From Ammoniphilus oxalaticus (lineage in GTDB: Bacteria; Bacillota; Bacilli; Aneurinibacillales; RAOX-1), in NCBI RefSeq assembly GCF_003609605.1, contig NZ_MCHY01000001.1, positions 1 to 64,000 of the forward strand: DNA of 64,000 nt, written 5' to 3'. The position numbers and the translations under genes were made by a program. The notes under the pieces are model-generated. The model was not told the origin of the DNA, did not search any database, and worked only from the letters and a program-made list of their open reading frames with translations. Positions 1-64,000 of this stretch are shown here, in pieces (the first letter of the stretch is position 1; every line of letters begins with the position of its first letter).

Positions 1-72
1 CTTTAGCTCAGCTGGGAGAGCGCTACACTGGCAGTGTAGAGGTCAGCGGTTCGATCCCGCTAAGCTCCACCA
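1..72 (+). tRNA. tRNA-Ala(GGC), 5' end cut by the window
   Basis: The anticodon arm is a five-pair stem (CTACA/TGTAG) enclosing loop CTGGCAG, so the anticodon is GGC (alanine). The 3' acceptor strand AAGCTCC pairs with a 5' strand whose last three bases, CTT, open the window, so about four bases are missing. CCA is encoded. Confidence 0.93.
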
Positions 73-81
73 ATTTAATAT

Positions 82-156
82 TCCTCAGTAGCTCAATGGT
101 GGAGCAACCGGCTGTTAACCGGTAGGTTGGCGGTTCGAGTCCGTCCTGAGGAGCCA
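82..156 (+). tRNA. tRNA-Asn(GTT)
   Basis: Acceptor strands TCCTCAG and CTGAGGA pair, the anticodon stem ACCGG/CCGGT encloses a loop with GTT, and CCA is encoded. Second gene of a seven-tRNA cluster that ends at a terminator near 700. Confidence 0.95.
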
Positions 157-164
157 GTTTATTT

Positions 165-255
165 GGAGAGTTACCCAAGAGGCTGAAGGGGACGGTTTGC
201 TAAACCGTTAGAGTGGGCAACTGCTGCGAGGGTTCAAATCCCTCACTCTCCGCCA
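165..255 (+). tRNA. tRNA-Ser(GCT)
   Basis: A class II tRNA with a long variable arm. Anticodon stem ACGGT/ACCGT encloses TTGCTAA, giving anticodon GCT. The acceptor stem GGAGAGT/ACTCTCC is closed and CCA is encoded. Confidence 0.95.
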
Positions 256-284
256 CCAGTATTAAACGTATAATTAAAGGAAAT

Positions 285-361
285 GGCGGTGTAGCTCAGC
301 TGGCTAGAGCGTACGGTTCATACCCGTAAAGTCGGGGGTTCAAGTCCCTCCGCCGCTACCA
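285..361 (+). tRNA. Elongator tRNA-Met(CAT)
   Basis: Anticodon CAT. The 5' strand GGCGGTG pairs with CGCCGCT through a G-U first pair, so it lacks the C1-A72 mismatch of an initiator. It resembles the B. subtilis elongator tRNA-Met. CCA is encoded. Confidence 0.9.
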
Positions 362-365
362 TGAA

Positions 366-441
366 CGCGGGATGGAGCAGTTGGCAGCTCGTCGGGCTCA
401 TAATCCGAAGGTCGCAGGTTCAAGTCCTGCTCCCGCAACCA
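366..441 (+). tRNA. Initiator tRNA-fMet(CAT)
   Basis: The sequence begins CGCGGG and ends CCCGCAACCA, leaving the unpaired C1-A72 typical of initiators. The anticodon stem carries the run of G-C pairs beside CAT. Length is 76 nt with encoded CCA. Confidence 0.95.
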
Positions 442-445
442 ATTT

Positions 446-519
446 AGGGACATAGTTTAACGGTAGAACAGAGGTCTCCAAAACCTCTAGTGTGGGTTCG
501 ATTCCTACTGTCCCTGCCA
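446..519 (+). tRNA. tRNA-Trp(CCA)
   Basis: Anticodon loop CTCCAAA gives anticodon CCA. Acceptor strands AGGGACA and TGTCCCT pair and the discriminator base is G. That discriminator matches the variable base of the T-box upstream of trpS in this same window (TGGC near 56144). Confidence 0.95.
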
Positions 520-573
520 TGATTCTTTAATAATGCGCATGAGTCACACTTTAGAGAGTAGTCTTCTTGCTTG

Positions 574-662
574 GGAGGGATACCGAAGTGGTCATAACGG
601 GGCGGTCTTGAAAACCGTTAGGGCGCAAGCCCACGGGGGTTCGAATCCCTCTCCCTCCGCCA
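574..662 (+). tRNA. tRNA-Ser(TGA)
   Basis: Class II tRNA of 89 nt with a long variable arm. The loop CTTGAAA gives anticodon TGA; acceptor GGAGGGA/TCCCTCC; CCA encoded. Last tRNA of the cluster. Confidence 0.95.
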
Positions 663-676
663 TACATATTTTAAAC

Positions 677-705
677 AAAATCGCCTAGAGCGATTTTTTT
701 TATTT
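677..705 (+). terminator. Terminator of the tRNA cluster
   Basis: An eight-pair hairpin, AAAATCGC and GCGATTTT around loop CTAGA, is followed by a T-rich tract. Confidence 0.85.
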
Positions 706-749
706 TATTTATTAATTTTCGAAAGGTTCGCTAAATCTAGTTTCTGTAT

Positions 750-764
750 TTACAAACGTTTGCT
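750..764 (+). promoter_or_regulatory. cre-like palindrome upstream of sftA
   Basis: The stretch around the central CG at 757-758 (AAACGTTT core) matches the catabolite-response consensus WTGNAANCGNWNNCW with one mismatch. It lies about 70 bp before the sftA start. CcpA is encoded in this window, but regulation of a DNA translocase by it would be unexpected, so chance is likely. Confidence 0.22.
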
Positions 765-831
765 ATCATAGGTAGATAGGGAAGCGTTGGTTTTAGCCCA
801 TAGTTGGTTTATTGATTCTTAAAGGAAGTGA

Positions 832-3225
832 GTGAACGTGAGAACGATATTTCAAAAGTTGGTGAACTTACTGCTAGGTTCAGATAAATCCTCGGATTTA
901 GTTGAACAAAGTAAAATTGAGGAGTTCGATTACATAACTCGTACTGAACCGAGGACAGAGGCGGAAGTTAGAACCAAGACGATTTATCCTAGAGTGAAAG
1001 ATGATGCGGTTGAATTTAGATTTCCCCTTATTCCTGATGAAAGAGAGACGCGTCCGCAGACGTGGGAAACGATTCATGTTAATACGACTCCAGATAAACA
1101 TAAGCAGCAGTTACGTCGCGAACAGCGGTTGACTGAAGTAAGTCATCATCAACAAGATGAAGACGCTACGAGTTTCGTTAAGAATGATCAAAAAGAGCCG
1201 TTCAGGCCATCTAAATTCTTTTCGCCCGTGTATGGGGCAAACCGTCCTGAAACTGAACTAAGGGGGATATCAGAACAACAACAAAGGGACGATGTTTTAC
1301 CTAATCAAATATTAACGGATGTAAAGGAACGGCGCCCTGTAACTGATGAGATCCAGGTGGATTCAACTGAATCTTCGCAACAAGCGTGGGGACCCTTATT
1401 AGAACCTTCTTTTGAACCATCTGAAGGAAGGTCCTCTTTATCGATTATGTTCGTTGATGAGCCAGAAACAAAGCCTGTAGAGGAATCGCAGTCCTCATCT
1501 ATTCCGACTGAATCATTATTCAAAACGGATAAGAACATAGAGGTATCAGCGGATGAATTATCGAATGATTTCGCGGTATTAGAATCATCTGATATTAAAT
1601 ATGAAAAGGCGGTTGAAGAAGAAGTCGTACCATCGGTCACGAAACTTGCGGAAGTTATCACTTTTCCAAAAAAGGAATCAATTGTTCAACAAGATGAGAT
1701 TTTACAAGATCAGCAAAATGCGATTCAACCGACAAACCCAATTAATAAGGAAGAAACAAACAATAGGCAAGCAACTGCGATTTCAAAATGGAATCCAGAT
1801 TCTATTGAGCGAACGCCTTATGAATATCCGAGCTTTGATTTTTTAAATATGGAACCGATTCAACTAGACGATGATCAAGAGTATCTTGATGACCAAATTG
1901 AAAAATTGACCGTTGCCCTGGAAAGTTTCAATGTTAATGCTCAAGTCGTTGGAGTAGCCAAAGGTCCAACAGTGACGCGTTTTGAACTTCAACCTGGCTT
2001 AGGTGTGAAAGTAAACAAATTTACAAATTTAATTGACGATATTAAGCTAGCTTTAGCAGCCAAAGATATCCGTATGGAAGCTCCGATTCCAGGACGATCA
2101 GCAATTGGTATAGAAGTGCCAAATGAACAGAGCTCGCCTGTATTTATTCGTTCGTTTTTAGAATCTGAGGAATTTCAGAGTCATGAATCACCCTTAGCGG
2201 TTGCATTAGGTCGTGATATCGGCGGAAAAGCAATTATTGGTGATTTACGAAAGATGCCGCACGGGTTGATTGCTGGTTCAACGGGATCAGGTAAAAGTGT
2301 TTGTATTAACTCGATACTCGTCAGTCTGCTTTATAAGGCGAATCCTTCCGACGTTCGTTTAATTCTGATTGATCCAAAGGTCGTGGAACTCGCGCCGTAT
2401 AATCATATCCCTCATTTGCTAACCCCAGTCGTTACGGATCCCAAACAAGCGACGGCTGCATTAAAGTGGGCAGTGGAAGAAATGGAACAAAGATATGAAA
2501 AATTTGCAGAAGCGGGAGCTCGCGATATTGCTCGTTATAATGTTCAAGCGGAGCAACAGCAACGGGAGAAAATGCCTTATATTTTGATCGTGATCGATGA
2601 GTTAGCCGATTTGATGATGGTTTCGCCCCATGATGTTGAAGAAGCGATTTGTCGAATTGCCCAAAAGGCGCGCGCTTGCGGGATTCACTTACTGGTTGCG
2701 ACACAACGTCCTTCTGTAGACGTGATTACAGGTTTAATCAAGGCAAATATTCCAACACGTATTGCTTTCGCCGTCTCTTCCCAAGCCGATTCAAGAACAA
2801 TCTTGGACATGGGTGGAGCGGAGCGATTGTTAGGTAAGGGGGATATGCTATATTATCCAAGTGGGCAAGCAAAACCGATCCGCTTACAAGGAAACTTCGT
2901 TTCTGATGAAGAAATAGAACAGGTTGTTGATCATGTGAAATCAACGCATCAAGTGAACTATTTAATCGATAAGGAAGAACTTAATCGCAGCGCGAACAGT
3001 GTCGAAGATTTTGAAGACGAACTGTTTGAGGAAGCGTTGTTGTTTACGATTGAACAAGGTCAAGCATCGTCTTCCTCTTTGCAACGAAGATTCCGGATTG
3101 GCTACAATCGAGCCGCCAGATTAATTGACCTTATGGAAGCAGAAGGTTTTGTCAGCGGACAATCAGGCAGCAGACCACGCGATGTTTTGATTACGATGGA
3201 ACAATATGAACAAGTATTTACCTAA
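832..3225 (+). CDS. sftA: DNA translocase SftA (FtsK/SpoIIIE family)
   Basis: Soluble septum-associated DNA translocase that pumps chromosomal DNA out of the closing division septum. The GTG start at 832 follows AAAGGAAG. Residues 1 to about 330 are a charged, low-complexity linker without a membrane segment, which separates SftA from SpoIIIE and FtsK. The alpha/beta motor follows, with Walker A GSTGSGKS near residue 481 and Walker B ILIVIDELADLM near 580. A C-terminal winged-helix gamma domain (about 730-795) would read orienting DNA sequences. At 797 residues it is shorter than B. subtilis SftA (about 950), the difference lying in the linker. Its position ahead of aroA-ccpA fits B. subtilis, although murC and ytxGHJ are missing from between. 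Confidence 0.93.
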   Translation: MNVRTIFQKLVNLLLGSDKSSDLVEQSKIEEFDYITRTEPRTEAEVRTKTIYPRVKDDAVEFRFPLIPDERETRPQTWETIHVNTTPDKHKQQLRREQRLTEVSHHQQDEDATSFVKNDQKEPFRPSKFFSPVYGANRPETELRGISEQQQRDDVLPNQILTDVKERRPVTDEIQVDSTESSQQAWGPLLEPSFEPSEGRSSLSIMFVDEPETKPVEESQSSSIPTESLFKTDKNIEVSADELSNDFAVLESSDIKYEKAVEEEVVPSVTKLAEVITFPKKESIVQQDEILQDQQNAIQPTNPINKEETNNRQATAISKWNPDSIERTPYEYPSFDFLNMEPIQLDDDQEYLDDQIEKLTVALESFNVNAQVVGVAKGPTVTRFELQPGLGVKVNKFTNLIDDIKLALAAKDIRMEAPIPGRSAIGIEVPNEQSSPVFIRSFLESEEFQSHESPLAVALGRDIGGKAIIGDLRKMPHGLIAGSTGSGKSVCINSILVSLLYKANPSDVRLILIDPKVVELAPYNHIPHLLTPVVTDPKQATAALKWAVEEMEQRYEKFAEAGARDIARYNVQAEQQQREKMPYILIVIDELADLMMVSPHDVEEAICRIAQKARACGIHLLVATQRPSVDVITGLIKANIPTRIAFAVSSQADSRTILDMGGAERLLGKGDMLYYPSGQAKPIRLQGNFVSDEEIEQVVDHVKSTHQVNYLIDKEELNRSANSVEDFEDELFEEALLFTIEQGQASSSSLQRRFRIGYNRAARLIDLMEAEGFVSGQSGSRPRDVLITMEQYEQVFT

Positions 3226-3266
3226 AGTATTGTTGTTTCAATTCAATGAATGGAATGAATGAGCGC

Positions 3267-3731
3267 TTAAGGCTGGATGACCACTTTTGTGCCGATGGGT
3301 ATGTGTCGGAATAGCCATTCAACGTCCTCATTTTGCATCCTAACGCATCCTTGACTCACACTTTGACCGATTGATTCGGGATTGTTTGTGCCATGGATCC
3401 CATATTTGTAGCCATCTGTATTTGGAACATCGATCCCGATCCATCGCGAACCGAGCGGGTTGTTTGGATCGCCCCCTGGAATATCTTTCGGAAGATACCA
3501 GGGGTTTTTTACTTTTTTAATAATGGAATAAACTCCCTCTGGCGTTTTTTCTGGAGTCGCTCCCGTCGCGACTTCAAAAGAGTAGACAGGATGATTATTC
3601 AGCATAATTTCTAATGTATGTTTAGATTTTGAAACAACAATGTGGACTTGATCTTCGGTAGCTTGGGAGCCGTTTACAAAGGAAAACAAAGTAATTACGA
3701 GTAAGATAAGGTTAATTAATTTCCATCTCAT
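3267..3731 (-). CDS. Secreted L,D-transpeptidase (YkuD domain)
   Basis: Cross-links or modifies peptidoglycan outside the membrane through a cysteine acyl-enzyme. Residues 1-24 form a signal peptide (hydrophobic LILLVITLFSF, then a small-residue cleavage region). The rest is a bare YkuD domain with the signature IHG (His113) followed by SQGCVRM (Cys129). There is no LysM domain or repeat, so it is a minimal 154-residue member. It is transcribed away from the TAXI transporter operon with only 77 bp between the two starts. Confidence 0.9.
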   Translation of the reverse strand: MRWKLINLILLVITLFSFVNGSQATEDQVHIVVSKSKHTLEIMLNNHPVYSFEVATGATPEKTPEGVYSIIKKVKNPWYLPKDIPGGDPNNPLGSRWIGIDVPNTDGYKYGIHGTNNPESIGQSVSQGCVRMQNEDVEWLFRHIPIGTKVVIQP

Positions 3732-3747
3732 ACAGTTCCCTCCGTGA

Positions 3748-3776
3748 TTGATTAAAGTTTCAAAGTATAGTAAAAT
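3748..3776 (+). promoter_or_regulatory. Sigma-A-type promoter for the TAXI-TRAP operon
   Basis: TTGATT and TAAAAT are separated by exactly 17 bp, and the -10 box ends 32 bp before the ATG of the binding-protein gene. It lies in the divergent region shared with the L,D-transpeptidase gene. Confidence 0.6.
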
Positions 3777-3808
3777 TCTACTGATTACTAAAAAAAGAAG
3801 CAGGGGGT

Positions 3809-4834
3809 ATGAAAGTGAATAAGCGCAAAAAAAGTTTAGTTACAATGTTAGTATTAACAATTGTCTTCTCTTTATTTGCAGTAGCTTGCGGTGGAGGCGG
3901 AAATAATGCGGGTCAACCGTCAGGTGAAACAAATGATGGAGCAGGAGAGAAACTAGAATCCTTAATTATTGCGACTGGAGGAAGTTCTGGTACATATTAC
4001 CCATTGGGTGGCAGTATGGCTCAACTTTTTCAAGATCATGTGATCCCGGCATCCGCTCAAGTAACAGCAGCGTCTGTTGCTAATATGCGTTTACTTAAAG
4101 ATGGGGAAGTCGATCTGGCTTTTACACAAGGGGATATTGCTGATTACGCTACCAAAGGAACAATCATGTTCGAAGAAGGCGGAGCAATAGATAATATCCA
4201 AGCGATTGCTTCTTTATATAACGAAACGGTACAAATTATTGTCCCTGAAAATAGCTCCATTCAAACGGTTGCAGACTTAAAAGGTAAGCACGTTTCCGTT
4301 GGTGAGCCAGGCAGTGGAACAGAAGCAAATGCTGAGCAATTATTAGAAGTTTATGGTCTTACGTTTGATGATCTGGGCAAAGCGGAACGGTTAAGCTTTG
4401 GCGAATCAACCAGTCATATCCAAGATGGAACGGTGGAGGCGGCTTTTGTTACGGCTGGAACACCAACAGCTGCTGTAAATGAGCTTGCCGCGACAAAAGG
4501 GGTTCGTGTAATCGGTTTAGACGATGAACACATCGCGGAGTTAATCGAAAAATATCCATATTACACTGAACAAGCGATAGCAGCTGGGACTTACTCTGGA
4601 TTTGATCAGGATATCAAAACCGTGGCTGTAAAAGCTCAACTTGTTGTTCGAGCGGAACTTGATGAGGCGTTGGTCTATGATTTGACGAAAACTCTTTTTG
4701 ACAATTTAGATGCGTATAAGCAAGGAAACCACCAAAAGGCTGAGGAAATTACCCTTGAGCAAGCCCTAGAAGGTGTGAGTTTAGATGTTCATCCTGGCGC
4801 GGCCAAGTATTTTGAGGAAAAAGGGATTAAGTAG
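3809..4834 (+). CDS. TAXI-family TRAP transporter solute-binding lipoprotein
   Basis: Captures a substrate, probably a carboxylate or amino acid, outside the cell for the TRAP permease encoded downstream. The N-terminus is a lipoprotein signal with lipobox FAVAC (Cys27), followed by a Gly/Asn-rich tether. The first strand has IIATGGSSGTYYPLGG, the hallmark of the TAXI (Imp) family. The start at 3809 follows GCAGGGGG. A strong hairpin lies directly after the stop codon, so this first gene is probably made in excess over the permease. The substrate cannot be read from sequence. Confidence 0.92.
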   Translation: MKVNKRKKSLVTMLVLTIVFSLFAVACGGGGNNAGQPSGETNDGAGEKLESLIIATGGSSGTYYPLGGSMAQLFQDHVIPASAQVTAASVANMRLLKDGEVDLAFTQGDIADYATKGTIMFEEGGAIDNIQAIASLYNETVQIIVPENSSIQTVADLKGKHVSVGEPGSGTEANAEQLLEVYGLTFDDLGKAERLSFGESTSHIQDGTVEAAFVTAGTPTAAVNELAATKGVRVIGLDDEHIAELIEKYPYYTEQAIAAGTYSGFDQDIKTVAVKAQLVVRAELDEALVYDLTKTLFDNLDAYKQGNHQKAEEITLEQALEGVSLDVHPGAAKYFEEKGIK

Positions 4835-4843
4835 TGAAAGGGT

Positions 4844-4870
4844 GGGGAGGTAAACGCCTCCCCGCATTTT
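4844..4870 (+). terminator. Intercistronic hairpin after the TAXI binding protein
   Basis: GGGGAGG and CCTCCCC form a seven-pair GC stem around TAAACG, followed by GCATTTTTAT. It looks like a leaky terminator or mRNA-stabilising hairpin between the binding-protein gene and the DUF1850 gene. Confidence 0.6.
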
Positions 4871-4874
4871 TATA

Positions 4875-5381
4875 ATGAAGCATAAATATAAACTGATTTT
4901 TCCTATTGTAATTTTGTTTATTGTTGCTATTGCAGTGACTGTTTGGCCGAATCAAGTCGCGTTGACAGTTACAGATGGTAAGACAGGAAGATTAATCTAT
5001 GTATCACCCATTGAAATAGAGGAGCGTTTTGCGATTCAATTTATCCATTCGATTCATAAGACACCTGTCTATGAAGAATATTATATCGATAGCGAGCTGC
5101 ATATGGTTCTTGATCAGGTCACTTATGAATCACTTGGAGTGGGGAATCCATCCGCGGCTGAACCAGGACAAACCTTTATGATAGAGGATGGAAAGTACAA
5201 AATTAGCAATATTAATCGAAAGCTACCCCATCTTGATTTAGCGATAGCTCCAGGTGTCGCAAATCATCAATTGGGGATTAGGGATAATTGGATTCCGATG
5301 ACGAGGCTAAACCCACCTGGGAATTGGGCGCGCCTTGAAACAAAAAAAGTATCCTTTTTGACGCTATGGAAGGGGGCATAA
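4875..5381 (+). CDS. DUF1850 protein of the TAXI-TRAP operon
   Basis: A 168-residue protein with an N-terminal membrane anchor (about residues 6-24) and an extracytoplasmic domain with IHSIHKTPVYEEY, typical of DUF1850. Members of this family are commonly encoded next to TAXI binding proteins and fused TRAP permeases, so a role in assembly or substrate delivery is likely, but no biochemical function is established. The ATG at 4875 has no convincing Shine-Dalgarno sequence; the only GGGAGG nearby is locked in the 4844-4863 hairpin, 24 nt upstream. The permease gene starts 7 bp after its stop codon. Confidence 0.8.
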   Translation: MKHKYKLIFPIVILFIVAIAVTVWPNQVALTVTDGKTGRLIYVSPIEIEERFAIQFIHSIHKTPVYEEYYIDSELHMVLDQVTYESLGVGNPSAAEPGQTFMIEDGKYKISNINRKLPHLDLAIAPGVANHQLGIRDNWIPMTRLNPPGNWARLETKKVSFLTLWKGA

Positions 5382-5388
5382 TGCTTAA

Positions 5389-7359
5389 ATGACAGACGAA
5401 AAAAAGATCATCAGTGAAAAAAGCATGCCTGATGAGCAAGTAAGAGAGCTGTTATCCAAATACGACAAGGAATCAGCTTATCGCGATTTAAAAGGGAAAA
5501 TGGGCTGGTTTGTCGCTCTCCTTGCCGTCGCTTTTTCAATTTACCAGTTATATGCATCTATACTTCCTCCGCCTCCTGCCCAAATCCATCGTACGATTCA
5601 CCTGGCATTTGCATTAGGTCTCATTTACTTATTATACCCCGCAACAGGTAGAGGACATCGCTCCAAAATCGCTTGGTATGACGGTTTATTAGCGCTAATT
5701 GCGGTGTCTAGCAGTTTATATTGGGTATTTAATTTTGATCAATTAATTACCCGAACAGGAAATTATAATCAGACGGATATTTTCTTTGGCGGTTTGGTAA
5801 TTGTGTTAGTTTTGGAAGCAACGAGAAGAGTTGTTGGGGTTCCGATTGTGATTATAGCGACTCTGTTTATGCTGTATGCTTTGTACGGGAACCATATGCC
5901 TGGTTTTCTGCACCACCGTGGCGTTTCTTTGAAGAGACTGATCAGTCATATGTATTTCTCACTTGAAGGAATTCTGGGGACACCACTCAGTGTTTCCGCG
6001 ACGTTTATTTTCTTGTTCTTGTTATTCGGGGCGTTTCTTGAACGAACGGGCGTCGGCGCTTATTTTAATGATTTAGCTTTGACGCTGGCGGGAAAAAGAA
6101 TTGGCGGACCTGCGAAAGTAGCTGTTTTCTCGAGCGCGTTGCAAGGGACGATCAGCGGAAGTTCTGTCGCAAACGTCGTTACTTCAGGGTCGTTTACGAT
6201 CCCAATGATGAGGCGACTCGGTTATCGACCCGAATTTGCCGGCGCGGTTGAAGCGGCAGCTTCGACAGGCGGACAGATTATGCCGCCAATCATGGGAGCC
6301 GCTGCTTTCTTAATGGCGGAATTTACAGGGGTGCCTTATTGGGAAATTGCGAAGGCAGCCGCGATTCCCGCTATTCTTTACTTTACCGGTATTTGGATCA
6401 TGGTCCATTTTGAGGCGAAGCGAATTGGTTTGCGCGGGTTGACAGAAGAGGAGATGCCTGATCGGAAAAATGTTTGGAAACATTCCTATTTGTTGTTGCC
6501 AATCATCGCTATTATTACTTTTCTAATGCTGGGTGACTCGCCCATGCGCGCCGCTTTAAAAGGAATTGTGATGACGATCATTGTCAGCATGTTCCGTAAA
6601 GAGACGCGGATGACCCTTCCAGGTGTTTTCCGCGCCCTAGAGGCTGGAGCGAGAGCTGCGCTCGGTGTTGCCGCGGCGACAGCGACAGCGGGCATGATTG
6701 TCGGCGTTGTTACGTTGACAGGGGTTGGACTAAAATTTGCTAACGGTTTGATTGGATTTGCTGGAGGAGTTCCCTTACTCATGTTATTTTTCACGATGAT
6801 TTCATCGATTTTACTTGGGATGGGGACCCCGACAACAGCCAACTATATTATTACATCGACGATCGCAGCTCCAGCGATTATTGCCATGGGAGCGCCCGTA
6901 TTGTCGGCTCACATGTTTACGTTCTATTTTGGGATCGTGGCCGATATTACGCCGCCCGTTGCATTAGCGGCATTTGCGGCTTCCGGAATCGCTGGGGGCG
7001 CAGCGATGAAAACGGGAGTGAATTCAACCAAATTAGCAATTGCCGCTTTTATTATTCCTTACATTTTCGTCTTGTCACCGCAAATCTTGCTGATTGACGC
7101 GACGTTCTTTGAAGCGAGTTTTGTTATCTTGACAGCGATCATCGGAATGCTAGGAATCAGCGCAGGGTTAATTGGTTATTGGTTAGCCCCCGTTTATTGG
7201 TGGGAACGAATTTGGGCTGCTGGCGCGGGACTGCTATTAATTATCCCGGGTTGGACATCTGACACGATTGGCATGGGTTCACTTGCGATTATTTTTGTTT
7301 TGCAGGTGATCCGCGCTAGAAATAATAACAAGCCATTAGATACGCCTTTAATTGATTAA
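5389..7359 (+). CDS. TRAP transporter permease, fused DctQ-DctM type
   Basis: Secondary transporter that imports the ligand of the TAXI binding protein using an ion gradient. At 656 residues with about 16-18 membrane segments it combines the small (4TM) and large (12TM) TRAP subunits in one chain, as is usual for TAXI systems. Residues 1-45 are cytoplasmic and charged. Conserved stretches include GTISGSSVANVVTSG and the later GMGTPTTANY. The start at 5389 follows GGAAGGGGG. It ends the three-gene operon and is followed by a terminator. Confidence 0.93.
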   Translation: MTDEKKIISEKSMPDEQVRELLSKYDKESAYRDLKGKMGWFVALLAVAFSIYQLYASILPPPPAQIHRTIHLAFALGLIYLLYPATGRGHRSKIAWYDGLLALIAVSSSLYWVFNFDQLITRTGNYNQTDIFFGGLVIVLVLEATRRVVGVPIVIIATLFMLYALYGNHMPGFLHHRGVSLKRLISHMYFSLEGILGTPLSVSATFIFLFLLFGAFLERTGVGAYFNDLALTLAGKRIGGPAKVAVFSSALQGTISGSSVANVVTSGSFTIPMMRRLGYRPEFAGAVEAAASTGGQIMPPIMGAAAFLMAEFTGVPYWEIAKAAAIPAILYFTGIWIMVHFEAKRIGLRGLTEEEMPDRKNVWKHSYLLLPIIAIITFLMLGDSPMRAALKGIVMTIIVSMFRKETRMTLPGVFRALEAGARAALGVAAATATAGMIVGVVTLTGVGLKFANGLIGFAGGVPLLMLFFTMISSILLGMGTPTTANYIITSTIAAPAIIAMGAPVLSAHMFTFYFGIVADITPPVALAAFAASGIAGGAAMKTGVNSTKLAIAAFIIPYIFVLSPQILLIDATFFEASFVILTAIIGMLGISAGLIGYWLAPVYWWERIWAAGAGLLLIIPGWTSDTIGMGSLAIIFVLQVIRARNNNKPLDTPLID

Positions 7360-7381
7360 AAGTTTACAAGATAGCATTAAG

Positions 7382-7423
7382 AAAAAAGTGGCTCGTCAGC
7401 TAACCTTGGCGCGCCACTTTTTT
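7382..7423 (+). terminator. Terminator of the TAXI-TRAP operon
   Basis: AAAAAAGTGGC pairs with GCCACTTTTTT around a 20-nt loop; A and T flanks make it potentially bidirectional. Confidence 0.8.
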
Positions 7424-7493
7424 AATGGTGATTTTCCGACCTTCAATGATCATTAAGAGCTTGCTTGATATGGATAAAATCAACAGTATTTTT

Positions 7494-7522
7494 TCATGCT
7501 TAAGACTTATATTTGTTATACT
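7494..7522 (+). promoter_or_regulatory. Probable promoter of the moaC operon
   Basis: An extended -10 element, TGT followed by TATACT (7517-7522), lies 33 bp before moaC. The -35 region is weak (TTCATG at 18 bp). Confidence 0.4.
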
Positions 7523-7555
7523 AGTAACAGAACCTATTGAGCTGGAGGAAAAGCA

Positions 7556-8044
7556 ATGGATGAACAATTAACGCATTTTAATGAACAAAATAGAGCGAAA
7601 ATGGTCGACGTATCTGAAAAAGCGGTGACCAAGCGTGAAGCGGTCGCTTTTAGTAAGGTTGTAATGAGCAAAGAGACGATGAGTCGCATTAAAGAAGGTA
7701 AAATTAGCAAGGGGGACGTATTATCTGTCGCTCAGGTGGCCGGAATTATGGCGGCTAAGAAGACGGCGGAAATCATCCCGATGTGTCATCCGATTCCGAT
7801 CACAGGTGTTGACATTCAATTTGATGATTCTTCTGAAGATACCGTGTTGATAGAGGCGACGGTTAAAACAACGGGGGTGACCGGTGTAGAGATGGAGGCC
7901 TTAACGGCTGCAAGCGCCGTTGCTCTAACGATTTATGATATGTGCAAGGCGATGGATAAAGCGATGGTGATCGGACCGACTTATCTCGTTACGAAAACAG
8001 GCGGTAAAAGTGGCGATTTCTCTCGTGAATCAATGGAATCGTAA
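7556..8044 (+). CDS. moaC: Cyclic pyranopterin monophosphate synthase MoaC
   Basis: Second step of molybdenum cofactor synthesis: rearranges the MoaA product into cyclic pyranopterin monophosphate in the cytoplasm. The 162-residue length is normal. The family motifs IPMCHPIPI near residue 75 and the C-terminal KTGGKSGDF are present. The ATG at 7556 follows GGAGGAAAAGCA. It is the first gene of a three-gene unit with moaB and a SUOX-fold fragment; moaA, moaE, moaD and moeA are not in the window. Confidence 0.95.
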
Positions 8045-8065
8045 GTAGAGCGGAGGTGGAATGGA

Positions 8066-8566
8066 GTGGAGTGGAAAGTAGGCGTTTTAACGATCAGCGA
8101 CAAAGGGAGTCGAGGGGAACGCGAGGATCAAAGTGGAGTAGTTCTTCAGGAGCTTGTTCAGGGAATTAACGGACAAATTACTGCGTATGAGATTATTCCA
8201 GATGAACAGCCACTGATTGAACAAAAGATGATCGAACTTAGCGATCAGCGTCACTGTGAGTTGATTCTCACGACAGGCGGGACAGGCTTTGCCGCGCGCG
8301 ACGTAACCCCTGAAGCGACGAAAGCAGTGATCGATAAGGAAGCCCCAGGCTTAGCGGAACGAATGCGGGCAGCTACGCTCGTCCATACGAAATTCGCCAT
8401 CTTATCGCGGGCGACTTCCGGTATTCGCGGCAATACACTGATCATCAATTTGCCCGGTAGTCCGAAAGGTGTTCGGGAATGTTTTGAATCGATACAAGAT
8501 GTGTTGCCCCATGCTTTACAAATTTTAAGAGGCAATACGGAGCACGAAGGAGGCGTAACTAAATGA
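8066..8566 (+). CDS. moaB: Molybdopterin adenylyltransferase MoaB/MogA family
   Basis: Adenylates molybdopterin before molybdenum insertion. The protein has the MoCF-binding fold with VGVLTISDKGS at the N-terminus and the substrate loop LTTGGTGFAARDVTPEA. The start is a GTG at 8066, eight bases after GGAGGT; an overlapping ATG at 8061 is out of frame. The last bases overlap the next gene (ATGA), indicating translational coupling. Without experimental data MoaB and MogA names are interchangeable here. Confidence 0.92.
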   Translation: MEWKVGVLTISDKGSRGEREDQSGVVLQELVQGINGQITAYEIIPDEQPLIEQKMIELSDQRHCELILTTGGTGFAARDVTPEATKAVIDKEAPGLAERMRAATLVHTKFAILSRATSGIRGNTLIINLPGSPKGVRECFESIQDVLPHALQILRGNTEHEGGVTK

Positions 8567-8934
8567 GTCACTGGCAATTGCAGATTGAAACGGTTGATGG
8601 ACAAGCCTTATCCGTTTCATATGATGATCTGGAGCGTTGGAAAGATGCGACCATTCCTGTAGAGGAATATGTTCCAGGCAAACAGGCGGAAGCGGTTTAT
8701 GTAAAAGATATTTTACGCCAGCATGCTCTGTTAGAAGGATTTTCACGGGCAGTATTTACTGCGGAAGATGGTTTTAAACAAAAGGCAAGCAAGGAAGAAC
8801 TGGACCAAGCGTTTTTTGTGTTTAAACAGAATGGAGAACCGATGAATGCCGGGGCTCGTCTGTACGTGCCTGATGGCAGAAGTGACTGCCTCAATGTGAA
8901 ATCCGTCATCCAAATTCAATTGGAACAGGCATAA
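8563..8934 (+). CDS. Small SUOX-fold-like protein of the Moco operon
   Basis: A 123-residue protein whose second half (FTAEDGF..., then a helix, then FVFKQNGEPM and a VKSV-IQIQLE ending) follows the pattern of the oxidoreductase molybdopterin-binding (SUOX) fold. It is shorter than a complete domain of this type, and the cysteine that would bind molybdenum is not recognisable, so it is probably not an enzyme by itself. The ATG overlaps the moaB stop by four bases. A binding, chaperone or regulatory role in cofactor use is an inference from operon context; fold assignment is by eye. Confidence 0.6.
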   Translation: MSHWQLQIETVDGQALSVSYDDLERWKDATIPVEEYVPGKQAEAVYVKDILRQHALLEGFSRAVFTAEDGFKQKASKEELDQAFFVFKQNGEPMNAGARLYVPDGRSDCLNVKSVIQIQLEQA

Positions 8935-8952
8935 GGATGCAAATGGCAAGGA

Positions 8953-8984
8953 AGAGGAGACCGAAATCGGCTCCTCTGTTTTTT
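8953..8984 (+). terminator. Terminator of the moaC operon
   Basis: AGAGGAG/CTCCTCT stem extended by CCG/CGG, then G and six T. Confidence 0.85.
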
Positions 8985-8996
8985 ATGTTAGTGTTA

Positions 8997-9104
8997 TTAA
9001 TCAAAAAAACCGCCACTATATTCATCATCTTGAAAAAAGAATAGGATCAATAACACGACGATGGCGACGATGATCCAACCGCTATAGTCTTCAAAAAAAC
9101 TCAT
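8997..9104 (-). CDS. Small single-pass membrane protein (35 aa)
   Basis: A short reading frame begins with ATG at 9104, preceded on its strand by AGGAAGGGAG. The product starts MSFFEDYSGW, continues with an almost pure Ile/Val/Leu/Phe membrane segment (about residues 10-24), and ends with an acidic QDDEYSGGFFD tail. It resembles in layout the tiny YjcZ-type proteins of spore formers, but I do not recognise it as that family. It sits convergent to the moaC operon. Confidence 0.6.
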   Translation of the reverse strand: MSFFEDYSGWIIVAIVVLLILFFFQDDEYSGGFFD

Positions 9105-9210
9105 GTCAATCTCCCTTCCTTCGATACTACGCTTATAGTAGCCTATTCTTGGAAGGGGTAATTGGGAACCAAAACAGCCTTGTCAATGATGAATGAAGGG
9201 AGGAGTCGAC

Positions 9211-9621
9211 TTGAAGGAAATAGAAGTTGTCGCCGCGGTCATTTATGAGCGAGAACGAGGTTTTCTTTGCGCCTTACGGGGACCAAAGATGTCATTAGCT
9301 GGGTTATGGGAGTTCCCAGGGGGAAAGGTAGAGCCAGGCGAAGATCATAAACAAGCTTTAAAAAGGGAGATCAAGGAAGAACTAGGTTGTGTGATCGACG
9401 TGGGCGAACCGATCGTTTCAATCACGCATGACTATGAAGATGTCCGAGTGCGTCTTCATACGTATTGGGTTACGCAGTTTGATCGAGCGCCGATCGCCAA
9501 GGAACATGAGCAACTCGATTGGGTTTCCCTCGACAATCTGCTCAAATTAGATTGGGCCCCCGCTGATATTCCCACAGTACAAAAAGTTTTAGCGAGTAAG
9601 CAACATAATTCGTTGTCATAA
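9211..9621 (+). CDS. Nudix hydrolase, 8-oxo-dGTP diphosphatase type
   Basis: Probably removes oxidised nucleotides from the pool (MutT-like). The Nudix box runs from about residue 38 to 60: GGKVEPGED, then REIKEELG. An early LWEFPGG is typical of MutT. I choose TTG at 9211 because GGGAGGAG lies six bases before it; the in-frame ATG at 9193 would put that ribosome site inside the gene. Length from the TTG is 136 residues, normal for MutT. Confidence 0.85.
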   Translation: MKEIEVVAAVIYERERGFLCALRGPKMSLAGLWEFPGGKVEPGEDHKQALKREIKEELGCVIDVGEPIVSITHDYEDVRVRLHTYWVTQFDRAPIAKEHEQLDWVSLDNLLKLDWAPADIPTVQKVLASKQHNSLS

Positions 9622-9671
9622 TTGAGAAACTAATCTTGAAAAGCATCAATAAACGGGAGGGAAGTGTAGTT

Positions 9672-9824
9672 ATGTCGAAATACAATTATCTTGATGAAGT
9701 CCCTTTAGCCGATTTAACATCAGAACAATTGAGTATTGTTCAACAGGCAGAAGCGAGCCTCAGCAATAAGGATGTGGATGATCCTGTTTATTTGATTGCT
9801 TTTCGAAAAGCCCACGATGAGTAA
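9672..9824 (+). CDS. Small soluble hypothetical protein (50 aa)
   Basis: Not recognised. The ATG at 9672 is preceded by CGGGAGGGA at good spacing; an upstream in-frame ATG at 9636 has no such site. The product is acidic, helical in character and without Cys or membrane segments (it begins MSKYNYLDEV). The terminator 9845-9878 lies just beyond its stop. Confidence 0.6.
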   Translation: MSKYNYLDEVPLADLTSEQLSIVQQAEASLSNKDVDDPVYLIAFRKAHDE

Positions 9825-9844
9825 GCATCTTCTCATTACAGAGT

Positions 9845-9878
9845 AAAAAACTGCTGGCTATGTTGTCAGCAGTTTTTT
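9845..9878. terminator. Bidirectional terminator
   Basis: CTGCTG/CAGCAG stem flanked by six A on one side and six T on the other. Serves the small gene on the + strand and overlaps the stop codon of the protease gene on the - strand. Confidence 0.85.
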
Positions 9879-10593
9879 ACTTTCCTAAAAACTTCCCGAC
9901 TCGCTGTTTAATACTGTCAATGCCTACGGCAAACCCTAAACCTTGATTATTTTTTATAATAAAGGCATTCATACCAACTACTTCACCGTTTAAGTTGATG
10001 AGCGGTCCTCCGCTATTTCCAGGATTGATCGCGCAATCGGTTTGGATAATGTCTTCGTATAATTTGCTTGAGATGCGCACGGGCCGATTTTTGGCGCTAA
10101 TGATTCCTTTCGTAACAGAGTGTTCAAGTCCCATTGGATTGCCGACGGAAATGACAAACTCGCCAACTTTGCTTTCTTCTGAGCTACCAATAGGCAAAGG
10201 TGGTAAAGGACGTCGGGTAGGGATTTGTAAAACAGCGAGGTCTCTTTTTGGATCCGACCAAACAATTTTTGCGGTACGTTGTTCGCCGCTATATAATTTC
10301 ACCATAATTTCTTTCGCTTGACTCACCACGTGCTCGCTTGTCAGGATGTAGCCGTTTGGATGGGTAATAAATCCTGTTCCAAAACTTCTCGTCGCGCTCG
10401 TGTTTTGATCGCTGTTCGGTAATAAAAAAGAGAACAAAAATTCACTTTGTCTATTCGTTGCCTTATCTTTCGTTTCGATGGAAATCACACTATGTTTTGC
10501 TTTTTCCACGATGGGAACGAAGTAATTTCCTGGGTGATTACAAGCGGCTGTTTTTGATCGAAATCGAGTGGAATATACGGGTTTCCGTCTCAC
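9877..10593 (-). CDS. Trypsin-like serine protease of the HtrA/S1C type, no PDZ domain
   Basis: A 238-residue protease domain with triad His88 (TSEHVV), Asp118 (RDLAVL) and Ser194 (GNSGGP). Family members in Bacillus (HtrA, HtrB, YyxA) have an N-terminal membrane anchor and a C-terminal PDZ domain; both are absent. No signal peptide is visible, so the product may be cytoplasmic, unless exported by an unusual route. The GTG start at 10593 is well supported by AAGGAGGG seven bases upstream, which argues against a missing N-terminal exon-like extension. Substrate unknown. Confidence 0.85.
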   Translation of the reverse strand: MRRKPVYSTRFRSKTAACNHPGNYFVPIVEKAKHSVISIETKDKATNRQSEFLFSFLLPNSDQNTSATRSFGTGFITHPNGYILTSEHVVSQAKEIMVKLYSGEQRTAKIVWSDPKRDLAVLQIPTRRPLPPLPIGSSEESKVGEFVISVGNPMGLEHSVTKGIISAKNRPVRISSKLYEDIIQTDCAINPGNSGGPLINLNGEVVGMNAFIIKNNQGLGFAVGIDSIKQRVGKFLGK

Positions 10594-10823
10594 CTGATGA
10601 ACCCTCCTTCATCTTCGGTTGGTTACGTGACGACAGGTTCTTAACTCAATATATGAATAACATGAACGGTTGCCTTATAAAAGCGATAATATCCGCGAAT
10701 GTACCGAGCGGAAAGTTGAGGTTTGATTTATTTTCTGGAAATTACACAATAAGCTGTTGAAGGTTTGGAGAAAGTAAGCGAAAATATAAGGAGATCATTT
10801 AGAAATAAGAGTGGGGATATGAC

Positions 10824-11774
10824 ATGGGAAAGCTAGCCGTTGTGGCAATAGGCGGGAACTCGTTAGTAAAGGATAATAACTTTTCTGTTCAGGCTCAATA
10901 TGAAGCGGTATGTATCATTGCCTCGAATATAGCGGATATGGTTCAAGAGGGTTGTGAGGTGGTCGTTACTTATGGAAACGGGCCGCAAGTCGGCTTTGCT
11001 TTGCGACGATCGGAAATTGCTCATGATGTCGCGGGTTTGTCCGTTTCGCCCCTTGTCAATTGTGTTGCAGACACGCAAGGCGGGATTGGGTACCAAATCC
11101 AACAGGCATTAATGAATGAATTTATTCACAGAGGCGTTAACAAAAAAGTTGTTACAGTGATTACGCAAGTGGAAGTGTGCAGCAATGATCCAGGGTTTCA
11201 AAATCCAACGAAGCCGGTCGGGTCTTTTTATACAAAGCAACAAGCGGAGCAACTAATGGAGGATTACCCAGAATGGACGATGATTGAAGATTCGGGCCGT
11301 GGGTATAGAAGGGTGGTGCCTTCCCCGAAACCGATTCGCATTTTAGAGAAAGATGCGATTAAATCATTAATCCATGACGGATATGTGGTGATCGCGGTCG
11401 GCGGCGGCGGGATTCCAGTCGTTAAATCAGACGCCAACACGTATGCGGGAATTGACGCGGTAATAGATAAAGATTATGCGACGAGTTTGCTCGCGGAAAA
11501 AATTGAAGCGGATATTTTAATTATGACGACAGGGGTTCCAAAAGTATGCATTAATTTTGGAAAGCCGAATCAAATGTCGTTGGATCGGATTACAGTGGAA
11601 GAAACGAAACGATACTTAATGGAGAGACATTTTTTAAATGGGAGCATGTTGCCTAAAATTGAGGCGAGTTTAAACTTTTTGAAGAAAAGTGGCACGAAAG
11701 TGATTATTACGAACCCGCAAAGTTTAAAAAACGCGGTTAATGAGTTAGCGGGGACCCATATCGTTAAATTATAG
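10824..11774 (+). CDS. arcC: Carbamate kinase
   Basis: Transfers phosphate between carbamoyl phosphate and ADP, normally the last, ATP-yielding step of arginine, agmatine or purine-ring catabolism. The amino-acid kinase fold is clear: AVVAIGGNSL at the start, YGNGPQVG, and VIAVGGGGIPV. Length (316) is normal. No arginine deiminase, ornithine carbamoyltransferase, antiporter or oxamate gene is adjacent, so the source of carbamoyl phosphate is not shown. The ribosome site is weak (GTGGGGAT). Confidence 0.93.
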   Translation: MGKLAVVAIGGNSLVKDNNFSVQAQYEAVCIIASNIADMVQEGCEVVVTYGNGPQVGFALRRSEIAHDVAGLSVSPLVNCVADTQGGIGYQIQQALMNEFIHRGVNKKVVTVITQVEVCSNDPGFQNPTKPVGSFYTKQQAEQLMEDYPEWTMIEDSGRGYRRVVPSPKPIRILEKDAIKSLIHDGYVVIAVGGGGIPVVKSDANTYAGIDAVIDKDYATSLLAEKIEADILIMTTGVPKVCINFGKPNQMSLDRITVEETKRYLMERHFLNGSMLPKIEASLNFLKKSGTKVIITNPQSLKNAVNELAGTHIVKL

Positions 11775-11795
11775 CTGAACGCGCGTAGTCTATCA

Positions 11796-11826
11796 CAACG
11801 GGGTGTCAAACATGACAGCCCCGTTG
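11796..11826. other. Strong hairpin without T tract between arcC and TerC genes
   Basis: CAACGGGG and CCCCGTTG pair, extended by GTCA/TGAC, around a four-base loop. It lies between convergent genes and may stop or stabilise both transcripts, but lacks the T-run of a classic terminator. Confidence 0.55.
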
Positions 11827-11855
11827 CGCTGATTTAGACAACGTTAATCGAGTGA

Positions 11856-12554
11856 CTAGACAACATTTTGAACATCAGGTTTTATTTGGGCTCGTTTTGC
11901 CCTTTGTTGAAAAAAAATGAATAATAATACGAGACCAAGCGTGAATGCGTGAATCACCCAAGACAACCAGCCCCACTGGGCAAGCGCAAGTTCCCCGACC
12001 ATTTGATCGTGAACAATCATTGTCCCCGAAGTCCAAGCTAAAATGAGAGCTCCAATCTGGACGATCACCGGAAAACGGTCCATCAGTGTGACAATCCATT
12101 TACTGCCCCAGACAACAATTGGAATACTAATTGCTAAACCGATCACGACAAGCAACATATTACCTTGAGAAGCCCCGGCAATTGCCAGCACGTTATCGAC
12201 ACCCATAATGATGTCAGCAATAATAATTGTCCGAATCGCCTGCATCAAACCCGTTTCTGCTTTAATATTTTCGGAATCATCGCCACTTTTTAATAATTTA
12301 ATCGCAACAATGAGCAATAGCAATCCACCGATCGCTTGGAGAAATGGAATCCGTAATAGCCAAACTGCGCCAAGTGTCATTAAAATTCGCACAATGATTG
12401 CCCCGAACGTTCCCCATAAAATTGCTTTATTCCGCTGTTGGAGCGGAAGATTGCGACTCGCTAAGGCAATCACGACCGCGTTATCCCCAGCCAACACGAT
12501 ATCAATCATAATAATCGTTGCTAGGCTCATCCAAAATTCTGCTTCAAAAATCAT
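11856..12554 (-). CDS. TerC-family membrane protein under Mn riboswitch (YjbE-like)
   Basis: Integral membrane protein with about seven to eight helices and the TerC signatures DIVLAGDNAVV and, in the second half, DIIMGVDNVLAIAGAS; the paired Asp residues are thought to handle a metal ion. TerC proteins of Bacillales help export or metallate with Mn2+. The yybP-ykoY riboswitch upstream ties this copy to manganese excess. I place the start at ATG 12554, after AAAGGGAGG; the frame extends to 12575 but that would include the ribosome site. A second TerC gene at 38543-39223 lacks the riboswitch. Confidence 0.9.
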   Translation of the reverse strand: MIFEAEFWMSLATIIMIDIVLAGDNAVVIALASRNLPLQQRNKAILWGTFGAIIVRILMTLGAVWLLRIPFLQAIGGLLLLIVAIKLLKSGDDSENIKAETGLMQAIRTIIIADIIMGVDNVLAIAGASQGNMLLVVIGLAISIPIVVWGSKWIVTLMDRFPVIVQIGALILAWTSGTMIVHDQMVGELALAQWGWLSWVIHAFTLGLVLLFIFFQQRAKRAQIKPDVQNVV

Positions 12555-12596
12555 TTTTTTCCCTCCCTTTTTCAATGCTTGTTGCTGTTAAAAAAC

Positions 12597-12760
12597 AAAA
12601 AAGACCCCTGCCCTTATCAAAGATAAGAAGGCAAAGGTCTTGCTAAGCACGTCATTCATATGTACCAACAAAGCCGGTGGAAGAAAACCACGTAATGACG
12701 ACTTTGTTTCAGGGTGTTTTTAAAATCCCTGACAGCTACTCCCCTTTGTGAGGGTATTGA
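12597..12760 (-). promoter_or_regulatory. yybP-ykoY Mn2+ riboswitch with terminator
   Basis: Read on the minus strand, AAAGGGGAGTAGC (12737-12750) and the later AGCAAGACCTTTGCC are the conserved blocks of the manganese-sensing yybP-ykoY element. Between them lie the GC-rich paired arms. The element ends in a terminator hairpin (AGACC..., GGTCT-like arms and T-run, about 12595-12642), so Mn2+ binding should allow read-through into the TerC gene. The family is well established for TerC/MntP control. Confidence 0.9.
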
Positions 12761-12895
12761 TTTGTTAGATAAATATTATACTACCATGAACGAAACGTCA
12801 AGTAGAATCATATGTATCTATTTTTAGAAAATTGGTTTAGTTTAGAGACCTCTTGGAAATAATGGGAACAGCAACAGAAACAGGAGGGTTTAAAG

Positions 12896-13126
12896 ATGGA
12901 ACAAGTGAATCAAATTGGGGATGAAGAGACTCCTATTTTTCAAATTTCGATCGGACAAACGTTTAAACCTTACGCATGGAGAGCAAGTCATCACATGGAT
13001 TTTCAGTTTGAATGTTTATATTGCGATTCCGAATCGTTAAAAGGATACCAAGTCGAAGACCAGTATGGAAATATGGGGAAAATTGCGACTTGTCCAGACT
13101 GTGAGCGTGTCAACGCAAAATATTAA
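12896..13126 (+). CDS. Small zinc-ribbon-like protein (76 aa)
   Basis: Not recognised as a named family. The product has two knuckles, CLYC and CPDC, about 34 residues apart near the C-terminus, suggesting one zinc ion. The ATG at 12896 follows GGAGGGTTTAAAG. It is followed by its own terminator, so it appears to be a single-gene unit between the Mn riboswitch and a transport operon. Confidence 0.7.
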   Translation: MEQVNQIGDEETPIFQISIGQTFKPYAWRASHHMDFQFECLYCDSESLKGYQVEDQYGNMGKIATCPDCERVNAKY

Positions 13127-13140
13127 TCGAACTTTTATAG

Positions 13141-13180
13141 AAGATCTCGCGGGTGATGGGAAGGCCGCTGAGATCTTTTT
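13141..13180 (+). terminator. Terminator after the zinc-ribbon gene
   Basis: AAGATCTC pairs with GAGATCTT, inner GCGG/CCGC can extend the stem, and a T-tract follows. Confidence 0.75.
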
Positions 13181-13283
13181 AAATTTTGTGACAAATAAAC
13201 GACACTTCCCATTGAATACTGTACTTGATTGTTCTAGCTGTGTTTTAATCTAATTAATGTTAAAAACAGGGGGAGGGTTTTTA

Positions 13284-13397
13284 ATGGGGTCTCAAACGAT
13301 TACGATGTTTGGTTTGATTGCATCGATGGCAATTCCGATTGTTTTGTTAACTACCGTTTTTATAAAATCGCGTAAGAGGACAAACGAACAAAACTGA
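13284..13397 (+). CDS. Small single-pass membrane protein (about 37 aa)
   Basis: A short frame begins with ATG shortly after GGGGGAGGG and ends with TGA inside a terminator stem. The product has one hydrophobic segment (MFGLIASMAIPIVLLTTVF) followed by a basic tail KSRKRTNEQN. Family unknown. The start coordinate may be off by one base because I counted it by hand. Confidence 0.5.
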   Translation: MGSQTITMFGLIASMAIPIVLLTTVFIKSRKRTNEQN

Positions 13398-13423
13398 CCT
13401 GAAAGGGTTAGTTTTGTTTTTTT
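13388..13423 (+). terminator. Terminator overlapping the small membrane gene
   Basis: ACAAAACTGACC pairs with GGGTTAGTTTTGT and is followed by seven T. The 5' arm includes the stop codon of the small gene. Confidence 0.8.
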
Positions 13424-13462
13424 ATATTAAGGGCAAAATGGGGGCAGGGAGGTTGAAATGAG

Positions 13463-15094
13463 ATGAAACAAATTCGAATCCTGCTTCCAACGACATTTTT
13501 CATTGTATTTTTGTTTGTTTTGGTTCAAGTCAGCGTGGGGCAAAAATTTTTGACAAGCTCAACTAAGGAAACTAAAAATCACTTGATTATTGGAACGATT
13601 GGGTCACCGACTTTATTTAATCCGTATTTTTCAGCGGATTCATCTAGCGGACAGGTGGAAGCGTTGTTGTTTAACGGCTTGATTACTTACGACGACCAAT
13701 TACAACCGATTCCAGATCTTGCGGAGCGTTGGGAAGTGTCAGAGGACGGTTATAGTTGGACTTTTCATTTGAAAAAAGGGGTCCAATTTCACGATGGACA
13801 AGAAGTGACCGCCCGTGATGTCGTTTTTTCATACAATATACCACGCTCTCAAAAGTATGCGGGGCCACGGGCTTCTGACTTTGAGAAGATTCAATCGATT
13901 CGCGCCGTGGATCGTCACACCGTTCAATTTGTATTAAGCGAGCCGTACGCCCCTTTTTTAAGTGTATGTTCGTTCGCGATTTTACCCGCCCACCAATTGG
14001 AACAAGTCCCTGTCGAACAATTGGCTGAACATCCGTTTAACACGAAACAGCCGATCGGAACCGGTCCTTATCGTTTTGTCGAGTGGAAAGACGGACAATA
14101 TATTCAGCTGCAAGCGAACCCTAATTTTTTCAAGGCAGCGCCAAGCATCGAGTACCTTTATTTTCGGATTGTTCCCGACCAAAATGCGCAATTGATTCAA
14201 TTACAATCGGGGGCGATCGACTGGATGGGCATTCCCGCTACCGATTTGACGGTCGGCCGTTTATTTGAAAAACAGGGGAAAACGAAGTTGCATTCAGCGC
14301 CATCCCTATCCTATACATACATTGGCTATAATTTGAACCGATCTCAGTTTCAGGATGTTCGTGTTAGACAAGCTTTAACGTATGCGATTGATCGGCAAAA
14401 AATAGTGGACGTTGTCTTAGAAGGAGAAGGACAAGTCGCTCATACGCATGGTTCTCCGCTTAGCTGGGCGTACAACGACGACATTTCCACTTTTGAGTAT
14501 GATCCTGAAAAGGCGAAGAAATTATTAAAAGAAGCGGGATGGATCGATACAGATGGTGATGGCATTTTAGAAAAAGACGGGGAGAAACTTACTTTCGTTT
14601 TGCTGACGAACCAAGGCAATAAGATTCGTGAGATGACTGCTCAGATCGTCCAACAACAGTGGGCAGAAATTGGCGTGAATGTGACTCTGCAATTTATGGA
14701 ATGGAGCGCTTTTATCCACAATTATGTGGATACTAAAAAGTTTGACGCCGTTTTATTAGGATGGTCGTTAGGGGTCGATCCTGATCCGACCGCGATTTGG
14801 CATAGCGCGGAAAGTGAACGCGGTTTGAATTATATTAGTTACGATAATTCTGAAGTGGATCGCTTGTTAGAGGCGAATACACGGGCATTGGATCCACAAG
14901 AACGGAAACAAATTTTAAATCAGTTTCAACAAATTATCGCGAAGGAACAACCATACACGTTTCTATATTATTCAAACGGGATTACCGCTTTTCCCCCGCA
15001 ATTACAAGGGTTTATTCCGCATCCCGCCGCTTCGTTTTACAATATTCATCACTGGCGATTTTCCAGACCATCGGAAGAGGAGTCTCAATCATGA
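13463..15094 (+). CDS. Peptide/nickel-type ABC transporter substrate-binding protein
   Basis: Family 5 extracellular binding protein (DppA/OppA/NikA fold) that feeds the two permeases downstream. The N-terminus has a hydrophobic export segment (about residues 8-26) but no lipobox cysteine, so it is either secreted or membrane-anchored, unlike most Gram-positive homologues. Typical blocks are visible: GVQFHDGQEVTARDV near residue 110 and IGTGPYRFVEW near 195. Length 543 is normal. Ligand (peptide, nickel chelate or other) cannot be decided. No ATPase gene follows in this window, so the importer must borrow one. Confidence 0.9.
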   Translation: MKQIRILLPTTFFIVFLFVLVQVSVGQKFLTSSTKETKNHLIIGTIGSPTLFNPYFSADSSSGQVEALLFNGLITYDDQLQPIPDLAERWEVSEDGYSWTFHLKKGVQFHDGQEVTARDVVFSYNIPRSQKYAGPRASDFEKIQSIRAVDRHTVQFVLSEPYAPFLSVCSFAILPAHQLEQVPVEQLAEHPFNTKQPIGTGPYRFVEWKDGQYIQLQANPNFFKAAPSIEYLYFRIVPDQNAQLIQLQSGAIDWMGIPATDLTVGRLFEKQGKTKLHSAPSLSYTYIGYNLNRSQFQDVRVRQALTYAIDRQKIVDVVLEGEGQVAHTHGSPLSWAYNDDISTFEYDPEKAKKLLKEAGWIDTDGDGILEKDGEKLTFVLLTNQGNKIREMTAQIVQQQWAEIGVNVTLQFMEWSAFIHNYVDTKKFDAVLLGWSLGVDPDPTAIWHSAESERGLNYISYDNSEVDRLLEANTRALDPQERKQILNQFQQIIAKEQPYTFLYYSNGITAFPPQLQGFIPHPAASFYNIHHWRFSRPSEEESQS

Positions 15095-15108
15095 GGCTTC
15101 TCTTTTTT
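15075..15108 (+). terminator. Attenuating terminator between binding protein and permeases
   Basis: A 13-pair stem (AAGAGGAGTCTCA with its complement, two G-U pairs) around loop ATCA, followed by six T. It overlaps the stop codon of the binding-protein gene and probably lowers permease expression. Confidence 0.75.
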
Positions 15109-15187
15109 CGTCCGCGATGAACCCGCTTCTAAACTTGTCCAACCGATCATAGACATAAAAAGGGACAAGTAATGTGGTGAAGGAGTC

Positions 15188-16150
15188 GTGGGAAAATTGC
15201 TAGCCTATCTTTTTAGACGGTTGTTGCAAGCGATCCCGCTATTATTTGGGATTAGTTTGATCTCGTTTTTTATGATGCATCTTGCTCCTGGCGGCCCAAC
15301 GGACGTGATGATGGACCCGCAAGTAAAACCCGAGGATCGCGAACGAATGATGAAAGATCTCGGTTTAGATCAGCCGCCTTGGCTGCAATATGTACATTGG
15401 GTGACACGGTTTGCCCAGGGAGATTGGGGCGTGTCATTTATTCGCAAGCAACCTGTTTTGGAGTTGATCTTGGAACGTTTGCCGCAAACGATGTTGTTGA
15501 TGGGGAGTTCGTTTTTATTTGCGGCGGCTTTTTCAATTCCGATTGGGATTTTAGCGGCCAAACGCAAAAATACGTGGATTGATTATACGTCGTCTTTCGT
15601 CGCTTTTTTAGGACTGGCTACACCGAACTTTTGGCTTGGGATGATGTTAATGATGGTTTTTTCCGTATATTTAAATCTACTTCCCGCGGGTGGCATGGTT
15701 GGCATGATCGAGGGACAAGGACATATTTTGGACTTCATTAAACATCTGATCCTGCCCGCGATCACGCTAGGAACGGCGGATATGGCGGCCTTAACTCGAT
15801 ATACGCGGTCGAGCATGCTTGAAGTGTTCGGACAGAATTACATGGTCACGGCGCGAGCGAAAGGGTTGCGGGAATGGGTCGTTATTTATAAGCACGGTTT
15901 ACGCAATGGGCTCATTCCGATTGTGACCATCTTCGGGCTAAGCTTGCCTTCTTTTTTCGGAGGAGCGGTCATCGTCGAAAAAATCTTTGCGTATCCGGGA
16001 ATTGGATTGTTGTTTTTGGATGCTGTCTTTCAGCGAGACTATCCGATTATCATGGCAATCACGATGATTTCTGCTTGCCTTGTTGTGCTTGGAAATCTAT
16101 TAGCTGATATCTTGTATGCCGCCCTAGACCCGAGGATTGAATATAAATAG
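15188..16150 (+). CDS. ABC transporter permease, DppB type
   Basis: First membrane subunit of the peptide/nickel-type importer. Six membrane segments; the BPD_transp_1 EAA loop reads MVTARAKGLREW. N-terminal LAYLFRRLLQAIPLLFGIS is typical of DppB/OppB. The GTG at 15188 lies only two bases after AAGGAG; the in-frame TTG at 15197 has better spacing and is a plausible alternative start. Followed after a short gap by the second permease. Confidence 0.93.
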   Translation: MGKLLAYLFRRLLQAIPLLFGISLISFFMMHLAPGGPTDVMMDPQVKPEDRERMMKDLGLDQPPWLQYVHWVTRFAQGDWGVSFIRKQPVLELILERLPQTMLLMGSSFLFAAAFSIPIGILAAKRKNTWIDYTSSFVAFLGLATPNFWLGMMLMMVFSVYLNLLPAGGMVGMIEGQGHILDFIKHLILPAITLGTADMAALTRYTRSSMLEVFGQNYMVTARAKGLREWVVIYKHGLRNGLIPIVTIFGLSLPSFFGGAVIVEKIFAYPGIGLLFLDAVFQRDYPIIMAITMISACLVVLGNLLADILYAALDPRIEYK

Positions 16151-16187
16151 AAGAATGGGGATAGCCAGGAAACAGAGGAGGATCCAG

Positions 16188-17096
16188 ATGAAGCGAAGCT
16201 CAATCAAACAATTTATGGATGATGGTAATCGCCCCGGCTATACTGCCGAAGGAATGAGTCGCCAAATTTGGAAGCGGTTTAAACGAAACAGATTAGCGAC
16301 GTTCGGGCTATTTATTTTAATCGTTATCTTTGTTTTGGCCCTGTTTGCCCCTTCGTTGGTGACACATGATCCCGCCCAACAAAACTTAATGAACCGATTT
16401 TCCGCTCCGTCAAGCGCGCATTGGTTGGGGACCGATGAATACGGACGAGATGTGTTTAGTCGGCTATTATATGGCGCGCGCGTTTCATTGGCGGTGGCCT
16501 TTACGGCAGTGCTTGGTTCTTTAACGATTGGGGCGATTATCGGGGCAACCGCTGGTTATTATGGGGGATGGATCGACAATCTGTTGATGCGGATCGTAGA
16601 TATATTCAATGCGTTCCCATCTATATTTCTATTAATTACAATCGTTGCTTTATTAGAGCCTAGTCTGACAAACATCATTTTTGTGTTTATTTTACTTGGC
16701 TGGACAGGTACCGCGCGGCTCGTTCGTGGGGAGTTTCTTTCTTTAAAAGAACGGGAATTTATTTGGGCGGCAAAAAGTATCGGGGTCTCAGACGCAAGAA
16801 TCATGTTTATGCATATACTGCCGAATGCGGCGGGACCGATGATCGTCTCCGCAACGTTAGGGGTTGGCGGTGTCATCCTAGCCGAATCGGGATTAAGTTT
16901 TTTGGGATTAGGGATTCAACCGCCATTAGCGAGTTGGGGAAATATGTTACAGAGCGCTCAAAGTTTGTCTGTGATGGTGTTAGCCCCTTGGTACCCACTC
17001 TTTCCGGGCATGCTAATCTTGGTTACTGTCTTATGTTTTAATTTTATTGGCGACGGAATGAGGGATGCATTCGATCCAAAAGACTACCGCCAATAA
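16188..17096 (+). CDS. ABC transporter permease, DppC type
   Basis: Second membrane subunit of the importer. N-terminal cytoplasmic segment, then a first helix, then HWLGTDEYGRDVFSRLLYGAR, the signature of OppC/DppC proteins, and an EAA loop (FIWAAKSIGVSDAR). The ATG at 16188 follows GAGGAGGATCC; the frame runs open further 5' to 16137, overlapping the upstream gene, but without a ribosome site. 302 residues. The operon stops here without dppD/dppF ATPase genes. Confidence 0.93.
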   Translation: MKRSSIKQFMDDGNRPGYTAEGMSRQIWKRFKRNRLATFGLFILIVIFVLALFAPSLVTHDPAQQNLMNRFSAPSSAHWLGTDEYGRDVFSRLLYGARVSLAVAFTAVLGSLTIGAIIGATAGYYGGWIDNLLMRIVDIFNAFPSIFLLITIVALLEPSLTNIIFVFILLGWTGTARLVRGEFLSLKEREFIWAAKSIGVSDARIMFMHILPNAAGPMIVSATLGVGGVILAESGLSFLGLGIQPPLASWGNMLQSAQSLSVMVLAPWYPLFPGMLILVTVLCFNFIGDGMRDAFDPKDYRQ

Positions 17097-17310
17097 ACAA
17101 AGTAATTTCAATCTTTGTCATGCTTATATATAATGTGCTCAAACCCCTTTACTAACACGCTTTAAAGTGTTAGAGTAATAATTGGAGAATAAGGAAAGAC
17201 AAAAAGCCAATACAGATTGGTCTCTATTTTGACTTTCATGATATAATAGTCGAAAACATGTGAAACAAGGCGAATGATCATAATTATATGAGTTGGGTGG
17301 GGTAACCAAG

Positions 17311-18390
17311 ATGAGTAACGATAATATTGAGCAAAAGAGACAGGAACTCGATCAATTAAACTTAGAAATATTGAAATTAATAAACCAAAGAGCGGCGCTA
17401 TCGAAGGAAATCGGACAATTGAAACTGGCCCAGGGAACAAATAAGTTTGATCCTGAGCGTGAGCGCCATATGTTGAATCAGATTGCGGAACATAACCAAG
17501 GACCGTTTGAGGATAGTACGGTGCAACATTTGTTTAAGCAAATTTTCAAAGCTTCTCTTGATTTGCAAAAGGTTTCCAGTCAGAAAACGTTGTTAGTCAG
17601 TCGCAAGCAAAAAAGTGAAGACACGGTCGTGCAAATTGACGATGTTAAAATTGGCGCGGCAGGTCATCCGCAAATGTTCGTCGGACCTTGCTCGGTTGAA
17701 AGTTTAGATCAAGTTCGTCAAGTAGCGGCGGCGGTTAAGGAACAAGGTCTCTTCATCTTACGAGGCGGAGCATTTAAACCGCGGACATCTCCTTACGACT
17801 TCCAAGGTCTTGGTGTGGAAGGGCTGAAGATTCTTCGTCAAGCAGGGGATGAATTCGGTTTGAAAGTCATCAGTGAAATTGTAACGCCTGGCGATATCGA
17901 GGTAGCGGTTGAGTACCTGGATATGATCCAGATCGGGGCCAGAAACATGCAAAACTTCGAATTGTTAAAAGCTGCGGGAAAGGTCGATAAGCCTGTTCTG
18001 TTGAAAAGAGGACTGTCAGCGACGATAGAAGAGTTTATCTATGCGGCTGAATACATTTTAGCCAATGGAAATACGAATGTTATTTTATGTGAGCGTGGGA
18101 TCCGCACGTACGAACGCGCCACGCGAAATACACTAGATATTTCCGCAGTGCCGATCTTAAAACAAGAAACGCACTTACCTGTCATTGTGGACGTGACTCA
18201 TTCCACTGGTCGTCGCGACCTGTTATTGCCAACAGCGCGCGCGGCCCTTGCAATTGGAGCGGACGGTGTGATGGTTGAAGTGCATCCAGACCCGGAAACA
18301 GCGTTGAGCGACGCGAAACAACAGATCAATATCCCACAATTCCGCGAGTTTATGTCCGAGTTAAAAGGAACAAAAATAGCATCGGTTTAG
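17311..18390 (+). CDS. aroA: 3-deoxy-7-phosphoheptulonate synthase with chorismate mutase domain
   Basis: Condenses phosphoenolpyruvate and erythrose 4-phosphate, the entry to aromatic amino-acid synthesis. Residues 1-90 are an AroQ-type chorismate mutase helix bundle ([15 protein letters not shown]) that senses chorismate or prephenate; residues about 110-355 are the DAHP synthase barrel with [18 protein letters not shown] and [11 protein letters not shown]. 359 residues, as in B. subtilis AroA. ATG 17311 follows GGGTGGGG; a TTG at 17293 is in frame but upstream of that site. ccpA follows, as in Bacillus. Confidence 0.96.
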
Positions 18391-18398
18391 TCCGATTG

Positions 18399-18438
18399 AA
18401 AAGGATTGCCTCAATTCATGCAGGTAATCCTTTTCTTT
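18399..18438 (+). terminator. Terminator of aroA
   Basis: AAAAGGATTGCCT pairs with AGGTAATCCTTTT (one G-T pair), then CTTTA. Confidence 0.75.
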
Positions 18439-18503
18439 ATGAGCTAAATTTGCTTGCTTTTAATATTAAATCTCCCTATTTTTATCTAGTCCGTAATAAT
18501 AAA

Positions 18504-18532
18504 TTGCGAGTTGTCTTAATATGTCGTATCAT
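18504..18532 (+). promoter_or_regulatory. Candidate ccpA promoter
   Basis: TTGCGA and TATCAT are 17 bp apart. If used, the ccpA transcript has a leader of about 220 nt. Confidence 0.45.
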
Positions 18533-18538
18533 ACAATT

Positions 18539-18760
18539 AAAATGTGAAATGATGAAACGATGAGAACAAATGTAGTAAAAGCCTGCGGCGGACGCATACT
18601 AGCTTTCAAGAAGACCGTAGCGCGTGGAGAGGGTTCACTCTTTGGCGAAGGTGATCTGATGGCAATGCAGTCCCTGACATCTTCTTTTGGAGGATACTTA
18701 AAGGATTTTTAGACAACGGATTCGTCGCGGTGTAATTTATAAATAGAGGAGCTGACGACC
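18539..18760 (+). other. Long ccpA leader of unknown role, with a 50-codon frame
   Basis: From the candidate promoter to ccpA there are about 220 bases that are GC-richer and more ordered than ordinary spacer. They include short hairpins (TGCG/CGCA near 18583, AGAG/CTCT near 18629, TCTTC/GGAGGA near 18690). They also contain an open frame, ATG 18560 to TAG 18712, without a ribosome site. It matches no riboswitch class I know; a faint TPP-like GATCTGATGGCAATGC run lacks the rest of that motif. Confidence 0.35.
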
Positions 18761-19774
18761 ATGACGGTTACAATCTATGATGTGGCGCGAGAAGCGGGAG
18801 TATCCATGGCTACAGTTTCACGTGTGGTCAACGGAAATCCGAACGTAAAACCAACAACAAGAAAAAAAGTGCTAGCTGCGATTGAATTGCTAGGCTATCG
18901 TCCGAATGCGGTTGCCCGCGGGCTCGCTAGTAAACGGACGACGACAGTCGGCGTAATCATTCCCGATATTTCAAGCGCGTTCTTTGCTGAATTAGCGAGG
19001 GGAATCGATGATATTGCTAGCATGTACAAGTATAATATTATTTTGTGCGATTCGGACAGCCGTTTGGATAAAGAGGTTCAATTGATTAATACGCTTTTGG
19101 AGAAGCAAGTGGATGGGATTGTGTACATGGGTCGGGAAATTACAGAAGACCATATGCGCGTGTTCAATACGTCCAATGTGCCAATTGTGCTCGCGGGGAC
19201 GAAGGAAAAATCATCTGAACTTCCATCTGTCAATATCGACCATTTTCAAGCGGGGTATGACGCAACGATTCGTTTAATTGAGGGCGGGCACAAACGAATT
19301 GCGATTGTGACAGGTCCATTCCAAGATCCGCTCGCGGGAGTGGAGCGATTTGAAGGCTATCGAAAAGCGTTAGAGGAACACAATATTGATTTCCGTCAAA
19401 ACTATGTGATCAGCGATAAGTTAACGTATCGGGCGGGGATGGCCGCGGCAAAATCGTTTATGTCATTGGAAGAAACGCCAACGGCTATTTTTGCGGCAAG
19501 TGATGAAACCGCTGTCGGTGTGATCCACGGCTTGCAAGATATGGGGAAACGAGTCCCACAGGATATTGAGGTCATCGGTTTCGATAATATTCGTTTATCA
19601 GAAATGGTGCGTCCAAAATTATCCACCGTCGTGCAGCCGATGTACGATATTGGGGCGGTTGCGATGCGCCTTTTAACAAAATACATGAATAATGAAGATG
19701 TGGACGACCATATTGTTGTGTTGCCGCATCGGATTGAGGAGCGCCAGTCAACAACTCTTTTGAGAGACGAATAA
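18761..19774 (+). CDS. ccpA: Catabolite control protein A
   Basis: LacI/GalR regulator that, bound to HPr-Ser-P, represses or activates genes at cre sites according to carbon supply. Residues 2-22 are the helix-turn-helix [20 protein letters not shown], followed by the hinge helix [12 protein letters not shown] and a periplasmic-binding-like domain beginning [10 protein letters not shown]. 337 residues, close to Bacillus CcpA (334). ATG 18761 follows GAGGAG. Synteny with aroA upstream and acu genes downstream supports true CcpA rather than another LacI member. Confidence 0.95.
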
Positions 19775-19806
19775 CTAGTGGCATTTGCAAAGGAGGTCGT
19801 CGCGGG

Positions 19807-20496
19807 ATGATCGGCATCATCGGAGCAATGGATGAAGAAATCCACCTTTTTAAAAAAGGGATGGAACATACGGAAGAAAAGGTGAAAGCTGGGATCACCT
19901 ATTATGTCGGTGAATTCCAAGGGAAGCCAATCGCGTTGTGCAAATCAGGAGTGGGTAAAGTCAACGCGAGTGTTTGTTCGCAAATTTTGATTGATCGCTT
20001 CGGGGTTTCAGGTGTCATCTTTACAGGGGTGGCCGGGGCGTTGGACCCCACACTTGAAATCGGAGACATCGTTATTTCCGAGGACTGTCAATATCACGAT
20101 TTGGATGCTTCCGCGCTCGGCTTTGAAAAAGGCGAAATTCCGTTTGCTCAAAAGTCGGTCTTTGCAGCCGATTCAAAATTGATTGAGATAGCGATGGAAG
20201 CGAGTCAAGAAATCACCGAAGGAAAAACGATGACGGGCCGTATCATTTCCGGTGATCAATTTGTCGCGGATCGGACTACGGTAACGGAGTTACATCATCA
20301 ATTCAACGCGGCATGCGTCGAGATGGAGGGAGCGGCGATTGCCCATGTGTGCGACATGAACGATGTTCCATTTGTAATTGTCCGCTCTATGTCAGATAAA
20401 GCAGATGGTTCAGCAGACGTTAATTTTTTGGAATTTACTAAACTCGCTTCGAACCGTTCTTATGAGATTGTCGCCCGCATGTTGAAAAAGATGTAG
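19807..20496 (+). CDS. mtnN: 5'-methylthioadenosine/S-adenosylhomocysteine nucleosidase
   Basis: Splits methylthioadenosine and S-adenosylhomocysteine, recycling sulfur and removing methylation inhibitors. Family motifs: IGIIGAMDEE at the start, KSGVGKVNAS, GVAGAL, VEMEGAAIAHVC for ribose binding and SMSDKAD with the catalytic Asp. 229 residues, normal. Ribosome site AAAGGAGG with 11-base spacing. It sits between ccpA and acuC where B. subtilis has motPS, so this is a local substitution. Confidence 0.95.
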   Translation: MIGIIGAMDEEIHLFKKGMEHTEEKVKAGITYYVGEFQGKPIALCKSGVGKVNASVCSQILIDRFGVSGVIFTGVAGALDPTLEIGDIVISEDCQYHDLDASALGFEKGEIPFAQKSVFAADSKLIEIAMEASQEITEGKTMTGRIISGDQFVADRTTVTELHHQFNAACVEMEGAAIAHVCDMNDVPFVIVRSMSDKADGSADVNFLEFTKLASNRSYEIVARMLKKM

Positions 20497-20593
20497 CTAT
20501 GAGGATACTCGTTTGCGCGGATTTGAAGGCGGGATCTGATGGTGGGCGATCGCTGACTATAATGATAGGTGACGGAAAAGTATGATGGAACAA

Positions 20594-20652
20594 AGGGATG
20601 TCCCTGAAAGTCAGAAAAAACTGACGCCCTGTGGCAGCCCTTTTTATTTTGG
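20594..20652 (+). terminator. Imperfect terminator after mtnN
   Basis: AGGG and CAGCCCT arms enclose a smaller perfect hairpin GTCAG-AAAAAA-CTGAC; the outer stem has mismatches and ends in TTTTTATTTT. Confidence 0.55.
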
Positions 20653-20687
20653 GGATGGATAGGCACAGTTGGGGGAGAAGGAGTGGC

Positions 20688-20874
20688 GTGTAAAGGTCAC
20701 AACTCCCGCTACAGTCTCTGAAATCTTCGTTTCCCGTCTGTAGCGGTCAAATTTCCCGTTACAGCGGCTGAAGCGGAGGAATTCGACTCAACCTCTTGTG
20801 TAGAAGTCACAACTCCCGTTACAGTCTCTGGAATCTTCACTTCCCATTTGCAGCGGTCAAATCTCCCGTTACAG
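20688..20874 (+). repeat. Two-copy intergenic repeat, 110-bp period
   Basis: Stretches 20688-20764 and 20798-20874 are 77 nt each and differ at about ten positions. Each contains TCCCGYTACAG twice and an inverted pair (GCTACAG/CTGTAGC in copy 1). The region 20497-21000 holds no gene that I can support; these repeats and the flanking terminators are its content. Confidence 0.8.
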
Positions 20875-21000
20875 TTATAAGTGGACTTTCGACAACTAAC
20901 TCGTTCAGATATGCGATCGCCGGTGTTCATAGTTGGACTTTTGTCCACTACGCTTCACCCTCACGCCGCGGCCAGAATTCCGCTCCTCCCACACATAACA

Positions 21001-21034
21001 AAAAAGCAGGCAAAGAATGATCTTTACCTGCTTC
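21001..21034 (-). terminator. Terminator of acuC
   Basis: On the minus strand AAGCAGGTAAAG pairs with CTTTGCCTGCTT (one G-T pair), then six T. Confidence 0.85.
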
Positions 21035-21046
21035 CCTCGACGCATT

Positions 21047-22201
21047 TTATTTTGGAGCGTGTAACAACGCCTTTTCAATATATAGTTTGTTTTTGCTTGT
21101 GATCTCCGGCCTGCGTGGGATGTCGGGCAAAACATCTTCCGCTTCAAACATGAATGGAGGAAGTTGAACGGGGCTGTCTGCCTGCCAGCGGTCAATCCAC
21201 TCTGACGGAATCGCGGGATTGTCCGAAAATCCTTGGTCCGACAATTCAGCCCATAACAGGGTCCAAGCTCTTGGCACAACACGCCAAATATCATATCCGC
21301 CGCCGCCCGTTGCGATTAAACGACCATCGCACAATTCGTGCGCTAAACGATGCGCCAATTTAGGAATTTGGCGGTAAATCTCCATCGAACAAGACAGATG
21401 CGTAAGTGGATCGAGGAAATGGCTGTCACATCCATTTTGCGTGACGATCACATCTGGTTTGAAGCCGCGGGCCGCTTCGGACAACACTTGTTCATATACA
21501 TCTAGCCAGGATTCATCCTCTGTAAACGGTTCAAACGGCACATTGATTGAGTAGCCAAATCCTTGGCCGTCGCCCCGCTCAAAAATTTTGCCCGTGCCGG
21601 GAAATAGGTATTTCCCTGTTTCATGAAAGGAGACCGTTAGCACATGAGGATCATCATAAAACGCCCACTGTACTCCATCGCCATGGTGCGCGTCTGTATC
21701 AATATAAAGCACTTTCGCATCGTAATGTTTGCGTAAGTAAGCGATCACGACAGAACAATCATTGTAAACGCAAAATCCAGAGGCGCGTCCGCGAAAACCG
21801 TGGTGTAGGCCACCGGCTAAATTAACCGCGTGATCACATTCCCCCGACATCACAAGTTCCGCCGCGCGCAGTGTGCCGCCAACGATTAAAGACGTCGCTT
21901 CGTGCATCCCCGGAAAAGCGGGTGTATCTTCTGTGCCAAGCCCGTAACTGGCGGCGATGATCGGAAGTTTCTCACTTTCACCGCATTTTTTTACCGCTTC
22001 AATGTAGTTAGGGTCATGAATCAATTCCAATTCTTCCGTTGTTGCGTAGCGCGGTTCAACAAATTGATTCGGTTTAATAAGTTCATATTTTTGCATCAAG
22101 TCAAGCGTTAAATCAAGCCTTTTCTGATTGAATGGGTGTTCATCATTAAATTTATACTGCTTGTATGCCTCGCTATGAACAAAGTAGCAAGCCGGTCTCA
22201 T
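21047..22201 (-). CDS. acuC: Acetoin utilization protein AcuC, histone-deacetylase-type
   Basis: Zinc-dependent deacetylase of the histone deacetylase family; in B. subtilis it reactivates acetylated acetyl-CoA synthetase. Motifs: AGGLHHG for the catalytic histidine pair, DTDAHHGDG for zinc binding, and GGGGYD near the C-terminus. 384 residues. ATG 22201 begins two bases after the acuB stop, with AGGAG inside the acuB end, so the two are coupled. The cognate acetyltransferase AcuA is not encoded here. Confidence 0.95.
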   Translation of the reverse strand: MRPACYFVHSEAYKQYKFNDEHPFNQKRLDLTLDLMQKYELIKPNQFVEPRYATTEELELIHDPNYIEAVKKCGESEKLPIIAASYGLGTEDTPAFPGMHEATSLIVGGTLRAAELVMSGECDHAVNLAGGLHHGFRGRASGFCVYNDCSVVIAYLRKHYDAKVLYIDTDAHHGDGVQWAFYDDPHVLTVSFHETGKYLFPGTGKIFERGDGQGFGYSINVPFEPFTEDESWLDVYEQVLSEAARGFKPDVIVTQNGCDSHFLDPLTHLSCSMEIYRQIPKLAHRLAHELCDGRLIATGGGGYDIWRVVPRAWTLLWAELSDQGFSDNPAIPSEWIDRWQADSPVQLPPFMFEAEDVLPDIPRRPEITSKNKLYIEKALLHAPK

Positions 22202-22203
22202 GT

Positions 22204-22854
22204 TTATTTCTCAGGCTCCTTTGGCCAGATCACATCAAACCCGCTCTCCTGAAGCGATTGAACTAATCTGCGCGTATCGACGGCTTGAACACGAAACATA
22301 AGATTTTTTTTGCCCTGATGTTTACCAGGGAAAGTTAGCACGCTATTCACGTTGTAATTTGCCTTTTTGAAAACAGCGCTAATGTCAGCTAACATCCCAG
22401 GCAGATCATCGACTTGAATTTCTACATGGGAACTTGGCGTGTGAACACCCATCAACTCCACCAAGGTATAAAGAATATCTGTGTCCGTAATAATCCCTTT
22501 AAGATTATCTCCATCAACGACAGGAAGACAACCAATTTTGTTCTCGTATAATGCGTAGGCCGCTTCTTCCACGAAGTCTAAAGGATGAGCGGTGATTACA
22601 TTTTTATTCATGAGATCTTGAATTTTTCGATTGAAAATGTCTTCATTCTGTTCACTATCCGATTCATTATCAAAACGAGAGGGACCTGCATCCCGCAGAT
22701 CACGATCGGATACAATACCGACTAATTTATCCGTGTCGTCTACGACAGGCAGGTGGCGAATGCGGTGTTGCGCTGTCAATAACATGGCCAGACGGATGGT
22801 TTCATACGGTTTGATCGTGACTAAATTTCGATTCATAATATCTTCGACTAGCAC
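22204..22854 (-). CDS. acuB: AcuB, CBS-pair and ACT domain protein
   Basis: Regulatory protein with two N-terminal CBS domains (about residues 1-140; DIMNRNLVTIKPYE and MNKNVITAHPLDF) that bind adenine nucleotides, and a C-terminal ACT domain (about 143-212; VEIQVDDLPGMLADIS). It is encoded with AcuC in acetoin/acetate metabolism. GTG start at 22854 follows AGGGGGAG. In B. subtilis acuA precedes it; here acuB is the first gene of the minus-strand operon and faces acsA. Confidence 0.93.
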   Translation of the reverse strand: MLVEDIMNRNLVTIKPYETIRLAMLLTAQHRIRHLPVVDDTDKLVGIVSDRDLRDAGPSRFDNESDSEQNEDIFNRKIQDLMNKNVITAHPLDFVEEAAYALYENKIGCLPVVDGDNLKGIITDTDILYTLVELMGVHTPSSHVEIQVDDLPGMLADISAVFKKANYNVNSVLTFPGKHQGKKNLMFRVQAVDTRRLVQSLQESGFDVIWPKEPEK

Positions 22855-22906
22855 GAGAACTCCCCCTTTTCAAAGTTGGTAAAAATAGCGTGTTACCTAT
22901 ACTAAA

Positions 22907-22934
22907 ATTATACATAATCCACCTATATATACAA
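22907..22934 (-). promoter_or_regulatory. Promoter of acuBC
   Basis: Read on the minus strand, TTGTAT and TATAAT are separated by 16 bp, about 50 bp before the acuB start. Confidence 0.6.
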
Positions 22935-23003
22935 TTGAAAGTTTATACATTGTCACGAATTTGCAATAAGATGTCTCTTATCTTTATGTAACAAATATTA
23001 AAA

Positions 23004-23033
23004 TTGAGAAAATTGGATTTTACGTGTTATAAT
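23004..23033 (+). promoter_or_regulatory. Promoter of acsA
   Basis: TTGAGA and TATAAT with 18 bp spacing, 50 bp upstream of acsA. It diverges from the acuBC promoter; I found no good cre site between them. Confidence 0.65.
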
Positions 23034-23083
23034 GAACCCATTATTCAGATATACAAACAAGAGTGGGGAGTTGAAACATAAAG

Positions 23084-24799
23084 ATGCAACCGATAGCGCT
23101 TCCGATCGTGGAAGGAAAATATAATCTTAAAAATTATGAAGAAGCCTATAAAACATTCGATTGGTCTGAAGTGGAGAAAGAATTTACTTGGTATGAGACT
23201 GGAAAAGTAAATATGGCTTATGAAGCGATCGATAAGCACTGTGAAACCCACAGAAAAAATAAAGTAGCATTATATTATAGCGATGCGAATCGCGACGAAC
23301 AATACACGTTCCTTGATCTAAAGAGACTCTCCAATAAATTCGCTAACATTTTAAAGGAATTAGGAATTGTCAAGGGCGATCGTGTTTTTATTTTTATGCC
23401 TCGTTCACCTGAACTGTATACAGCCGCGCTCGGTACGATTAAGACGGGCGCTATTCTTGGACCTCTATTTGAAGCATTTATGCGAGAAGCTGTAAAGGAT
23501 CGCTTAGCGGATAGCGAAGCGGTGGCGATTGTAACTACGCCCGAGTTACTGGCGAGGATTCCAATTTCAGAATTGCCAACTCTTAAGCATATAATTCTCG
23601 TTGGAGACGCGGATGAAAACGATCAAGGGCACATCTCTTACCAGGATGAGATGAGTCGAGCGAGTGATCAATTTGAAATTGAATGGGTAGACCGTGAAGA
23701 CGGTCTGGTCCTTCATTATACATCAGGTTCTACCGGAAAGCCAAAAGGTGTACTGCATGTTCATAACGCGATGATTCAACAATACCAAACAGCAAAATGG
23801 GTACTGGACCTGCAAGAGGAAGATGTTTATTGGTGCACGGCGGATCCAGGTTGGGTGACGGGCACTGCGGCCGGGATGTTTGGTCCGTGGTTGAATGGCG
23901 CTTCTAATGTCGTGCGCGGGGGACGCTTTAGTCCGGATGATTGGTACCAAACGATTGAGAAGTTTAATGTAACGATTTGGTATAGCGCGCCAACTGCTTT
24001 TCGGATGTTAATGGGTGCTGGCGATGAGAGTGTAAAGAAATACAATTTGTCGACATTACGCCATGTTTTGAGCGTTGGCGAACCGTTAAATCCCGAGGTT
24101 GTGCACTGGGGATTGAGGGTGTTTGAAAAGCGAATCCATGATACATGGTGGATGACGGAAACAGGGGCCCAAACGATCTGTAATTATCCATGTATGGAAA
24201 TTAAACCTGGTTCGATGGGGAAACCCGTGCCAGGGATCATTGCCGCGATTGTGGATGACGAAGGCAATGAGTTGCCGCCAAATCGGATGGGGAACTTAGC
24301 GATTAAACAAGGTTGGCCGTCGATGATGAGGCAAATCTGGAACAGTCCCGAAAAGTATGATGAATACTTCCAAACGAAAGGCTGGTACGTGTCAGGCGAT
24401 TCCGCTTTTATGGATGAGGATGGCTATTTTTGGTTCCAAGGTCGTATTGATGATGTGATTATGACCGCGGGTGAGCGAGTCGGCCCATTTGAAATTGAGA
24501 GTAAGCTGATTGAACATCCAGCCATAGCGGAAGCGGGGGTAATTGGAAAACCGGATGCGGCGCGCGGTGAAATTATAAAAGCTTTTATTGCGTTGCGAAA
24601 CGGTTATGATGCCACCGACGATCTGTTAGAAGAAATCCGCAATTTTGTAAAAACGGGTTTAGCGGCGCATGCTGCTCCGCGAGAAATTGAAGTGAAAGAG
24701 AAACTTCCGAAGACGCGTTCAGGTAAAATTATGCGTCGCGTGCTAAAAGCGTGGGAATTAGGTTTGGCTACGGGCGACCTCTCCACATTGGAAGACTAA
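23084..24799 (+). CDS. acsA: Acetyl-CoA synthetase
   Basis: Activates acetate to acetyl-CoA through an acetyl-adenylate. Adenylate-forming core motifs: HYTSGSTGKPKGV near residue 215, WWMTETGAQTI, and GRIDDVIMTAGERVGPFEIES. The C-terminal PKTRSGKIMRR carries the lysine that is acetylated in the AcuA/AcuC switch. 571 residues, matching B. subtilis AcsA. The ATG at 23084 follows a GTGGGGAG, slightly far. Divergent from acuBC as in Bacillus. Confidence 0.96.
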   Translation: MQPIALPIVEGKYNLKNYEEAYKTFDWSEVEKEFTWYETGKVNMAYEAIDKHCETHRKNKVALYYSDANRDEQYTFLDLKRLSNKFANILKELGIVKGDRVFIFMPRSPELYTAALGTIKTGAILGPLFEAFMREAVKDRLADSEAVAIVTTPELLARIPISELPTLKHIILVGDADENDQGHISYQDEMSRASDQFEIEWVDREDGLVLHYTSGSTGKPKGVLHVHNAMIQQYQTAKWVLDLQEEDVYWCTADPGWVTGTAAGMFGPWLNGASNVVRGGRFSPDDWYQTIEKFNVTIWYSAPTAFRMLMGAGDESVKKYNLSTLRHVLSVGEPLNPEVVHWGLRVFEKRIHDTWWMTETGAQTICNYPCMEIKPGSMGKPVPGIIAAIVDDEGNELPPNRMGNLAIKQGWPSMMRQIWNSPEKYDEYFQTKGWYVSGDSAFMDEDGYFWFQGRIDDVIMTAGERVGPFEIESKLIEHPAIAEAGVIGKPDAARGEIIKAFIALRNGYDATDDLLEEIRNFVKTGLAAHAAPREIEVKEKLPKTRSGKIMRRVLKAWELGLATGDLSTLED

Positions 24800-24850
24800 C
24801 GTTTATTTTACCGGGTGGTAGGCATTTGAGGCGAGACTTTCAAATAGAAC

Positions 24851-24896
24851 AAAGGGTGGGTTAGAAAATGAATCTTTTCTATCCCACCTTTTTTTA
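24851..24896. terminator. Bidirectional terminator between acsA and the PBP gene
   Basis: AAAGGGTGGGTTAGAAAA pairs with TTTTCTATCCCACCTTTT and is flanked by A and T tracts; it overlaps the end of the PBP gene. Confidence 0.85.
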
Positions 24897-27740
24897 TTCA
24901 AAATCAGGTAAAAGCAGATCTGGGATCTCTTTAACCTCCTCATTTGCTGGCTTCTTTTCAAGTTTCTTTTTTTGGTCCTTTTTAGGGCGAGTAAGTTCCG
25001 TTGAATCAAGAGGCGCGCGTTGGTCATTGTCATCGATTGTTTGATCGTTTGCGATTGTTTCAGATGCTTCCGACTCGTTGCCAGCTACATCGACAGCGGT
25101 CACATAATATAATCCGTCTTTTTTTACTGAGAATGCGCTCTGTTTTGCTTGTTGAGTCACGCCGACTTTAGCAAACGGTTCTCCCATTTGTGAATGATAA
25201 ATACGGTATCCGACAACATCCGCCTCCGTGTTCGCCCTCCACTCTAATTTTCCTTGTGGCTGAATGACAACATTTTGCGGCGGGGTCGGAGGCTTCCCGT
25301 CATCGACTCGCGGATCCTGTTTTTGCGGCAGACGGTCTTCCCAATCGAGTGGTTGAAAAGACATGCGATAGCGTTCTGGATTTTTTGGAAATTGAATGGG
25401 TTCAGGAGATTGGACGCCAACCTTTTCTTGGACCATATCATCTGGCGTTTCATCCTTCGCTAAATATGTTTTTCCATCGTGAATGACAACGCGCGCCGTA
25501 CGATGTTTATCGTCAATTTTTGTCGGCGCGTATTTTTCATTGAAAATTTCGGTGACAACCTTGCCAGTTTTGCGACAAAGCGGGGAGGCAAGCATCCCTG
25601 TATTGCTGCAGATGGAAAGACGCTTGATCCCAGACGGTTGCTTGAATGTGGAGTCGACAGGATAGCTTTGCGGATCAAGCTCAAAAAGACCGTTCATCAC
25701 CTGACTCCAAATTTTTGTTGAACGGGCCGAGCTTGCTTGGGGAAGACGATATGGGATGTCGTATCCGATCCAGACCCCTAACGTTAGTTCAGGCGTGTAC
25801 CCTACAAACCATGAATCGTGATTATCGTTCGTCGTGCCTGTTTTCCCCGCGATGTCTCGCTTCCCTTTGACTGAACGTTGAATTGCCGCGCCCGTCCCTT
25901 CTTGGACAACCGTTCTCATCATATCGGTCATTAAATAGGCGGTTTGTTTGCTAAAAATGGGCTTGGAGTTTGGTCGGTGTTTAAAAATGGTTTCCCCGTT
26001 AGCGTCCACAATTTTATCGATCAAGTACGCATCCTGGAAGACACCCTGATTGGCAAAAACTGAATAGGCATTAGTAATCTCTTCGACCGTCAAGCCTTGC
26101 GTGAGTCCGCCTAACACCCCTGTTTTGGCTTGGAAATCGTTCGTCTTCGGATTATCTTCGGGACTGATGATTGTTGTGACGCCCATTTGTTCAACGAATT
26201 CCAGCGCTTTCGGGATGCCAACTTTTAAATACGTTTTAATCGCGGGAATATTGTAGGACCATTTAAACGCTTCTCGCGCGGTAATTAACCCCTGGAATTT
26301 ATTGTTCCAGTTTGCGGGATAGTGTGGCGCCTTGTTTGTTCCGTTGTCCAATGGCAGCGGCGCGTCATCGATTGCAGAACCGGGTTGCAGCAATCCGAGT
26401 TCAAAGGCGGGGGCATAGGCGGCGATGGGTTTCATCGCTGAACCGGGTTGACGCGGTCGGGTTGTATGATTGACCTGCTGGACGCTAAAGTCGCGTCCGC
26501 CAATAAACCCTAAGATCGCGCCGCTTTTATTTTCAATCAACGTTGCGCCAACTTCCTCTAAAGCGTCTTTAATTTGTTTCGGTTCAGAACCATAATTTAC
26601 TTTATAATTGCGGTTAGGTCCAAAATTGGCTGGATTCTTGCTAATTCGATTCATCATTTCATAAATGTCGCGATCGATTGTTGTATAAATGTGATAGCCG
26701 CCTCGCAAAACTTCTTGTCGTTTATCATCGACTAATTCGCGATATTGTTGGCGTGAGAGATCCGCTTTCGTTCTATTTGGATCCTTTTCAAGTTCCTGAT
26801 CAACGAGAACCCGCGCTGCTCGCTCTTCAATTTCCATCATTAAAAATGGATACCGAGCGTACGCTTTCGGGGCGTTTTTCGCCAAGTTCACTTGGATATC
26901 ATAGTCGAGCGCGTTTTTCATTTCCTTTGCGGTGATATAGCCGTTCTCATGCATTCTCTTTAATACGATCTTTTGCCGTTTCAAACCGGCTTTCAGTCCT
27001 TTTTCCTCAAATGGAATATAACGAGACGGCGCTTGCAACATGCCCGCGATATAGGCGGCTTGCGGGATGTTTAACTGTTTTGCATCGACCCCAAAAATGC
27101 CTCTTGCCGCGGCTTGAACGCCGTATATATTCGTATTGTTGACGCTGCGTCCGAAATACATTTCGTTCATGTAAGCCTCTAGAATTTCTTCTTTAGAAAA
27201 CATTCTTTCCAAGCGAAGCGCCAGCAAGATTTCCTTCGCTTTCCTTTCATGGCTAACGGTTGGTGAAAGGATCGTCTGCTTAATTAATTGCTGGGTTAAA
27301 GAACTTCCGCCTGTTTGAATCGAACTGCCGCGTAACCCCTCTAATGTCGCCCGACTTGTCCCGATTGGATCAATCCCAGGGTGTTTATAAAAATATTTAT
27401 CTTCAGTGGCAATAATGGCATCAATTAAATATTTAGAGACCTCTTCCCTTTTTACAAGGCGACGATCTTGCTCCGCGCGCAATTGTCCAATCGCCTCTTG
27501 ATCGCGAAAATAAGCAAACCCTGTTAGGTGATTGGTAAGGATGTCTCGGCTCATTTCATCATACGAACGAATCAGATCATCTTTGACTAAAGAAGCGATG
27601 TAGCCAGTTGCAGTTGTTACCGAGAAACAGAGGATCATTGCCAGGAACAGTAACGACCACTTGGCGACATTCCAGAGAACTTGTCCAGGCGAGGGTTGGC
27701 GCTTTGCTTTGTTAGGTTGATCGGTATGCATAGTTGTCAA
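24894..27740 (-). CDS. Class A penicillin-binding protein with C-terminal fibronectin III domain
   Basis: Bifunctional cell-wall polymerase. After a short cytoplasmic end and one membrane segment (about residues 25-47) comes a GT51 glycosyltransferase domain (EDKYFYKHPGID, GGSSLTQQLIKQ), then the transpeptidase with S434-A-M-K, S495-Y-N and K633-T-G. A fibronectin type III module follows (WRANTEADVVGYRIYHS) and a Lys/Asp/Glu-rich tail. I choose TTG 27740, six bases after AGGAGG; ATG 27731 is an alternative and the frame extends to 27788 without a site. It lies between acsA and tyrS, where B. subtilis 168 has none. Confidence 0.93.
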   Translation of the reverse strand: MTTMHTDQPNKAKRQPSPGQVLWNVAKWSLLFLAMILCFSVTTATGYIASLVKDDLIRSYDEMSRDILTNHLTGFAYFRDQEAIGQLRAEQDRRLVKREEVSKYLIDAIIATEDKYFYKHPGIDPIGTSRATLEGLRGSSIQTGGSSLTQQLIKQTILSPTVSHERKAKEILLALRLERMFSKEEILEAYMNEMYFGRSVNNTNIYGVQAAARGIFGVDAKQLNIPQAAYIAGMLQAPSRYIPFEEKGLKAGLKRQKIVLKRMHENGYITAKEMKNALDYDIQVNLAKNAPKAYARYPFLMMEIEERAARVLVDQELEKDPNRTKADLSRQQYRELVDDKRQEVLRGGYHIYTTIDRDIYEMMNRISKNPANFGPNRNYKVNYGSEPKQIKDALEEVGATLIENKSGAILGFIGGRDFSVQQVNHTTRPRQPGSAMKPIAAYAPAFELGLLQPGSAIDDAPLPLDNGTNKAPHYPANWNNKFQGLITAREAFKWSYNIPAIKTYLKVGIPKALEFVEQMGVTTIISPEDNPKTNDFQAKTGVLGGLTQGLTVEEITNAYSVFANQGVFQDAYLIDKIVDANGETIFKHRPNSKPIFSKQTAYLMTDMMRTVVQEGTGAAIQRSVKGKRDIAGKTGTTNDNHDSWFVGYTPELTLGVWIGYDIPYRLPQASSARSTKIWSQVMNGLFELDPQSYPVDSTFKQPSGIKRLSICSNTGMLASPLCRKTGKVVTEIFNEKYAPTKIDDKHRTARVVIHDGKTYLAKDETPDDMVQEKVGVQSPEPIQFPKNPERYRMSFQPLDWEDRLPQKQDPRVDDGKPPTPPQNVVIQPQGKLEWRANTEADVVGYRIYHSQMGEPFAKVGVTQQAKQSAFSVKKDGLYYVTAVDVAGNESEASETIANDQTIDDNDQRAPLDSTELTRPKKDQKKKLEKKPANEEVKEIPDLLLPDFE

Positions 27741-27809
27741 CTCATTCCTCCTACACGCTAGAGCGCAAATCTGATGAAAAGAAAACAATATGAATGGATT
27801 AATTGCTTT

Positions 27810-27837
27810 TTGATTATGTTTATGATATGCATATTAT
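27810..27837 (+). promoter_or_regulatory. Promoter of the tyrS T-box transcript
   Basis: TTGATT and TATTAT are 16 bp apart, just upstream of the T-box leader. Confidence 0.5.
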
Positions 27838-27849
27838 AGAGAATTTAAC

Positions 27850-28048
27850 AGAGTAGCGAAGAAGGGATTCAAGTATTTTCTATGATCATGGCTGAAGAGA
27901 GTCGGTGGGTGGTGTGAACCGATCCAGATATAGGAAAGAAATACAACCTGGAGTTACGTGTATGAGTGGAAGAATGGAGCAATCTATTCTTTAATTAGGG
28001 TGGTACCGCGAGACAACACCTCGTCCCTAAGTGGATGAGGTGTTTTTT
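27850..28048 (+). promoter_or_regulatory. T-box riboswitch (tyrosine) with terminator
   Basis: The T-box core AGGGTGGTACCGCG lies near 27997-28010; its TGGT would pair with a discriminator A, as in tRNA-Tyr. The specifier is TAC at 27942-27944 in GAAATACAAC. The terminator is AACACCTC/GAGGTGTT (28015-28044) plus T-run. Uncharged tRNA-Tyr should stabilise the antiterminator and switch tyrS on. Confidence 0.93.
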
Positions 28049-28090
28049 GTTTCCTTTTTTTACTTAAAATATATCTGGAAGGTGAGAATC

Positions 28091-29359
28091 ATGTCGTCAA
28101 GGCTGACTGAAAAAGTACAATTGACAGCAGAACAAGAGCAAGAAGTGGAAAGACAATTAGCGATTATCCGCAGAGGTGTCGCGGAGATCGTGCCAGAGGA
28201 CGAGCTCGCCGCAAAAGTGGTCCGATCGGTGGCGACAGGCAAACCATTAAAGATCAAATTGGGCTTGGACCCGAGCGCGCCAGACTTACATGTGGGTCAT
28301 ACGGTTGTGCTTCATAAATTACGCCAATTCCAAGAATTGGGTCACACCATTCAATTGCTGATCGGAGATTTTACGGGTCAAATCGGTGATCCGTCAGGTC
28401 GTTCTGAGACACGTAAGCCGTTAACGGAAGAAGATGTGAAACGAAATGCGCAAACGTATGTGGACCAATTCGCAAAAGTAATGGATGTCAGCAAATTGGA
28501 AGTGTATTACAATAGCGCCTGGCTAGCCTCGTTGAATTTTGCCGATGTTGTTCGTCTCGCTGCGAAATCGACCGTTGCTCGCATGTTAGAGCGTGATGAC
28601 TTTTCCAAACGTTACCAGACGAACCAGCCGATCAGCATCCATGAATTTTTCTATCCTTTAATGCAAGGCTACGATTCCGTCGCGTTAGAAAGCGATATTG
28701 AGTTGGGCGGAACAGATCAAAAATTCAACTTGTTGATGGGGCGTCAACTACAACGTGAATATGGAAAAGAGGAACAGGTCGCGATCATGATGCCATTGTT
28801 AGAGGGGTTGGATGGCGTTCAAAAAATGAGCAAGAGCTTAGGCAACTACATCGGGATCGCTGAACAGCCGCAAGAAATCTACGGCAAGACGATGTCCGTG
28901 CCTGACGAGTTAATGGTCAAGTATTATGAATTAGTGACAGATTTGACGAATGAAGAAATTGCTACCTTGCGTCAAGGGATTGAGGATGGCTCGGTTCACC
29001 CGAGAGACGCGAAAATGAACTTAGCGAAGCGATTCGTCGATATGTTTTACGGGGAACAAGAGGCCCAAGCAGCGGAAGAACAATTCAAACGTGTTTTCCA
29101 GCAAAGGGCATTGCCGACGGACATTCCAACAGTGAACATTGCCACGGCTGACTTAGAAAACAATCAGATTTGGGTTGTGAAGTTGTTGCAAGACTTGTCT
29201 CTCACTGCATCTTCTGGGGAAGCAAGACGGATGATTCAACAAGGAGCAGTCCGAATTAACGAACAACGGATCGAAGATGTACAGGAGCAAGTTACTGTTG
29301 AACAAGATATGGTCGTGCAAGTGGGTAGAAGGAAGTTCGCGAAAGTTTCTTTAGAATAA
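28091..29359 (+). CDS. tyrS: Tyrosyl-tRNA synthetase
   Basis: Charges tRNA-Tyr. Class I synthetase with HVGH at residues 67-70 and KMSKS in the second half of the catalytic domain, followed by a C-terminal S4 RNA-binding domain (ASSGEARRMIQQGAVRIN). 422 residues, equal to B. subtilis TyrS. The start at ATG 28091 follows GGAAGGTGAG; the frame is open back to 28031 through the T-box terminator. Controlled by the upstream T-box. Confidence 0.97.
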   Translation: MSSRLTEKVQLTAEQEQEVERQLAIIRRGVAEIVPEDELAAKVVRSVATGKPLKIKLGLDPSAPDLHVGHTVVLHKLRQFQELGHTIQLLIGDFTGQIGDPSGRSETRKPLTEEDVKRNAQTYVDQFAKVMDVSKLEVYYNSAWLASLNFADVVRLAAKSTVARMLERDDFSKRYQTNQPISIHEFFYPLMQGYDSVALESDIELGGTDQKFNLLMGRQLQREYGKEEQVAIMMPLLEGLDGVQKMSKSLGNYIGIAEQPQEIYGKTMSVPDELMVKYYELVTDLTNEEIATLRQGIEDGSVHPRDAKMNLAKRFVDMFYGEQEAQAAEEQFKRVFQQRALPTDIPTVNIATADLENNQIWVVKLLQDLSLTASSGEARRMIQQGAVRINEQRIEDVQEQVTVEQDMVVQVGRRKFAKVSLE

Positions 29360-29418
29360 GGGAAAGAGGCCGCATGTTATAGAACTACGCGATCTGATGT
29401 GTAATGCAATTCCAAGGA

Positions 29419-29449
29419 GATGACTCTCAACGTTGAGTGTCATCTTTTT
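29419..29449 (+). terminator. Terminator of tyrS
   Basis: A near-perfect palindrome, GATGACTCTCAA with its partner TTGAGTGTCATC, then five T. Confidence 0.85.
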
Positions 29450-29591
29450 CATTTATAATACGCCATCTAATTCTTCGCCACTTCAATCGCTCATATATCG
29501 CATACTCAATATTTTTTAGGGGGATCCCTATGGTCAGAACTTATCAATCGGCTTATACTGAAGATTAAGCTTAACTTTTAAAAAAACGGAT

Positions 29592-30665
29592 TTGGACAGG
29601 GTGTGTTTACTCGTGTTAATCAAAGGGAGTTTCAAAAGAATTGAGCCAACAGCCGCCGCGATTATTATGGCAAACGGGATTTTCTTAATCGGCGCGATTG
29701 AAGCCTTTCCATTTTTGAACGATCGGTTAGGAAAAATTTTAGCGTTTCTTTTATTGATTTCCTGGATTGTCATCTATATCAGATTATCTGTCCAGTTTTT
29801 CCATCATCAATTCTTAATTCCATTTTTGAAAAATCCAATTCATTCGTTTGCAATGGGGACATGGATTGCGGGTGTATCCGTTTTATGTAATGTATTTCTT
29901 AAATATTATCCGAGCATGATCATAGTCACGCAAGCGATGGCTCTTATCAATACATTGTTATGGGTGTTCTTTTTAACGATGTGCTTTTATAATTTTAAAC
30001 AAATCTTGTTCAACGATCAAAAATATCCCGTTCATGGCATATTATTGCTATCCACGGTGGGAACGCAATCCATCATCGTTTTATTAAACAATGTTTTCTT
30101 TCAGTTGCCGATGATGGTGTCTAGCTTGATTATTACATTAGGGTTCCTCTTTTACCTGATTGGAGCTAGCTTGATTGTAAATAGGTATGCGTTGAAACGA
30201 GGATGGACACTTGTTGATGATTGGGCAAATACGAATTGTATTCTTCATGGCGCCCTATCAATTACAGGATTAGCGATTGTATCATCAAATACTTTTACAT
30301 CCGCGTTTGTTGCTGTTTTGTGGGTCGTTATATTTATTTTGTTAGTGATTGTTGAAACAATCGAAATCTTTCGAGCGGTCCTTCGGGTTAAGCGGTATGG
30401 ATGGAATAAAGGATTGTTTAATTACCATATTACACAATGGTCGCGGAACTTTACCTTTGGTATGTTCTATGCATTTACATTATTTGTACACAAAAACCCG
30501 TCTTACGTTATTCCTGTCCCATTACAAGCTTTTCAAGTTCAATTTTTGTCGTTTTGGTCGGTGATCGTCTTACTGACTCTGTTAGGACAAATCGGCGTGT
30601 ATCTCAAATACCGCCTTGAAAAACGAGCTTTATGGGCAAAGATGTCTCGTTCAATCTCGGGTTAG
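29592..30665 (+). CDS. Polytopic membrane protein resembling the TDT/SLAC1 anion channel superfamily
   Basis: About ten membrane segments over 357 residues. NPIHSFAMGTWIAG near residue 80 and HITQWSRNFTFGMFYAF near 285 recall the HP..SF..GT and W.SFTFPLG blocks of tellurite-resistance/dicarboxylate transporter (TehA, SLAC1) proteins, so transport of a small anion is plausible. The match is partial and made by eye. The TTG at 29592 has no clear ribosome site; GTG at 29601 or 29613 are alternatives. Single gene between terminators, in the gap between tyrS and rpsD. Confidence 0.55.
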   Translation: MDRVCLLVLIKGSFKRIEPTAAAIIMANGIFLIGAIEAFPFLNDRLGKILAFLLLISWIVIYIRLSVQFFHHQFLIPFLKNPIHSFAMGTWIAGVSVLCNVFLKYYPSMIIVTQAMALINTLLWVFFLTMCFYNFKQILFNDQKYPVHGILLLSTVGTQSIIVLLNNVFFQLPMMVSSLIITLGFLFYLIGASLIVNRYALKRGWTLVDDWANTNCILHGALSITGLAIVSSNTFTSAFVAVLWVVIFILLVIVETIEIFRAVLRVKRYGWNKGLFNYHITQWSRNFTFGMFYAFTLFVHKNPSYVIPVPLQAFQVQFLSFWSVIVLLTLLGQIGVYLKYRLEKRALWAKMSRSISG

Positions 30666-30680
30666 TGAGCGTAAAATAAG

Positions 30681-30720
30681 AAAAGCCCCAAACCTTTTTT
30701 AATAAAAGGTTTGGGGCTTT
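30681..30720. terminator. Bidirectional terminator
   Basis: AAAGCCCCAAACCTTTT pairs with its complement AAAAGGTTTGGGGCTTT; serves the TDT-like gene and rpsD, which converge here. Confidence 0.9.
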
Positions 30721-30747
30721 GTTCATCGCTAATGAATCATCTAGCTA

Positions 30748-31344
30748 TTAACGCGAGTAGAACTCGACGATAAACGTTTCGTTGATTTCCGCTGAAAGCT
30801 CTTCGCGTTCAGGAAGACGAATATATGTGCCTTCTACTTTGTTCTCATCGTAGCTTAAATAGCTAGGCAAGAACACACGAGCGGCTAGCGCGTCTTTCAC
30901 AACGTCAAGGTTACGGCTTCTTTCGCGAAGACCGATTACATCGCCAGGTTGCACACGGTAAGAAGGAATATCTACTTTCTTTCCGTTAACAAGCACATGA
31001 CCGTGAGCGACTAATTGACGAGCAGCTGGACGGCTTGATCCGAATCCGATGCGGTAGACAAGGTTGTCCAAACGGGATTCTAGCATGATCATAAAGTTAG
31101 TACCAGCAACGCCAGGCATTTTGGAAGCTTGCGTGAACAATTTACGGAAAGGTTTTTCAGTCATTCCGTACATGTGACGAAGCTTTTGCTTTTCTTGTAG
31201 CTGAAGTCCGTACTCACTCAATTTACGACGGTTTTGTCCATGTTGTCCAGGAGGATAGTTACGTTTAATGTCTTTTCCTGTGCCATCTAAAGAAATACCC
31301 AGACGACGAGCTAATTTGTGTTTTGGTCCTGTATAACGAGCCAT
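30748..31344 (-). CDS. rpsD: 30S ribosomal protein S4
   Basis: Primary 16S rRNA-binding protein and assembly initiator. [16 protein letters not shown] start, S4 RNA-binding domain around [17 protein letters not shown], and the TFIVEFYSR end are all typical; 198 residues. No zinc cysteine cluster (C- form). In Bacillus S4 represses its own mRNA through a leader; a leader of similar position and size is present (31345-31545). Location beside tyrS matches B. subtilis. Confidence 0.98.
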
Positions 31345-31545
31345 TTTTTCATTACTCCTTTATTATAGATTTTCAGGTGTTCACTTCCAGTAAGTTAGTT
31401 TACTCTTTATCTCATGTACGTCAGACGGTAGCGTTTCCGCAACATGTACCATAGCATTGTGCAGCCGCAGACACTATGGGAATAAACTAAAGAGGGTCCC
31501 TTACTGTTTTTACCTAAAATCATTGCTACCCTAAAAAATGCACAT
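31345..31545 (-). promoter_or_regulatory. Probable S4 autoregulatory leader of rpsD
   Basis: About 200 bases upstream of rpsD, rich in GC pairs, contain AGGGACCC and a GTTTATTCCCATAGTGTCTGC block, then paired arms CATGTTGCGG and its neighbours. Bacillus rpsD leaders are known to fold into a pseudoknotted S4-binding element; this identification rests on position and general appearance. Confidence 0.55.
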
Positions 31546-31675
31546 AAGATATATTATATATTTTCATTCGGTAAAGTCAAGGTTTGTCCGATCAATCTTG
31601 CCGCGAAGTGGTGAAACTAAACGTTTCATCGCATATAATAGGGTTATTAACATCGGAGAGATAATAAAGGGGTAG

Positions 31676-32302
31676 ATGAAGGTGACGCATTTTTATTTGA
31701 TTCGGCACGGGGAAACAGACTGGAACCATCTGAAAAAACTGCAAGGACATACCGATATCCCATTGAATGAAAGCGGGATAAAGCAGGCCAAACGGATCGC
31801 AAAACGGTTGGCGACAACACCGATCGATCACTTTTATTCAAGCGATTTAAAACGGGCAAAGCGGACTGCGCAAGAAATTGTAAGATATCACGATTTGAAG
31901 CCTGTGTTGCAAGCTGAAGAATTTCGAGAGCGTTGTTACGGAGAATGGGAAGGGTTGCATTGGGACCAAATACCAAAACTATATCCAGGTTACGGCGGCG
32001 GACGACCGCTTGGCGGCGAATTTGGAATTGAAACATACGAAGCGATGCAACAAAGAGGGATGTCCAAGTTGACGGAATTGATCGGGGCGCATCCGAATCA
32101 ACATATTGCGATTATTAGTCACGGCGGATTTATTAATTCCATTTTACATTTAATTAGCGACGGGGAAGTGGGGACGGGGAAGACAAAAATATTGAACACT
32201 TCCTTAAATCATATCTCTTATGAAGCGGGAAAATGGGACATTCATACGATTAATGATTGCGCTCATCTTGAGTTCGGGGAGAAGAAAAACGACGGCTTGT
32301 AG
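31676..32302 (+). CDS. Histidine phosphatase family protein (PGAM-like)
   Basis: Phosphohydrolase or mutase of the branch-1 histidine phosphatase superfamily. The phosphorylated histidine lies in FYLIRHGETDWN at residue 11; the second histidine lies in IISHGGFINS; E in RERCYGEWEG is the acid. 208 residues, shorter than phosphoglycerate mutase, so a phosphatase (for example of sugar phosphates or alpha-ribazole phosphate) is more likely. ATG 31676 follows AAAGGGG. The stop overlaps a terminator stem. Confidence 0.9.
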   Translation: MKVTHFYLIRHGETDWNHLKKLQGHTDIPLNESGIKQAKRIAKRLATTPIDHFYSSDLKRAKRTAQEIVRYHDLKPVLQAEEFRERCYGEWEGLHWDQIPKLYPGYGGGRPLGGEFGIETYEAMQQRGMSKLTELIGAHPNQHIAIISHGGFINSILHLISDGEVGTGKTKILNTSLNHISYEAGKWDIHTINDCAHLEFGEKKNDGL

Positions 32303-32323
32303 TTTCTACAGCCGCTTTTTTTT
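32293..32323 (+). terminator. Terminator of the histidine phosphatase gene
   Basis: CGGCTTGTAG pairs with CTACAGCCG around TTT, then CTTTTTTTTT. The stem includes the stop codon. Confidence 0.8.
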
Positions 32324-32407
32324 ACGCATTGCCACACGCCCCGTGATAGAATAGAAGGAAGTAATTTCTATCCTTTTGTAGTGAGCATGATTAGGAGGGA
32401 TTGGATC

Positions 32408-33034
32408 GTGAGGAAGCCTGTCAATCGCACAAAAGTACATATTGCGCAAGCGGCTATCGAACTTTTTTCTAGACAAGGCTTTGGGAGTACATCGATTCGA
32501 GAAATTGCCCAAAAGGCAAACGTCAATTCAGCCTTGATTAGTTACCACTTTAAAAATAAACAGGGTGTTTTGGAAATGATTATGATTGAATATTTCGAAA
32601 ACCTCTTTGAACGATTTGCTGTCCAGCGAATCGAACGGACAACAGAGGCGTTCAATTATTTTGACGAACTGATGAAGATAGTTCAACTACTAATCCGTTA
32701 TCAGTGTGAACACATAAAGGTGACGCGGATGATTCAGCGGGAACTGAGTGTGGATTCCACGCTCGTGCGCGAAGTAATGAGCACCTATATCGCGAAACTG
32801 AAAGCCTTGTTTACTTCACTTGCAGATGAAGGGATTTCAGCTGGACAATTTCGCGCGGATCTAAACCAAGACATGAAGTTGATTCACGTCTTAAGTAGCA
32901 TTTTCTTTCCTTATTTTAATCCGCAAATCATCCGCGAGGTTTTCTATGTGGATCCGATGTCGGAGGAGTATATTGAAACGTATATTCAGTATTTAGCCAA
33001 TATTTGGCGAAGTCAGTTTGTTCGAGAGAATTAA
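32408..33034 (+). CDS. refZ: TetR-family regulator RefZ (YttP)
   Basis: In B. subtilis RefZ binds chromosomal sites near the poles and helps position FtsZ at sporulation. N-terminal TetR helix-turn-helix: AAIELFSRQGF, then TSIREIAQKANVNSALISYHF. GTG 32408 is preceded by AGGAGGG at eight bases, giving 208 residues, almost the same as RefZ; an ATG-like extension to 32381 covers the ribosome site. Assignment rests mainly on synteny (rpsD upstream, EzrA-like gene downstream) and length, since TetR proteins look alike. Confidence 0.8.
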   Translation: MRKPVNRTKVHIAQAAIELFSRQGFGSTSIREIAQKANVNSALISYHFKNKQGVLEMIMIEYFENLFERFAVQRIERTTEAFNYFDELMKIVQLLIRYQCEHIKVTRMIQRELSVDSTLVREVMSTYIAKLKALFTSLADEGISAGQFRADLNQDMKLIHVLSSIFFPYFNPQIIREVFYVDPMSEEYIETYIQYLANIWRSQFVREN

Positions 33035-33157
33035 ATTCCCTTTCCTAAAATTGGTGAAAGTGTGGTTGCTCGCGTTTTTAGGACTGTTTTTAGCGAGTTA
33101 GCTCGAAGAACTGGACCGTTTTAGGGTTGCGGAATGAAATAATGACGAATTTTGTTG

Positions 33158-33189
33158 AAAAAGTTTCTGTTTAAGCAGGAACTTTTTTT
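33158..33189 (+). terminator. Probable terminator after refZ
   Basis: AAAGTTTCTG pairs with CAGGAACTTT (one G-T pair) around TTTAAG, followed by T-rich sequence. Apart from this and the promoter below, the 300 bases between refZ and the next gene show nothing further. Confidence 0.7.
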
Positions 33190-33255
33190 ACTTTTCAAGA
33201 ACTATTACTAGTAGGAGACATTTTACTTTTAAAATACGATTGTAAAAAACTATAT

Positions 33256-33285
33256 TTGTTCTGCCTATGAAGGTTCTGATAAAAT
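33256..33285 (+). promoter_or_regulatory. Promoter of the EzrA-like gene
   Basis: TTGTTC and TAAAAT are 18 bp apart with an extended -10 TGA before the hexamer. Confidence 0.5.
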
Positions 33286-33336
33286 GAGTTTGCTAGAATA
33301 GACAATACACTTGACTGGAATGAGGAGAATTAGTTG

Positions 33337-35562
33337 ATGATTGCGAGATTCCGAAAGTCGTTTATGATAATATATGCAAGTTTATGGCTCTGTAGCAGTG
33401 TGGTTGGCGCGGAGAGTTTCCCTCCACAGACAGAGGGCATCGTCCAGGATGAAGAACAAGTGATGGATCCTTCACAAGTGAAGCAGTTGGGTGAGATCAT
33501 CAAGAAACTACCTGAAAAATACAAAGTTGTGATCATTCCTTCGACAGAGGAATTAACAACTCAACAATATACGGATGAATTATTTGTCGAATACGGTTTG
33601 GCCCGAGATCACGTGTTGTTCGTTTTCAATTTGGATAAGGCGGAGTTGGGGGTTAAAATTGGCGCGGGATTGCAGGCTAAAGGATTAACAGATGAAATTG
33701 TACAACAAACCGTTGATCATTTCTTTAGCCCTCATTCGAAACAAAAATCGTACATGAGCGGGATTTCAACGACGGCTCAAGGATTGAGTGACGTCATTCA
33801 GAAAGGTCCATCCGCGGCAACCGCTGCTCAAGGGCAAGGTTCAGTTGACCCCGTTCCACCGGGGAATAGTGAAGGTTCGGGCGGTTGGCTGTATGGCGCG
33901 ATTGGGTTGATCATTGCGATGATTGCTAGCGGTGTGTATGTTCAAATGCAACGCAAGAAGTGGACGCAGGAAATGGATGATCTTGAAGATTGGCTTGATA
34001 AAATTGAGGAAAACTTAAAGCGTCTAGAAGAAGATCCACAAGCGCAAGAAAACAGGAACGATCCGGATCATCCAAATCCTGTTTTACGTTTAATTGAACA
34101 AGCCCGCAACGAATCGTTGCCGCAAGCGGAGTTTACGCTATTAGAAGCCGATGCGATGTGTGAGAAATTTCGCTTTCGGAAGACAGAACAATTTGCGCAG
34201 GAAACAAAAAGTATCTTGTCCCGTGTCGATCATGAGATTAGTCAAATGCAAAGCAAGTTGTTTCAAGCTAAGGTCGCGGAAGAAGAATGCGAGCGTTTGT
34301 TGGCGGAAACAGAACAAGCGTGTGTTGCTCTTGAACGTAAAATGGACGAAATCAGCGCGAAATATGGCGTTTCTTTCAGGGAAATGCGTGACCTGTTAGC
34401 CCAGGCAAAAAACTGGTTGGAGACGAATCAGGCGCAGACGGACCTCGATACACCTGCTTTTCTCGATCAGTTAAGGGAACAAAAACAGATGATAATTGAA
34501 CATCTGAGAGAAGTTGAGCAATTTCCAAATTTAAGGCAGGAAGTCGCGGTCACGCTGGAGAGAGACTTAGCTCAATTACAGGAAGATTTGCAGGAAATGG
34601 TGGGCCATGGTTATCAAATTCCAGTTGAATTTTACCAAGATCATACGGCGCAGATGCGAAAAGAAGTTTTAGCTCTGCAACGATCAATCAAGAGCGGACG
34701 GATTCAAGGGGTATTAGGTCAAGTAAATGAACTGAAAGACCAGATCGATTCTTTCTACGATTTGATGGAAGAAATCGTGACCAAAAAAGCAAAGATTGTT
34801 CATTATCTACAAGAACTTCCTGACATGCTTGCGTCTTTAGAAACGGAAGAAAGACAGTTAACAGCGGAATTAGAAGAGTTGTCGTTACGTTACCGTGTCC
34901 AAGAAGGGGCGATCTTCAACTACTATTTAGAATTACAAGTTGCCTGTCAACAAGTTGGCGATCAATTGTTTTTAGTGAAACAAATGGACACAACGAATGA
35001 CCTTGATTTCATTCAAGCGATCGATTATTTAGAGGCGGCCCAAGAAACAATTGAAAAACTAATGTTGTTGCGCGAGGAAGCCTATGAAGAACTAGAACAA
35101 TTAAGAAAAGGCGAATTTGAGGCAAAAGACATCGTCGCTCAATTGCATACGGACCTCTTTCGTGTTGAACAACAAATACGGCGAAAAAATCTACCGGGTA
35201 TTCCGACTCAATTTATAGAGAGAATTCATCTAGGACAGCAATCTTTGTTTGAAGTAGAGGCGGTTTTAAATGAGGCGCCGCTTGACTTGCAAAAAATTAA
35301 CGCCTTGGTGAAAGATGCGCAAGCGGATGTTGAGAAGATTATAGCCGATACCCAACATATGTTTAGCTTAAGCGAGTCCGTCGAAGAAAAGATTCAAGCA
35401 ACGAATCGTTATCGAAGCCGATCGCAAGAAGTGAACGATTTGTTGAACGAGGCGGAAGAAGCGTTTCGAAATGCGGAATATGAGCGAGCGGATGAATTGG
35501 CGACAGAGGCTTACGAAGTAGCGATGCGTCGCGGTGGCGGTAGATCGAAATTTAAACGATAA
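33337..35562 (+). CDS. EzrA-like septation regulator with N-terminal TPM domain
   Basis: Order along the 742-residue chain: signal peptide (about 1-25), a TPM domain (about 30-150: EGIVQDEEQVMDP, then ELGVKIGAGLQAKGL), a Pro/Gly/Ser linker, a membrane helix (about 185-205), and more than 500 residues of charged coiled coil. Near the end stands the QNR-type patch IQATNRYRS (Gln687, Asn690, Arg691) characteristic of EzrA, followed by a helical EVNDLLNEAEEAFRNAEY segment as in EzrA. Gene position after refZ equals ezrA. EzrA controls FtsZ rings from the membrane; B. subtilis EzrA (about 560 residues) has no TPM domain. The ATG at 33337 or the TTG just before it follows GAGGAG. Confidence 0.8.
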   Translation: MIARFRKSFMIIYASLWLCSSVVGAESFPPQTEGIVQDEEQVMDPSQVKQLGEIIKKLPEKYKVVIIPSTEELTTQQYTDELFVEYGLARDHVLFVFNLDKAELGVKIGAGLQAKGLTDEIVQQTVDHFFSPHSKQKSYMSGISTTAQGLSDVIQKGPSAATAAQGQGSVDPVPPGNSEGSGGWLYGAIGLIIAMIASGVYVQMQRKKWTQEMDDLEDWLDKIEENLKRLEEDPQAQENRNDPDHPNPVLRLIEQARNESLPQAEFTLLEADAMCEKFRFRKTEQFAQETKSILSRVDHEISQMQSKLFQAKVAEEECERLLAETEQACVALERKMDEISAKYGVSFREMRDLLAQAKNWLETNQAQTDLDTPAFLDQLREQKQMIIEHLREVEQFPNLRQEVAVTLERDLAQLQEDLQEMVGHGYQIPVEFYQDHTAQMRKEVLALQRSIKSGRIQGVLGQVNELKDQIDSFYDLMEEIVTKKAKIVHYLQELPDMLASLETEERQLTAELEELSLRYRVQEGAIFNYYLELQVACQQVGDQLFLVKQMDTTNDLDFIQAIDYLEAAQETIEKLMLLREEAYEELEQLRKGEFEAKDIVAQLHTDLFRVEQQIRRKNLPGIPTQFIERIHLGQQSLFEVEAVLNEAPLDLQKINALVKDAQADVEKIIADTQHMFSLSESVEEKIQATNRYRSRSQEVNDLLNEAEEAFRNAEYERADELATEAYEVAMRRGGGRSKFKR

Positions 35563-35565
35563 AAT

Positions 35566-35615
35566 AAAAAAACGAGCAGGATGGAAGAGATGATTCCAAA
35601 CTGACTCGTTTTTTT
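35566..35615 (+). terminator. Terminator of the EzrA-like gene
   Basis: AAAAAAACGAG pairs with CTCGTTTTTTT across a long loop. Confidence 0.7.
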
Positions 35616-35726
35616 CGTTTACAAAATTTGATTGGATAAAAAATGGTCCCAATGTCCTGAGTCGTATGATACAATTTATGTAGAGAAAAGTGAACCGCTT
35701 GATCTGTTTTTATGGGGGCAAGTTAT

Positions 35727-36200
35727 ATGAATCAACAACGATTTCTTTTCACGAAAATAACGATTTTTTGCATTTACTTATGCGCGGCTTATTGGATTTC
35801 ATTGCATTATCCGCCGCTCGGCATGTTGTTCTATCCTTCGCTGGGTTCATTCAGTGTAATCTTGATGGGTCAAGGAAACTACCTCCGAGAGCTCGTCGTA
35901 ATCGCGTTAGGAGCAACGATCACATCCGCGATTGGCAGCCTATTATATTTTTGGTATCCATCAATCTTCACCATGTTTGTAACCGCTTTCACCACGCTGT
36001 GGCTGATGCAAAAATTTTCATGGCGAGCGGCTCCAATCCTCGCTGTCGCTCTAATTCCCTTCTTTTCCCACCCGACTACAATCTGGGTGTTGCCACTTTC
36101 TGTTTTGTGTTCAGTGATCTGTCTGCTTCTTCCATTAGGTCTTGTCCAAAGGTTAGAAAAAAGACGGGTCGCGGATATAAAGCGGGGTATTTCTCAGTAG
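35727..36200 (+). CDS. HPP-family-like membrane protein
   Basis: Small integral membrane protein of 157 residues with four to five helices. HYPPLGMLFYPSLGSFS near the N-terminus recalls the HPP motif that names the family; some HPP proteins act in nitrite transport in plastids, but bacterial function is not settled. ATG 35727 is preceded by GGGGGCAAG; the frame is open five codons further to 35712. Single gene with its own terminator. Confidence 0.6.
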   Translation: MNQQRFLFTKITIFCIYLCAAYWISLHYPPLGMLFYPSLGSFSVILMGQGNYLRELVVIALGATITSAIGSLLYFWYPSIFTMFVTAFTTLWLMQKFSWRAAPILAVALIPFFSHPTTIWVLPLSVLCSVICLLLPLGLVQRLEKRRVADIKRGISQ

Positions 36201-36234
36201 ACTGATGCATTTGCATGCGATCGGTCTTTTTTTT
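36199..36234 (+). terminator. Terminator of the HPP-like gene
   Basis: AGACTGAT pairs with ATCGGTCT (one T-G pair), inner GCA/TGC, then eight T. The stem overlaps the stop codon. Confidence 0.75.
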
Positions 36235-36290
36235 GCATTGAAATGAACTTTTTGTTGTTAAGGGGACTCTTATTAAAGAGAGGTGAAGGC

Positions 36291-36839
36291 ATGAATGTTA
36301 GGCGCAAGGTGAAAAAGGCAAAAGAGGGAGATAAAGAAGCGTTACTTCAACTGATTTTGGATGAAAAAGACGCATATTATCGGTTGGCGCGGATGTACAT
36401 GGGCAATTCCCATGACGCAATGGACGCTATGCAAGATATGATTGTGACCGTGTATGAAAAAATTGAACAGTTAAAGAAAGAAAATGCTTTTTATAGTTGG
36501 AGCAAAACGATTTTAGTAAATGAGTGTAAAACGATGTTGCGTAAGCGAAATAAAGTGACACCCCTGGACTGGCGAGATTCTGTGGAGGAGAGTTTCGAAC
36601 GAGCAACGGAGCGAAGCGCCCAACCACAACTTCAAGCGGAACAGCAACTAGAGATCGAAGCTTTGTTGCGTCACGTGAATGAACATCAAAAAGAGGCGAT
36701 TCAGCTGAGGTACTTTCACGATTTGGATTATGAAACGATCGCGGAGATGATGGATGTCTCATTAGGCACTGTAAAATCAAGGATTCATCAAGGCTTAAAA
36801 AAGCTAAGGGATCGGTTCGGGAGGGATGGCGATGCATGA
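36291..36839 (+). CDS. RNA polymerase sigma factor, ECF type
   Basis: Alternative sigma factor with region 2 (about residues 20-85: YYRLARMYMGNSHDAMDAMQD) and region 4 (about 125-175: LRYFHDLDYETIAEMMDVSLGTVKSRIHQ). 182 residues. ATG 36291 follows AGAGGTGAAGG. The next gene begins eight bases before its stop and encodes the probable anti-sigma factor, so expression and activity are coupled. A TGAACTTTTT run near 36244 could be an ECF-type -35 for autoregulation. The signal sensed is unknown. Confidence 0.9.
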   Translation: MNVRRKVKKAKEGDKEALLQLILDEKDAYYRLARMYMGNSHDAMDAMQDMIVTVYEKIEQLKKENAFYSWSKTILVNECKTMLRKRNKVTPLDWRDSVEESFERATERSAQPQLQAEQQLEIEALLRHVNEHQKEAIQLRYFHDLDYETIAEMMDVSLGTVKSRIHQGLKKLRDRFGRDGDA

Positions 36840-38115
36840 CATTGAGAAAAAGTTGTTAGACGAAAAAAAGCGAATAGAAAAAGTAAAGGCCCCGATAGAA
36901 ATGGAAACGAAGCTAAGAGAAGCTTTAGCGTCGGTGGAACCACAGCGAAACAACAGGGTTGGATTCGGTTGGAAAAGTGGGGGGATCGCCGCCGTCGTCT
37001 TATTAACGGTGATGCTTATTGGAAATCAGTATCAGGCGGTCGCTTATTATGGGAAAAAGTTCTTTGGATTTGATGAAGTGACTAATGAAACCTTACAAGC
37101 GCTAAATGAGCAGGGACGTGGGCAAGCAATCGATCGAACCATTCAGTTAGAAGATGGTTCCAGGTTAACTGTGAATGGGATAATGGACGACAAGAACCAA
37201 CTGATCTTGTATTATACGTGGGCGCGCCCAACGGGAAAATTAGATCCCATGGATTCCCCTTTAACGTTTGCGTCACTCAGCGGATTTCTCACAAAATCTA
37301 ACGGGGTAAGCGAAATATCGATTCCAAACGATCAGCTAAACGAGATAAAAGGTACGAAGACGTTTGAGCCTGTCAGTCCATTTGCTAAACAATTGACGTT
37401 ACACCTGATGTCAGATCAATCCATCACATTTCCTTACGATCCTTCCCAAGCATTACAAAAGAGAATTAAGCAATCGATTAATAAGACGGTGGCCGTTGAT
37501 CGGGGCAAGGTTCAGTTTAAGTCGCTTACGGCGACACCGACAATGACGGTCATTGACGGAACGCTACAGGTTGATAACTATGACAGGCTTCCTCTCGGTT
37601 TATATGGGATTGAACTGCTGGCAGATGGAACATCTGTCCCAATCATGGGCGGTGGCAGCCGTTCGGCTTTTAGAGGGATGCTTGGGATTAAATTTCAAAT
37701 CGAATATGACGCGTTGCCGGAACAGATTGATATACTTCAATTAGCGTTTAACCGTTTTATTGGATATCAATCATTAGAACAGAAAATTTCGCTCAATACG
37801 GTGGTCGGTGAGCCGATTTTGCTTGTCGATAAACTTCTGCAGATCAAAGGGGTATCCGTTACTCCAGAAGGTGTTGAAATCACGGTCATCACTGACGATG
37901 AAATTTTGCTGGATGGGGTTTCGATTGTTGGAGAAAAGGGGGAGACGCCGTTACAGACGACGGTAAAGCATCGGGAACCCGAGTATGTGGAAGAAAACGT
38001 TTATAAGGAGCGCGTCCTATTGTTTGATACAAATGAGCGACCTAAGTATTTGTTAATTAAAGGAATGCATTACATTAAGACATATAACCAGGTCATTGAC
38101 ATCCCAATTCGTTAA
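36832..38115 (+). CDS. DUF4179-type membrane anti-sigma factor
   Basis: Probable regulator of the sigma factor encoded just upstream. Residues 1-45 are cytoplasmic and charged, a membrane helix lies at about 47-63 (GGIAAVVLLTVMLIG), and the large remainder is extracytoplasmic: a DUF4179 segment (FFGFDEVTNETLQALNEQGRGQ) and a beta-rich C-terminal domain. ATG 36832 has better spacing to GGGAGGG than ATG 36826. Signals may act on the outer domain, by proteolysis or conformational change. Confidence 0.85.
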   Translation: MHDIEKKLLDEKKRIEKVKAPIEMETKLREALASVEPQRNNRVGFGWKSGGIAAVVLLTVMLIGNQYQAVAYYGKKFFGFDEVTNETLQALNEQGRGQAIDRTIQLEDGSRLTVNGIMDDKNQLILYYTWARPTGKLDPMDSPLTFASLSGFLTKSNGVSEISIPNDQLNEIKGTKTFEPVSPFAKQLTLHLMSDQSITFPYDPSQALQKRIKQSINKTVAVDRGKVQFKSLTATPTMTVIDGTLQVDNYDRLPLGLYGIELLADGTSVPIMGGGSRSAFRGMLGIKFQIEYDALPEQIDILQLAFNRFIGYQSLEQKISLNTVVGEPILLVDKLLQIKGVSVTPEGVEITVITDDEILLDGVSIVGEKGETPLQTTVKHREPEYVEENVYKERVLLFDTNERPKYLLIKGMHYIKTYNQVIDIPIR

Positions 38116-38195
38116 TTTTTTAAAAAATATGATTGTAGGTAGCAACATAAGGCATTGCTTCATAATCATATGACAAGTCCGAGAAAAAAGTATGA

Positions 38196-38411
38196 ATGAA
38201 TAAGAATAGTAGTCTAACACCCAATTCAAACTTCACAGATGTGGATTATAATAATAAGTTTGGAGATAGCAAGCGAGGAGCTCAAGATGGTTATTTTTTG
38301 CGAATAAAACCGAATGAAATTATTCGCCAACTGGAGGGACTACTCTTGCCGATGGGATGTACGAGTGTGACAGATACTTGTAAAACGGAAATCAAAAAAA
38401 CGAACGCTTGA
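38196..38411 (+). CDS. Hypothetical protein (71 aa), uncertain
   Basis: Open frame without a recognisable ribosome site or family. The product is hydrophilic, with a central EIIRQLEGLLLPMGC segment and two cysteines. It lies in a 425-base interval between the anti-sigma gene and the TerC gene where nothing else coding is seen. It may be spurious. Confidence 0.35.
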   Translation: MNKNSSLTPNSNFTDVDYNNKFGDSKRGAQDGYFLRIKPNEIIRQLEGLLLPMGCTSVTDTCKTEIKKTNA

Positions 38412-38501
38412 ATTGTTAAGATTGATACAATCAGAATGAGGTTAAGAAGTATGAGAAGCAATTGCCGATTAAGTCAATCAGTGTATAGCGATTAGCATAG
38501 G

Positions 38502-38541
38502 AAAGTGGAGCCAACATGAAGTTGTTGGATCCGCTTTTTTT
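38502..38541 (+). terminator. Terminator before the second TerC gene
   Basis: AAAGTGGAGCCAAC pairs with GTTGGATCCGCTTT (one mismatch and one G-T pair), then a T-run. Confidence 0.75.
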
Positions 38542-38542
38542 A

Positions 38543-39223
38543 TCAGGATGCTTTCGGGAGGGCGCGCGTCTGTTTTTGATTCCTCCATTTACCAAATAGC
38601 AGCGTTAAAATCACGACGACGATTTTAATCAAAAAATGGTACTTGACTAGAATATGCTGATGGATAAACGGATCGCCTAAAAACATAACAGCGGCAGTAT
38701 AGGCGATGATGCCTGCTCCAACGTAAACGAGAAACGGGTATTTATTCATTAGTGTAGAAATGAGTTGACTGGCAAATATGATAATTGGGATACTGATCGC
38801 TAGTCCGATGAGGATCAATACAAAATTTCCGCGTGAGGCCCCCGCAATCGCTAAAATATTGTCGAGACCCATGATTAAGTCAGCGACGACGATCGTTTTA
38901 ATTGCCGCGAGCATATTTTGGGGGTTAGCTAACTCACCTTCTTCAGGTGGTTTATCACCGACGATGAGATTGATCGCCACATAAATTAAAAACAGTCCTC
39001 CTATCGCCATCAGGAAAGGAATAGAAAGTAGTCGAATCGCAACGAACGTAAGTAAAACGCGGATCACGACGGCAGCTAACGTTCCGTATAGAATCGCTTT
39101 TTTTCGTTGGATGGCAGGTAGATTTCGCGAAGCCATACCGATCACAACCGCATTATCACCGGCCAGGGCCAGATCAATTCCGATAATCATTAATAAAGAT
39201 AACCAGGTCTCGGTAGTAAACAC
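38543..39223 (-). CDS. TerC-family membrane protein, second copy
   Basis: Paralogue of the product of 11856-12554, with the same blocks: GIDLALAGDNAVVIGMASRNLP and DLIMGLDNILAIAGASRGN. 226 residues, about seven helices. GTG 39223 follows AAAGGGGATGA. Unlike the first copy there is no yybP-ykoY element upstream, so it is probably expressed independently of Mn2+, perhaps for metallating exported proteins as shown for TerC proteins in B. subtilis. Confidence 0.9.
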   Translation of the reverse strand: MFTTETWLSLLMIIGIDLALAGDNAVVIGMASRNLPAIQRKKAILYGTLAAVVIRVLLTFVAIRLLSIPFLMAIGGLFLIYVAINLIVGDKPPEEGELANPQNMLAAIKTIVVADLIMGLDNILAIAGASRGNFVLILIGLAISIPIIIFASQLISTLMNKYPFLVYVGAGIIAYTAAVMFLGDPFIHQHILVKYHFLIKIVVVILTLLFGKWRNQKQTRALPKAS

Positions 39224-39270
39224 TAGTTCATCCCCTTTGAACCCAAATAAATTGGTATTAAATAATTTAG

Positions 39271-39300
39271 GAAAAAGCCTGAAACACCATTGTTTCAGGC
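39271..39300 (-). terminator. Terminator of the MFS gene
   Basis: GCCTGAAAC/GTTTCAGGC nine-pair stem; on the minus strand it is followed by a short T-run. Confidence 0.8.
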
Positions 39301-39316
39301 TTAAAATCCTTAATGG

Positions 39317-40576
39317 TTATTTTGAAGTTGCTTCAACAACAACGGACTTTCCTTTGGTTGGCTTGCCCATCCTTGGTATGACGAAGGTGGCAAGAGCAAA
39401 GGCGATAAACGATGTGGCTGCTGTGATTGTAAAAGCTGCTTGCCAGCCTAACGCTGTTGCTACCGCGGCTCCTACCCCTCCACCAAATATAGCGGCTGTT
39501 GCTTTCGCCGCCCAGAAGAAACCATAGTTTTGAGCTGAGTAAGCGGTTCCGAATAAATCCGTATTGATCGATGGGAATAACGCGTAACTCCCACCCCAGG
39601 TAAAGAAGGCTAAAGCTAACATCGCAATAAATAACAGGTCATTTATTTTAGCTACAGTGGGGAAAAAGAACAAGACGATCGAGTTAATAAAGAACACAAT
39701 CGACATCGTTTTGAAACGGCCAATCTTGTCAGATACAGCTCCCCAGACCGGCCGACTTGAGCCGTTCGCAATATTTTGTATGGAAACGGCGATTGTTATC
39801 GTCGCAATCGGTATTCCGATGCTTTTCGCGTAAGGAGCGCTGTTCGCAACGAGCAATAAGCCACCGAAGTTTATACTAAAGAAAGCGGCCCAAAGCACCC
39901 AAAAATGAGCGGTTTTTAACATTTCTTTGGACGTAAAATCCTTTTCAGTAACCACTTTTTTAACGCCTGGGGCTCCAGCGCTTTGTGGGAAGCGAATGAC
40001 AAACGCGATCAGGATAATGACAATCCCTTCAATAAATCCGGTAAGCATAAAGGCTGTGCCAACACCTTTGGTCTCCAACACGGAGCTGATGACGGGTAAA
40101 AACGGAAGTACGCCCATTCCATAACCAGCAGCCGTGAATCCGGACGCCAATCCTCTTTTATTAGGGAACCATCTTGTCGCGGTGTTAATCGCTGTCCCGT
40201 AAACGATACCTACCCCGGCTCCCGCTAATGTGTAAAGCGCGTACAAAGCTGGCACTGAATTGACGCGCCCCATAAAGGACCAACCGAGCAGAACCATCGC
40301 GCCCGATAAAATTAACATCATTCTTGGACCAAACTTATCAACGAAATATCCGCCAGTGGGTTGAGAACCCGCTTGAATAACTTGTGAGAGCGTAAAGGCA
40401 GTTTGTACAACGGCAAGCGATACGCCAAGTTTATCTTTTAGCGGATTGGAATATAATGTCCAAGAATATTGAACTCCGGAGATCATGGTCATTAATAAAA
40501 CGGCGCAGATGAGATGAAACCATTTATTTTGCAGCAGTCCGTTAGGGAGCTGTTTTTTTGTAATTGAAGTACTCAT
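39317..40576 (-). CDS. MFS transporter of the oxalate:formate antiporter (OxlT) type
   Basis: Twelve-helix major facilitator protein of 419 residues. GVQYSWTLYSNPLKDKLG in the first helix, QAGSQPTGGYFVDKFGPR, and the symmetric ANGSSRPVWGAVSDKIGR in the second half are typical of the OxlT family. OxlT exchanges oxalate for formate; many relatives carry other monocarboxylates, so the substrate is uncertain. ATG 40576 follows GGGAGAATC. Transcribed alone toward the TerC gene. Confidence 0.85.
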   Translation of the reverse strand: MSTSITKKQLPNGLLQNKWFHLICAVLLMTMISGVQYSWTLYSNPLKDKLGVSLAVVQTAFTLSQVIQAGSQPTGGYFVDKFGPRMMLILSGAMVLLGWSFMGRVNSVPALYALYTLAGAGVGIVYGTAINTATRWFPNKRGLASGFTAAGYGMGVLPFLPVISSVLETKGVGTAFMLTGFIEGIVIILIAFVIRFPQSAGAPGVKKVVTEKDFTSKEMLKTAHFWVLWAAFFSINFGGLLLVANSAPYAKSIGIPIATITIAVSIQNIANGSSRPVWGAVSDKIGRFKTMSIVFFINSIVLFFFPTVAKINDLLFIAMLALAFFTWGGSYALFPSINTDLFGTAYSAQNYGFFWAAKATAAIFGGGVGAAVATALGWQAAFTITAATSFIAFALATFVIPRMGKPTKGKSVVVEATSK

Positions 40577-40736
40577 ATTGATTCTCCCTTCGAAGTGTAG
40601 GTCGCTTGTTATTATGGACGCGGAAAGGCTTTAATATTTACATTTGCAAAAGAACAAGCCGATCACAGTATAGAAATTTTAGGAAAGGACGAACCTATAC
40701 ATAGAGAACTGTGTTTACACGAAAGGAGGTTTTAGG

Positions 40737-40922
40737 ATGATGAATGTAAATAGAGCTCAAGAAATTTTGGATTCAAGCAATAAAATCGACGTTCAACATA
40801 ACGGGACTGCTGTTTGGATCGAAGATGTCGATGCGCAAAGCCAAACGGCAAGGGTGTATCCGGAAGGAAGACCTGAGGATAAACAGACCGTTGCGATCAA
40901 TGAATTGAAGGAAATTCAATAA
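40737..40922 (+). CDS. sspH: Small acid-soluble spore protein H
   Basis: Minor SASP deposited in the spore core. The 61-residue product has the H-type pattern: MNVNRAQEILDSSNKIDVQ, then NGTAVWIEDVD and ARVYPEGRPEDKQTVAINELKE. Start ATG 40737 (with a second ATG directly after) follows AAAGGAGG. Expression in the forespore by sigma G is expected from the family, but I see no clear sigma G boxes. Direct evidence that the organism sporulates. Confidence 0.92.
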   Translation: MMNVNRAQEILDSSNKIDVQHNGTAVWIEDVDAQSQTARVYPEGRPEDKQTVAINELKEIQ

Positions 40923-40950
40923 TGAACTGTTAGAGAGTAGTTAGTAGAAG

Positions 40951-40987
40951 ACAGCCTCTCCCGAATAGGGTCAGAGGCTGTTTTTAT
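40951..40987 (+). terminator. Terminator of sspH
   Basis: ACAGCCTCT pairs with AGAGGCTGT, then TTTTATTT. Confidence 0.85.
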
Positions 40988-41059
40988 TTATTCGCTTTTA
41001 TTGCCAAGTATGGTTTTGGGGATGCAAGGTAAAGCTAAAAAAAGTGGAGGTGATCATTC

Positions 41060-41269
41060 ATGAAGGTAGAAGTTAAATGTTCCGTCTCAAACTGCTCGTT
41101 TTGGGGTCAGGGAAATAATTGTGAAGCGCCATCGATTATGGTTGAGGTGGACCGTCATTCCGAATATGATAGTGAAATGGCAAGTGAACTGGGAATCCAG
41201 ACTGAACACCAAGATACAGCTCAAGTATCGGCGGAAACGTGCTGCCGCACATTTAAACCTAAAAAGTAA
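41060..41269 (+). CDS. DUF1540 protein
   Basis: A 69-residue protein with the DUF1540 arrangement of cysteines: VKCSVSNCSFWGQGNNCEAP at the start and ETCCRTFKP at the end, probably binding one metal ion. Such proteins are common in spore formers and clostridia, with unknown function. ATG 41060 follows AGTGGAGGTG. Own terminator follows. Confidence 0.85.
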   Translation: MKVEVKCSVSNCSFWGQGNNCEAPSIMVEVDRHSEYDSEMASELGIQTEHQDTAQVSAETCCRTFKPKK

Positions 41270-41286
41270 ACGTTTGATCATCGCAA

Positions 41287-41324
41287 AAGCAGGTGAGGAT
41301 GGAGACATTCTTCACCTGCTTTTT
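41287..41324 (+). terminator. Terminator of the DUF1540 gene
   Basis: GCAGGTGA pairs with TCACCTGC, then T-run. Confidence 0.85.
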
Positions 41325-41439
41325 CCATTACGCTTATATACATCATTTCACAAAAAAGAGTGACCTATGCATTAATGGTTGAAACTGATTCAACAGTATA
41401 GGAAAATAGCGATTATATAGCAATGAAAAGGAGAAGAGC

Positions 41440-42555
41440 ATGACCACAAAGAAGGAACAAAAAAAAGGTTGGAAGTCGTGGGGCCCGGGTCTTATCGCTT
41501 TCTTCGCCTTTTTTGGTAGTAAATTCAAATTTTTGTTACCCCTTTTGAAACTTGGAAAATTCGGAGGAACGATTTGGAGCATGGCTCTTATGGTTTGGGC
41601 TTATGCGATTTTTTACCCTTGGTTTTTTGCGATCGGTGTTGTCGTGATGATCTTTATCCATGAGATGGGCCATGTGCTCGCGGCGAAAAGAAAAGGAATC
41701 CCTGTTTCGGCGCCCGCTTTTATTCCATTTGTAGGCGCGTTGATCACAATGAGAAAACAGCCGCTCAATGCGGAAGAGGAAGCCTACCTCGCTTTCGGAG
41801 GTCCATTAATTGGTACGGTTGGGGCATTGGGCGCTTATGGGCTTGGCGTCGCTTTACAGTCACCCGCTTTATTATCCGTGGCTCAAATTGGCTTCTTTCT
41901 AAATTTGATTAACTTAATTCCGATTCATCCGTTAGATGGAGGCAGAATTGTAACCGCAATTTCAAGATGGTTGTGGGTTGTTGGATTGATCGGTGGACTT
42001 ATCGTTATACTTTATTTAGGTATGTATATTTTCTTAATTTTCTGGGCGATGTTTGCATGGGAGTTGTACAAGAAATATGTGCGCAAGAAAAAGCCGATTG
42101 AAGAGGAACAAGAGACGACACTCGTTATTTCCACAGCCGAAGAAAACTTTGTCGCAAACGGCTTACCGATCCCCGCTACATCTCATCGCAGGGAGCTCAC
42201 TTTTATACAGAGTTGTGATTTGCGAACGCGAACAGAGTTGCTGCATGTTTATTACCCGGGAATTGGAGCTTTGTCGTCAGCGCCCGTAACGTTTGATATC
42301 GGGTTGGTTAAACAGGTAACCTTGATTGAGACGAAACATAAGAGTGAATACGGAATTGTTGAGATGAGATTGGCGCTTAGATATCAGCTCTATTCAGAGC
42401 AAGTCCCATCTGTATTTCAAGGGGAAGAATATTATCAAGTACCGACTCGAACGCGTTTTATTTATGGCGTGTCCTATTTAGGACTAGCCGCGTTTCTTGC
42501 TTGGATGATGCTCGTCACCTTCAACGCGTTTAACTCGCCAGGATTGGTGGGGTAG
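41440..42555 (+). CDS. Site-2 protease family membrane metalloprotease (M50)
   Basis: Intramembrane zinc protease. HEMGH near residue 75 binds zinc with the Asp in NLIPIHPLDGG near 160. About six helices in residues 20-215, followed by a soluble region of roughly 130 residues and a last helix near the C-terminus. No PDZ domain is visible, so it belongs to the compact YwhC/SpoIVFB-like kind rather than RasP. Substrate unknown. ATG 41440 follows AAAGGAGAAG. Followed closely by a small membrane-protein gene. Confidence 0.9.
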   Translation: MTTKKEQKKGWKSWGPGLIAFFAFFGSKFKFLLPLLKLGKFGGTIWSMALMVWAYAIFYPWFFAIGVVVMIFIHEMGHVLAAKRKGIPVSAPAFIPFVGALITMRKQPLNAEEEAYLAFGGPLIGTVGALGAYGLGVALQSPALLSVAQIGFFLNLINLIPIHPLDGGRIVTAISRWLWVVGLIGGLIVILYLGMYIFLIFWAMFAWELYKKYVRKKKPIEEEQETTLVISTAEENFVANGLPIPATSHRRELTFIQSCDLRTRTELLHVYYPGIGALSSAPVTFDIGLVKQVTLIETKHKSEYGIVEMRLALRYQLYSEQVPSVFQGEEYYQVPTRTRFIYGVSYLGLAAFLAWMMLVTFNAFNSPGLVG

Positions 42556-42570
42556 AAGGAGTGGGGTTAA

Positions 42571-42774
42571 TTGATAAGTATGTTAGAAAACATATACCAG
42601 ATTTCAGGATTAGCGCTTCTGATTTGCGTAATTTATTATTATTATCACTTCAGGAAAACTAGGAAACAAAGAAAGTTAATCGGAATTGAACATCTTGTTT
42701 ATATCGTAACGCAAATCGCTATTTTCCTGTGGGCGAGTTCTTCTTTACTCCTACTCCTAGACAAGGGCAATTAA
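42571..42774 (+). CDS. Small membrane protein (67 aa) downstream of the site-2 protease
   Basis: Not recognised. Two membrane segments (about residues 8-24 and 44-62) joined by a basic loop HFRKTRKQRK. TTG 42571 lies nine bases after GGAG; ATG 42580 is three codons on. Only 15 bases separate it from the protease stop, so the two are probably co-transcribed. Confidence 0.65.
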   Translation: MISMLENIYQISGLALLICVIYYYYHFRKTRKQRKLIGIEHLVYIVTQIAIFLWASSSLLLLLDKGN

Positions 42775-42799
42775 TTTCGGGTGTAGTTGTAGAGAGGTT

Positions 42800-42830
42800 A
42801 AAAAGGGCGGCGCTGGCTGCCCTTTTTATT
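42800..42830. terminator. Bidirectional terminator
   Basis: AAAAAGGGC pairs with GCCCTTTTT around ten bases; lies between two converging small membrane-protein genes. Confidence 0.85.
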
Positions 42831-42831
42831 T

Positions 42832-43062
42832 TCATTGTTGAAAAACAAGCGTGAGAAAGCCCGCGAAAAAGATGGCAATGTTGATTAAGCTAGATCTTTG
42901 CGCTGGCTTCTCAATAAATCGATTGAAGTAAACGAAAGCTAGAAACAGAAAAAAGTATGCTAATCCCGATGTTATAAAAATAGAAATAAAAGCTGCTGCC
43001 AACAATGTAAATTCAACGATTAAGCTCGCTCTTTTTCTGCTTCTGAACAAATTGGTAAACAT
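42832..43062 (-). CDS. Small membrane protein (76 aa) with poly-G ribosome site
   Basis: Not recognised. Two membrane segments (IVEFTLLAAAFISIFITSG and AIFFAGFLTLVF) flank an aromatic stretch. ATG 43062 is preceded by a run of ten G and AG, which forms the ribosome site; an in-frame GTG at 43080 spans that run. Slippage in the run could change the strength of translation or the frame from the GTG. Confidence 0.6.
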   Translation of the reverse strand: MFTNLFRSRKRASLIVEFTLLAAAFISIFITSGLAYFFLFLAFVYFNRFIEKPAQRSSLINIAIFFAGFLTLVFQQ

Positions 43063-43149
43063 TGCGCTCCCCCCCCCCACCTAGTTGTTATACATATATT
43101 CTCATAGGACAAGGGTTATCACTGTATTTGTGTACATACACTGACTGAC

Positions 43150-44028
43150 TTACTCGGCAGGCTCAAAAATCCTCTCGCGATTCCACAAACCCTCAATGGA
43201 TAGCCTTTGTAAACGATCCATAATCACTTCGGTTTGTTGCTCATTAGCTAATCGAACAGTTCCGAGTTCTATCATCATTGGAATGAATTCGGGTATGATT
43301 TCCTCCCCCTGCAACTTGATTTGCAAAATCCCAGATTGCCGCGCTTCCTCCACATGGTTGTATACAACAGTCGGATCATATGCGCTCGCCATACCAGGGT
43401 GCTTCACTCCCGCATGCCAATCTGCCAGTGGAAAGACCCGACTAAATCCAAAAAACTGAACCGTTTTCCCTTTTGCGGTGAATGTTTTCGAGGCATAGGC
43501 CTCATCCTTGTCAACGCCGCCCCCAACATAACTAACGTCAGCTTCTCTTAAATATTGTAATGTGTCTAAAAAAGCGGGTTGTCCGTAATCCAACGCATGG
43601 TTGTTGGCAATCGATACGAGATCAACGCCTGCTTTTTTTAAGGCCGCCGCCAATTGAGGATGACTTCGAAACGTATATTGTTTTTGTTGACTTGCGCCTC
43701 GGTTACTAATGGTCGTTTTTAAGTTGAGCATGACTAGGTCACTTTCTTTAAAAATCGGGGTTGCATCCTGGAAGGGGAAATCGGCCCCTCGTTCTTCGAC
43801 AACATCGGCAACCCGCCCTGCCATCATCGTATCACCGGCAAACGAGAGGCGAATCGCTGGTTCGTTTGCTAGAGGATCGGGTTCAAGCAGTGAAAATCTC
43901 GGCTCCTTGGTTGGCCCAATGTCACCTGAATGGACAGGCGTGGAATCATTCTCATTTATTGAAATTTGCGGTTGGCAGGCAACCAAGAAAAAACTATATA
44001 GGAACATGAAGCGAATTACTTGAAACAT
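43150..44028 (-). CDS. CapA/YwtB-type lipoprotein with internal in-frame deletion
   Basis: Member of the bacterial capsule-synthesis (PGA_cap) metallophosphatase-like family by N-terminal half: RLSFAGDTMMAGRV, the block DLVSIANNHALDYG and FFGFSRV. A lipobox SFFLVAC (Cys17) follows the ATG at 44028, which has GAGGAG upstream. The family's later core, with the VHWG and GHHPHV metal-binding histidines, is missing: NHVEEAR joins directly to QSGILQIKLQGEE, which is normally near the end. The usual NLE glutamate is Lys (LNLKTT). About 80-100 residues are absent, in frame. Probably inactive; the product is 292 residues instead of about 380. Confidence 0.8.
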   Translation of the reverse strand: MFQVIRFMFLYSFFLVACQPQISINENDSTPVHSGDIGPTKEPRFSLLEPDPLANEPAIRLSFAGDTMMAGRVADVVEERGADFPFQDATPIFKESDLVMLNLKTTISNRGASQQKQYTFRSHPQLAAALKKAGVDLVSIANNHALDYGQPAFLDTLQYLREADVSYVGGGVDKDEAYASKTFTAKGKTVQFFGFSRVFPLADWHAGVKHPGMASAYDPTVVYNHVEEARQSGILQIKLQGEEIIPEFIPMMIELGTVRLANEQQTEVIMDRLQRLSIEGLWNRERIFEPAE

Positions 44029-44243
44029 AAAGCTCCTCTTTTCTATCAAAATCGTTATGTTCACATTATGAACAATTAGCGGGAAGAAATAAACAATAAT
44101 TGTAAAAAGGGGTGACGCTAACGTATTCTCACAAACCCATTTGCGTACGCCCTGCTGCCCAAAAGCGGGTAAATATGATAGAGTTAAAGGCAAAAAGTTG
44201 GACGAATCACATAGATAGAATACGGAGAAGGAGAGGTGGCGTG

Positions 44244-45656
44244 ATGATCACGCAAGAATTGAAAGATCAATTGGTTTCGATTGTGGGAACCCGATTTTAT
44301 TTGGATAGCAACAATGAACGTTATGCCTATTCTTATGATGCCACGCCGCTTTACCAGTCTATGCCTGACGCGGTGATCGTTCCGGGAACGACGGAAGAGG
44401 TCGCGCAAATTTTGAAGCTGGCTAACGAATATCGCATTCCGATTATTCCGCGCGGGTCAGGCACAAATTTGGCGGGAGGAACGGTGCCTGTCGAGGGCGG
44501 GATTGTGTTACATTTGAGTCGATTCAATCAAATCTATGAAATTGACAGGGAGAATTTCACAGCGACGCTCGGTCCAGGAGTGGTCACGTCTGAATTGCAT
44601 CAGGCCGTCGAGGCGCAAGGGCTGTTTTATCCGCCTGATCCGGGCAGTATGCACATTTCAACGATGGGCGGAAATATGGCGCAGTGCGCGGGCGGGATGC
44701 GGGGATTGAAGTATGGGGTGACGAAAGATTACATCATGGGCCTCGAGTATGTCTTGCCTTCGGGAGAAATCTTGCGTTGCGGCGGTAAAAACGTGAAAGA
44801 CGTCGCTGGCTACGATATGACACGGTTGATGGTTGGTTCAGAGGGAACGCTTGGCATCATCACCGAAATGACAGTGAAATTGTTGCCGTTGCCTGAAACA
44901 AAACGAACCTTGATCGCTTACTATAGCAACCTGTTAGACGCGGCTCGAACAGTTGAAAAGACGATTACTTCTAAAATTATTCCGGCGACGATGGAGTTTA
45001 TGGACCAAGCGACGATGAGGGTGGTTGATGATTTCGTTAAGTTGGGGCTGCCGTTGGAAATGAAGTCGATGTTGTTGATCGAACAGGATGGGACGGAGCA
45101 GGAAGTCGACCGCGATATCGAACAGATAGCTGAAATTGCCCGCGCGCAAGGCGCCAAAATTGTAGAAGTGGCCCAAACGCCGCAAGAAGGGGAAAGGCTG
45201 ATGGTCGCCCGTCGTTCCGCATTAGCGGCTTTATCTCGTCTGCGTCCAACGACCATTTTGGAAGACGCGACAGTGCCGCGTTCCAAATTGGCGGAGATAG
45301 TCGAGGAAATCGAAAGGATCGCAGACAAGTATCAATTGCAGATGTGTACGTTTGGCCATGCGGGTGACGGAAACCTGCATCCGACATGCATGACAGATGA
45401 ACGAGATACGGAAGAGATTAAGCGCGTGGAACAGGCGTTTGAAGAAATCTTTTTGGCCGCGATTCGGATGGGCGGCACCATTACAGGCGAACATGGCGTT
45501 GGCATGGCAAAAATGGATTACCTTGGTTTAAAAGTGGGCGAGGCCGGGTTAGATTTAATGAAGCGATTGAAAGCTGCGTTTGATCCGAACGGGATTATGA
45601 ATCCAGGTAAAATGTTTGCGAACAGTGACCGACGCAGAGTGGTGGTGAAACAGTAA
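44244..45656 (+). CDS. glcD: Glycolate oxidase subunit GlcD (FAD-linked)
   Basis: Oxidises glycolate or another 2-hydroxy acid with FAD. FAD-binding type 4 domain: VPGTTEEVAQILKLANEY, then PRGSGTNLAGG; C-terminal oxidase domain with FGHAGDGNLHP and TGEHGVGMAK. 470 residues, normal. ATG 44244 (or GTG 44241) follows AAGGAGAGG; the open frame upstream to 44112 lacks support. The stop overlaps glcF by one base. No GlcE subunit gene is present, as usual in Bacillus. Confidence 0.94.
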   Translation: MITQELKDQLVSIVGTRFYLDSNNERYAYSYDATPLYQSMPDAVIVPGTTEEVAQILKLANEYRIPIIPRGSGTNLAGGTVPVEGGIVLHLSRFNQIYEIDRENFTATLGPGVVTSELHQAVEAQGLFYPPDPGSMHISTMGGNMAQCAGGMRGLKYGVTKDYIMGLEYVLPSGEILRCGGKNVKDVAGYDMTRLMVGSEGTLGIITEMTVKLLPLPETKRTLIAYYSNLLDAARTVEKTITSKIIPATMEFMDQATMRVVDDFVKLGLPLEMKSMLLIEQDGTEQEVDRDIEQIAEIARAQGAKIVEVAQTPQEGERLMVARRSALAALSRLRPTTILEDATVPRSKLAEIVEEIERIADKYQLQMCTFGHAGDGNLHPTCMTDERDTEEIKRVEQAFEEIFLAAIRMGGTITGEHGVGMAKMDYLGLKVGEAGLDLMKRLKAAFDPNGIMNPGKMFANSDRRRVVVKQ

Positions 45657-47002
45657 TGAACAATCTTCTAAAACCGAACCAAGCAACACCTGTTTGCGAT
45701 ACAGACAAAATGGAACTGGTCAGTAAAGGATCACTGAGCAAATTTGATATGAATGAAATTTTAAACTGCATGCATTGCGGCTTTTGCTTGCCCGCTTGTC
45801 CAACTTATCGCCAAATGGGGATGGAGTTTGCCAGTCCGCGCGGACGGATCGCCTTGATGAAAGGGGTCGCCAAAGAGGAGCTAGCCGTCGATGCGGAATT
45901 TGAACACCATATGAATCTGTGTCTCGGCTGTCGCGCCTGCGAAACCGCCTGTCCCGCGGGTGTGCCCTATGGCAGTCTAGTTGAAACTGCCCGAGAGATG
46001 GTGGAGGATCAAAAACGCGACAGCGCCAAGCCTTCGGTCATGAAGACAGTTGTGTTTGATAAGTTGTTTAAAAATCCGCAACGGTTCAAGCAATTAGGAA
46101 CGGCGTTGTGGGCGGCCCAATCGGTAGGCTTGCAGACGCTCGCTGACAAAACCGGCTTAATCAAGGTGTTGCCGCGGCCGATGGCTGAAATGCAAAAAGC
46201 GGTCGACAAAATCGCCTCGCCAATCGCGCGAAAAAAACGCGAGCCCGTAATGAAATCTGGTCAAGCAAACGCCCTCAAAATCGGCTTTTTTAGTGGATGC
46301 ATTATGGATGTGATGTTTTTTGAAACGAATCAAGCAACGGCTAGTTTATTGCAAAAAGCGGGCTGCGATGTTCTGTTTGTCCAGGAGCAAGTCTGTTGCG
46401 GGGCGTTGCATGCCCATGCTGGCGAGAAGGATGGCGCGATTGAATTAGCGAAAAGAAATATCGAGGCGTTTGAACAGGCGGAGGTCGATTTTATCGTTAA
46501 TAATGCAGGCGGCTGTGGTTCGGCCCTAAAGGAATACCATCATTGGTTTCATGACCAGCCCGAGTGGCAACAACGCGCGATGAATTTTGTCGCCAAGATG
46601 CGGGATGCGAATGAATTGCTGGCTGAATTGCCGCCGCTTACTTTTTCAAAGCGGATCGAGGCAAAAGTGACTTATCAAGATTCATGCCATTTAGCGCATG
46701 GGCAAGGGGTGCGGAATCAGCCACGTCAATTGATTCAACGTATCCCAGGGGTTGAGTACATTGAAATGAACGATGCGGATAGTTGTTGTGGTTCCGCTGG
46801 TATTTATAACATTACGAATTATGAGATGTCGATGGATATTTTAGACGACAAAATGAAGCAAGTGGAGCAGACGAAAGCGCATTATATTGTGACAACGAAT
46901 CCGGGCTGTTTATTGCAAATGAAAAATGGGATCATCCGAGCAGGTTTGCAAGGAAAAATGGAAGCGATGCATGTGATGGACCTTTTAGCTCGGGCGTTAT
47001 AA
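45656..47002 (+). CDS. glcF: Glycolate oxidase iron-sulfur subunit GlcF
   Basis: Electron-transfer partner of GlcD, passing electrons toward quinone. Two 4Fe-4S ferredoxin motifs, CMHCGFCLPACP near residue 40 and CLGCRACETACP near 85, are followed by two CCG domains (VCCGALHAHAG and CCGSAGIYN). 448 residues. The ATG shares one base with the glcD stop codon, showing tight coupling. Confidence 0.95.
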   Translation: MNNLLKPNQATPVCDTDKMELVSKGSLSKFDMNEILNCMHCGFCLPACPTYRQMGMEFASPRGRIALMKGVAKEELAVDAEFEHHMNLCLGCRACETACPAGVPYGSLVETAREMVEDQKRDSAKPSVMKTVVFDKLFKNPQRFKQLGTALWAAQSVGLQTLADKTGLIKVLPRPMAEMQKAVDKIASPIARKKREPVMKSGQANALKIGFFSGCIMDVMFFETNQATASLLQKAGCDVLFVQEQVCCGALHAHAGEKDGAIELAKRNIEAFEQAEVDFIVNNAGGCGSALKEYHHWFHDQPEWQQRAMNFVAKMRDANELLAELPPLTFSKRIEAKVTYQDSCHLAHGQGVRNQPRQLIQRIPGVEYIEMNDADSCCGSAGIYNITNYEMSMDILDDKMKQVEQTKAHYIVTTNPGCLLQMKNGIIRAGLQGKMEAMHVMDLLARAL

Positions 47003-47011
47003 AATAGGAAG

Positions 47012-47054
47012 AAAAAAGGATTGATTTGAACGATGCTTTAGATCAATCCTTTTT
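47012..47054 (+). terminator. Terminator of glcDF
   Basis: AAAAAGGATTGAT pairs with ATCAATCCTTTTT. Confidence 0.85.
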
Positions 47055-47139
47055 CGTATGATAAAATATGAATGGTTTTGGCTATGTTATGAACGGACAC
47101 GGAGATACTACATATAGGTTAGAAAGGAGGCGAGCCTGT

Positions 47140-48288
47140 TTGATCTATTTTGATAATAGCGCCACAACAGCTCCCTATCCGGAAGTGATTGAAACGATGC
47201 GCGAAGTATTGGAGCGTTTTTTTGCGAATCCATCCTCCTTACATACGCTTGGCGCCCAAGCAGAACAGGCGCTGGCTCAATCGCGCCAATTGGCGGCTGA
47301 CTTATTGGGCGTTCAGACAGCCGAAATTGTTTTTACATCGGGAGCGACGGAAAGCAATAACATGGCCTTAAAAGGGGCGGCATTCGCCTATCGGTCGAGG
47401 GGCAATCACATTATTACGTCTGCGATTGAACATCCTGCGGTGTTTGACGTGTGCAAACAACTGGAGTCCTGCGGATTCGAAGTGACTGCGCTTCCTGTTG
47501 ATGACAAGGGAATGGTCTCTGTGGAGCAATTGAAATCTGCTATAAAAGAGGAGACGATTTTAGTTTCAATTATGCATGTGAATAATGAGGTCGGCAGCAT
47601 CCAACCGATTCAAGAAATCGGACAATTGTTGAAATCGTATCCCAAAATCCTGTTTCATGTCGATGCCGCCCAATCATTTGGAAAATTAAAGGTGGATCCG
47701 AAATCGTTCGGAATCGATCTACTCTCCTTATCGGCTCACAAATTTCATGGTCCAAAAGGAACAGGGCTGTTGTATGTTCGACGGGGTGTCGATCTGATCC
47801 CCTTGCTTGCTGGAGGCGGTCAAGAGAACGGACGGCGGGCAGGCACGGAAAATGTAGCGGGCATTGTCGGGATGGTTAAGGCGATGCGAATCACACTGGA
47901 TCGTTATCAGGAAAACCCGAACCATTTGCAACTGTTGCGGGAAAAGTTGTGGGATGGGGTGGAACAGATCGCTGGATGTGTGATCAATTCACCTCGAAAA
48001 GGAGCGCCGCATATTTTAAATTTTTCGACGCCAGGCTTGAAATCCGAAGTGTTACTTCGCTCGTTAGATGAAAAAGGGGCCCGCGTTTCGAGTAAGTCGG
48101 CTTGCTCATCAAAGTTGGAGCAACCGAGTCGGGTGTTATTGGCGATGGGCTTTTCAGAGGAACGGGCGAAAAGCGCTTTGCGTGTCAGTTGCTCCGATCA
48201 GAATACCGAGGCGGAAGTAGAACAGTTTATTAATCTATTGAATGAAGCAGTAACGGAACTGCAATCGATGTTAAAAGTAAGGAGATAA
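47140..48288 (+). CDS. nifZ: Cysteine desulfurase NifZ (partner of ThiI)
   Basis: Pyridoxal-phosphate enzyme that moves sulfur from cysteine to ThiI for 4-thiouridine and possibly thiamine synthesis. IYFDNSATT at the start, TSGATESNN, the PLP lysine in LSAHKFHGPKG, and the cysteine loop SSKSACSS are present. TTG 47140 follows AAAGGAGG at nine bases; the frame upstream to 47068 carries the ribosome site within it. 382 residues. The thiI start lies two bases after its stop. Confidence 0.93.
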   Translation: MIYFDNSATTAPYPEVIETMREVLERFFANPSSLHTLGAQAEQALAQSRQLAADLLGVQTAEIVFTSGATESNNMALKGAAFAYRSRGNHIITSAIEHPAVFDVCKQLESCGFEVTALPVDDKGMVSVEQLKSAIKEETILVSIMHVNNEVGSIQPIQEIGQLLKSYPKILFHVDAAQSFGKLKVDPKSFGIDLLSLSAHKFHGPKGTGLLYVRRGVDLIPLLAGGGQENGRRAGTENVAGIVGMVKAMRITLDRYQENPNHLQLLREKLWDGVEQIAGCVINSPRKGAPHILNFSTPGLKSEVLLRSLDEKGARVSSKSACSSKLEQPSRVLLAMGFSEERAKSALRVSCSDQNTEAEVEQFINLLNEAVTELQSMLKVRR

Positions 48289-48290
48289 CG

Positions 48291-49499
48291 ATGATCGAAT
48301 ACGATGATATTTTAATACGATATGGTGAGATGGCTTTAAAAGGAAAAAACAGAGGGATGTTTGATCGACAGCTCGTTCAAAATATTAAGCGCAGTATTAA
48401 AGATTATCCACGCGCCAAAGTTGAACGAACGTACGGTAGGATGTATATCGCTCTTAATGGTGAACCGTATGAGCAAGTGAAGGAGAAGGTAAAGCATGTT
48501 TTTGGCATCACTTCATTGAGCCCGGTCAAACGAGTCGATTCGTTTGAATTGGCAGAGATTGAAGCGGCGGCCTTAGAGGTGATGCGCGATACACATCCGA
48601 CGCCGCAAACATTTAAAGTGGAAGTGAAGCGAGCGAACAAACAATTTCCGCATCGTTCGATGGAAATGAATCGATTGCTTGGCGGGCATATTTTGAGAAA
48701 TACGGAAAATTTGCAGGTCGATGTTCACCAACCGGATGTCCAGTTAAAGGTCGAGATCCGTAATGAAGGAACGTCGATTTCTTCTGTTCGGGTGCAAGGA
48801 CCAGGCGGTTTGCCTGTGGGGACCAGCGGGAAATCCATGTTGCTGTTGTCCGGTGGCCTAGATAGTCCAGTGGCAGGCTGGTTAACGATGAAAAGAGGGG
48901 TGTGCCTAGAGGCGATCCATTTCGAGAGTCCCCCTTTTACAAGCGAACGTTCTAGACAAAAAGTGTTGGACCTGGCAAAGATGGTTAGTCAATACGGTAC
49001 GGGAGAAATGAAAGTTCACATCGTTCCTTTTACCGAAATTCAAACTGAGATTCGCCAAAAGTGCCCAGAAAATTACTTAATTACGTTGATGCGACGTTTC
49101 ATGATGAGGGTTTCCGTTGAAATTGCGAAAAAGAGAAGAGCGCTCTCGATCGCGACAGGGGAAAGTCTCGGACAAGTTGCCAGTCAGACGATGGAAAGTA
49201 TGAGTACCATTAATGCGGTGACAAACTTTCCGATCTTACGTCCGCTCGTCTCGATGGACAAGGCAGAAATCATTGAAATTGCTCATCAGATTGGCACCTA
49301 TGAAACATCGATCCTTCCGTTTGAAGATTGCTGTACAATTTTTGTCCCGCGATCTCCGGTTACGCGTCCAACCGTTGAAAAGGCCGAGCAATTCGAAATG
49401 AAGTTGGATATTGAAACATTAGTGCGCAATGCGGTGGAAGGAACTGAAATTGTAGAAGCAACCGCTCCGCGACAAAGCAATCCGCTCAATTTGTTCTAA
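48291..49499 (+). CDS. thiI: tRNA 4-thiouridine synthase ThiI
   Basis: Adenylates and thiolates U8 of tRNA. N-terminal ferredoxin-like and THUMP domains (about residues 1-165), then a PP-loop ATP pyrophosphatase domain with LLLSGGLDSPVAGW near residue 185. The C-terminal rhodanese domain of E. coli ThiI is absent, as in Bacillus; sulfur comes directly from NifZ. 402 residues. Starts two bases after nifZ. Confidence 0.96.
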   Translation: MIEYDDILIRYGEMALKGKNRGMFDRQLVQNIKRSIKDYPRAKVERTYGRMYIALNGEPYEQVKEKVKHVFGITSLSPVKRVDSFELAEIEAAALEVMRDTHPTPQTFKVEVKRANKQFPHRSMEMNRLLGGHILRNTENLQVDVHQPDVQLKVEIRNEGTSISSVRVQGPGGLPVGTSGKSMLLLSGGLDSPVAGWLTMKRGVCLEAIHFESPPFTSERSRQKVLDLAKMVSQYGTGEMKVHIVPFTEIQTEIRQKCPENYLITLMRRFMMRVSVEIAKKRRALSIATGESLGQVASQTMESMSTINAVTNFPILRPLVSMDKAEIIEIAHQIGTYETSILPFEDCCTIFVPRSPVTRPTVEKAEQFEMKLDIETLVRNAVEGTEIVEATAPRQSNPLNLF

Positions 49500-49515
49500 T
49501 AGAATGTCCACATAC

Positions 49516-49557
49516 AAAAACAGGTCGCGCCTAGATGGCAACGACCTGTTTTTTTTA
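49516..49557. terminator. Bidirectional terminator between thiI and znuB
   Basis: CAGGTCG pairs with CGACCTG, flanked by A- and T-tracts; overlaps the znuB stop codon. Confidence 0.85.
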
Positions 49558-50388
49558 AGATGCTTTTCTCTTCTTTACCAAAAGCGTGATGATCAGCATC
49601 AGTGCCGAAAATAAGACAATCGTTCCGCCAGAAGCCCAATCGAGATAGAATGCGAGTGTCAATCCGCCGAGCACAGCGGTCTCCGCAAACAAGATTGAGA
49701 GCCAAATGGTTTGCTTAAAGCTATTGGCAAGTTGCAAGGCGGTGGCGACTGGCAATGTAATCAGCGATGAAACGAGTAAAATACCGACAATCCTCATTGA
49801 AATCGCAATCGTAAAAGCGACTAATAGAATAAAAGTAAAGTTGACACCCTTTCTTTTAATTCCGGAGATTCTTCCATACTCTTCATCGAACGAGAGAGCA
49901 AAGAGTTCTTTGTATAAGACGATCGTCGAAATTAACACGATCAAACCGACGGCGATAATCGTCCATAGGTCGCTGCGGCTGACGGCGACAACACTGCCAA
50001 ACAAATAAGAAAATAGATCGACATTAAACCCATTTGCCATACTAATGAGCACGACGCCTAATCCAATTCCAACGGAAAGGATAATCGGGATCGCTAATTC
50101 TTGATAAAAACGGTACACTTTCCGTAGTTGTTCAATGAGCAATGAGCCAACCACAGAAAAAAGCATACCTATGTACATTGGGTTGAGCCATTGCATGGAG
50201 GGGAATTTTTTTTGAATTAACAGTCCCGCTGCGATCCCAGACAATGTGATATGAGACAGCGCGTCAGCCATCAGCGACAATCGTCTGACGACGAGAAAGA
50301 CGCCGATCAAGGGACAAATCAGTCCAACCATGAGCCCGGCAAACAACGCGTTTTGCATAAATTCATAGCGAAAAACGAGTTCTAGCAT
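49555..50388 (-). CDS. znuB: Metal (zinc) ABC transporter permease
   Basis: Membrane subunit of a cluster 9 metal importer, with about eight helices over 277 residues. GLICPLIGVFLVVRRLSLMADALSHI near the N-terminus is the family hallmark. Encoded directly after the ATPase gene on the same strand (17-base gap). The Zur-like operator in front of the operon argues for zinc rather than manganese. Confidence 0.9.
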   Translation of the reverse strand: MLELVFRYEFMQNALFAGLMVGLICPLIGVFLVVRRLSLMADALSHITLSGIAAGLLIQKKFPSMQWLNPMYIGMLFSVVGSLLIEQLRKVYRFYQELAIPIILSVGIGLGVVLISMANGFNVDLFSYLFGSVVAVSRSDLWTIIAVGLIVLISTIVLYKELFALSFDEEYGRISGIKRKGVNFTFILLVAFTIAISMRIVGILLVSSLITLPVATALQLANSFKQTIWLSILFAETAVLGGLTLAFYLDWASGGTIVLFSALMLIITLLVKKRKAS

Positions 50389-50405
50389 TCGATTTGTTCC
50401 CCCTC

Positions 50406-51158
50406 CTAGTGATGATGTTCGATCAAATTCATATGCGCGCCATACGCTTTTGCAAGAATCTGATCCTGCTTTTCCTGGAACTCACTAGGCTCACCATGGA
50501 AATAAATTCGCTTGTTTAAACAAGCGACTTGGGTGACGTGGCGAGTCATCATTCCAATATCATGGGAGACCATCAGCAACGTCAATTCATATTGTTCGTG
50601 GAGTCGGGCGAGTAATTGATAGAACCGATCGACCGACTCGGTATCGACTCCAACGGTCGGTTCATCTAAAATTAACAGGCGAGGTTTGGCAACGATCGCT
50701 CTGGCAATAAATGCGCGTTGTTGTTGACCTCCTGATAACTTACCAATATTACGGTCGGTGAACGCGGTCAAACCGACCTGTTCAATCGCCTCCACCACCA
50801 TTTCTTTATCCGCTTTCGAAGGTCTGCGGAACAAGCCGAGCTTACCGTACAGTCCCATCGAGACGACTTCAAAGACAGTGGCGGGAAAACCGCTATTAAA
50901 ACTGTTCGCTTTTTGTGAGACATAACCGATCTGGCGCCAATCTTTAAACATTGAAATTGGCTGTCCAAACAAGAACACTTCGCCTTGCTGGGGTTTAATC
51001 AACCCGAGAATAATGCTCAGCAGCGTTGACTTGCCCGATCCATTCGGTCCAACTAAACCGACATAATCCCCAGCTTCTACGATAAACGAAATATCTTGCA
51101 GGACCTGATTCGGGCCATAGTGGAAATCAACATGTTTACACTCAATAATTGGATTCAT
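50406..51158 (-). CDS. znuC: Metal (zinc) ABC transporter ATP-binding protein
   Basis: ATPase of the importer. Walker A GPNGSGKST near residue 39, signature LSGGQQQRAF, Walker B LLILDEPTVGVD, and switch His in LMVSHD. The C-terminal His tail (EHHH) may bind zinc. 250 residues. ATG 51158. A binding-protein gene (znuA) is not adjacent and must lie elsewhere. Confidence 0.92.
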   Translation of the reverse strand: MNPIIECKHVDFHYGPNQVLQDISFIVEAGDYVGLVGPNGSGKSTLLSIILGLIKPQQGEVFLFGQPISMFKDWRQIGYVSQKANSFNSGFPATVFEVVSMGLYGKLGLFRRPSKADKEMVVEAIEQVGLTAFTDRNIGKLSGGQQQRAFIARAIVAKPRLLILDEPTVGVDTESVDRFYQLLARLHEQYELTLLMVSHDIGMMTRHVTQVACLNKRIYFHGEPSEFQEKQDQILAKAYGAHMNLIEHHH

Positions 51159-51186
51159 GGTTACACCGAGTAGGTGACTCCTCCTC

Positions 51187-51209
51187 TAAAAAATAATGAT
51201 TCCGATTTG
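51187..51209 (-). promoter_or_regulatory. Zur-box-like operator upstream of znuCB
   Basis: A 23-bp dyad centred on 51198 reads, on the minus strand, AAATCGGAAT, C, ATTATTTTT. It matches the Bacillus Zur consensus (AAATCGTAAT-N-ATTACGATTT) well in the left half and partly in the right. Distance to znuC (about 30-50 bp) suits a repressor site. Confidence 0.6.
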
Positions 51210-51420
51210 GGAACTTTGTATCTGTCTAATAATAAATGAACACCGGCGAAGAGTCAAGAGGGTGGAACGACTCCATTAGAAAGATAGTAAAAACAGCCTA
51301 TTTACGAAATATGGCAGGAGTTTGAATGCAACTCTAGAATAATAATATAGTGAATTAATATTTAGTGTAACGTCTAGTTTGAAATGCAAGTTTAATTTAT
51401 GATTAAGGGGTTTCAAAGCT

Positions 51421-52563
51421 ATGCTATCAACGGCTCGAGCATTGAGAGGAGAGCTCTTTTGTTTTGCTCATGATTATGTAGAAGAAATATTTAAACATTC
51501 GCCTAATTACGAGTTTGTGTTTGATGAAAAGCGAACGGAAATGAAGGAAATGCTTCAGCAAGCATTGATGTTTGTGATGGAAGCGATTGAAGATAAATCA
51601 ATTGGGATGGAAGGTATTATTGCTTTTGCCCACAGCTATGCGGAACATTATATTATTTATTTTCACGATGCCGAATCATTCATTAGAGATTGCTCCGAGT
51701 TGAAACACCGATTTATACATCATATTATCTACCCTAATGTAAAAGGTGAAAAACTAGAGCGGGCGCTTGCAATTATGAATTGTTTTGTAGACGAGTTTCT
51801 CATTCGGATCTTGAAAGAAAAGCAATTTGAACTGGAAAGAATGGAAGTTGAGAAGTTCAACGCGATCGGTAACATGGCGTCTGGAATGGCCCATGAATTA
51901 CGGAACCCAATCACGAGCATTAAAGGTTTTTTGAAATTAATTTACGAATTACATCCGCATCCAGAAGAAATTCACCAATACTATACAATTATTGAGGATG
52001 AAGTGAAGCGACTTGACTATATTTTGGAACGCTTCTTATCATTGAGTAAACGAAAAAACGTGCCAATGAAACGAGAATTCGATAAAGTGGATGTTGCCCA
52101 GTTAATTGAACGCAGTATTTCGTTATTTGAATTTGAGTTTATTCGTTTAAGCATCGAACAAGATGTCCTAATTGAGCCCCGCGCGCTTGTTTTAGGAAAT
52201 GGCAAGGAACTTGAACAGACATTTATTAATATTATCAAAAACGCGTGTGAAGAGTTTCAAGTATCACCCGATCAAAAAAACAAAACATTGAAGATTTCTT
52301 GTATTGTTAAGCAAGATAGAATCTTTATTCTCTTCTTCAACAATGGGAATCCGATTAAGCCGGAGGCGGCAAAAGATATCTTCAATCCTTTTTTCACAAC
52401 GAAAGAGAGTGGGACAGGGCTAGGTTTAGCGATTTGCAAACAAATTATTGAAGCGCACGGCGGGAAAATTGTGATTTATCCGGAAGTGGACGGAACGGCA
52501 GTTGAAGTCCGCTTGCCAAGATATATCGGGGAATCCGATGAAGAAGAATGGCTAGAATCGTAA
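51421..52563 (+). CDS. Orphan soluble sensor histidine kinase
   Basis: Cytoplasmic histidine kinase without membrane segments. Residues 1-145 are an all-helical input region of unknown family; HisKA has the phospho-acceptor His158 in GMAHELRNPITSIKGF; HATPase_c follows with IINIIKNACEEF-type N box and GTGLGLAICKQIIEAHGG. No response regulator gene is adjacent, so it may feed a phosphorelay such as the Spo0F/Spo0A relay of spore formers. ATG 51421 follows AAGGGG. 380 residues. Confidence 0.88.
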   Translation: MLSTARALRGELFCFAHDYVEEIFKHSPNYEFVFDEKRTEMKEMLQQALMFVMEAIEDKSIGMEGIIAFAHSYAEHYIIYFHDAESFIRDCSELKHRFIHHIIYPNVKGEKLERALAIMNCFVDEFLIRILKEKQFELERMEVEKFNAIGNMASGMAHELRNPITSIKGFLKLIYELHPHPEEIHQYYTIIEDEVKRLDYILERFLSLSKRKNVPMKREFDKVDVAQLIERSISLFEFEFIRLSIEQDVLIEPRALVLGNGKELEQTFINIIKNACEEFQVSPDQKNKTLKISCIVKQDRIFILFFNNGNPIKPEAAKDIFNPFFTTKESGTGLGLAICKQIIEAHGGKIVIYPEVDGTAVEVRLPRYIGESDEEEWLES

Positions 52564-52576
52564 AGATTCTCACAAA

Positions 52577-53811
<1,235 letters not shown>

Positions 53812-53879
53812 CTAAATTACAGGAAGGACAACCTTTGGTCAACTGACTCAACTATAAAAGGAAGGGTAGCGAGCGCATC

Positions 53880-54452
53880 ATGAATCTTGACGTTGAAGAT
53901 ATTTTACAATGGATTGAAGCTTATCAACGCTTAGGCGTGATCGTGGCCTTTTTATTACCCGTCATCGAAGCCTTTATCCCCGCTCTTCCACTGATCGCAA
54001 TTGCAACGGGAAGCGCCGCGGCGTTTGGCCTATGGAAAGGATTTTTGTTTACCTGGCTTGGCGCTTGCGCAGGATCGATCCTTGTCTTTTGGCTTGTTAG
54101 AAAGTTAAGAGGCACACGAACGCATCTCTTTTTCAGGAAATACCGAACGATCGTGAAAACGACGAGTTGGTTTGAGAACCGTGGTTTTTCCGTGCTTTTT
54201 CTGTTACGATGCTTCCCTTTTTCTCCGTCCAGTTTAATCAATGTGCTAGCCGCATTATCGAGATTGCCGTTTCACACGTATTTTTGGGCGACTTTACTTG
54301 GCAAAGGAGTCATGATTTTTATTATCTCCTTTATCGGGGCGGATTTGCCCGCGATGTTGCGCGAACCATGGAAACTACTGTTTATCGCTTTGTTAATTGC
54401 AGCCTTATGGTTATTCGGTAAAAGGGTGGAAAAACAATACATATCAAGGTGA
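53880..54452 (+). CDS. VTT-domain (DedA/TVP38-like) membrane protein
   Basis: Inner-membrane protein of 190 residues with five to six helices. The VTT pattern is visible: IEAFIPALPLIAIATGSAAAFG with the re-entrant region, and RCFPFSPSSLINVLAALSRLPF. Family members (DedA, TVP38/TMEM64) take part in lipid flipping, including undecaprenyl phosphate recycling; the exact role here cannot be assigned. ATG 53880 follows GGAAGGG. Confidence 0.85.
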   Translation: MNLDVEDILQWIEAYQRLGVIVAFLLPVIEAFIPALPLIAIATGSAAAFGLWKGFLFTWLGACAGSILVFWLVRKLRGTRTHLFFRKYRTIVKTTSWFENRGFSVLFLLRCFPFSPSSLINVLAALSRLPFHTYFWATLLGKGVMIFIISFIGADLPAMLREPWKLLFIALLIAALWLFGKRVEKQYISR

Positions 54453-54462
54453 TCAGCTTAGT

Positions 54463-54491
54463 TTGACATAAAACGGATTGTTACATATAAT
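54463..54491 (+). promoter_or_regulatory. Sigma-A promoter of the metI SAM riboswitch
   Basis: Consensus hexamers TTGACA and TATAAT with exactly 17 bp spacing. The riboswitch begins about 30 bases downstream. Confidence 0.9.
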
Positions 54492-54521
54492 AACTGTGAT
54501 CAACAAGTTAACAAGTGAATG

Positions 54522-54699
54522 CTCTTATCAAGAGAAGGTGGAGGGACTGGCCCGATGATGCCCGGCAACCGACCTAATGAACGCTTCGCAACGTTTGTTA
54601 TGGCACGGTGCTAATTCCGACAAAATGAAGTTCATTTTGAGAGATAAGGGAACTGCGATGTAAACCCAGCTCCTTTCATCAGATGAAAGGAGCTTTTTA
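54522..54699 (+). promoter_or_regulatory. SAM-I riboswitch (S-box) with terminator
   Basis: CTCTTATCAAGAGAAGGTGGAGGGA starts the aptamer in the classic S-box way (read in parts), followed by GCCCGATGATGCCCGGCAACC and the closing GAGATAAGGG. The terminator AGCTCCTTTCA/TGAAAGGAGCT (54668-54694) plus T-run follows. SAM binding should stop transcription before metI. Confidence 0.96.
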
Positions 54700-54749
54700 G
54701 TTTGTAGTTAAGCAAAATAGCGATAGATGGCATAGGGGGAGGACATAAA

Positions 54750-55871
54750 GTGGATTTAGAAACGATTTTAGCTCAGATCGGTAATCGCAAAGAAAAGAAA
54801 ACAGGGGCGATTAGCTTTCCTGTCACTTTTTCAACGGCGTATTTGCACCCAGGATTAGGTGAAAGCACCGGCTTTGATTACATACGCACGAAAAACCCAA
54901 CGCGCGTTGTTTTGGAAGAGGCGATCGCTGAAATTGAAGGCGGTGATCAAGGGTTTGCGTTTAGTTCGGGAATGGCGGCAATTCAAATTTTGTTTGGCCT
55001 ATTTAAGCCGGGGGATCATATCATCGCTACGCATGACTTATACGGCGGATCTTACCGTTTGTTTGAACAAGTCTGGCGACGATTTGGAATTACGTGTAGT
55101 TACCACGACATTCGCGATGGCGCGGATTTACGCGATCACCTTCGTCCAGAAACGGCTGCCGTGTTTATCGAGACACCGAGCAACCCGATGATGATCACAG
55201 TTGATACGGAAAGCATAGCTGCGGTGGCGAAAGAGCATGGGGCATTAACGATTGTGGACAACACGTTTTTGACGCCATATTACCAAAGGCCAATCGAACA
55301 AGGGGCGGACATCGTGTTGCACAGCGCCACCAAGTACCTAGGCGGCCATAACGATGTGCTAGCAGGCTTAGTCGTCACAAAAGGCAAGGAGCTATCGGAA
55401 GAAATGGCCTTTCAGCAAAACACGAGCGGAGCCGTGTTGTCGCCTATGGATAGTTGGTTGTTAATTCGCGGTATGAAAACGTTGTCGTTACGAATGGAAA
55501 AGCATACAGAGAACGCGAAGCAGTTGGTTTCCTTCTTGGAAGGTCATTCGTTCGTCGAAGATGTGCTTTATGCGGGTGTTGGCGGGATGATCTCGTTCCG
55601 AGTTAAAGACGCGGCAATGGTTGCCCCGATTTTGAAAAATTTAAAGTTAATTTCTTTTGCGGAAAGTTTAGGCGGGGTTGAAAGTTTGATGACGTACCCT
55701 GCGGTACAAACGCATGCGGATATTCCAGAGGAGATTCGCCAAAGAGTCGGTGTGTGTGATCGCTTGCTGCGTATTTCAACGGGAATCGAGAGCGCCCACG
55801 ATCTTCAGCAAGATTTGGAGCAAGCTTTGCAAGCTGCGTCCCATGTGTTGAAACAGGCGTCTGTCGAATAA
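54750..55871 (+). CDS. metI: Cystathionine gamma-synthase / O-acetylhomoserine thiolyase
   Basis: Pyridoxal-phosphate enzyme of methionine synthesis that joins an activated homoserine to cysteine or sulfide. Cys/Met metabolism family: YIRTKNPTRVVLEEAIAEIEGG, then the PLP lysine in LHSATKYLGGHNDVLAG. 373 residues, the length of B. subtilis MetI. GTG 54750 after GGGGGAGGA. In B. subtilis metC follows; here it does not. Controlled by the SAM riboswitch. Confidence 0.94.
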   Translation: MDLETILAQIGNRKEKKTGAISFPVTFSTAYLHPGLGESTGFDYIRTKNPTRVVLEEAIAEIEGGDQGFAFSSGMAAIQILFGLFKPGDHIIATHDLYGGSYRLFEQVWRRFGITCSYHDIRDGADLRDHLRPETAAVFIETPSNPMMITVDTESIAAVAKEHGALTIVDNTFLTPYYQRPIEQGADIVLHSATKYLGGHNDVLAGLVVTKGKELSEEMAFQQNTSGAVLSPMDSWLLIRGMKTLSLRMEKHTENAKQLVSFLEGHSFVEDVLYAGVGGMISFRVKDAAMVAPILKNLKLISFAESLGGVESLMTYPAVQTHADIPEEIRQRVGVCDRLLRISTGIESAHDLQQDLEQALQAASHVLKQASVE

Positions 55872-55889
55872 TCGTTAAAACCGCATGGC

Positions 55890-55919
55890 TTGCAAAAAGA
55901 GGTTAGATTCGCGTAAAAT
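55890..55919 (+). promoter_or_regulatory. Candidate promoter of the trpS T-box transcript
   Basis: TTGCAA and TAAAAT with 18 bp spacing, between the metI stop and the T-box. Confidence 0.45.
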
Positions 55920-55954
55920 AAAAAAAAGATAAATACACGGCTATGAAGAAGAAG

Positions 55955-57248
<1,294 letters not shown>

Positions 57249-57329
57249 GAAAAAGTCTATTTTATCCAGCATTGCGCAGAGTTGCATGGTTCAAACTAAA
57301 GGTATCTCTGCCAAGAAGAGGTGATATAG

Positions 57330-57662
57330 ATGAGCAAGCGTCAAAAAGAGCTGGAAAAGAAAAATCCACATCAGATACATGGACCTTCAAAAGACAATGT
57401 TCCCGTCGAACAAACAGAACCGTTTGTCAATGAATTCGGTGTCGTGATCGGGGATCATTTTTATGATTCCGCGCATTCCCCGTTAAATAACTGGAATGTG
57501 GACGTGGACCCCGCGATTATGGCGGGTGATCAATGGGTTCATCCGACGAACGATATCGGTTGGAACACGGCTGAAAATCAGGAGTTGCTGGAAAACGGTC
57601 TTCCGTCGCAAGGGGCTCCTTTCATGCACCCAACCAAAGATGTCGGGTACCGTCGGGATTAG
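57330..57662 (+). CDS. DUF3905-like protein
   Basis: A 110-residue hydrophilic protein with NEFGVVIGDHFYDS, DPAIMAGDQWVHP and FMHPTKDVGY segments, a pattern I associate with DUF3905 of Bacillus spore formers; function unknown. ATG 57330 follows AGAAGAGGTG. Own terminator follows. Confidence 0.65.
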   Translation: MSKRQKELEKKNPHQIHGPSKDNVPVEQTEPFVNEFGVVIGDHFYDSAHSPLNNWNVDVDPAIMAGDQWVHPTNDIGWNTAENQELLENGLPSQGAPFMHPTKDVGYRRD

Positions 57663-57670
57663 AAACGAGC

Positions 57671-57707
57671 AAAACGGGCTGGCGCCGCAGAATCCAGCCC
57701 GTTTTTT
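57671..57707 (+). terminator. Terminator of the DUF3905-like gene
   Basis: AAAACGGGCTGG pairs with CCAGCCCGTTTT. Confidence 0.9.
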
Positions 57708-57728
57708 TAAAAAGGGAGGCGCGCTTCG

Positions 57729-59030
57729 TTGAGAATGGTCGACATTATTGAGAAAAAGAGAGATGGTCAACAACTGTCGCAGGCGGAAATTGAGTTTTTG
57801 ATCAAGGGCTATACCGAAGATAAGATTCCAGATTATCAAATTTCCGCGTGGGCGATGGCCGTTTACTTTCAGGGGATGTCCGCGCGTGAAACCGCAGATT
57901 TAACAATAGCGATGGCGGACTCGGGCGAGCGGGTGGACTTGAGCGCAATTAAAGGAATAAAAGTAGACAAACATAGTACGGGCGGGGTCGGTGACACGAC
58001 GACACTTGTGTTGGGACCGCTTGTCGCCGCCGCGGGGGCTCCTGTCGCTAAGATGTCGGGAAGAGGGCTCGGACATACAGGGGGCACCATCGATAAACTT
58101 GAGGCGATCCCAGGCTTTCATATTTCGTTAGGCAATGATCAGTTTTTAGAAAATGTGAACAAACTAAAATTAGCAGTTGTCGGTCAAAGCGGTAATTTAA
58201 CACCCGCCGATAAAAAACTTTATGAATTGCGTGATGTGACGGGAACGATTAACTCCATCCCAATGATTGCCTCTTCCATTATGAGCAAGAAAATCGCTTC
58301 GGGCGCTGACGCGATTGTGTTAGATGTAAAAACGGGCAACGGCGCCTTTATGAAGTCGCTGCAAGACTCTGAAGCATTGGCCCAGACGATGGTTGAGATT
58401 GGCAATCGGGTCGGTCGAAAAACAGTCGCTCTGATTAGCAATATGGACCAACCGTTAGGTTTTGCGATCGGCAATGCGTTGGAAGTAAGGGAAGCAATTG
58501 AAACATTGCAAGGCAGGGGTCCCGCTGATTTAACGGAACTGTGTCTCGCGCTGGGGGCGCATATGGTTGTGTTAGCGGAAAAAGCGGAAAACTATGACCA
58601 AGCGTATGAACGACTCCAAACCATGTTGACGACAGGCGAGGCGATCGATACGTTTAAGAAATTCGTTGTGGCCCAAGGCGGCGATCCCGGGATTGTGGAT
58701 CATCCGCAACGATTGGCCCAGACAGCTTATCAGTTTGATGTGAAGGCAACCGAATCGGGCTATGTTGAGGCGATTGCCGCCGAGGAAATCGGGCGGATTG
58801 CGATGATGCTGGGGGCCGGTCGTCAAACGAAAGAGGACGCGATCGATTTGGCGGTCGGTGTGATGCTAGCTAAAAAAGTGGGCGATCATGTGACTCCTGG
58901 TGACACGTTAGCGACGTTATATGCCAATCAGCAACAAGATCAAGCTTTAGCGCAAAGGACTTTACAGGCGTTTCGATTTAGTCCGCAGCCGATTCAAGTT
59001 CCGAAACTGATTCAACAAGTGATCCGTTAA
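57729..59030 (+). CDS. pdp: Pyrimidine-nucleoside phosphorylase
   Basis: Phosphorolysis of uridine, deoxyuridine and thymidine for nucleoside salvage. Glycosyltransferase family 3 fold with [17 protein letters not shown] (phosphate site) and [14 protein letters not shown]-terminal domain with [15 protein letters not shown]. 433 residues, normal. TTG 57729 is nine bases after GGGAGG; ATG 57735 is two codons on. No deoC or nupG follows, unlike the B. subtilis deo region. Confidence 0.95.
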
Positions 59031-59097
59031 CCCTTTCTTACGCGTCAAACAAGGTGTATAATCAAACATTATGCAACTTCGGAATAGGAGAATAGAG

Positions 59098-60294
59098 ATG
59101 TCAAAATTGAACAATATTGAGCTCATTGCAACCTCCACATTTGGTCTGGAAGCAGTCGTGGGGGAGGAAGTCCGCGAGCTCGGATACACGGATGTTCGTG
59201 TGGAAAATGGAAAGGTGACTTTTCGTTCAGATTTGAGCGCAATTCCCCGCGCCAACCTCTGGCTTCGATCCGCTGATCGGATTCGCTTAAAAGTGGGGGA
59301 ATTCCAGGCGCGCACCTTCGATGAACTTTTTGAACAAACGAAAAAATTGCCCTGGTCAGACTGGCTTCCGAAAAACGCCTGTTTTCCAGTCGATGGAAGA
59401 TCGGTCAAATCAACCCTTTTTAGCGTGTCCGATTGTCAAGCGATTGTGAAAAAAGCGATTGTAGACCATATGCAAGGAACGTATAATCAAAGTTGGTTTG
59501 AGGAAGATGGCCCGTTATATCGGATTGAGGTTGCCCTACTAAAAGACGTCGCTACACTAACAATCGATACGAGCGGGGTGGCGCTTCATAAACGAGGATA
59601 CCGTGGTTTGATCGGCGGGGCTCCCTTAAAAGAAACGATGGCTGCCGCTCTAATTCGCTTGTCGAGATGGAATCCCGACACGACGTTGATCGATCCATTT
59701 TGCGGATCAGGCACAATTCCAATTGAAGCGGCATTGATTGGTCAAAACGTGGCGCCTGGCATGAATCGCGAATTCGCTTCAGAACACTGGCCCGTCATCC
59801 CAAAAGAGCTGTGGAGACAGGCCCGTATGGAAACGCATGATTTAGCTAATTATGATCGTCCACTTGAGATTATCGGCACCGATATTGACGATGAAGTGTT
59901 AAAAGTCGCTCGGCTCAACGCCGAAGAAGCGATGGTTAATGATGCGATCCATTTTCAACGGATGGACGTTTCGCAAGTTCGTTCATCTAAAAAGTACGGG
60001 AAGATCATTTGCAATCCTCCATATGGCGAGAGGCTGGGTGAACAGCAAGAAATAGAACGCATGTATCAGAAAATGGGAGACGTATTCCAAGCGCTTGATA
60101 CATGGTCGTTTTATGTACTGACCTCAAATGAAAATTTCGAGCGTATTATCGGCAAGAAAGCATCTAGAAAGAGAAAATTATTCAACGGAAATCTTAAAGT
60201 CGATTATTATCAATTTTTTGGCCCGCGTCCACCGCGACCAAACAGAGAAGGAGAACGGAGAAGTGGAAGAGTTCTTTCGGAGACGGCGAAATAG
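59098..60294 (+). CDS. THUMP-domain class I RNA methyltransferase (RlmL/YpsC-like)
   Basis: Probably methylates guanine N2 in 23S rRNA. Residues about 45-160 form the THUMP RNA-binding domain; the Rossmann methyltransferase part has IDPFCGSGTIPIEAA (SAM binding) and the catalytic CNPPYG. 398 residues, like B. subtilis YpsC (RlmKL first half). ATG 59098 follows AGGAG at seven bases. Its C-terminal end is overlapped by a small gene starting at 60263. Confidence 0.92.
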   Translation: MSKLNNIELIATSTFGLEAVVGEEVRELGYTDVRVENGKVTFRSDLSAIPRANLWLRSADRIRLKVGEFQARTFDELFEQTKKLPWSDWLPKNACFPVDGRSVKSTLFSVSDCQAIVKKAIVDHMQGTYNQSWFEEDGPLYRIEVALLKDVATLTIDTSGVALHKRGYRGLIGGAPLKETMAAALIRLSRWNPDTTLIDPFCGSGTIPIEAALIGQNVAPGMNREFASEHWPVIPKELWRQARMETHDLANYDRPLEIIGTDIDDEVLKVARLNAEEAMVNDAIHFQRMDVSQVRSSKKYGKIICNPPYGERLGEQQEIERMYQKMGDVFQALDTWSFYVLTSNENFERIIGKKASRKRKLFNGNLKVDYYQFFGPRPPRPNREGERRSGRVLSETAK

Positions 60295-60382
60295 CAAACC
60301 TTTATATTATGTCATGCTCGTCTTCATCTTACTGGGGATCTTGCTGATCGGATTCGGTGTATGGTTCGTGATTAATTTTTAG
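60263..60382 (+). CDS. Small single-pass membrane protein overlapping the RNA methyltransferase gene
   Basis: GTG 60263 is preceded by AAGGAG at nine bases and lies inside the end of the methyltransferase gene in another frame. The 39-residue product starts with a basic MEEFFRRRRNSK and continues into one membrane helix (YVMLVFILLGILLIGFGVWFV). Overlap by 32 bases suggests translational coupling. Function unknown. Confidence 0.65.
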   Translation: MEEFFRRRRNSKPLYYVMLVFILLGILLIGFGVWFVINF

Positions 60383-60456
60383 GATCAAAAATAGCAGTCG
60401 AATGGAAAACGAGTCAGTTTCTCCACGACTGCTATTCATTTGTTAGCGCAAGCGCA

Positions 60457-60794
60457 GAAACTCCGCTTATTTTTGTCTAGGTTGGCGAAAACGGGTTAAT
60501 TCCGCGATCCTCGGCGCGCTTGTGTGGAAATAGTCGGAGAAACTCCGCTTATTTTTGTCTAGGTTGGAAAAAACGGGTTAATTCTGCCATCCACGGCGCG
60601 GTTGTGTGGAAATAGTCGGAGAAACTCCGCTTATTTTTGTCTAGGTTGGCAAAATTGGGTTAATTCCGCCAACCACGGCGCGGTTGTGTGGAAATAGTCG
60701 GAGAAACTCCGCTTATTTTTGTCTAGGTTGGCAAAATTGGGTTAATTCCGCCAACCACGGCGCGCTTGTGTGGAAATAGTCGGAGAAACTCCGC
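60457..60794 (+). repeat. Tandem repeat, four 82-bp units plus partial
   Basis: Unit starts at 60457, 60539, 60621 and 60703, each 82 bp, plus a truncated fifth start at 60785. Units begin GAAACTCCGCTTATTTTTGT. Units 3 and 4 are nearly identical; units 1 and 2 differ mostly in the centre. Each unit can form several small hairpins (CGGAG/CTCCG across the junction, GTTGGC/GCCAAC, CCAC/GTGG). The period is not a multiple of three, so it is non-coding. It fills the space between the small membrane gene and the end of zwf. Confidence 0.92.
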
Positions 60795-60817
60795 CTAGTT
60801 CTGTATCCACTATCCCC

Positions 60818-62383
60818 TTACGATTCTAGATTGGGTTGGTCCTGTAGTACCTGAAAAAAAGGGGCTTTTGCAAAATGGATCGTTGGCAGTTCTTGCTCAC
60901 CGACAGGCCACCAATGAAAGCCGTTTTGTTCAAGCAACTGGTGGGATTCTTTCGGTGGACCCCAGCTTCCCGCTGAATAAGATACGAGTTCGACTTTGTC
61001 TTCTTTAAAAGCGGTTGAGATTGGATCGATAAAATCCCAAGCGAGGGCAACCTCATCCCAACGTGTAAAGTAAGTGGAATCCCCGCCCAAACAATCGTGT
61101 AATAATCGCTCATACGCTTCTGGTGAATTCACGCCACCTTCGCAATTCTGACAGAAGTCGACTGCGATGGGGGATACACTTCCATCTGTTCCAGGCTTTT
61201 TGGCATTGATCTTGAAGTAGATGCCCTCATACGGGAAAATACGGATACTGAGTAAGTTCGGTTCCAAATTCCCATGTTGATTAAAATAGAGATTTTCGGG
61301 CACATTTTTAAACTCCACAACGATTTCGGTTGATTTAAGCGGCATTCGTTTTCCGGTACGAATATAAAAAGGAACCCCCGCCCAACGGAAATTATCAACG
61401 AACAAACGCGCGGCGACAAATGTGTCGGTCATGGAACTGGGGTCGACATCCTCTTCTTCCCGATACCCTTTATATTCGCCAAACCGTGTATATTGTCCGC
61501 GAATAATATGATCCTTCACCTCGTCAACTGAATAGGTTCGCAGCGAGCGGAGGACCTTCACTTTTTCATCGCGGGTCGCTTCTTTTTGCAAACTACTCGG
61601 CGGTTCCATCGCAATCATCATTAGCATTTGCAGCATGTGATTTTGGGCCATGTCCCGTAGAGCGCCCGCCTGTTCATAATACCCGCCGCGGTCTTCGACA
61701 CCGACCGTTTCGCTTGATGTAATTTGCACATTGGCAATGTATTTATTGTTCCACAACGGTTCGAATAATGAATTTGCAAACCGAATTACTTCGATATTTT
61801 GGACCATTTCTTTGCCAAGGTAGTGATCGATACGGTAGATTTCTTCTTCTTCAAAAACGGCTCGGATTTCTCGATTCAACTTTTCAGCTGAGCTCCGATC
61901 GTGACCAAATGGTTTTTCAATGAGTAGTCGTTTCCAGCCATCGGTTTCAACGAGTCGGCTATTTTTTAAATTTGCGGACACCGAACTAAACAGTTCGGGA
62001 GCAATCGCCAAGTAAAAGGCCCGATTTTGGGGAATGTCTTTTTCGGACTCTCGTTGCTCTACAACTTCTCTCAACTTCTCATAGTGTTCCGCTTCAGTAA
62101 GATTAACTTGGGCATAATTCAAATGGGCGCAAAAAGAATTCCATTGCTGTTCATCATGCGCTTGATACCCGCCAAACTCTTTTAGCGCCTGTAACACAAA
62201 TTCCCGAAAAGTTTCTTGTGAAAAATCTCGACGAGCGACGCCGATGATTGCAAACGAGGGTGGCAGCATCTCGCGCTTAAACAGATTAAACAGGGCGGGA
62301 AACAATTTTCGCCTCGATAGATCGCCTGTTGCCCCAAATAAAATAATTGTTGCGGGGTCTAGCTTTAAGGTTTGTAGTCGCAT
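60818..62383 (-). CDS. zwf: Glucose-6-phosphate 1-dehydrogenase
   Basis: First step of the oxidative pentose phosphate pathway, giving NADPH. IILFGATGDLSRRKLFPAL at the N-terminus (cofactor binding) and EIYRIDHYLGKEMVQN, with the substrate-binding lysine and catalytic histidine nearby. 521 residues, within the normal range. ATG 62383. Its 3' end faces the tandem repeats and no terminator is evident; neither pgl nor gnd is adjacent. Confidence 0.96.
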   Translation of the reverse strand: MRLQTLKLDPATIILFGATGDLSRRKLFPALFNLFKREMLPPSFAIIGVARRDFSQETFREFVLQALKEFGGYQAHDEQQWNSFCAHLNYAQVNLTEAEHYEKLREVVEQRESEKDIPQNRAFYLAIAPELFSSVSANLKNSRLVETDGWKRLLIEKPFGHDRSSAEKLNREIRAVFEEEEIYRIDHYLGKEMVQNIEVIRFANSLFEPLWNNKYIANVQITSSETVGVEDRGGYYEQAGALRDMAQNHMLQMLMMIAMEPPSSLQKEATRDEKVKVLRSLRTYSVDEVKDHIIRGQYTRFGEYKGYREEEDVDPSSMTDTFVAARLFVDNFRWAGVPFYIRTGKRMPLKSTEIVVEFKNVPENLYFNQHGNLEPNLLSIRIFPYEGIYFKINAKKPGTDGSVSPIAVDFCQNCEGGVNSPEAYERLLHDCLGGDSTYFTRWDEVALAWDFIDPISTAFKEDKVELVSYSAGSWGPPKESHQLLEQNGFHWWPVGEQELPTIHFAKAPFFQVLQDQPNLES

Positions 62384-62419
62384 AGTTCATTCCTCCGTTA
62401 CCAATAGATCTTCTTATTT

Positions 62420-62449
62420 ATTATTCCAACCGCTCTCGTTTTATATCAA
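62420..62449 (-). promoter_or_regulatory. Candidate zwf promoter
   Basis: On the minus strand TTGATA and AATAAT are separated by 18 bp, about 37 bp before the zwf start. Confidence 0.45.
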
Positions 62450-62502
62450 CTAAATACGTTATAATGAAAGGAAAATGAAGAAGGAACGAGTGGACGATTC
62501 GA

Positions 62503-63828
62503 TTGAAAACTAAGTTGCAAACGTATGTAGATGCAGAAAATTTTATGTACGAATCTTTTTTACGGGCCCAAGCTTATATTCCAAAAGCGGATGATTCGGT
62601 CACGCGTGATCCCAAACGAGCCAGATGGTTATTAGATCAACTAGGCAAGCCCGATCAAGGTATAAAAACAGTGTTGGTTGCGGGCAGTAAAGGGAAAGGA
62701 TCGACATCCCATCTCATTTCTATTTTATTGCGTGGCTTAGGATACCGAGTGGGGTTGTTTACTTCACCGCATCTGATCCAGTTTACGGAACGAATTCAAG
62801 TGAACGGGCAGCAGATTAGCGAGCTAGATTTTTTGCGCCTCACAAGAAAGATCGAGCCATATGTAAATGAGCTAGAAACGAAACTCGAGCGCGTCGCTTA
62901 TCAAGGACCGATCGGTTTGGCGTTGAGTGTTGCTTGGCTTTACTTTAAGGAACAGCAAATTGATTTTGCTGTGATTGAGGCCGGTCGCGGCGGTAGATTT
63001 GACGAAGCGAATGTTGTTTCAAATCAGTGGGCCGCGCTTAGTTCACTGTTCCCGGAACACCTTGATACGTTAGGACCAACCATTGAGGACATCATATGGC
63101 ATAAACTGGGCATTGTCAAAGGGGAAACGACGACGGTGATCGTTAATCATCAACAACACGCGATTCTTGAAACGTTGCGCTCAGAGCTTAGTCATATAAA
63201 GGATCTGCGTGTCTATGGTGAACAATTTCAGGCTGACTCTATTCAACTAGATCGGAGCGGAATTACTTTTCAGCTACGGACTGAACGAGCGGATTATGGC
63301 CGACTCCACCTCCCGTTGTTAGGCGCTTTCCAGGCAAATAACGCCGCGACTGCTGTTGCCTGTTGCGAATCGATCATCGGTGATCGTTTCCCCGAACAAC
63401 TACTGCGTGATACGTTAGCGCAAGCTCGCTGGCCAGGCAGATGTGAACTGCTCAGTCAAAATCCGACCGTGATTGCGGATGGAGCGATCAACGCCGTTTC
63501 CGCGCTGTACATTCAAGAGTTGGTGGAAACAATCGGTTTTCAAAAAGTGATTTCGATTGTGGGCGTTCCTGTCGATAAAGATTATGAGGGCGTAATTCGA
63601 GTTGTTAGCGGCTTTTCGGAACAAGTGATTATCTCCACGCCCGATTTATCGCACAAATCATTTTCGGCGGAGGCGTTCATTTTTGCAAAAAAGATGAATC
63701 GATCTTCTCGAGAAATTACTCCTTTAGACAAGGCTTTAGAATTCGCGAAACAACAACCTGGCGTCGATTTAATTTTAATTGTTGGCACACAAACATTCAT
63801 TGGCAACGCAAAGCGACTATACCGCTAG
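62503..63828 (+). CDS. Divergent FolC-like Mur ligase family protein
   Basis: A 441-residue ATP-dependent ligase with the FolC layout: P-loop AGSKGKGSTSH near residue 60, then GLFTSPHL and ERIQVNG, IEAGRGGRFDEANVV, and a C-terminal Mur-type domain. Several normally fixed residues differ: TNGKGS is SKGKGS, EVGLGGRLDATN is EAGRGGRFDEAN, and DGAHNP is DGAINA. Folylpolyglutamate synthase is therefore unlikely to be its job, though some ligase or nucleotide-binding function may remain. TTG 62503 has only a distant AAGGAA upstream. It precedes thrS. Confidence 0.8.
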   Translation: MKTKLQTYVDAENFMYESFLRAQAYIPKADDSVTRDPKRARWLLDQLGKPDQGIKTVLVAGSKGKGSTSHLISILLRGLGYRVGLFTSPHLIQFTERIQVNGQQISELDFLRLTRKIEPYVNELETKLERVAYQGPIGLALSVAWLYFKEQQIDFAVIEAGRGGRFDEANVVSNQWAALSSLFPEHLDTLGPTIEDIIWHKLGIVKGETTTVIVNHQQHAILETLRSELSHIKDLRVYGEQFQADSIQLDRSGITFQLRTERADYGRLHLPLLGAFQANNAATAVACCESIIGDRFPEQLLRDTLAQARWPGRCELLSQNPTVIADGAINAVSALYIQELVETIGFQKVISIVGVPVDKDYEGVIRVVSGFSEQVIISTPDLSHKSFSAEAFIFAKKMNRSSREITPLDKALEFAKQQPGVDLILIVGTQTFIGNAKRLYR

Positions 63829-63921
63829 AACTCATTGTTTGTAAGGACAAGCTGGCTTTTCTAGGCTAGATTCGGTATGATAAAAAAATGATGGATATAG
63901 TAAAAAGAGGTGTGTGAGAAA

Positions 63922-64000
63922 ATGTCAGTGGTACAGGTCAAATTAAAGGACGGAAGTGTCCGCGAAGTTGAATCAGGCATCAATCTGCGTGACCTTGCAG
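63922..64000 (+). CDS. thrS: Threonyl-tRNA synthetase, start only
   Basis: Only 26 codons are inside the window. The translation begins MSVVQVKLKDGSVREV and continues into the TGS-domain pattern GINLRDLA, as in ThrS. ATG 63922 follows AGAGGTGTG. The 93 bases between the preceding gene and this start are too few for a T-box leader, unlike thrS of B. subtilis. Confidence 0.8.
   Translation, partial: MSVVQVKLKDGSVREVESGINLRDLA

Follow-up and report, generated by a model that had tools for sequence, protein, structure and literature searches.

To our knowledge, nearly all work on EzrA has been done in species with its short form. In several Firmicutes its QNR motif binds FtsA (PMC12288466). The TPM domain has been proposed to be an assembly module and not a phosphatase (PMC11237479, PMC12419801), and one TPM protein, TLP18.3, docks on photosystem II from the lumen side (PMC13089150). 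For the YdjH-like proteins, in which TPM is joined to a coiled coil, a link to PspA has been described (PMC11237479). In the open-access literature searched, we found no paper that treats EzrA together with a TPM domain or TPM_phosphatase; automatic architecture listings may exist. Here we describe a gene of Ammoniphilus oxalaticus, lying in a stretch of 64,000 nucleotides that was analysed as a whole (the window), whose product combines the two, and we ask how such a protein relates to the EzrA of the textbooks.

Results

The gene is a single reading frame with refZ as its upstream neighbour, which bears out the position for ezrA named in the original prediction, made from the DNA letters alone. 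The features of the locus are as follows.

33337..35562, + strand: TPM-EzrA gene, an uninterrupted frame of 741 aa from the ATG at 33337, the stop codon ending at 35562
33322..33327, + strand: Shine-Dalgarno-like GAGGAG before the ATG at 33337 or the TTG at 33334, from sequence
32381..33034, + strand: refZ, encoding a TetR-type forespore capture protein (NCBIfam equivalog NF037937, 192.6 bits against a cut-off of 180)
33157..33188, + strand: terminator-like stem-loop between refZ and ezrA, of a kind that shuffled sequences give as often

The TTG at 33334, one codon 5' of the ATG, is an alternative possible start, and many relatives too have strong ribosome sites 5' of the signal-peptide start. 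Candidate sigma-70-type promoters for the gene were indistinguishable from chance, and no pspA was recognised among the translated reading frames in 15 kb around it. The region is flanked by two hydrophobic proteins of 357 and 162 aa (29592-30665 and 35712-36200 of the window), neither of which has a Pfam match.

The chain itself divides into the following parts.

33337..33414, + strand: signal peptide, residues 1-26 (hydropathy; an AxA-like ending conserved in alignment A1)
33442..33792, + strand: TPM domain, residues 36-152 (Pfam, PDB profile hits, AlphaFold, Foldseek)
33793..33885, + strand: low-complexity, fast-evolving linker, residues 153-183 (pLDDT <50 at 158-185)
33886..33945, + strand: membrane helix, residues 184-203 (hydropathy; positive charges confined to the C-terminal flank)
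33901..35517, + strand: EzrA match, residues 189-727, covering most of the membrane helix (Pfam, 4UXV profile, Foldseek)
35395..35415, + strand: QNR motif QATNRYR, residues 687-693 (alignments)

A signal peptide, an outside TPM domain, one helix and an EzrA coil had been predicted for this protein, and Pfam and hydropathy place all of them on one chain, the topology being a predicted one. Cleavage would probably fall between SVVGA and ES, leaving about 157 residues (27-183) outside; were the signal peptide to stay uncleaved, the topology would be unchanged, with TPM outside and the arch inside. The QNR patch is exactly as numbered beforehand, with Gln687, Asn690 and Arg691 sitting in IQATNRYR, and the chain ends in GGGRSKFKR, without a Gly/Ser-rich tail.

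A profile search and a structural model had been suggested as checks, and both speak for the identity of the protein as EzrA. The Pfam models of EzrA (PF06160; 2e-62, 211.7 bits against a cut-off of 39.6) and TPM (PF04536; 8.1e-12, 45.7 bits against 22.1) each pass their cut-offs on the one chain, and a profile of long EzrA proteins (A1), run against the PDB, matched Bacillus subtilis EzrA (4UXV) at 2.9e-99 and also 5ANP and 2KW7. The NCBIfam EzrA equivalogs, which are lineage models, score far below cut-off (best 219 against 556 bits) and appear to be built on classical lineages. An AlphaFold2 model built from six orthologues has a mean pLDDT of 82.7, with the TPM region mostly at 81-91; a single-sequence fold of TPM alone was poor (pLDDT 46) and was left out of the evidence. 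With the former model Foldseek retrieved solved structures of both kinds, namely EzrA 4UXV at rank 1 (E 7e-6, TM-score to target 0.43, rmsd 11.6), where a loose overall superposition is expected if the curvature of the long helical arch is ill defined, and then BA41, PG_0361, cg2496, TLP18.3, Psb32 and TPM-like subunits of mycobacterial respiratory supercomplexes. For the TPM fold, the TM-score to target was 0.80-0.83 with 5ANP and 0.67 with 3PTJ.

A search of the whole genome (3.32 Mb, 99.9% complete) found no second EzrA; two weak matches were rejected, one being a chemotaxis receptor and the other a generic coiled coil. The genome also encodes a single TPM protein that stands alone and is of a different type. 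TPM-EzrA is the sole and true EzrA of this genome, and it replaces the classical protein, as had been proposed, rather than adding to it. On both points that had been named beforehand as able to overturn the proposal, the outcome was favourable: the coil does match EzrA, and the genome lacks a second normal ezrA.

EzrA was found in 193 of 300 Bacilli genomes. In the window's own order, whose named members are Ammoniphilus and Aneurinibacillus, the ezrA frame spans 734-758 aa in 13 of the 15 genomes, 637 in one and 567 in one. The families with long, TPM-bearing frames are, in our numbering, f1, f2, f3, f13, f20, f21, f23, f24 and f25, together with f26, where TPM is diverged; most families have frames of about 560-630 aa. 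Sixteen long proteins from eight families were aligned; TPM was matched at E<0.01 in 14 of them, and the layout of signal peptide, TPM, linker, helix and arch is common to all 16. The short controls, EzrA of Anoxybacillus amylolyticus and of Listeria, match only from residue 177-182 onward. The architecture is order-wide and present in about ten families of Bacilli, and the initial notion of a singular fusion has to be given up.

Several observations were made in passing. In f23 (L077-L080) the Pfam match of the long EzrA is interrupted near profile positions 300-400, and the chain has 50-100 additional residues in all; these may represent a spectrin-like repeat that was added or has diverged. 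One f5 protein counted as EzrA by Pfam (L084) was rejected as a TPM-coil protein with a Ser/Gly tail. In Anoxybacillus amylolyticus (L144, NZ_CP015439.1), a 258-kb replicon that is entered as a plasmid carries ezrA and thiI. A Listeria record listed as a plasmid, NZ_CP030101.1, also has an ezrA match; its size, 2.9 Mb, suggests a mislabelled chromosome.

An RpoB tree, with two genomes from other classes as its root, nests the families with short EzrA among those with the long form, and four trait changes suffice. The short family f32 joins the long family f20 at 100/98, and these join the other short families at 100/100; deeper nodes are weak. A tree of the EzrA coil alone, with TPM left out, agrees with the RpoB tree in the main groups. 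Because textbook short EzrA is nested in this way, the simplest history is one in which TPM was lost on at least four occasions; this is a parsimony argument from a single marker whose deep nodes are weak. We suggest that TPM-TM-EzrA is probably the ancestral architecture of EzrA, that to call it fused probably has the history backwards, and that the outside arm was most likely lost in Bacillales and Lactobacillales, leaving the textbook protein. The trees favour TPM loss in classical EzrA over the new fusion first supposed.

Losses can be seen close to Ammoniphilus as well. One member of the Aneurinibacillaceae (L017) has lost TPM outright, and in Aneurinibacillus sp. Ricciae_BoGa-3 (L094:5785-7683) and in L010 the signal peptide is kept and the TPM core deleted in frame. 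Both look to be natural deletion mutants, L094 showing TPM loss in progress. An EzrA-type TPM encoded separately was sought in the short-EzrA genomes tested, including L017 and L094, and none was found, only distant TPMs.

The TPM domains and the whole chain give two further views of this history. Most EzrA-linked TPMs (19 rows) form a group in the TPM tree, with TPMs of the YgcG and YdjH types apart from it (96/88); those of f26, f25 and f3 lie outside the main group on long branches, that of f26 badly diverged, and deep nodes are moderately supported. Although excluded from the EzrA-type profile, the f23 proteins reach 114-122 bits with it; no TPM of the YgcG/YdjH types exceeds 48. The nearest non-EzrA relatives of the main EzrA-type group are stand-alone TPMs of f9 (L095-L098), 215-aa proteins of signal peptide, TPM and helix that do not adjoin refZ. 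In f5 and f30 there are long TPM-coil proteins that carry Gly/Ser-rich tails and are located away from refZ; in f30 the neighbour of such a gene (L152:2734-6125) reads by eye as pspA, which fits the described link between YdjH and PspA. Alignment of the long-EzrA profile with these proteins extends through 698 columns, at E 1.4e-31. When their coils were scored with the model of the EzrA coil, three gave 60-80 bits and a fourth (L110) 16.2, where heptad-keeping shuffles reach at most 5.6 bits and reversed sequences at most 16.4. From the end-to-end alignment, EzrA seems to be part of an older TPM-TM-coil family.

Could TPM genes have been fused to classical EzrA late, two or more times independently and without common origin? 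TPM domains occur widely and move between architectures, and both the moderate deep nodes of the TPM tree and the outlying f26, f25 and f3 domains would allow it. We nevertheless regard such fusions as unlikely, since most EzrA-linked TPMs are one group apart from other types, the join point is constant, before the membrane helix, the coil tree agrees with the species tree, and homology to the TPM-coil proteins extends along the whole chain.

The conservation of TPM bears on whether the domain still has a function. Within the family, identity is 60% for TPM against 52% for the coil in one comparison and 55% against 46% in another; with other orders the values are 26-31% and 16-27%, and against Aneurinibacillaceae 18-23% and 28-29%, the coil here being better kept. 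Many pairs are saturated, and in those with measurable dS the dN/dS of TPM is 0.05-0.20; the linker evolves faster than TPM in most pairs. TPM is under strong purifying selection, like that on the coil. At the same time it is dispensable over long time scales, as the outright loss in L017 and the deletion in L094 indicate. These losses, together with the fact that classical EzrA works without TPM, could be taken to mean that TPM is a passive leftover and the cytoplasmic arch the working protein, possibly also made from an internal start. This reading, which we think about as improbable as independent fusion, sits poorly with a dN/dS comparable to that of the coil and with a domain that is often conserved at least as well as the coil while the adjoining linker drifts.

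The motif G-Y-G-[VL]-E is seen in the solved TPMs 5ANP, 2KW7 and 7TBR and is absent from all 18 aligned EzrA-linked TPMs, in which only D38 and G109 are invariant; TPM-EzrA keeps only its first Gly. With this hallmark missing, a catalytic role for the EzrA-linked TPM is unlikely. We therefore give somewhat less weight still to the idea that TPM acts outside as a phosphatase or nucleotidase, with EzrA merely placing it at the septum. The domain owes its name to an acid phosphatase activity reported for TLP18.3 of plants, a title cited by PMC11237479 calls a TPM protein of Bizionia an ATPase/ADPase, and BA41, the best TPM fold match, is also from Bizionia; against this, both PMC11237479 and PMC12419801 argue against phosphatase activity for TPM generally. 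Among the fold matches are subunits of photosystem II assembly and of mycobacterial respiratory supercomplexes.

That TPM-EzrA is itself a PspA-linked, YdjH-like stress protein and not the division protein is very improbable, for the full-length profile similarity to such proteins is outweighed by the QNR motif, the refZ synteny, the 4UXV match, its standing as the only EzrA of the genome, and the lack of both a Gly/Ser-rich tail and a pspA neighbour.

Discussion

The explanation that we prefer, and hold to be reasonably probable, is that A. oxalaticus has its EzrA in the ancestral architecture, with the arch bound by FtsA/FtsZ and TPM docking outside. The signal peptide would export TPM and the membrane helix would keep it tethered outside, while the spectrin-like arch would stay in the cytoplasm, to be recruited by FtsA to the Z-ring through QNR; each of the 16 genomes checked, that of A. 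oxalaticus among them, encodes FtsA. Less certainly, TPM may serve in docking or assembly, without catalysis, by binding a divisome or wall-synthesis protein on the extracytoplasmic side, much as TPMs dock in photosystem II and in respiratory supercomplexes. We infer such a role from the motif loss, the selection on TPM, the binding of QNR to FtsA, the presence of FtsA and the docking of TLP18.3. Once docked, TPM would let one chain hold the Z-ring and the wall machinery across the membrane, and it is plausible that an outside signal or the cell wall is linked to the Z-ring through TPM-EzrA.

More tentatively, we speculate that EzrA did not originally exist as a short tethered spectrin, but is a branch of an older envelope family of TPM, helix and coil, the other branch of which acts together with the PspA stress system. 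Among the deep-branching Bacilli it might still span the membrane as a strut and tie the FtsA/FtsZ ring to a wall-side partner, a connection that Bacillales and Lactobacillales would have given up.

A conserved and likely ancestral outside domain would offer a direct handle on how the Z-ring and wall synthesis communicate across the membrane. The long EzrA also suggests an origin for what has been an orphan family, and it gives TPM, whose function is disputed, a defined cellular setting.

Compared with the known systems, the Ammoniphilus protein shares with classical EzrA (B. subtilis 4UXV; PF06160) the helix followed by a spectrin-like arch, the QNR motif, the refZ neighbourhood and the single copy, but where the classical form has few residues outside it has a signal peptide and a folded TPM. 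The YdjH-like TPM-coil proteins (PMC11237479) have the same signal peptide, TPM and helix and a coil homologous to that of EzrA; they differ in their Gly/Ser-rich tails, lack QNR, lie away from refZ and have a TPM of another subfamily. The f9 stand-alone TPMs, for all their closeness in the TPM tree, are only about 215 aa long, have no coil and lie away from refZ, in genomes in which EzrA was not detected. BA41 (5ANP), TLP18.3 (3PTJ) and Psb32 (8C7I) likewise have the TPM fold in an extracytoplasmic or luminal place, whereas the Ammoniphilus TPM has lost G-Y-G-x-E and is tethered to a division protein.
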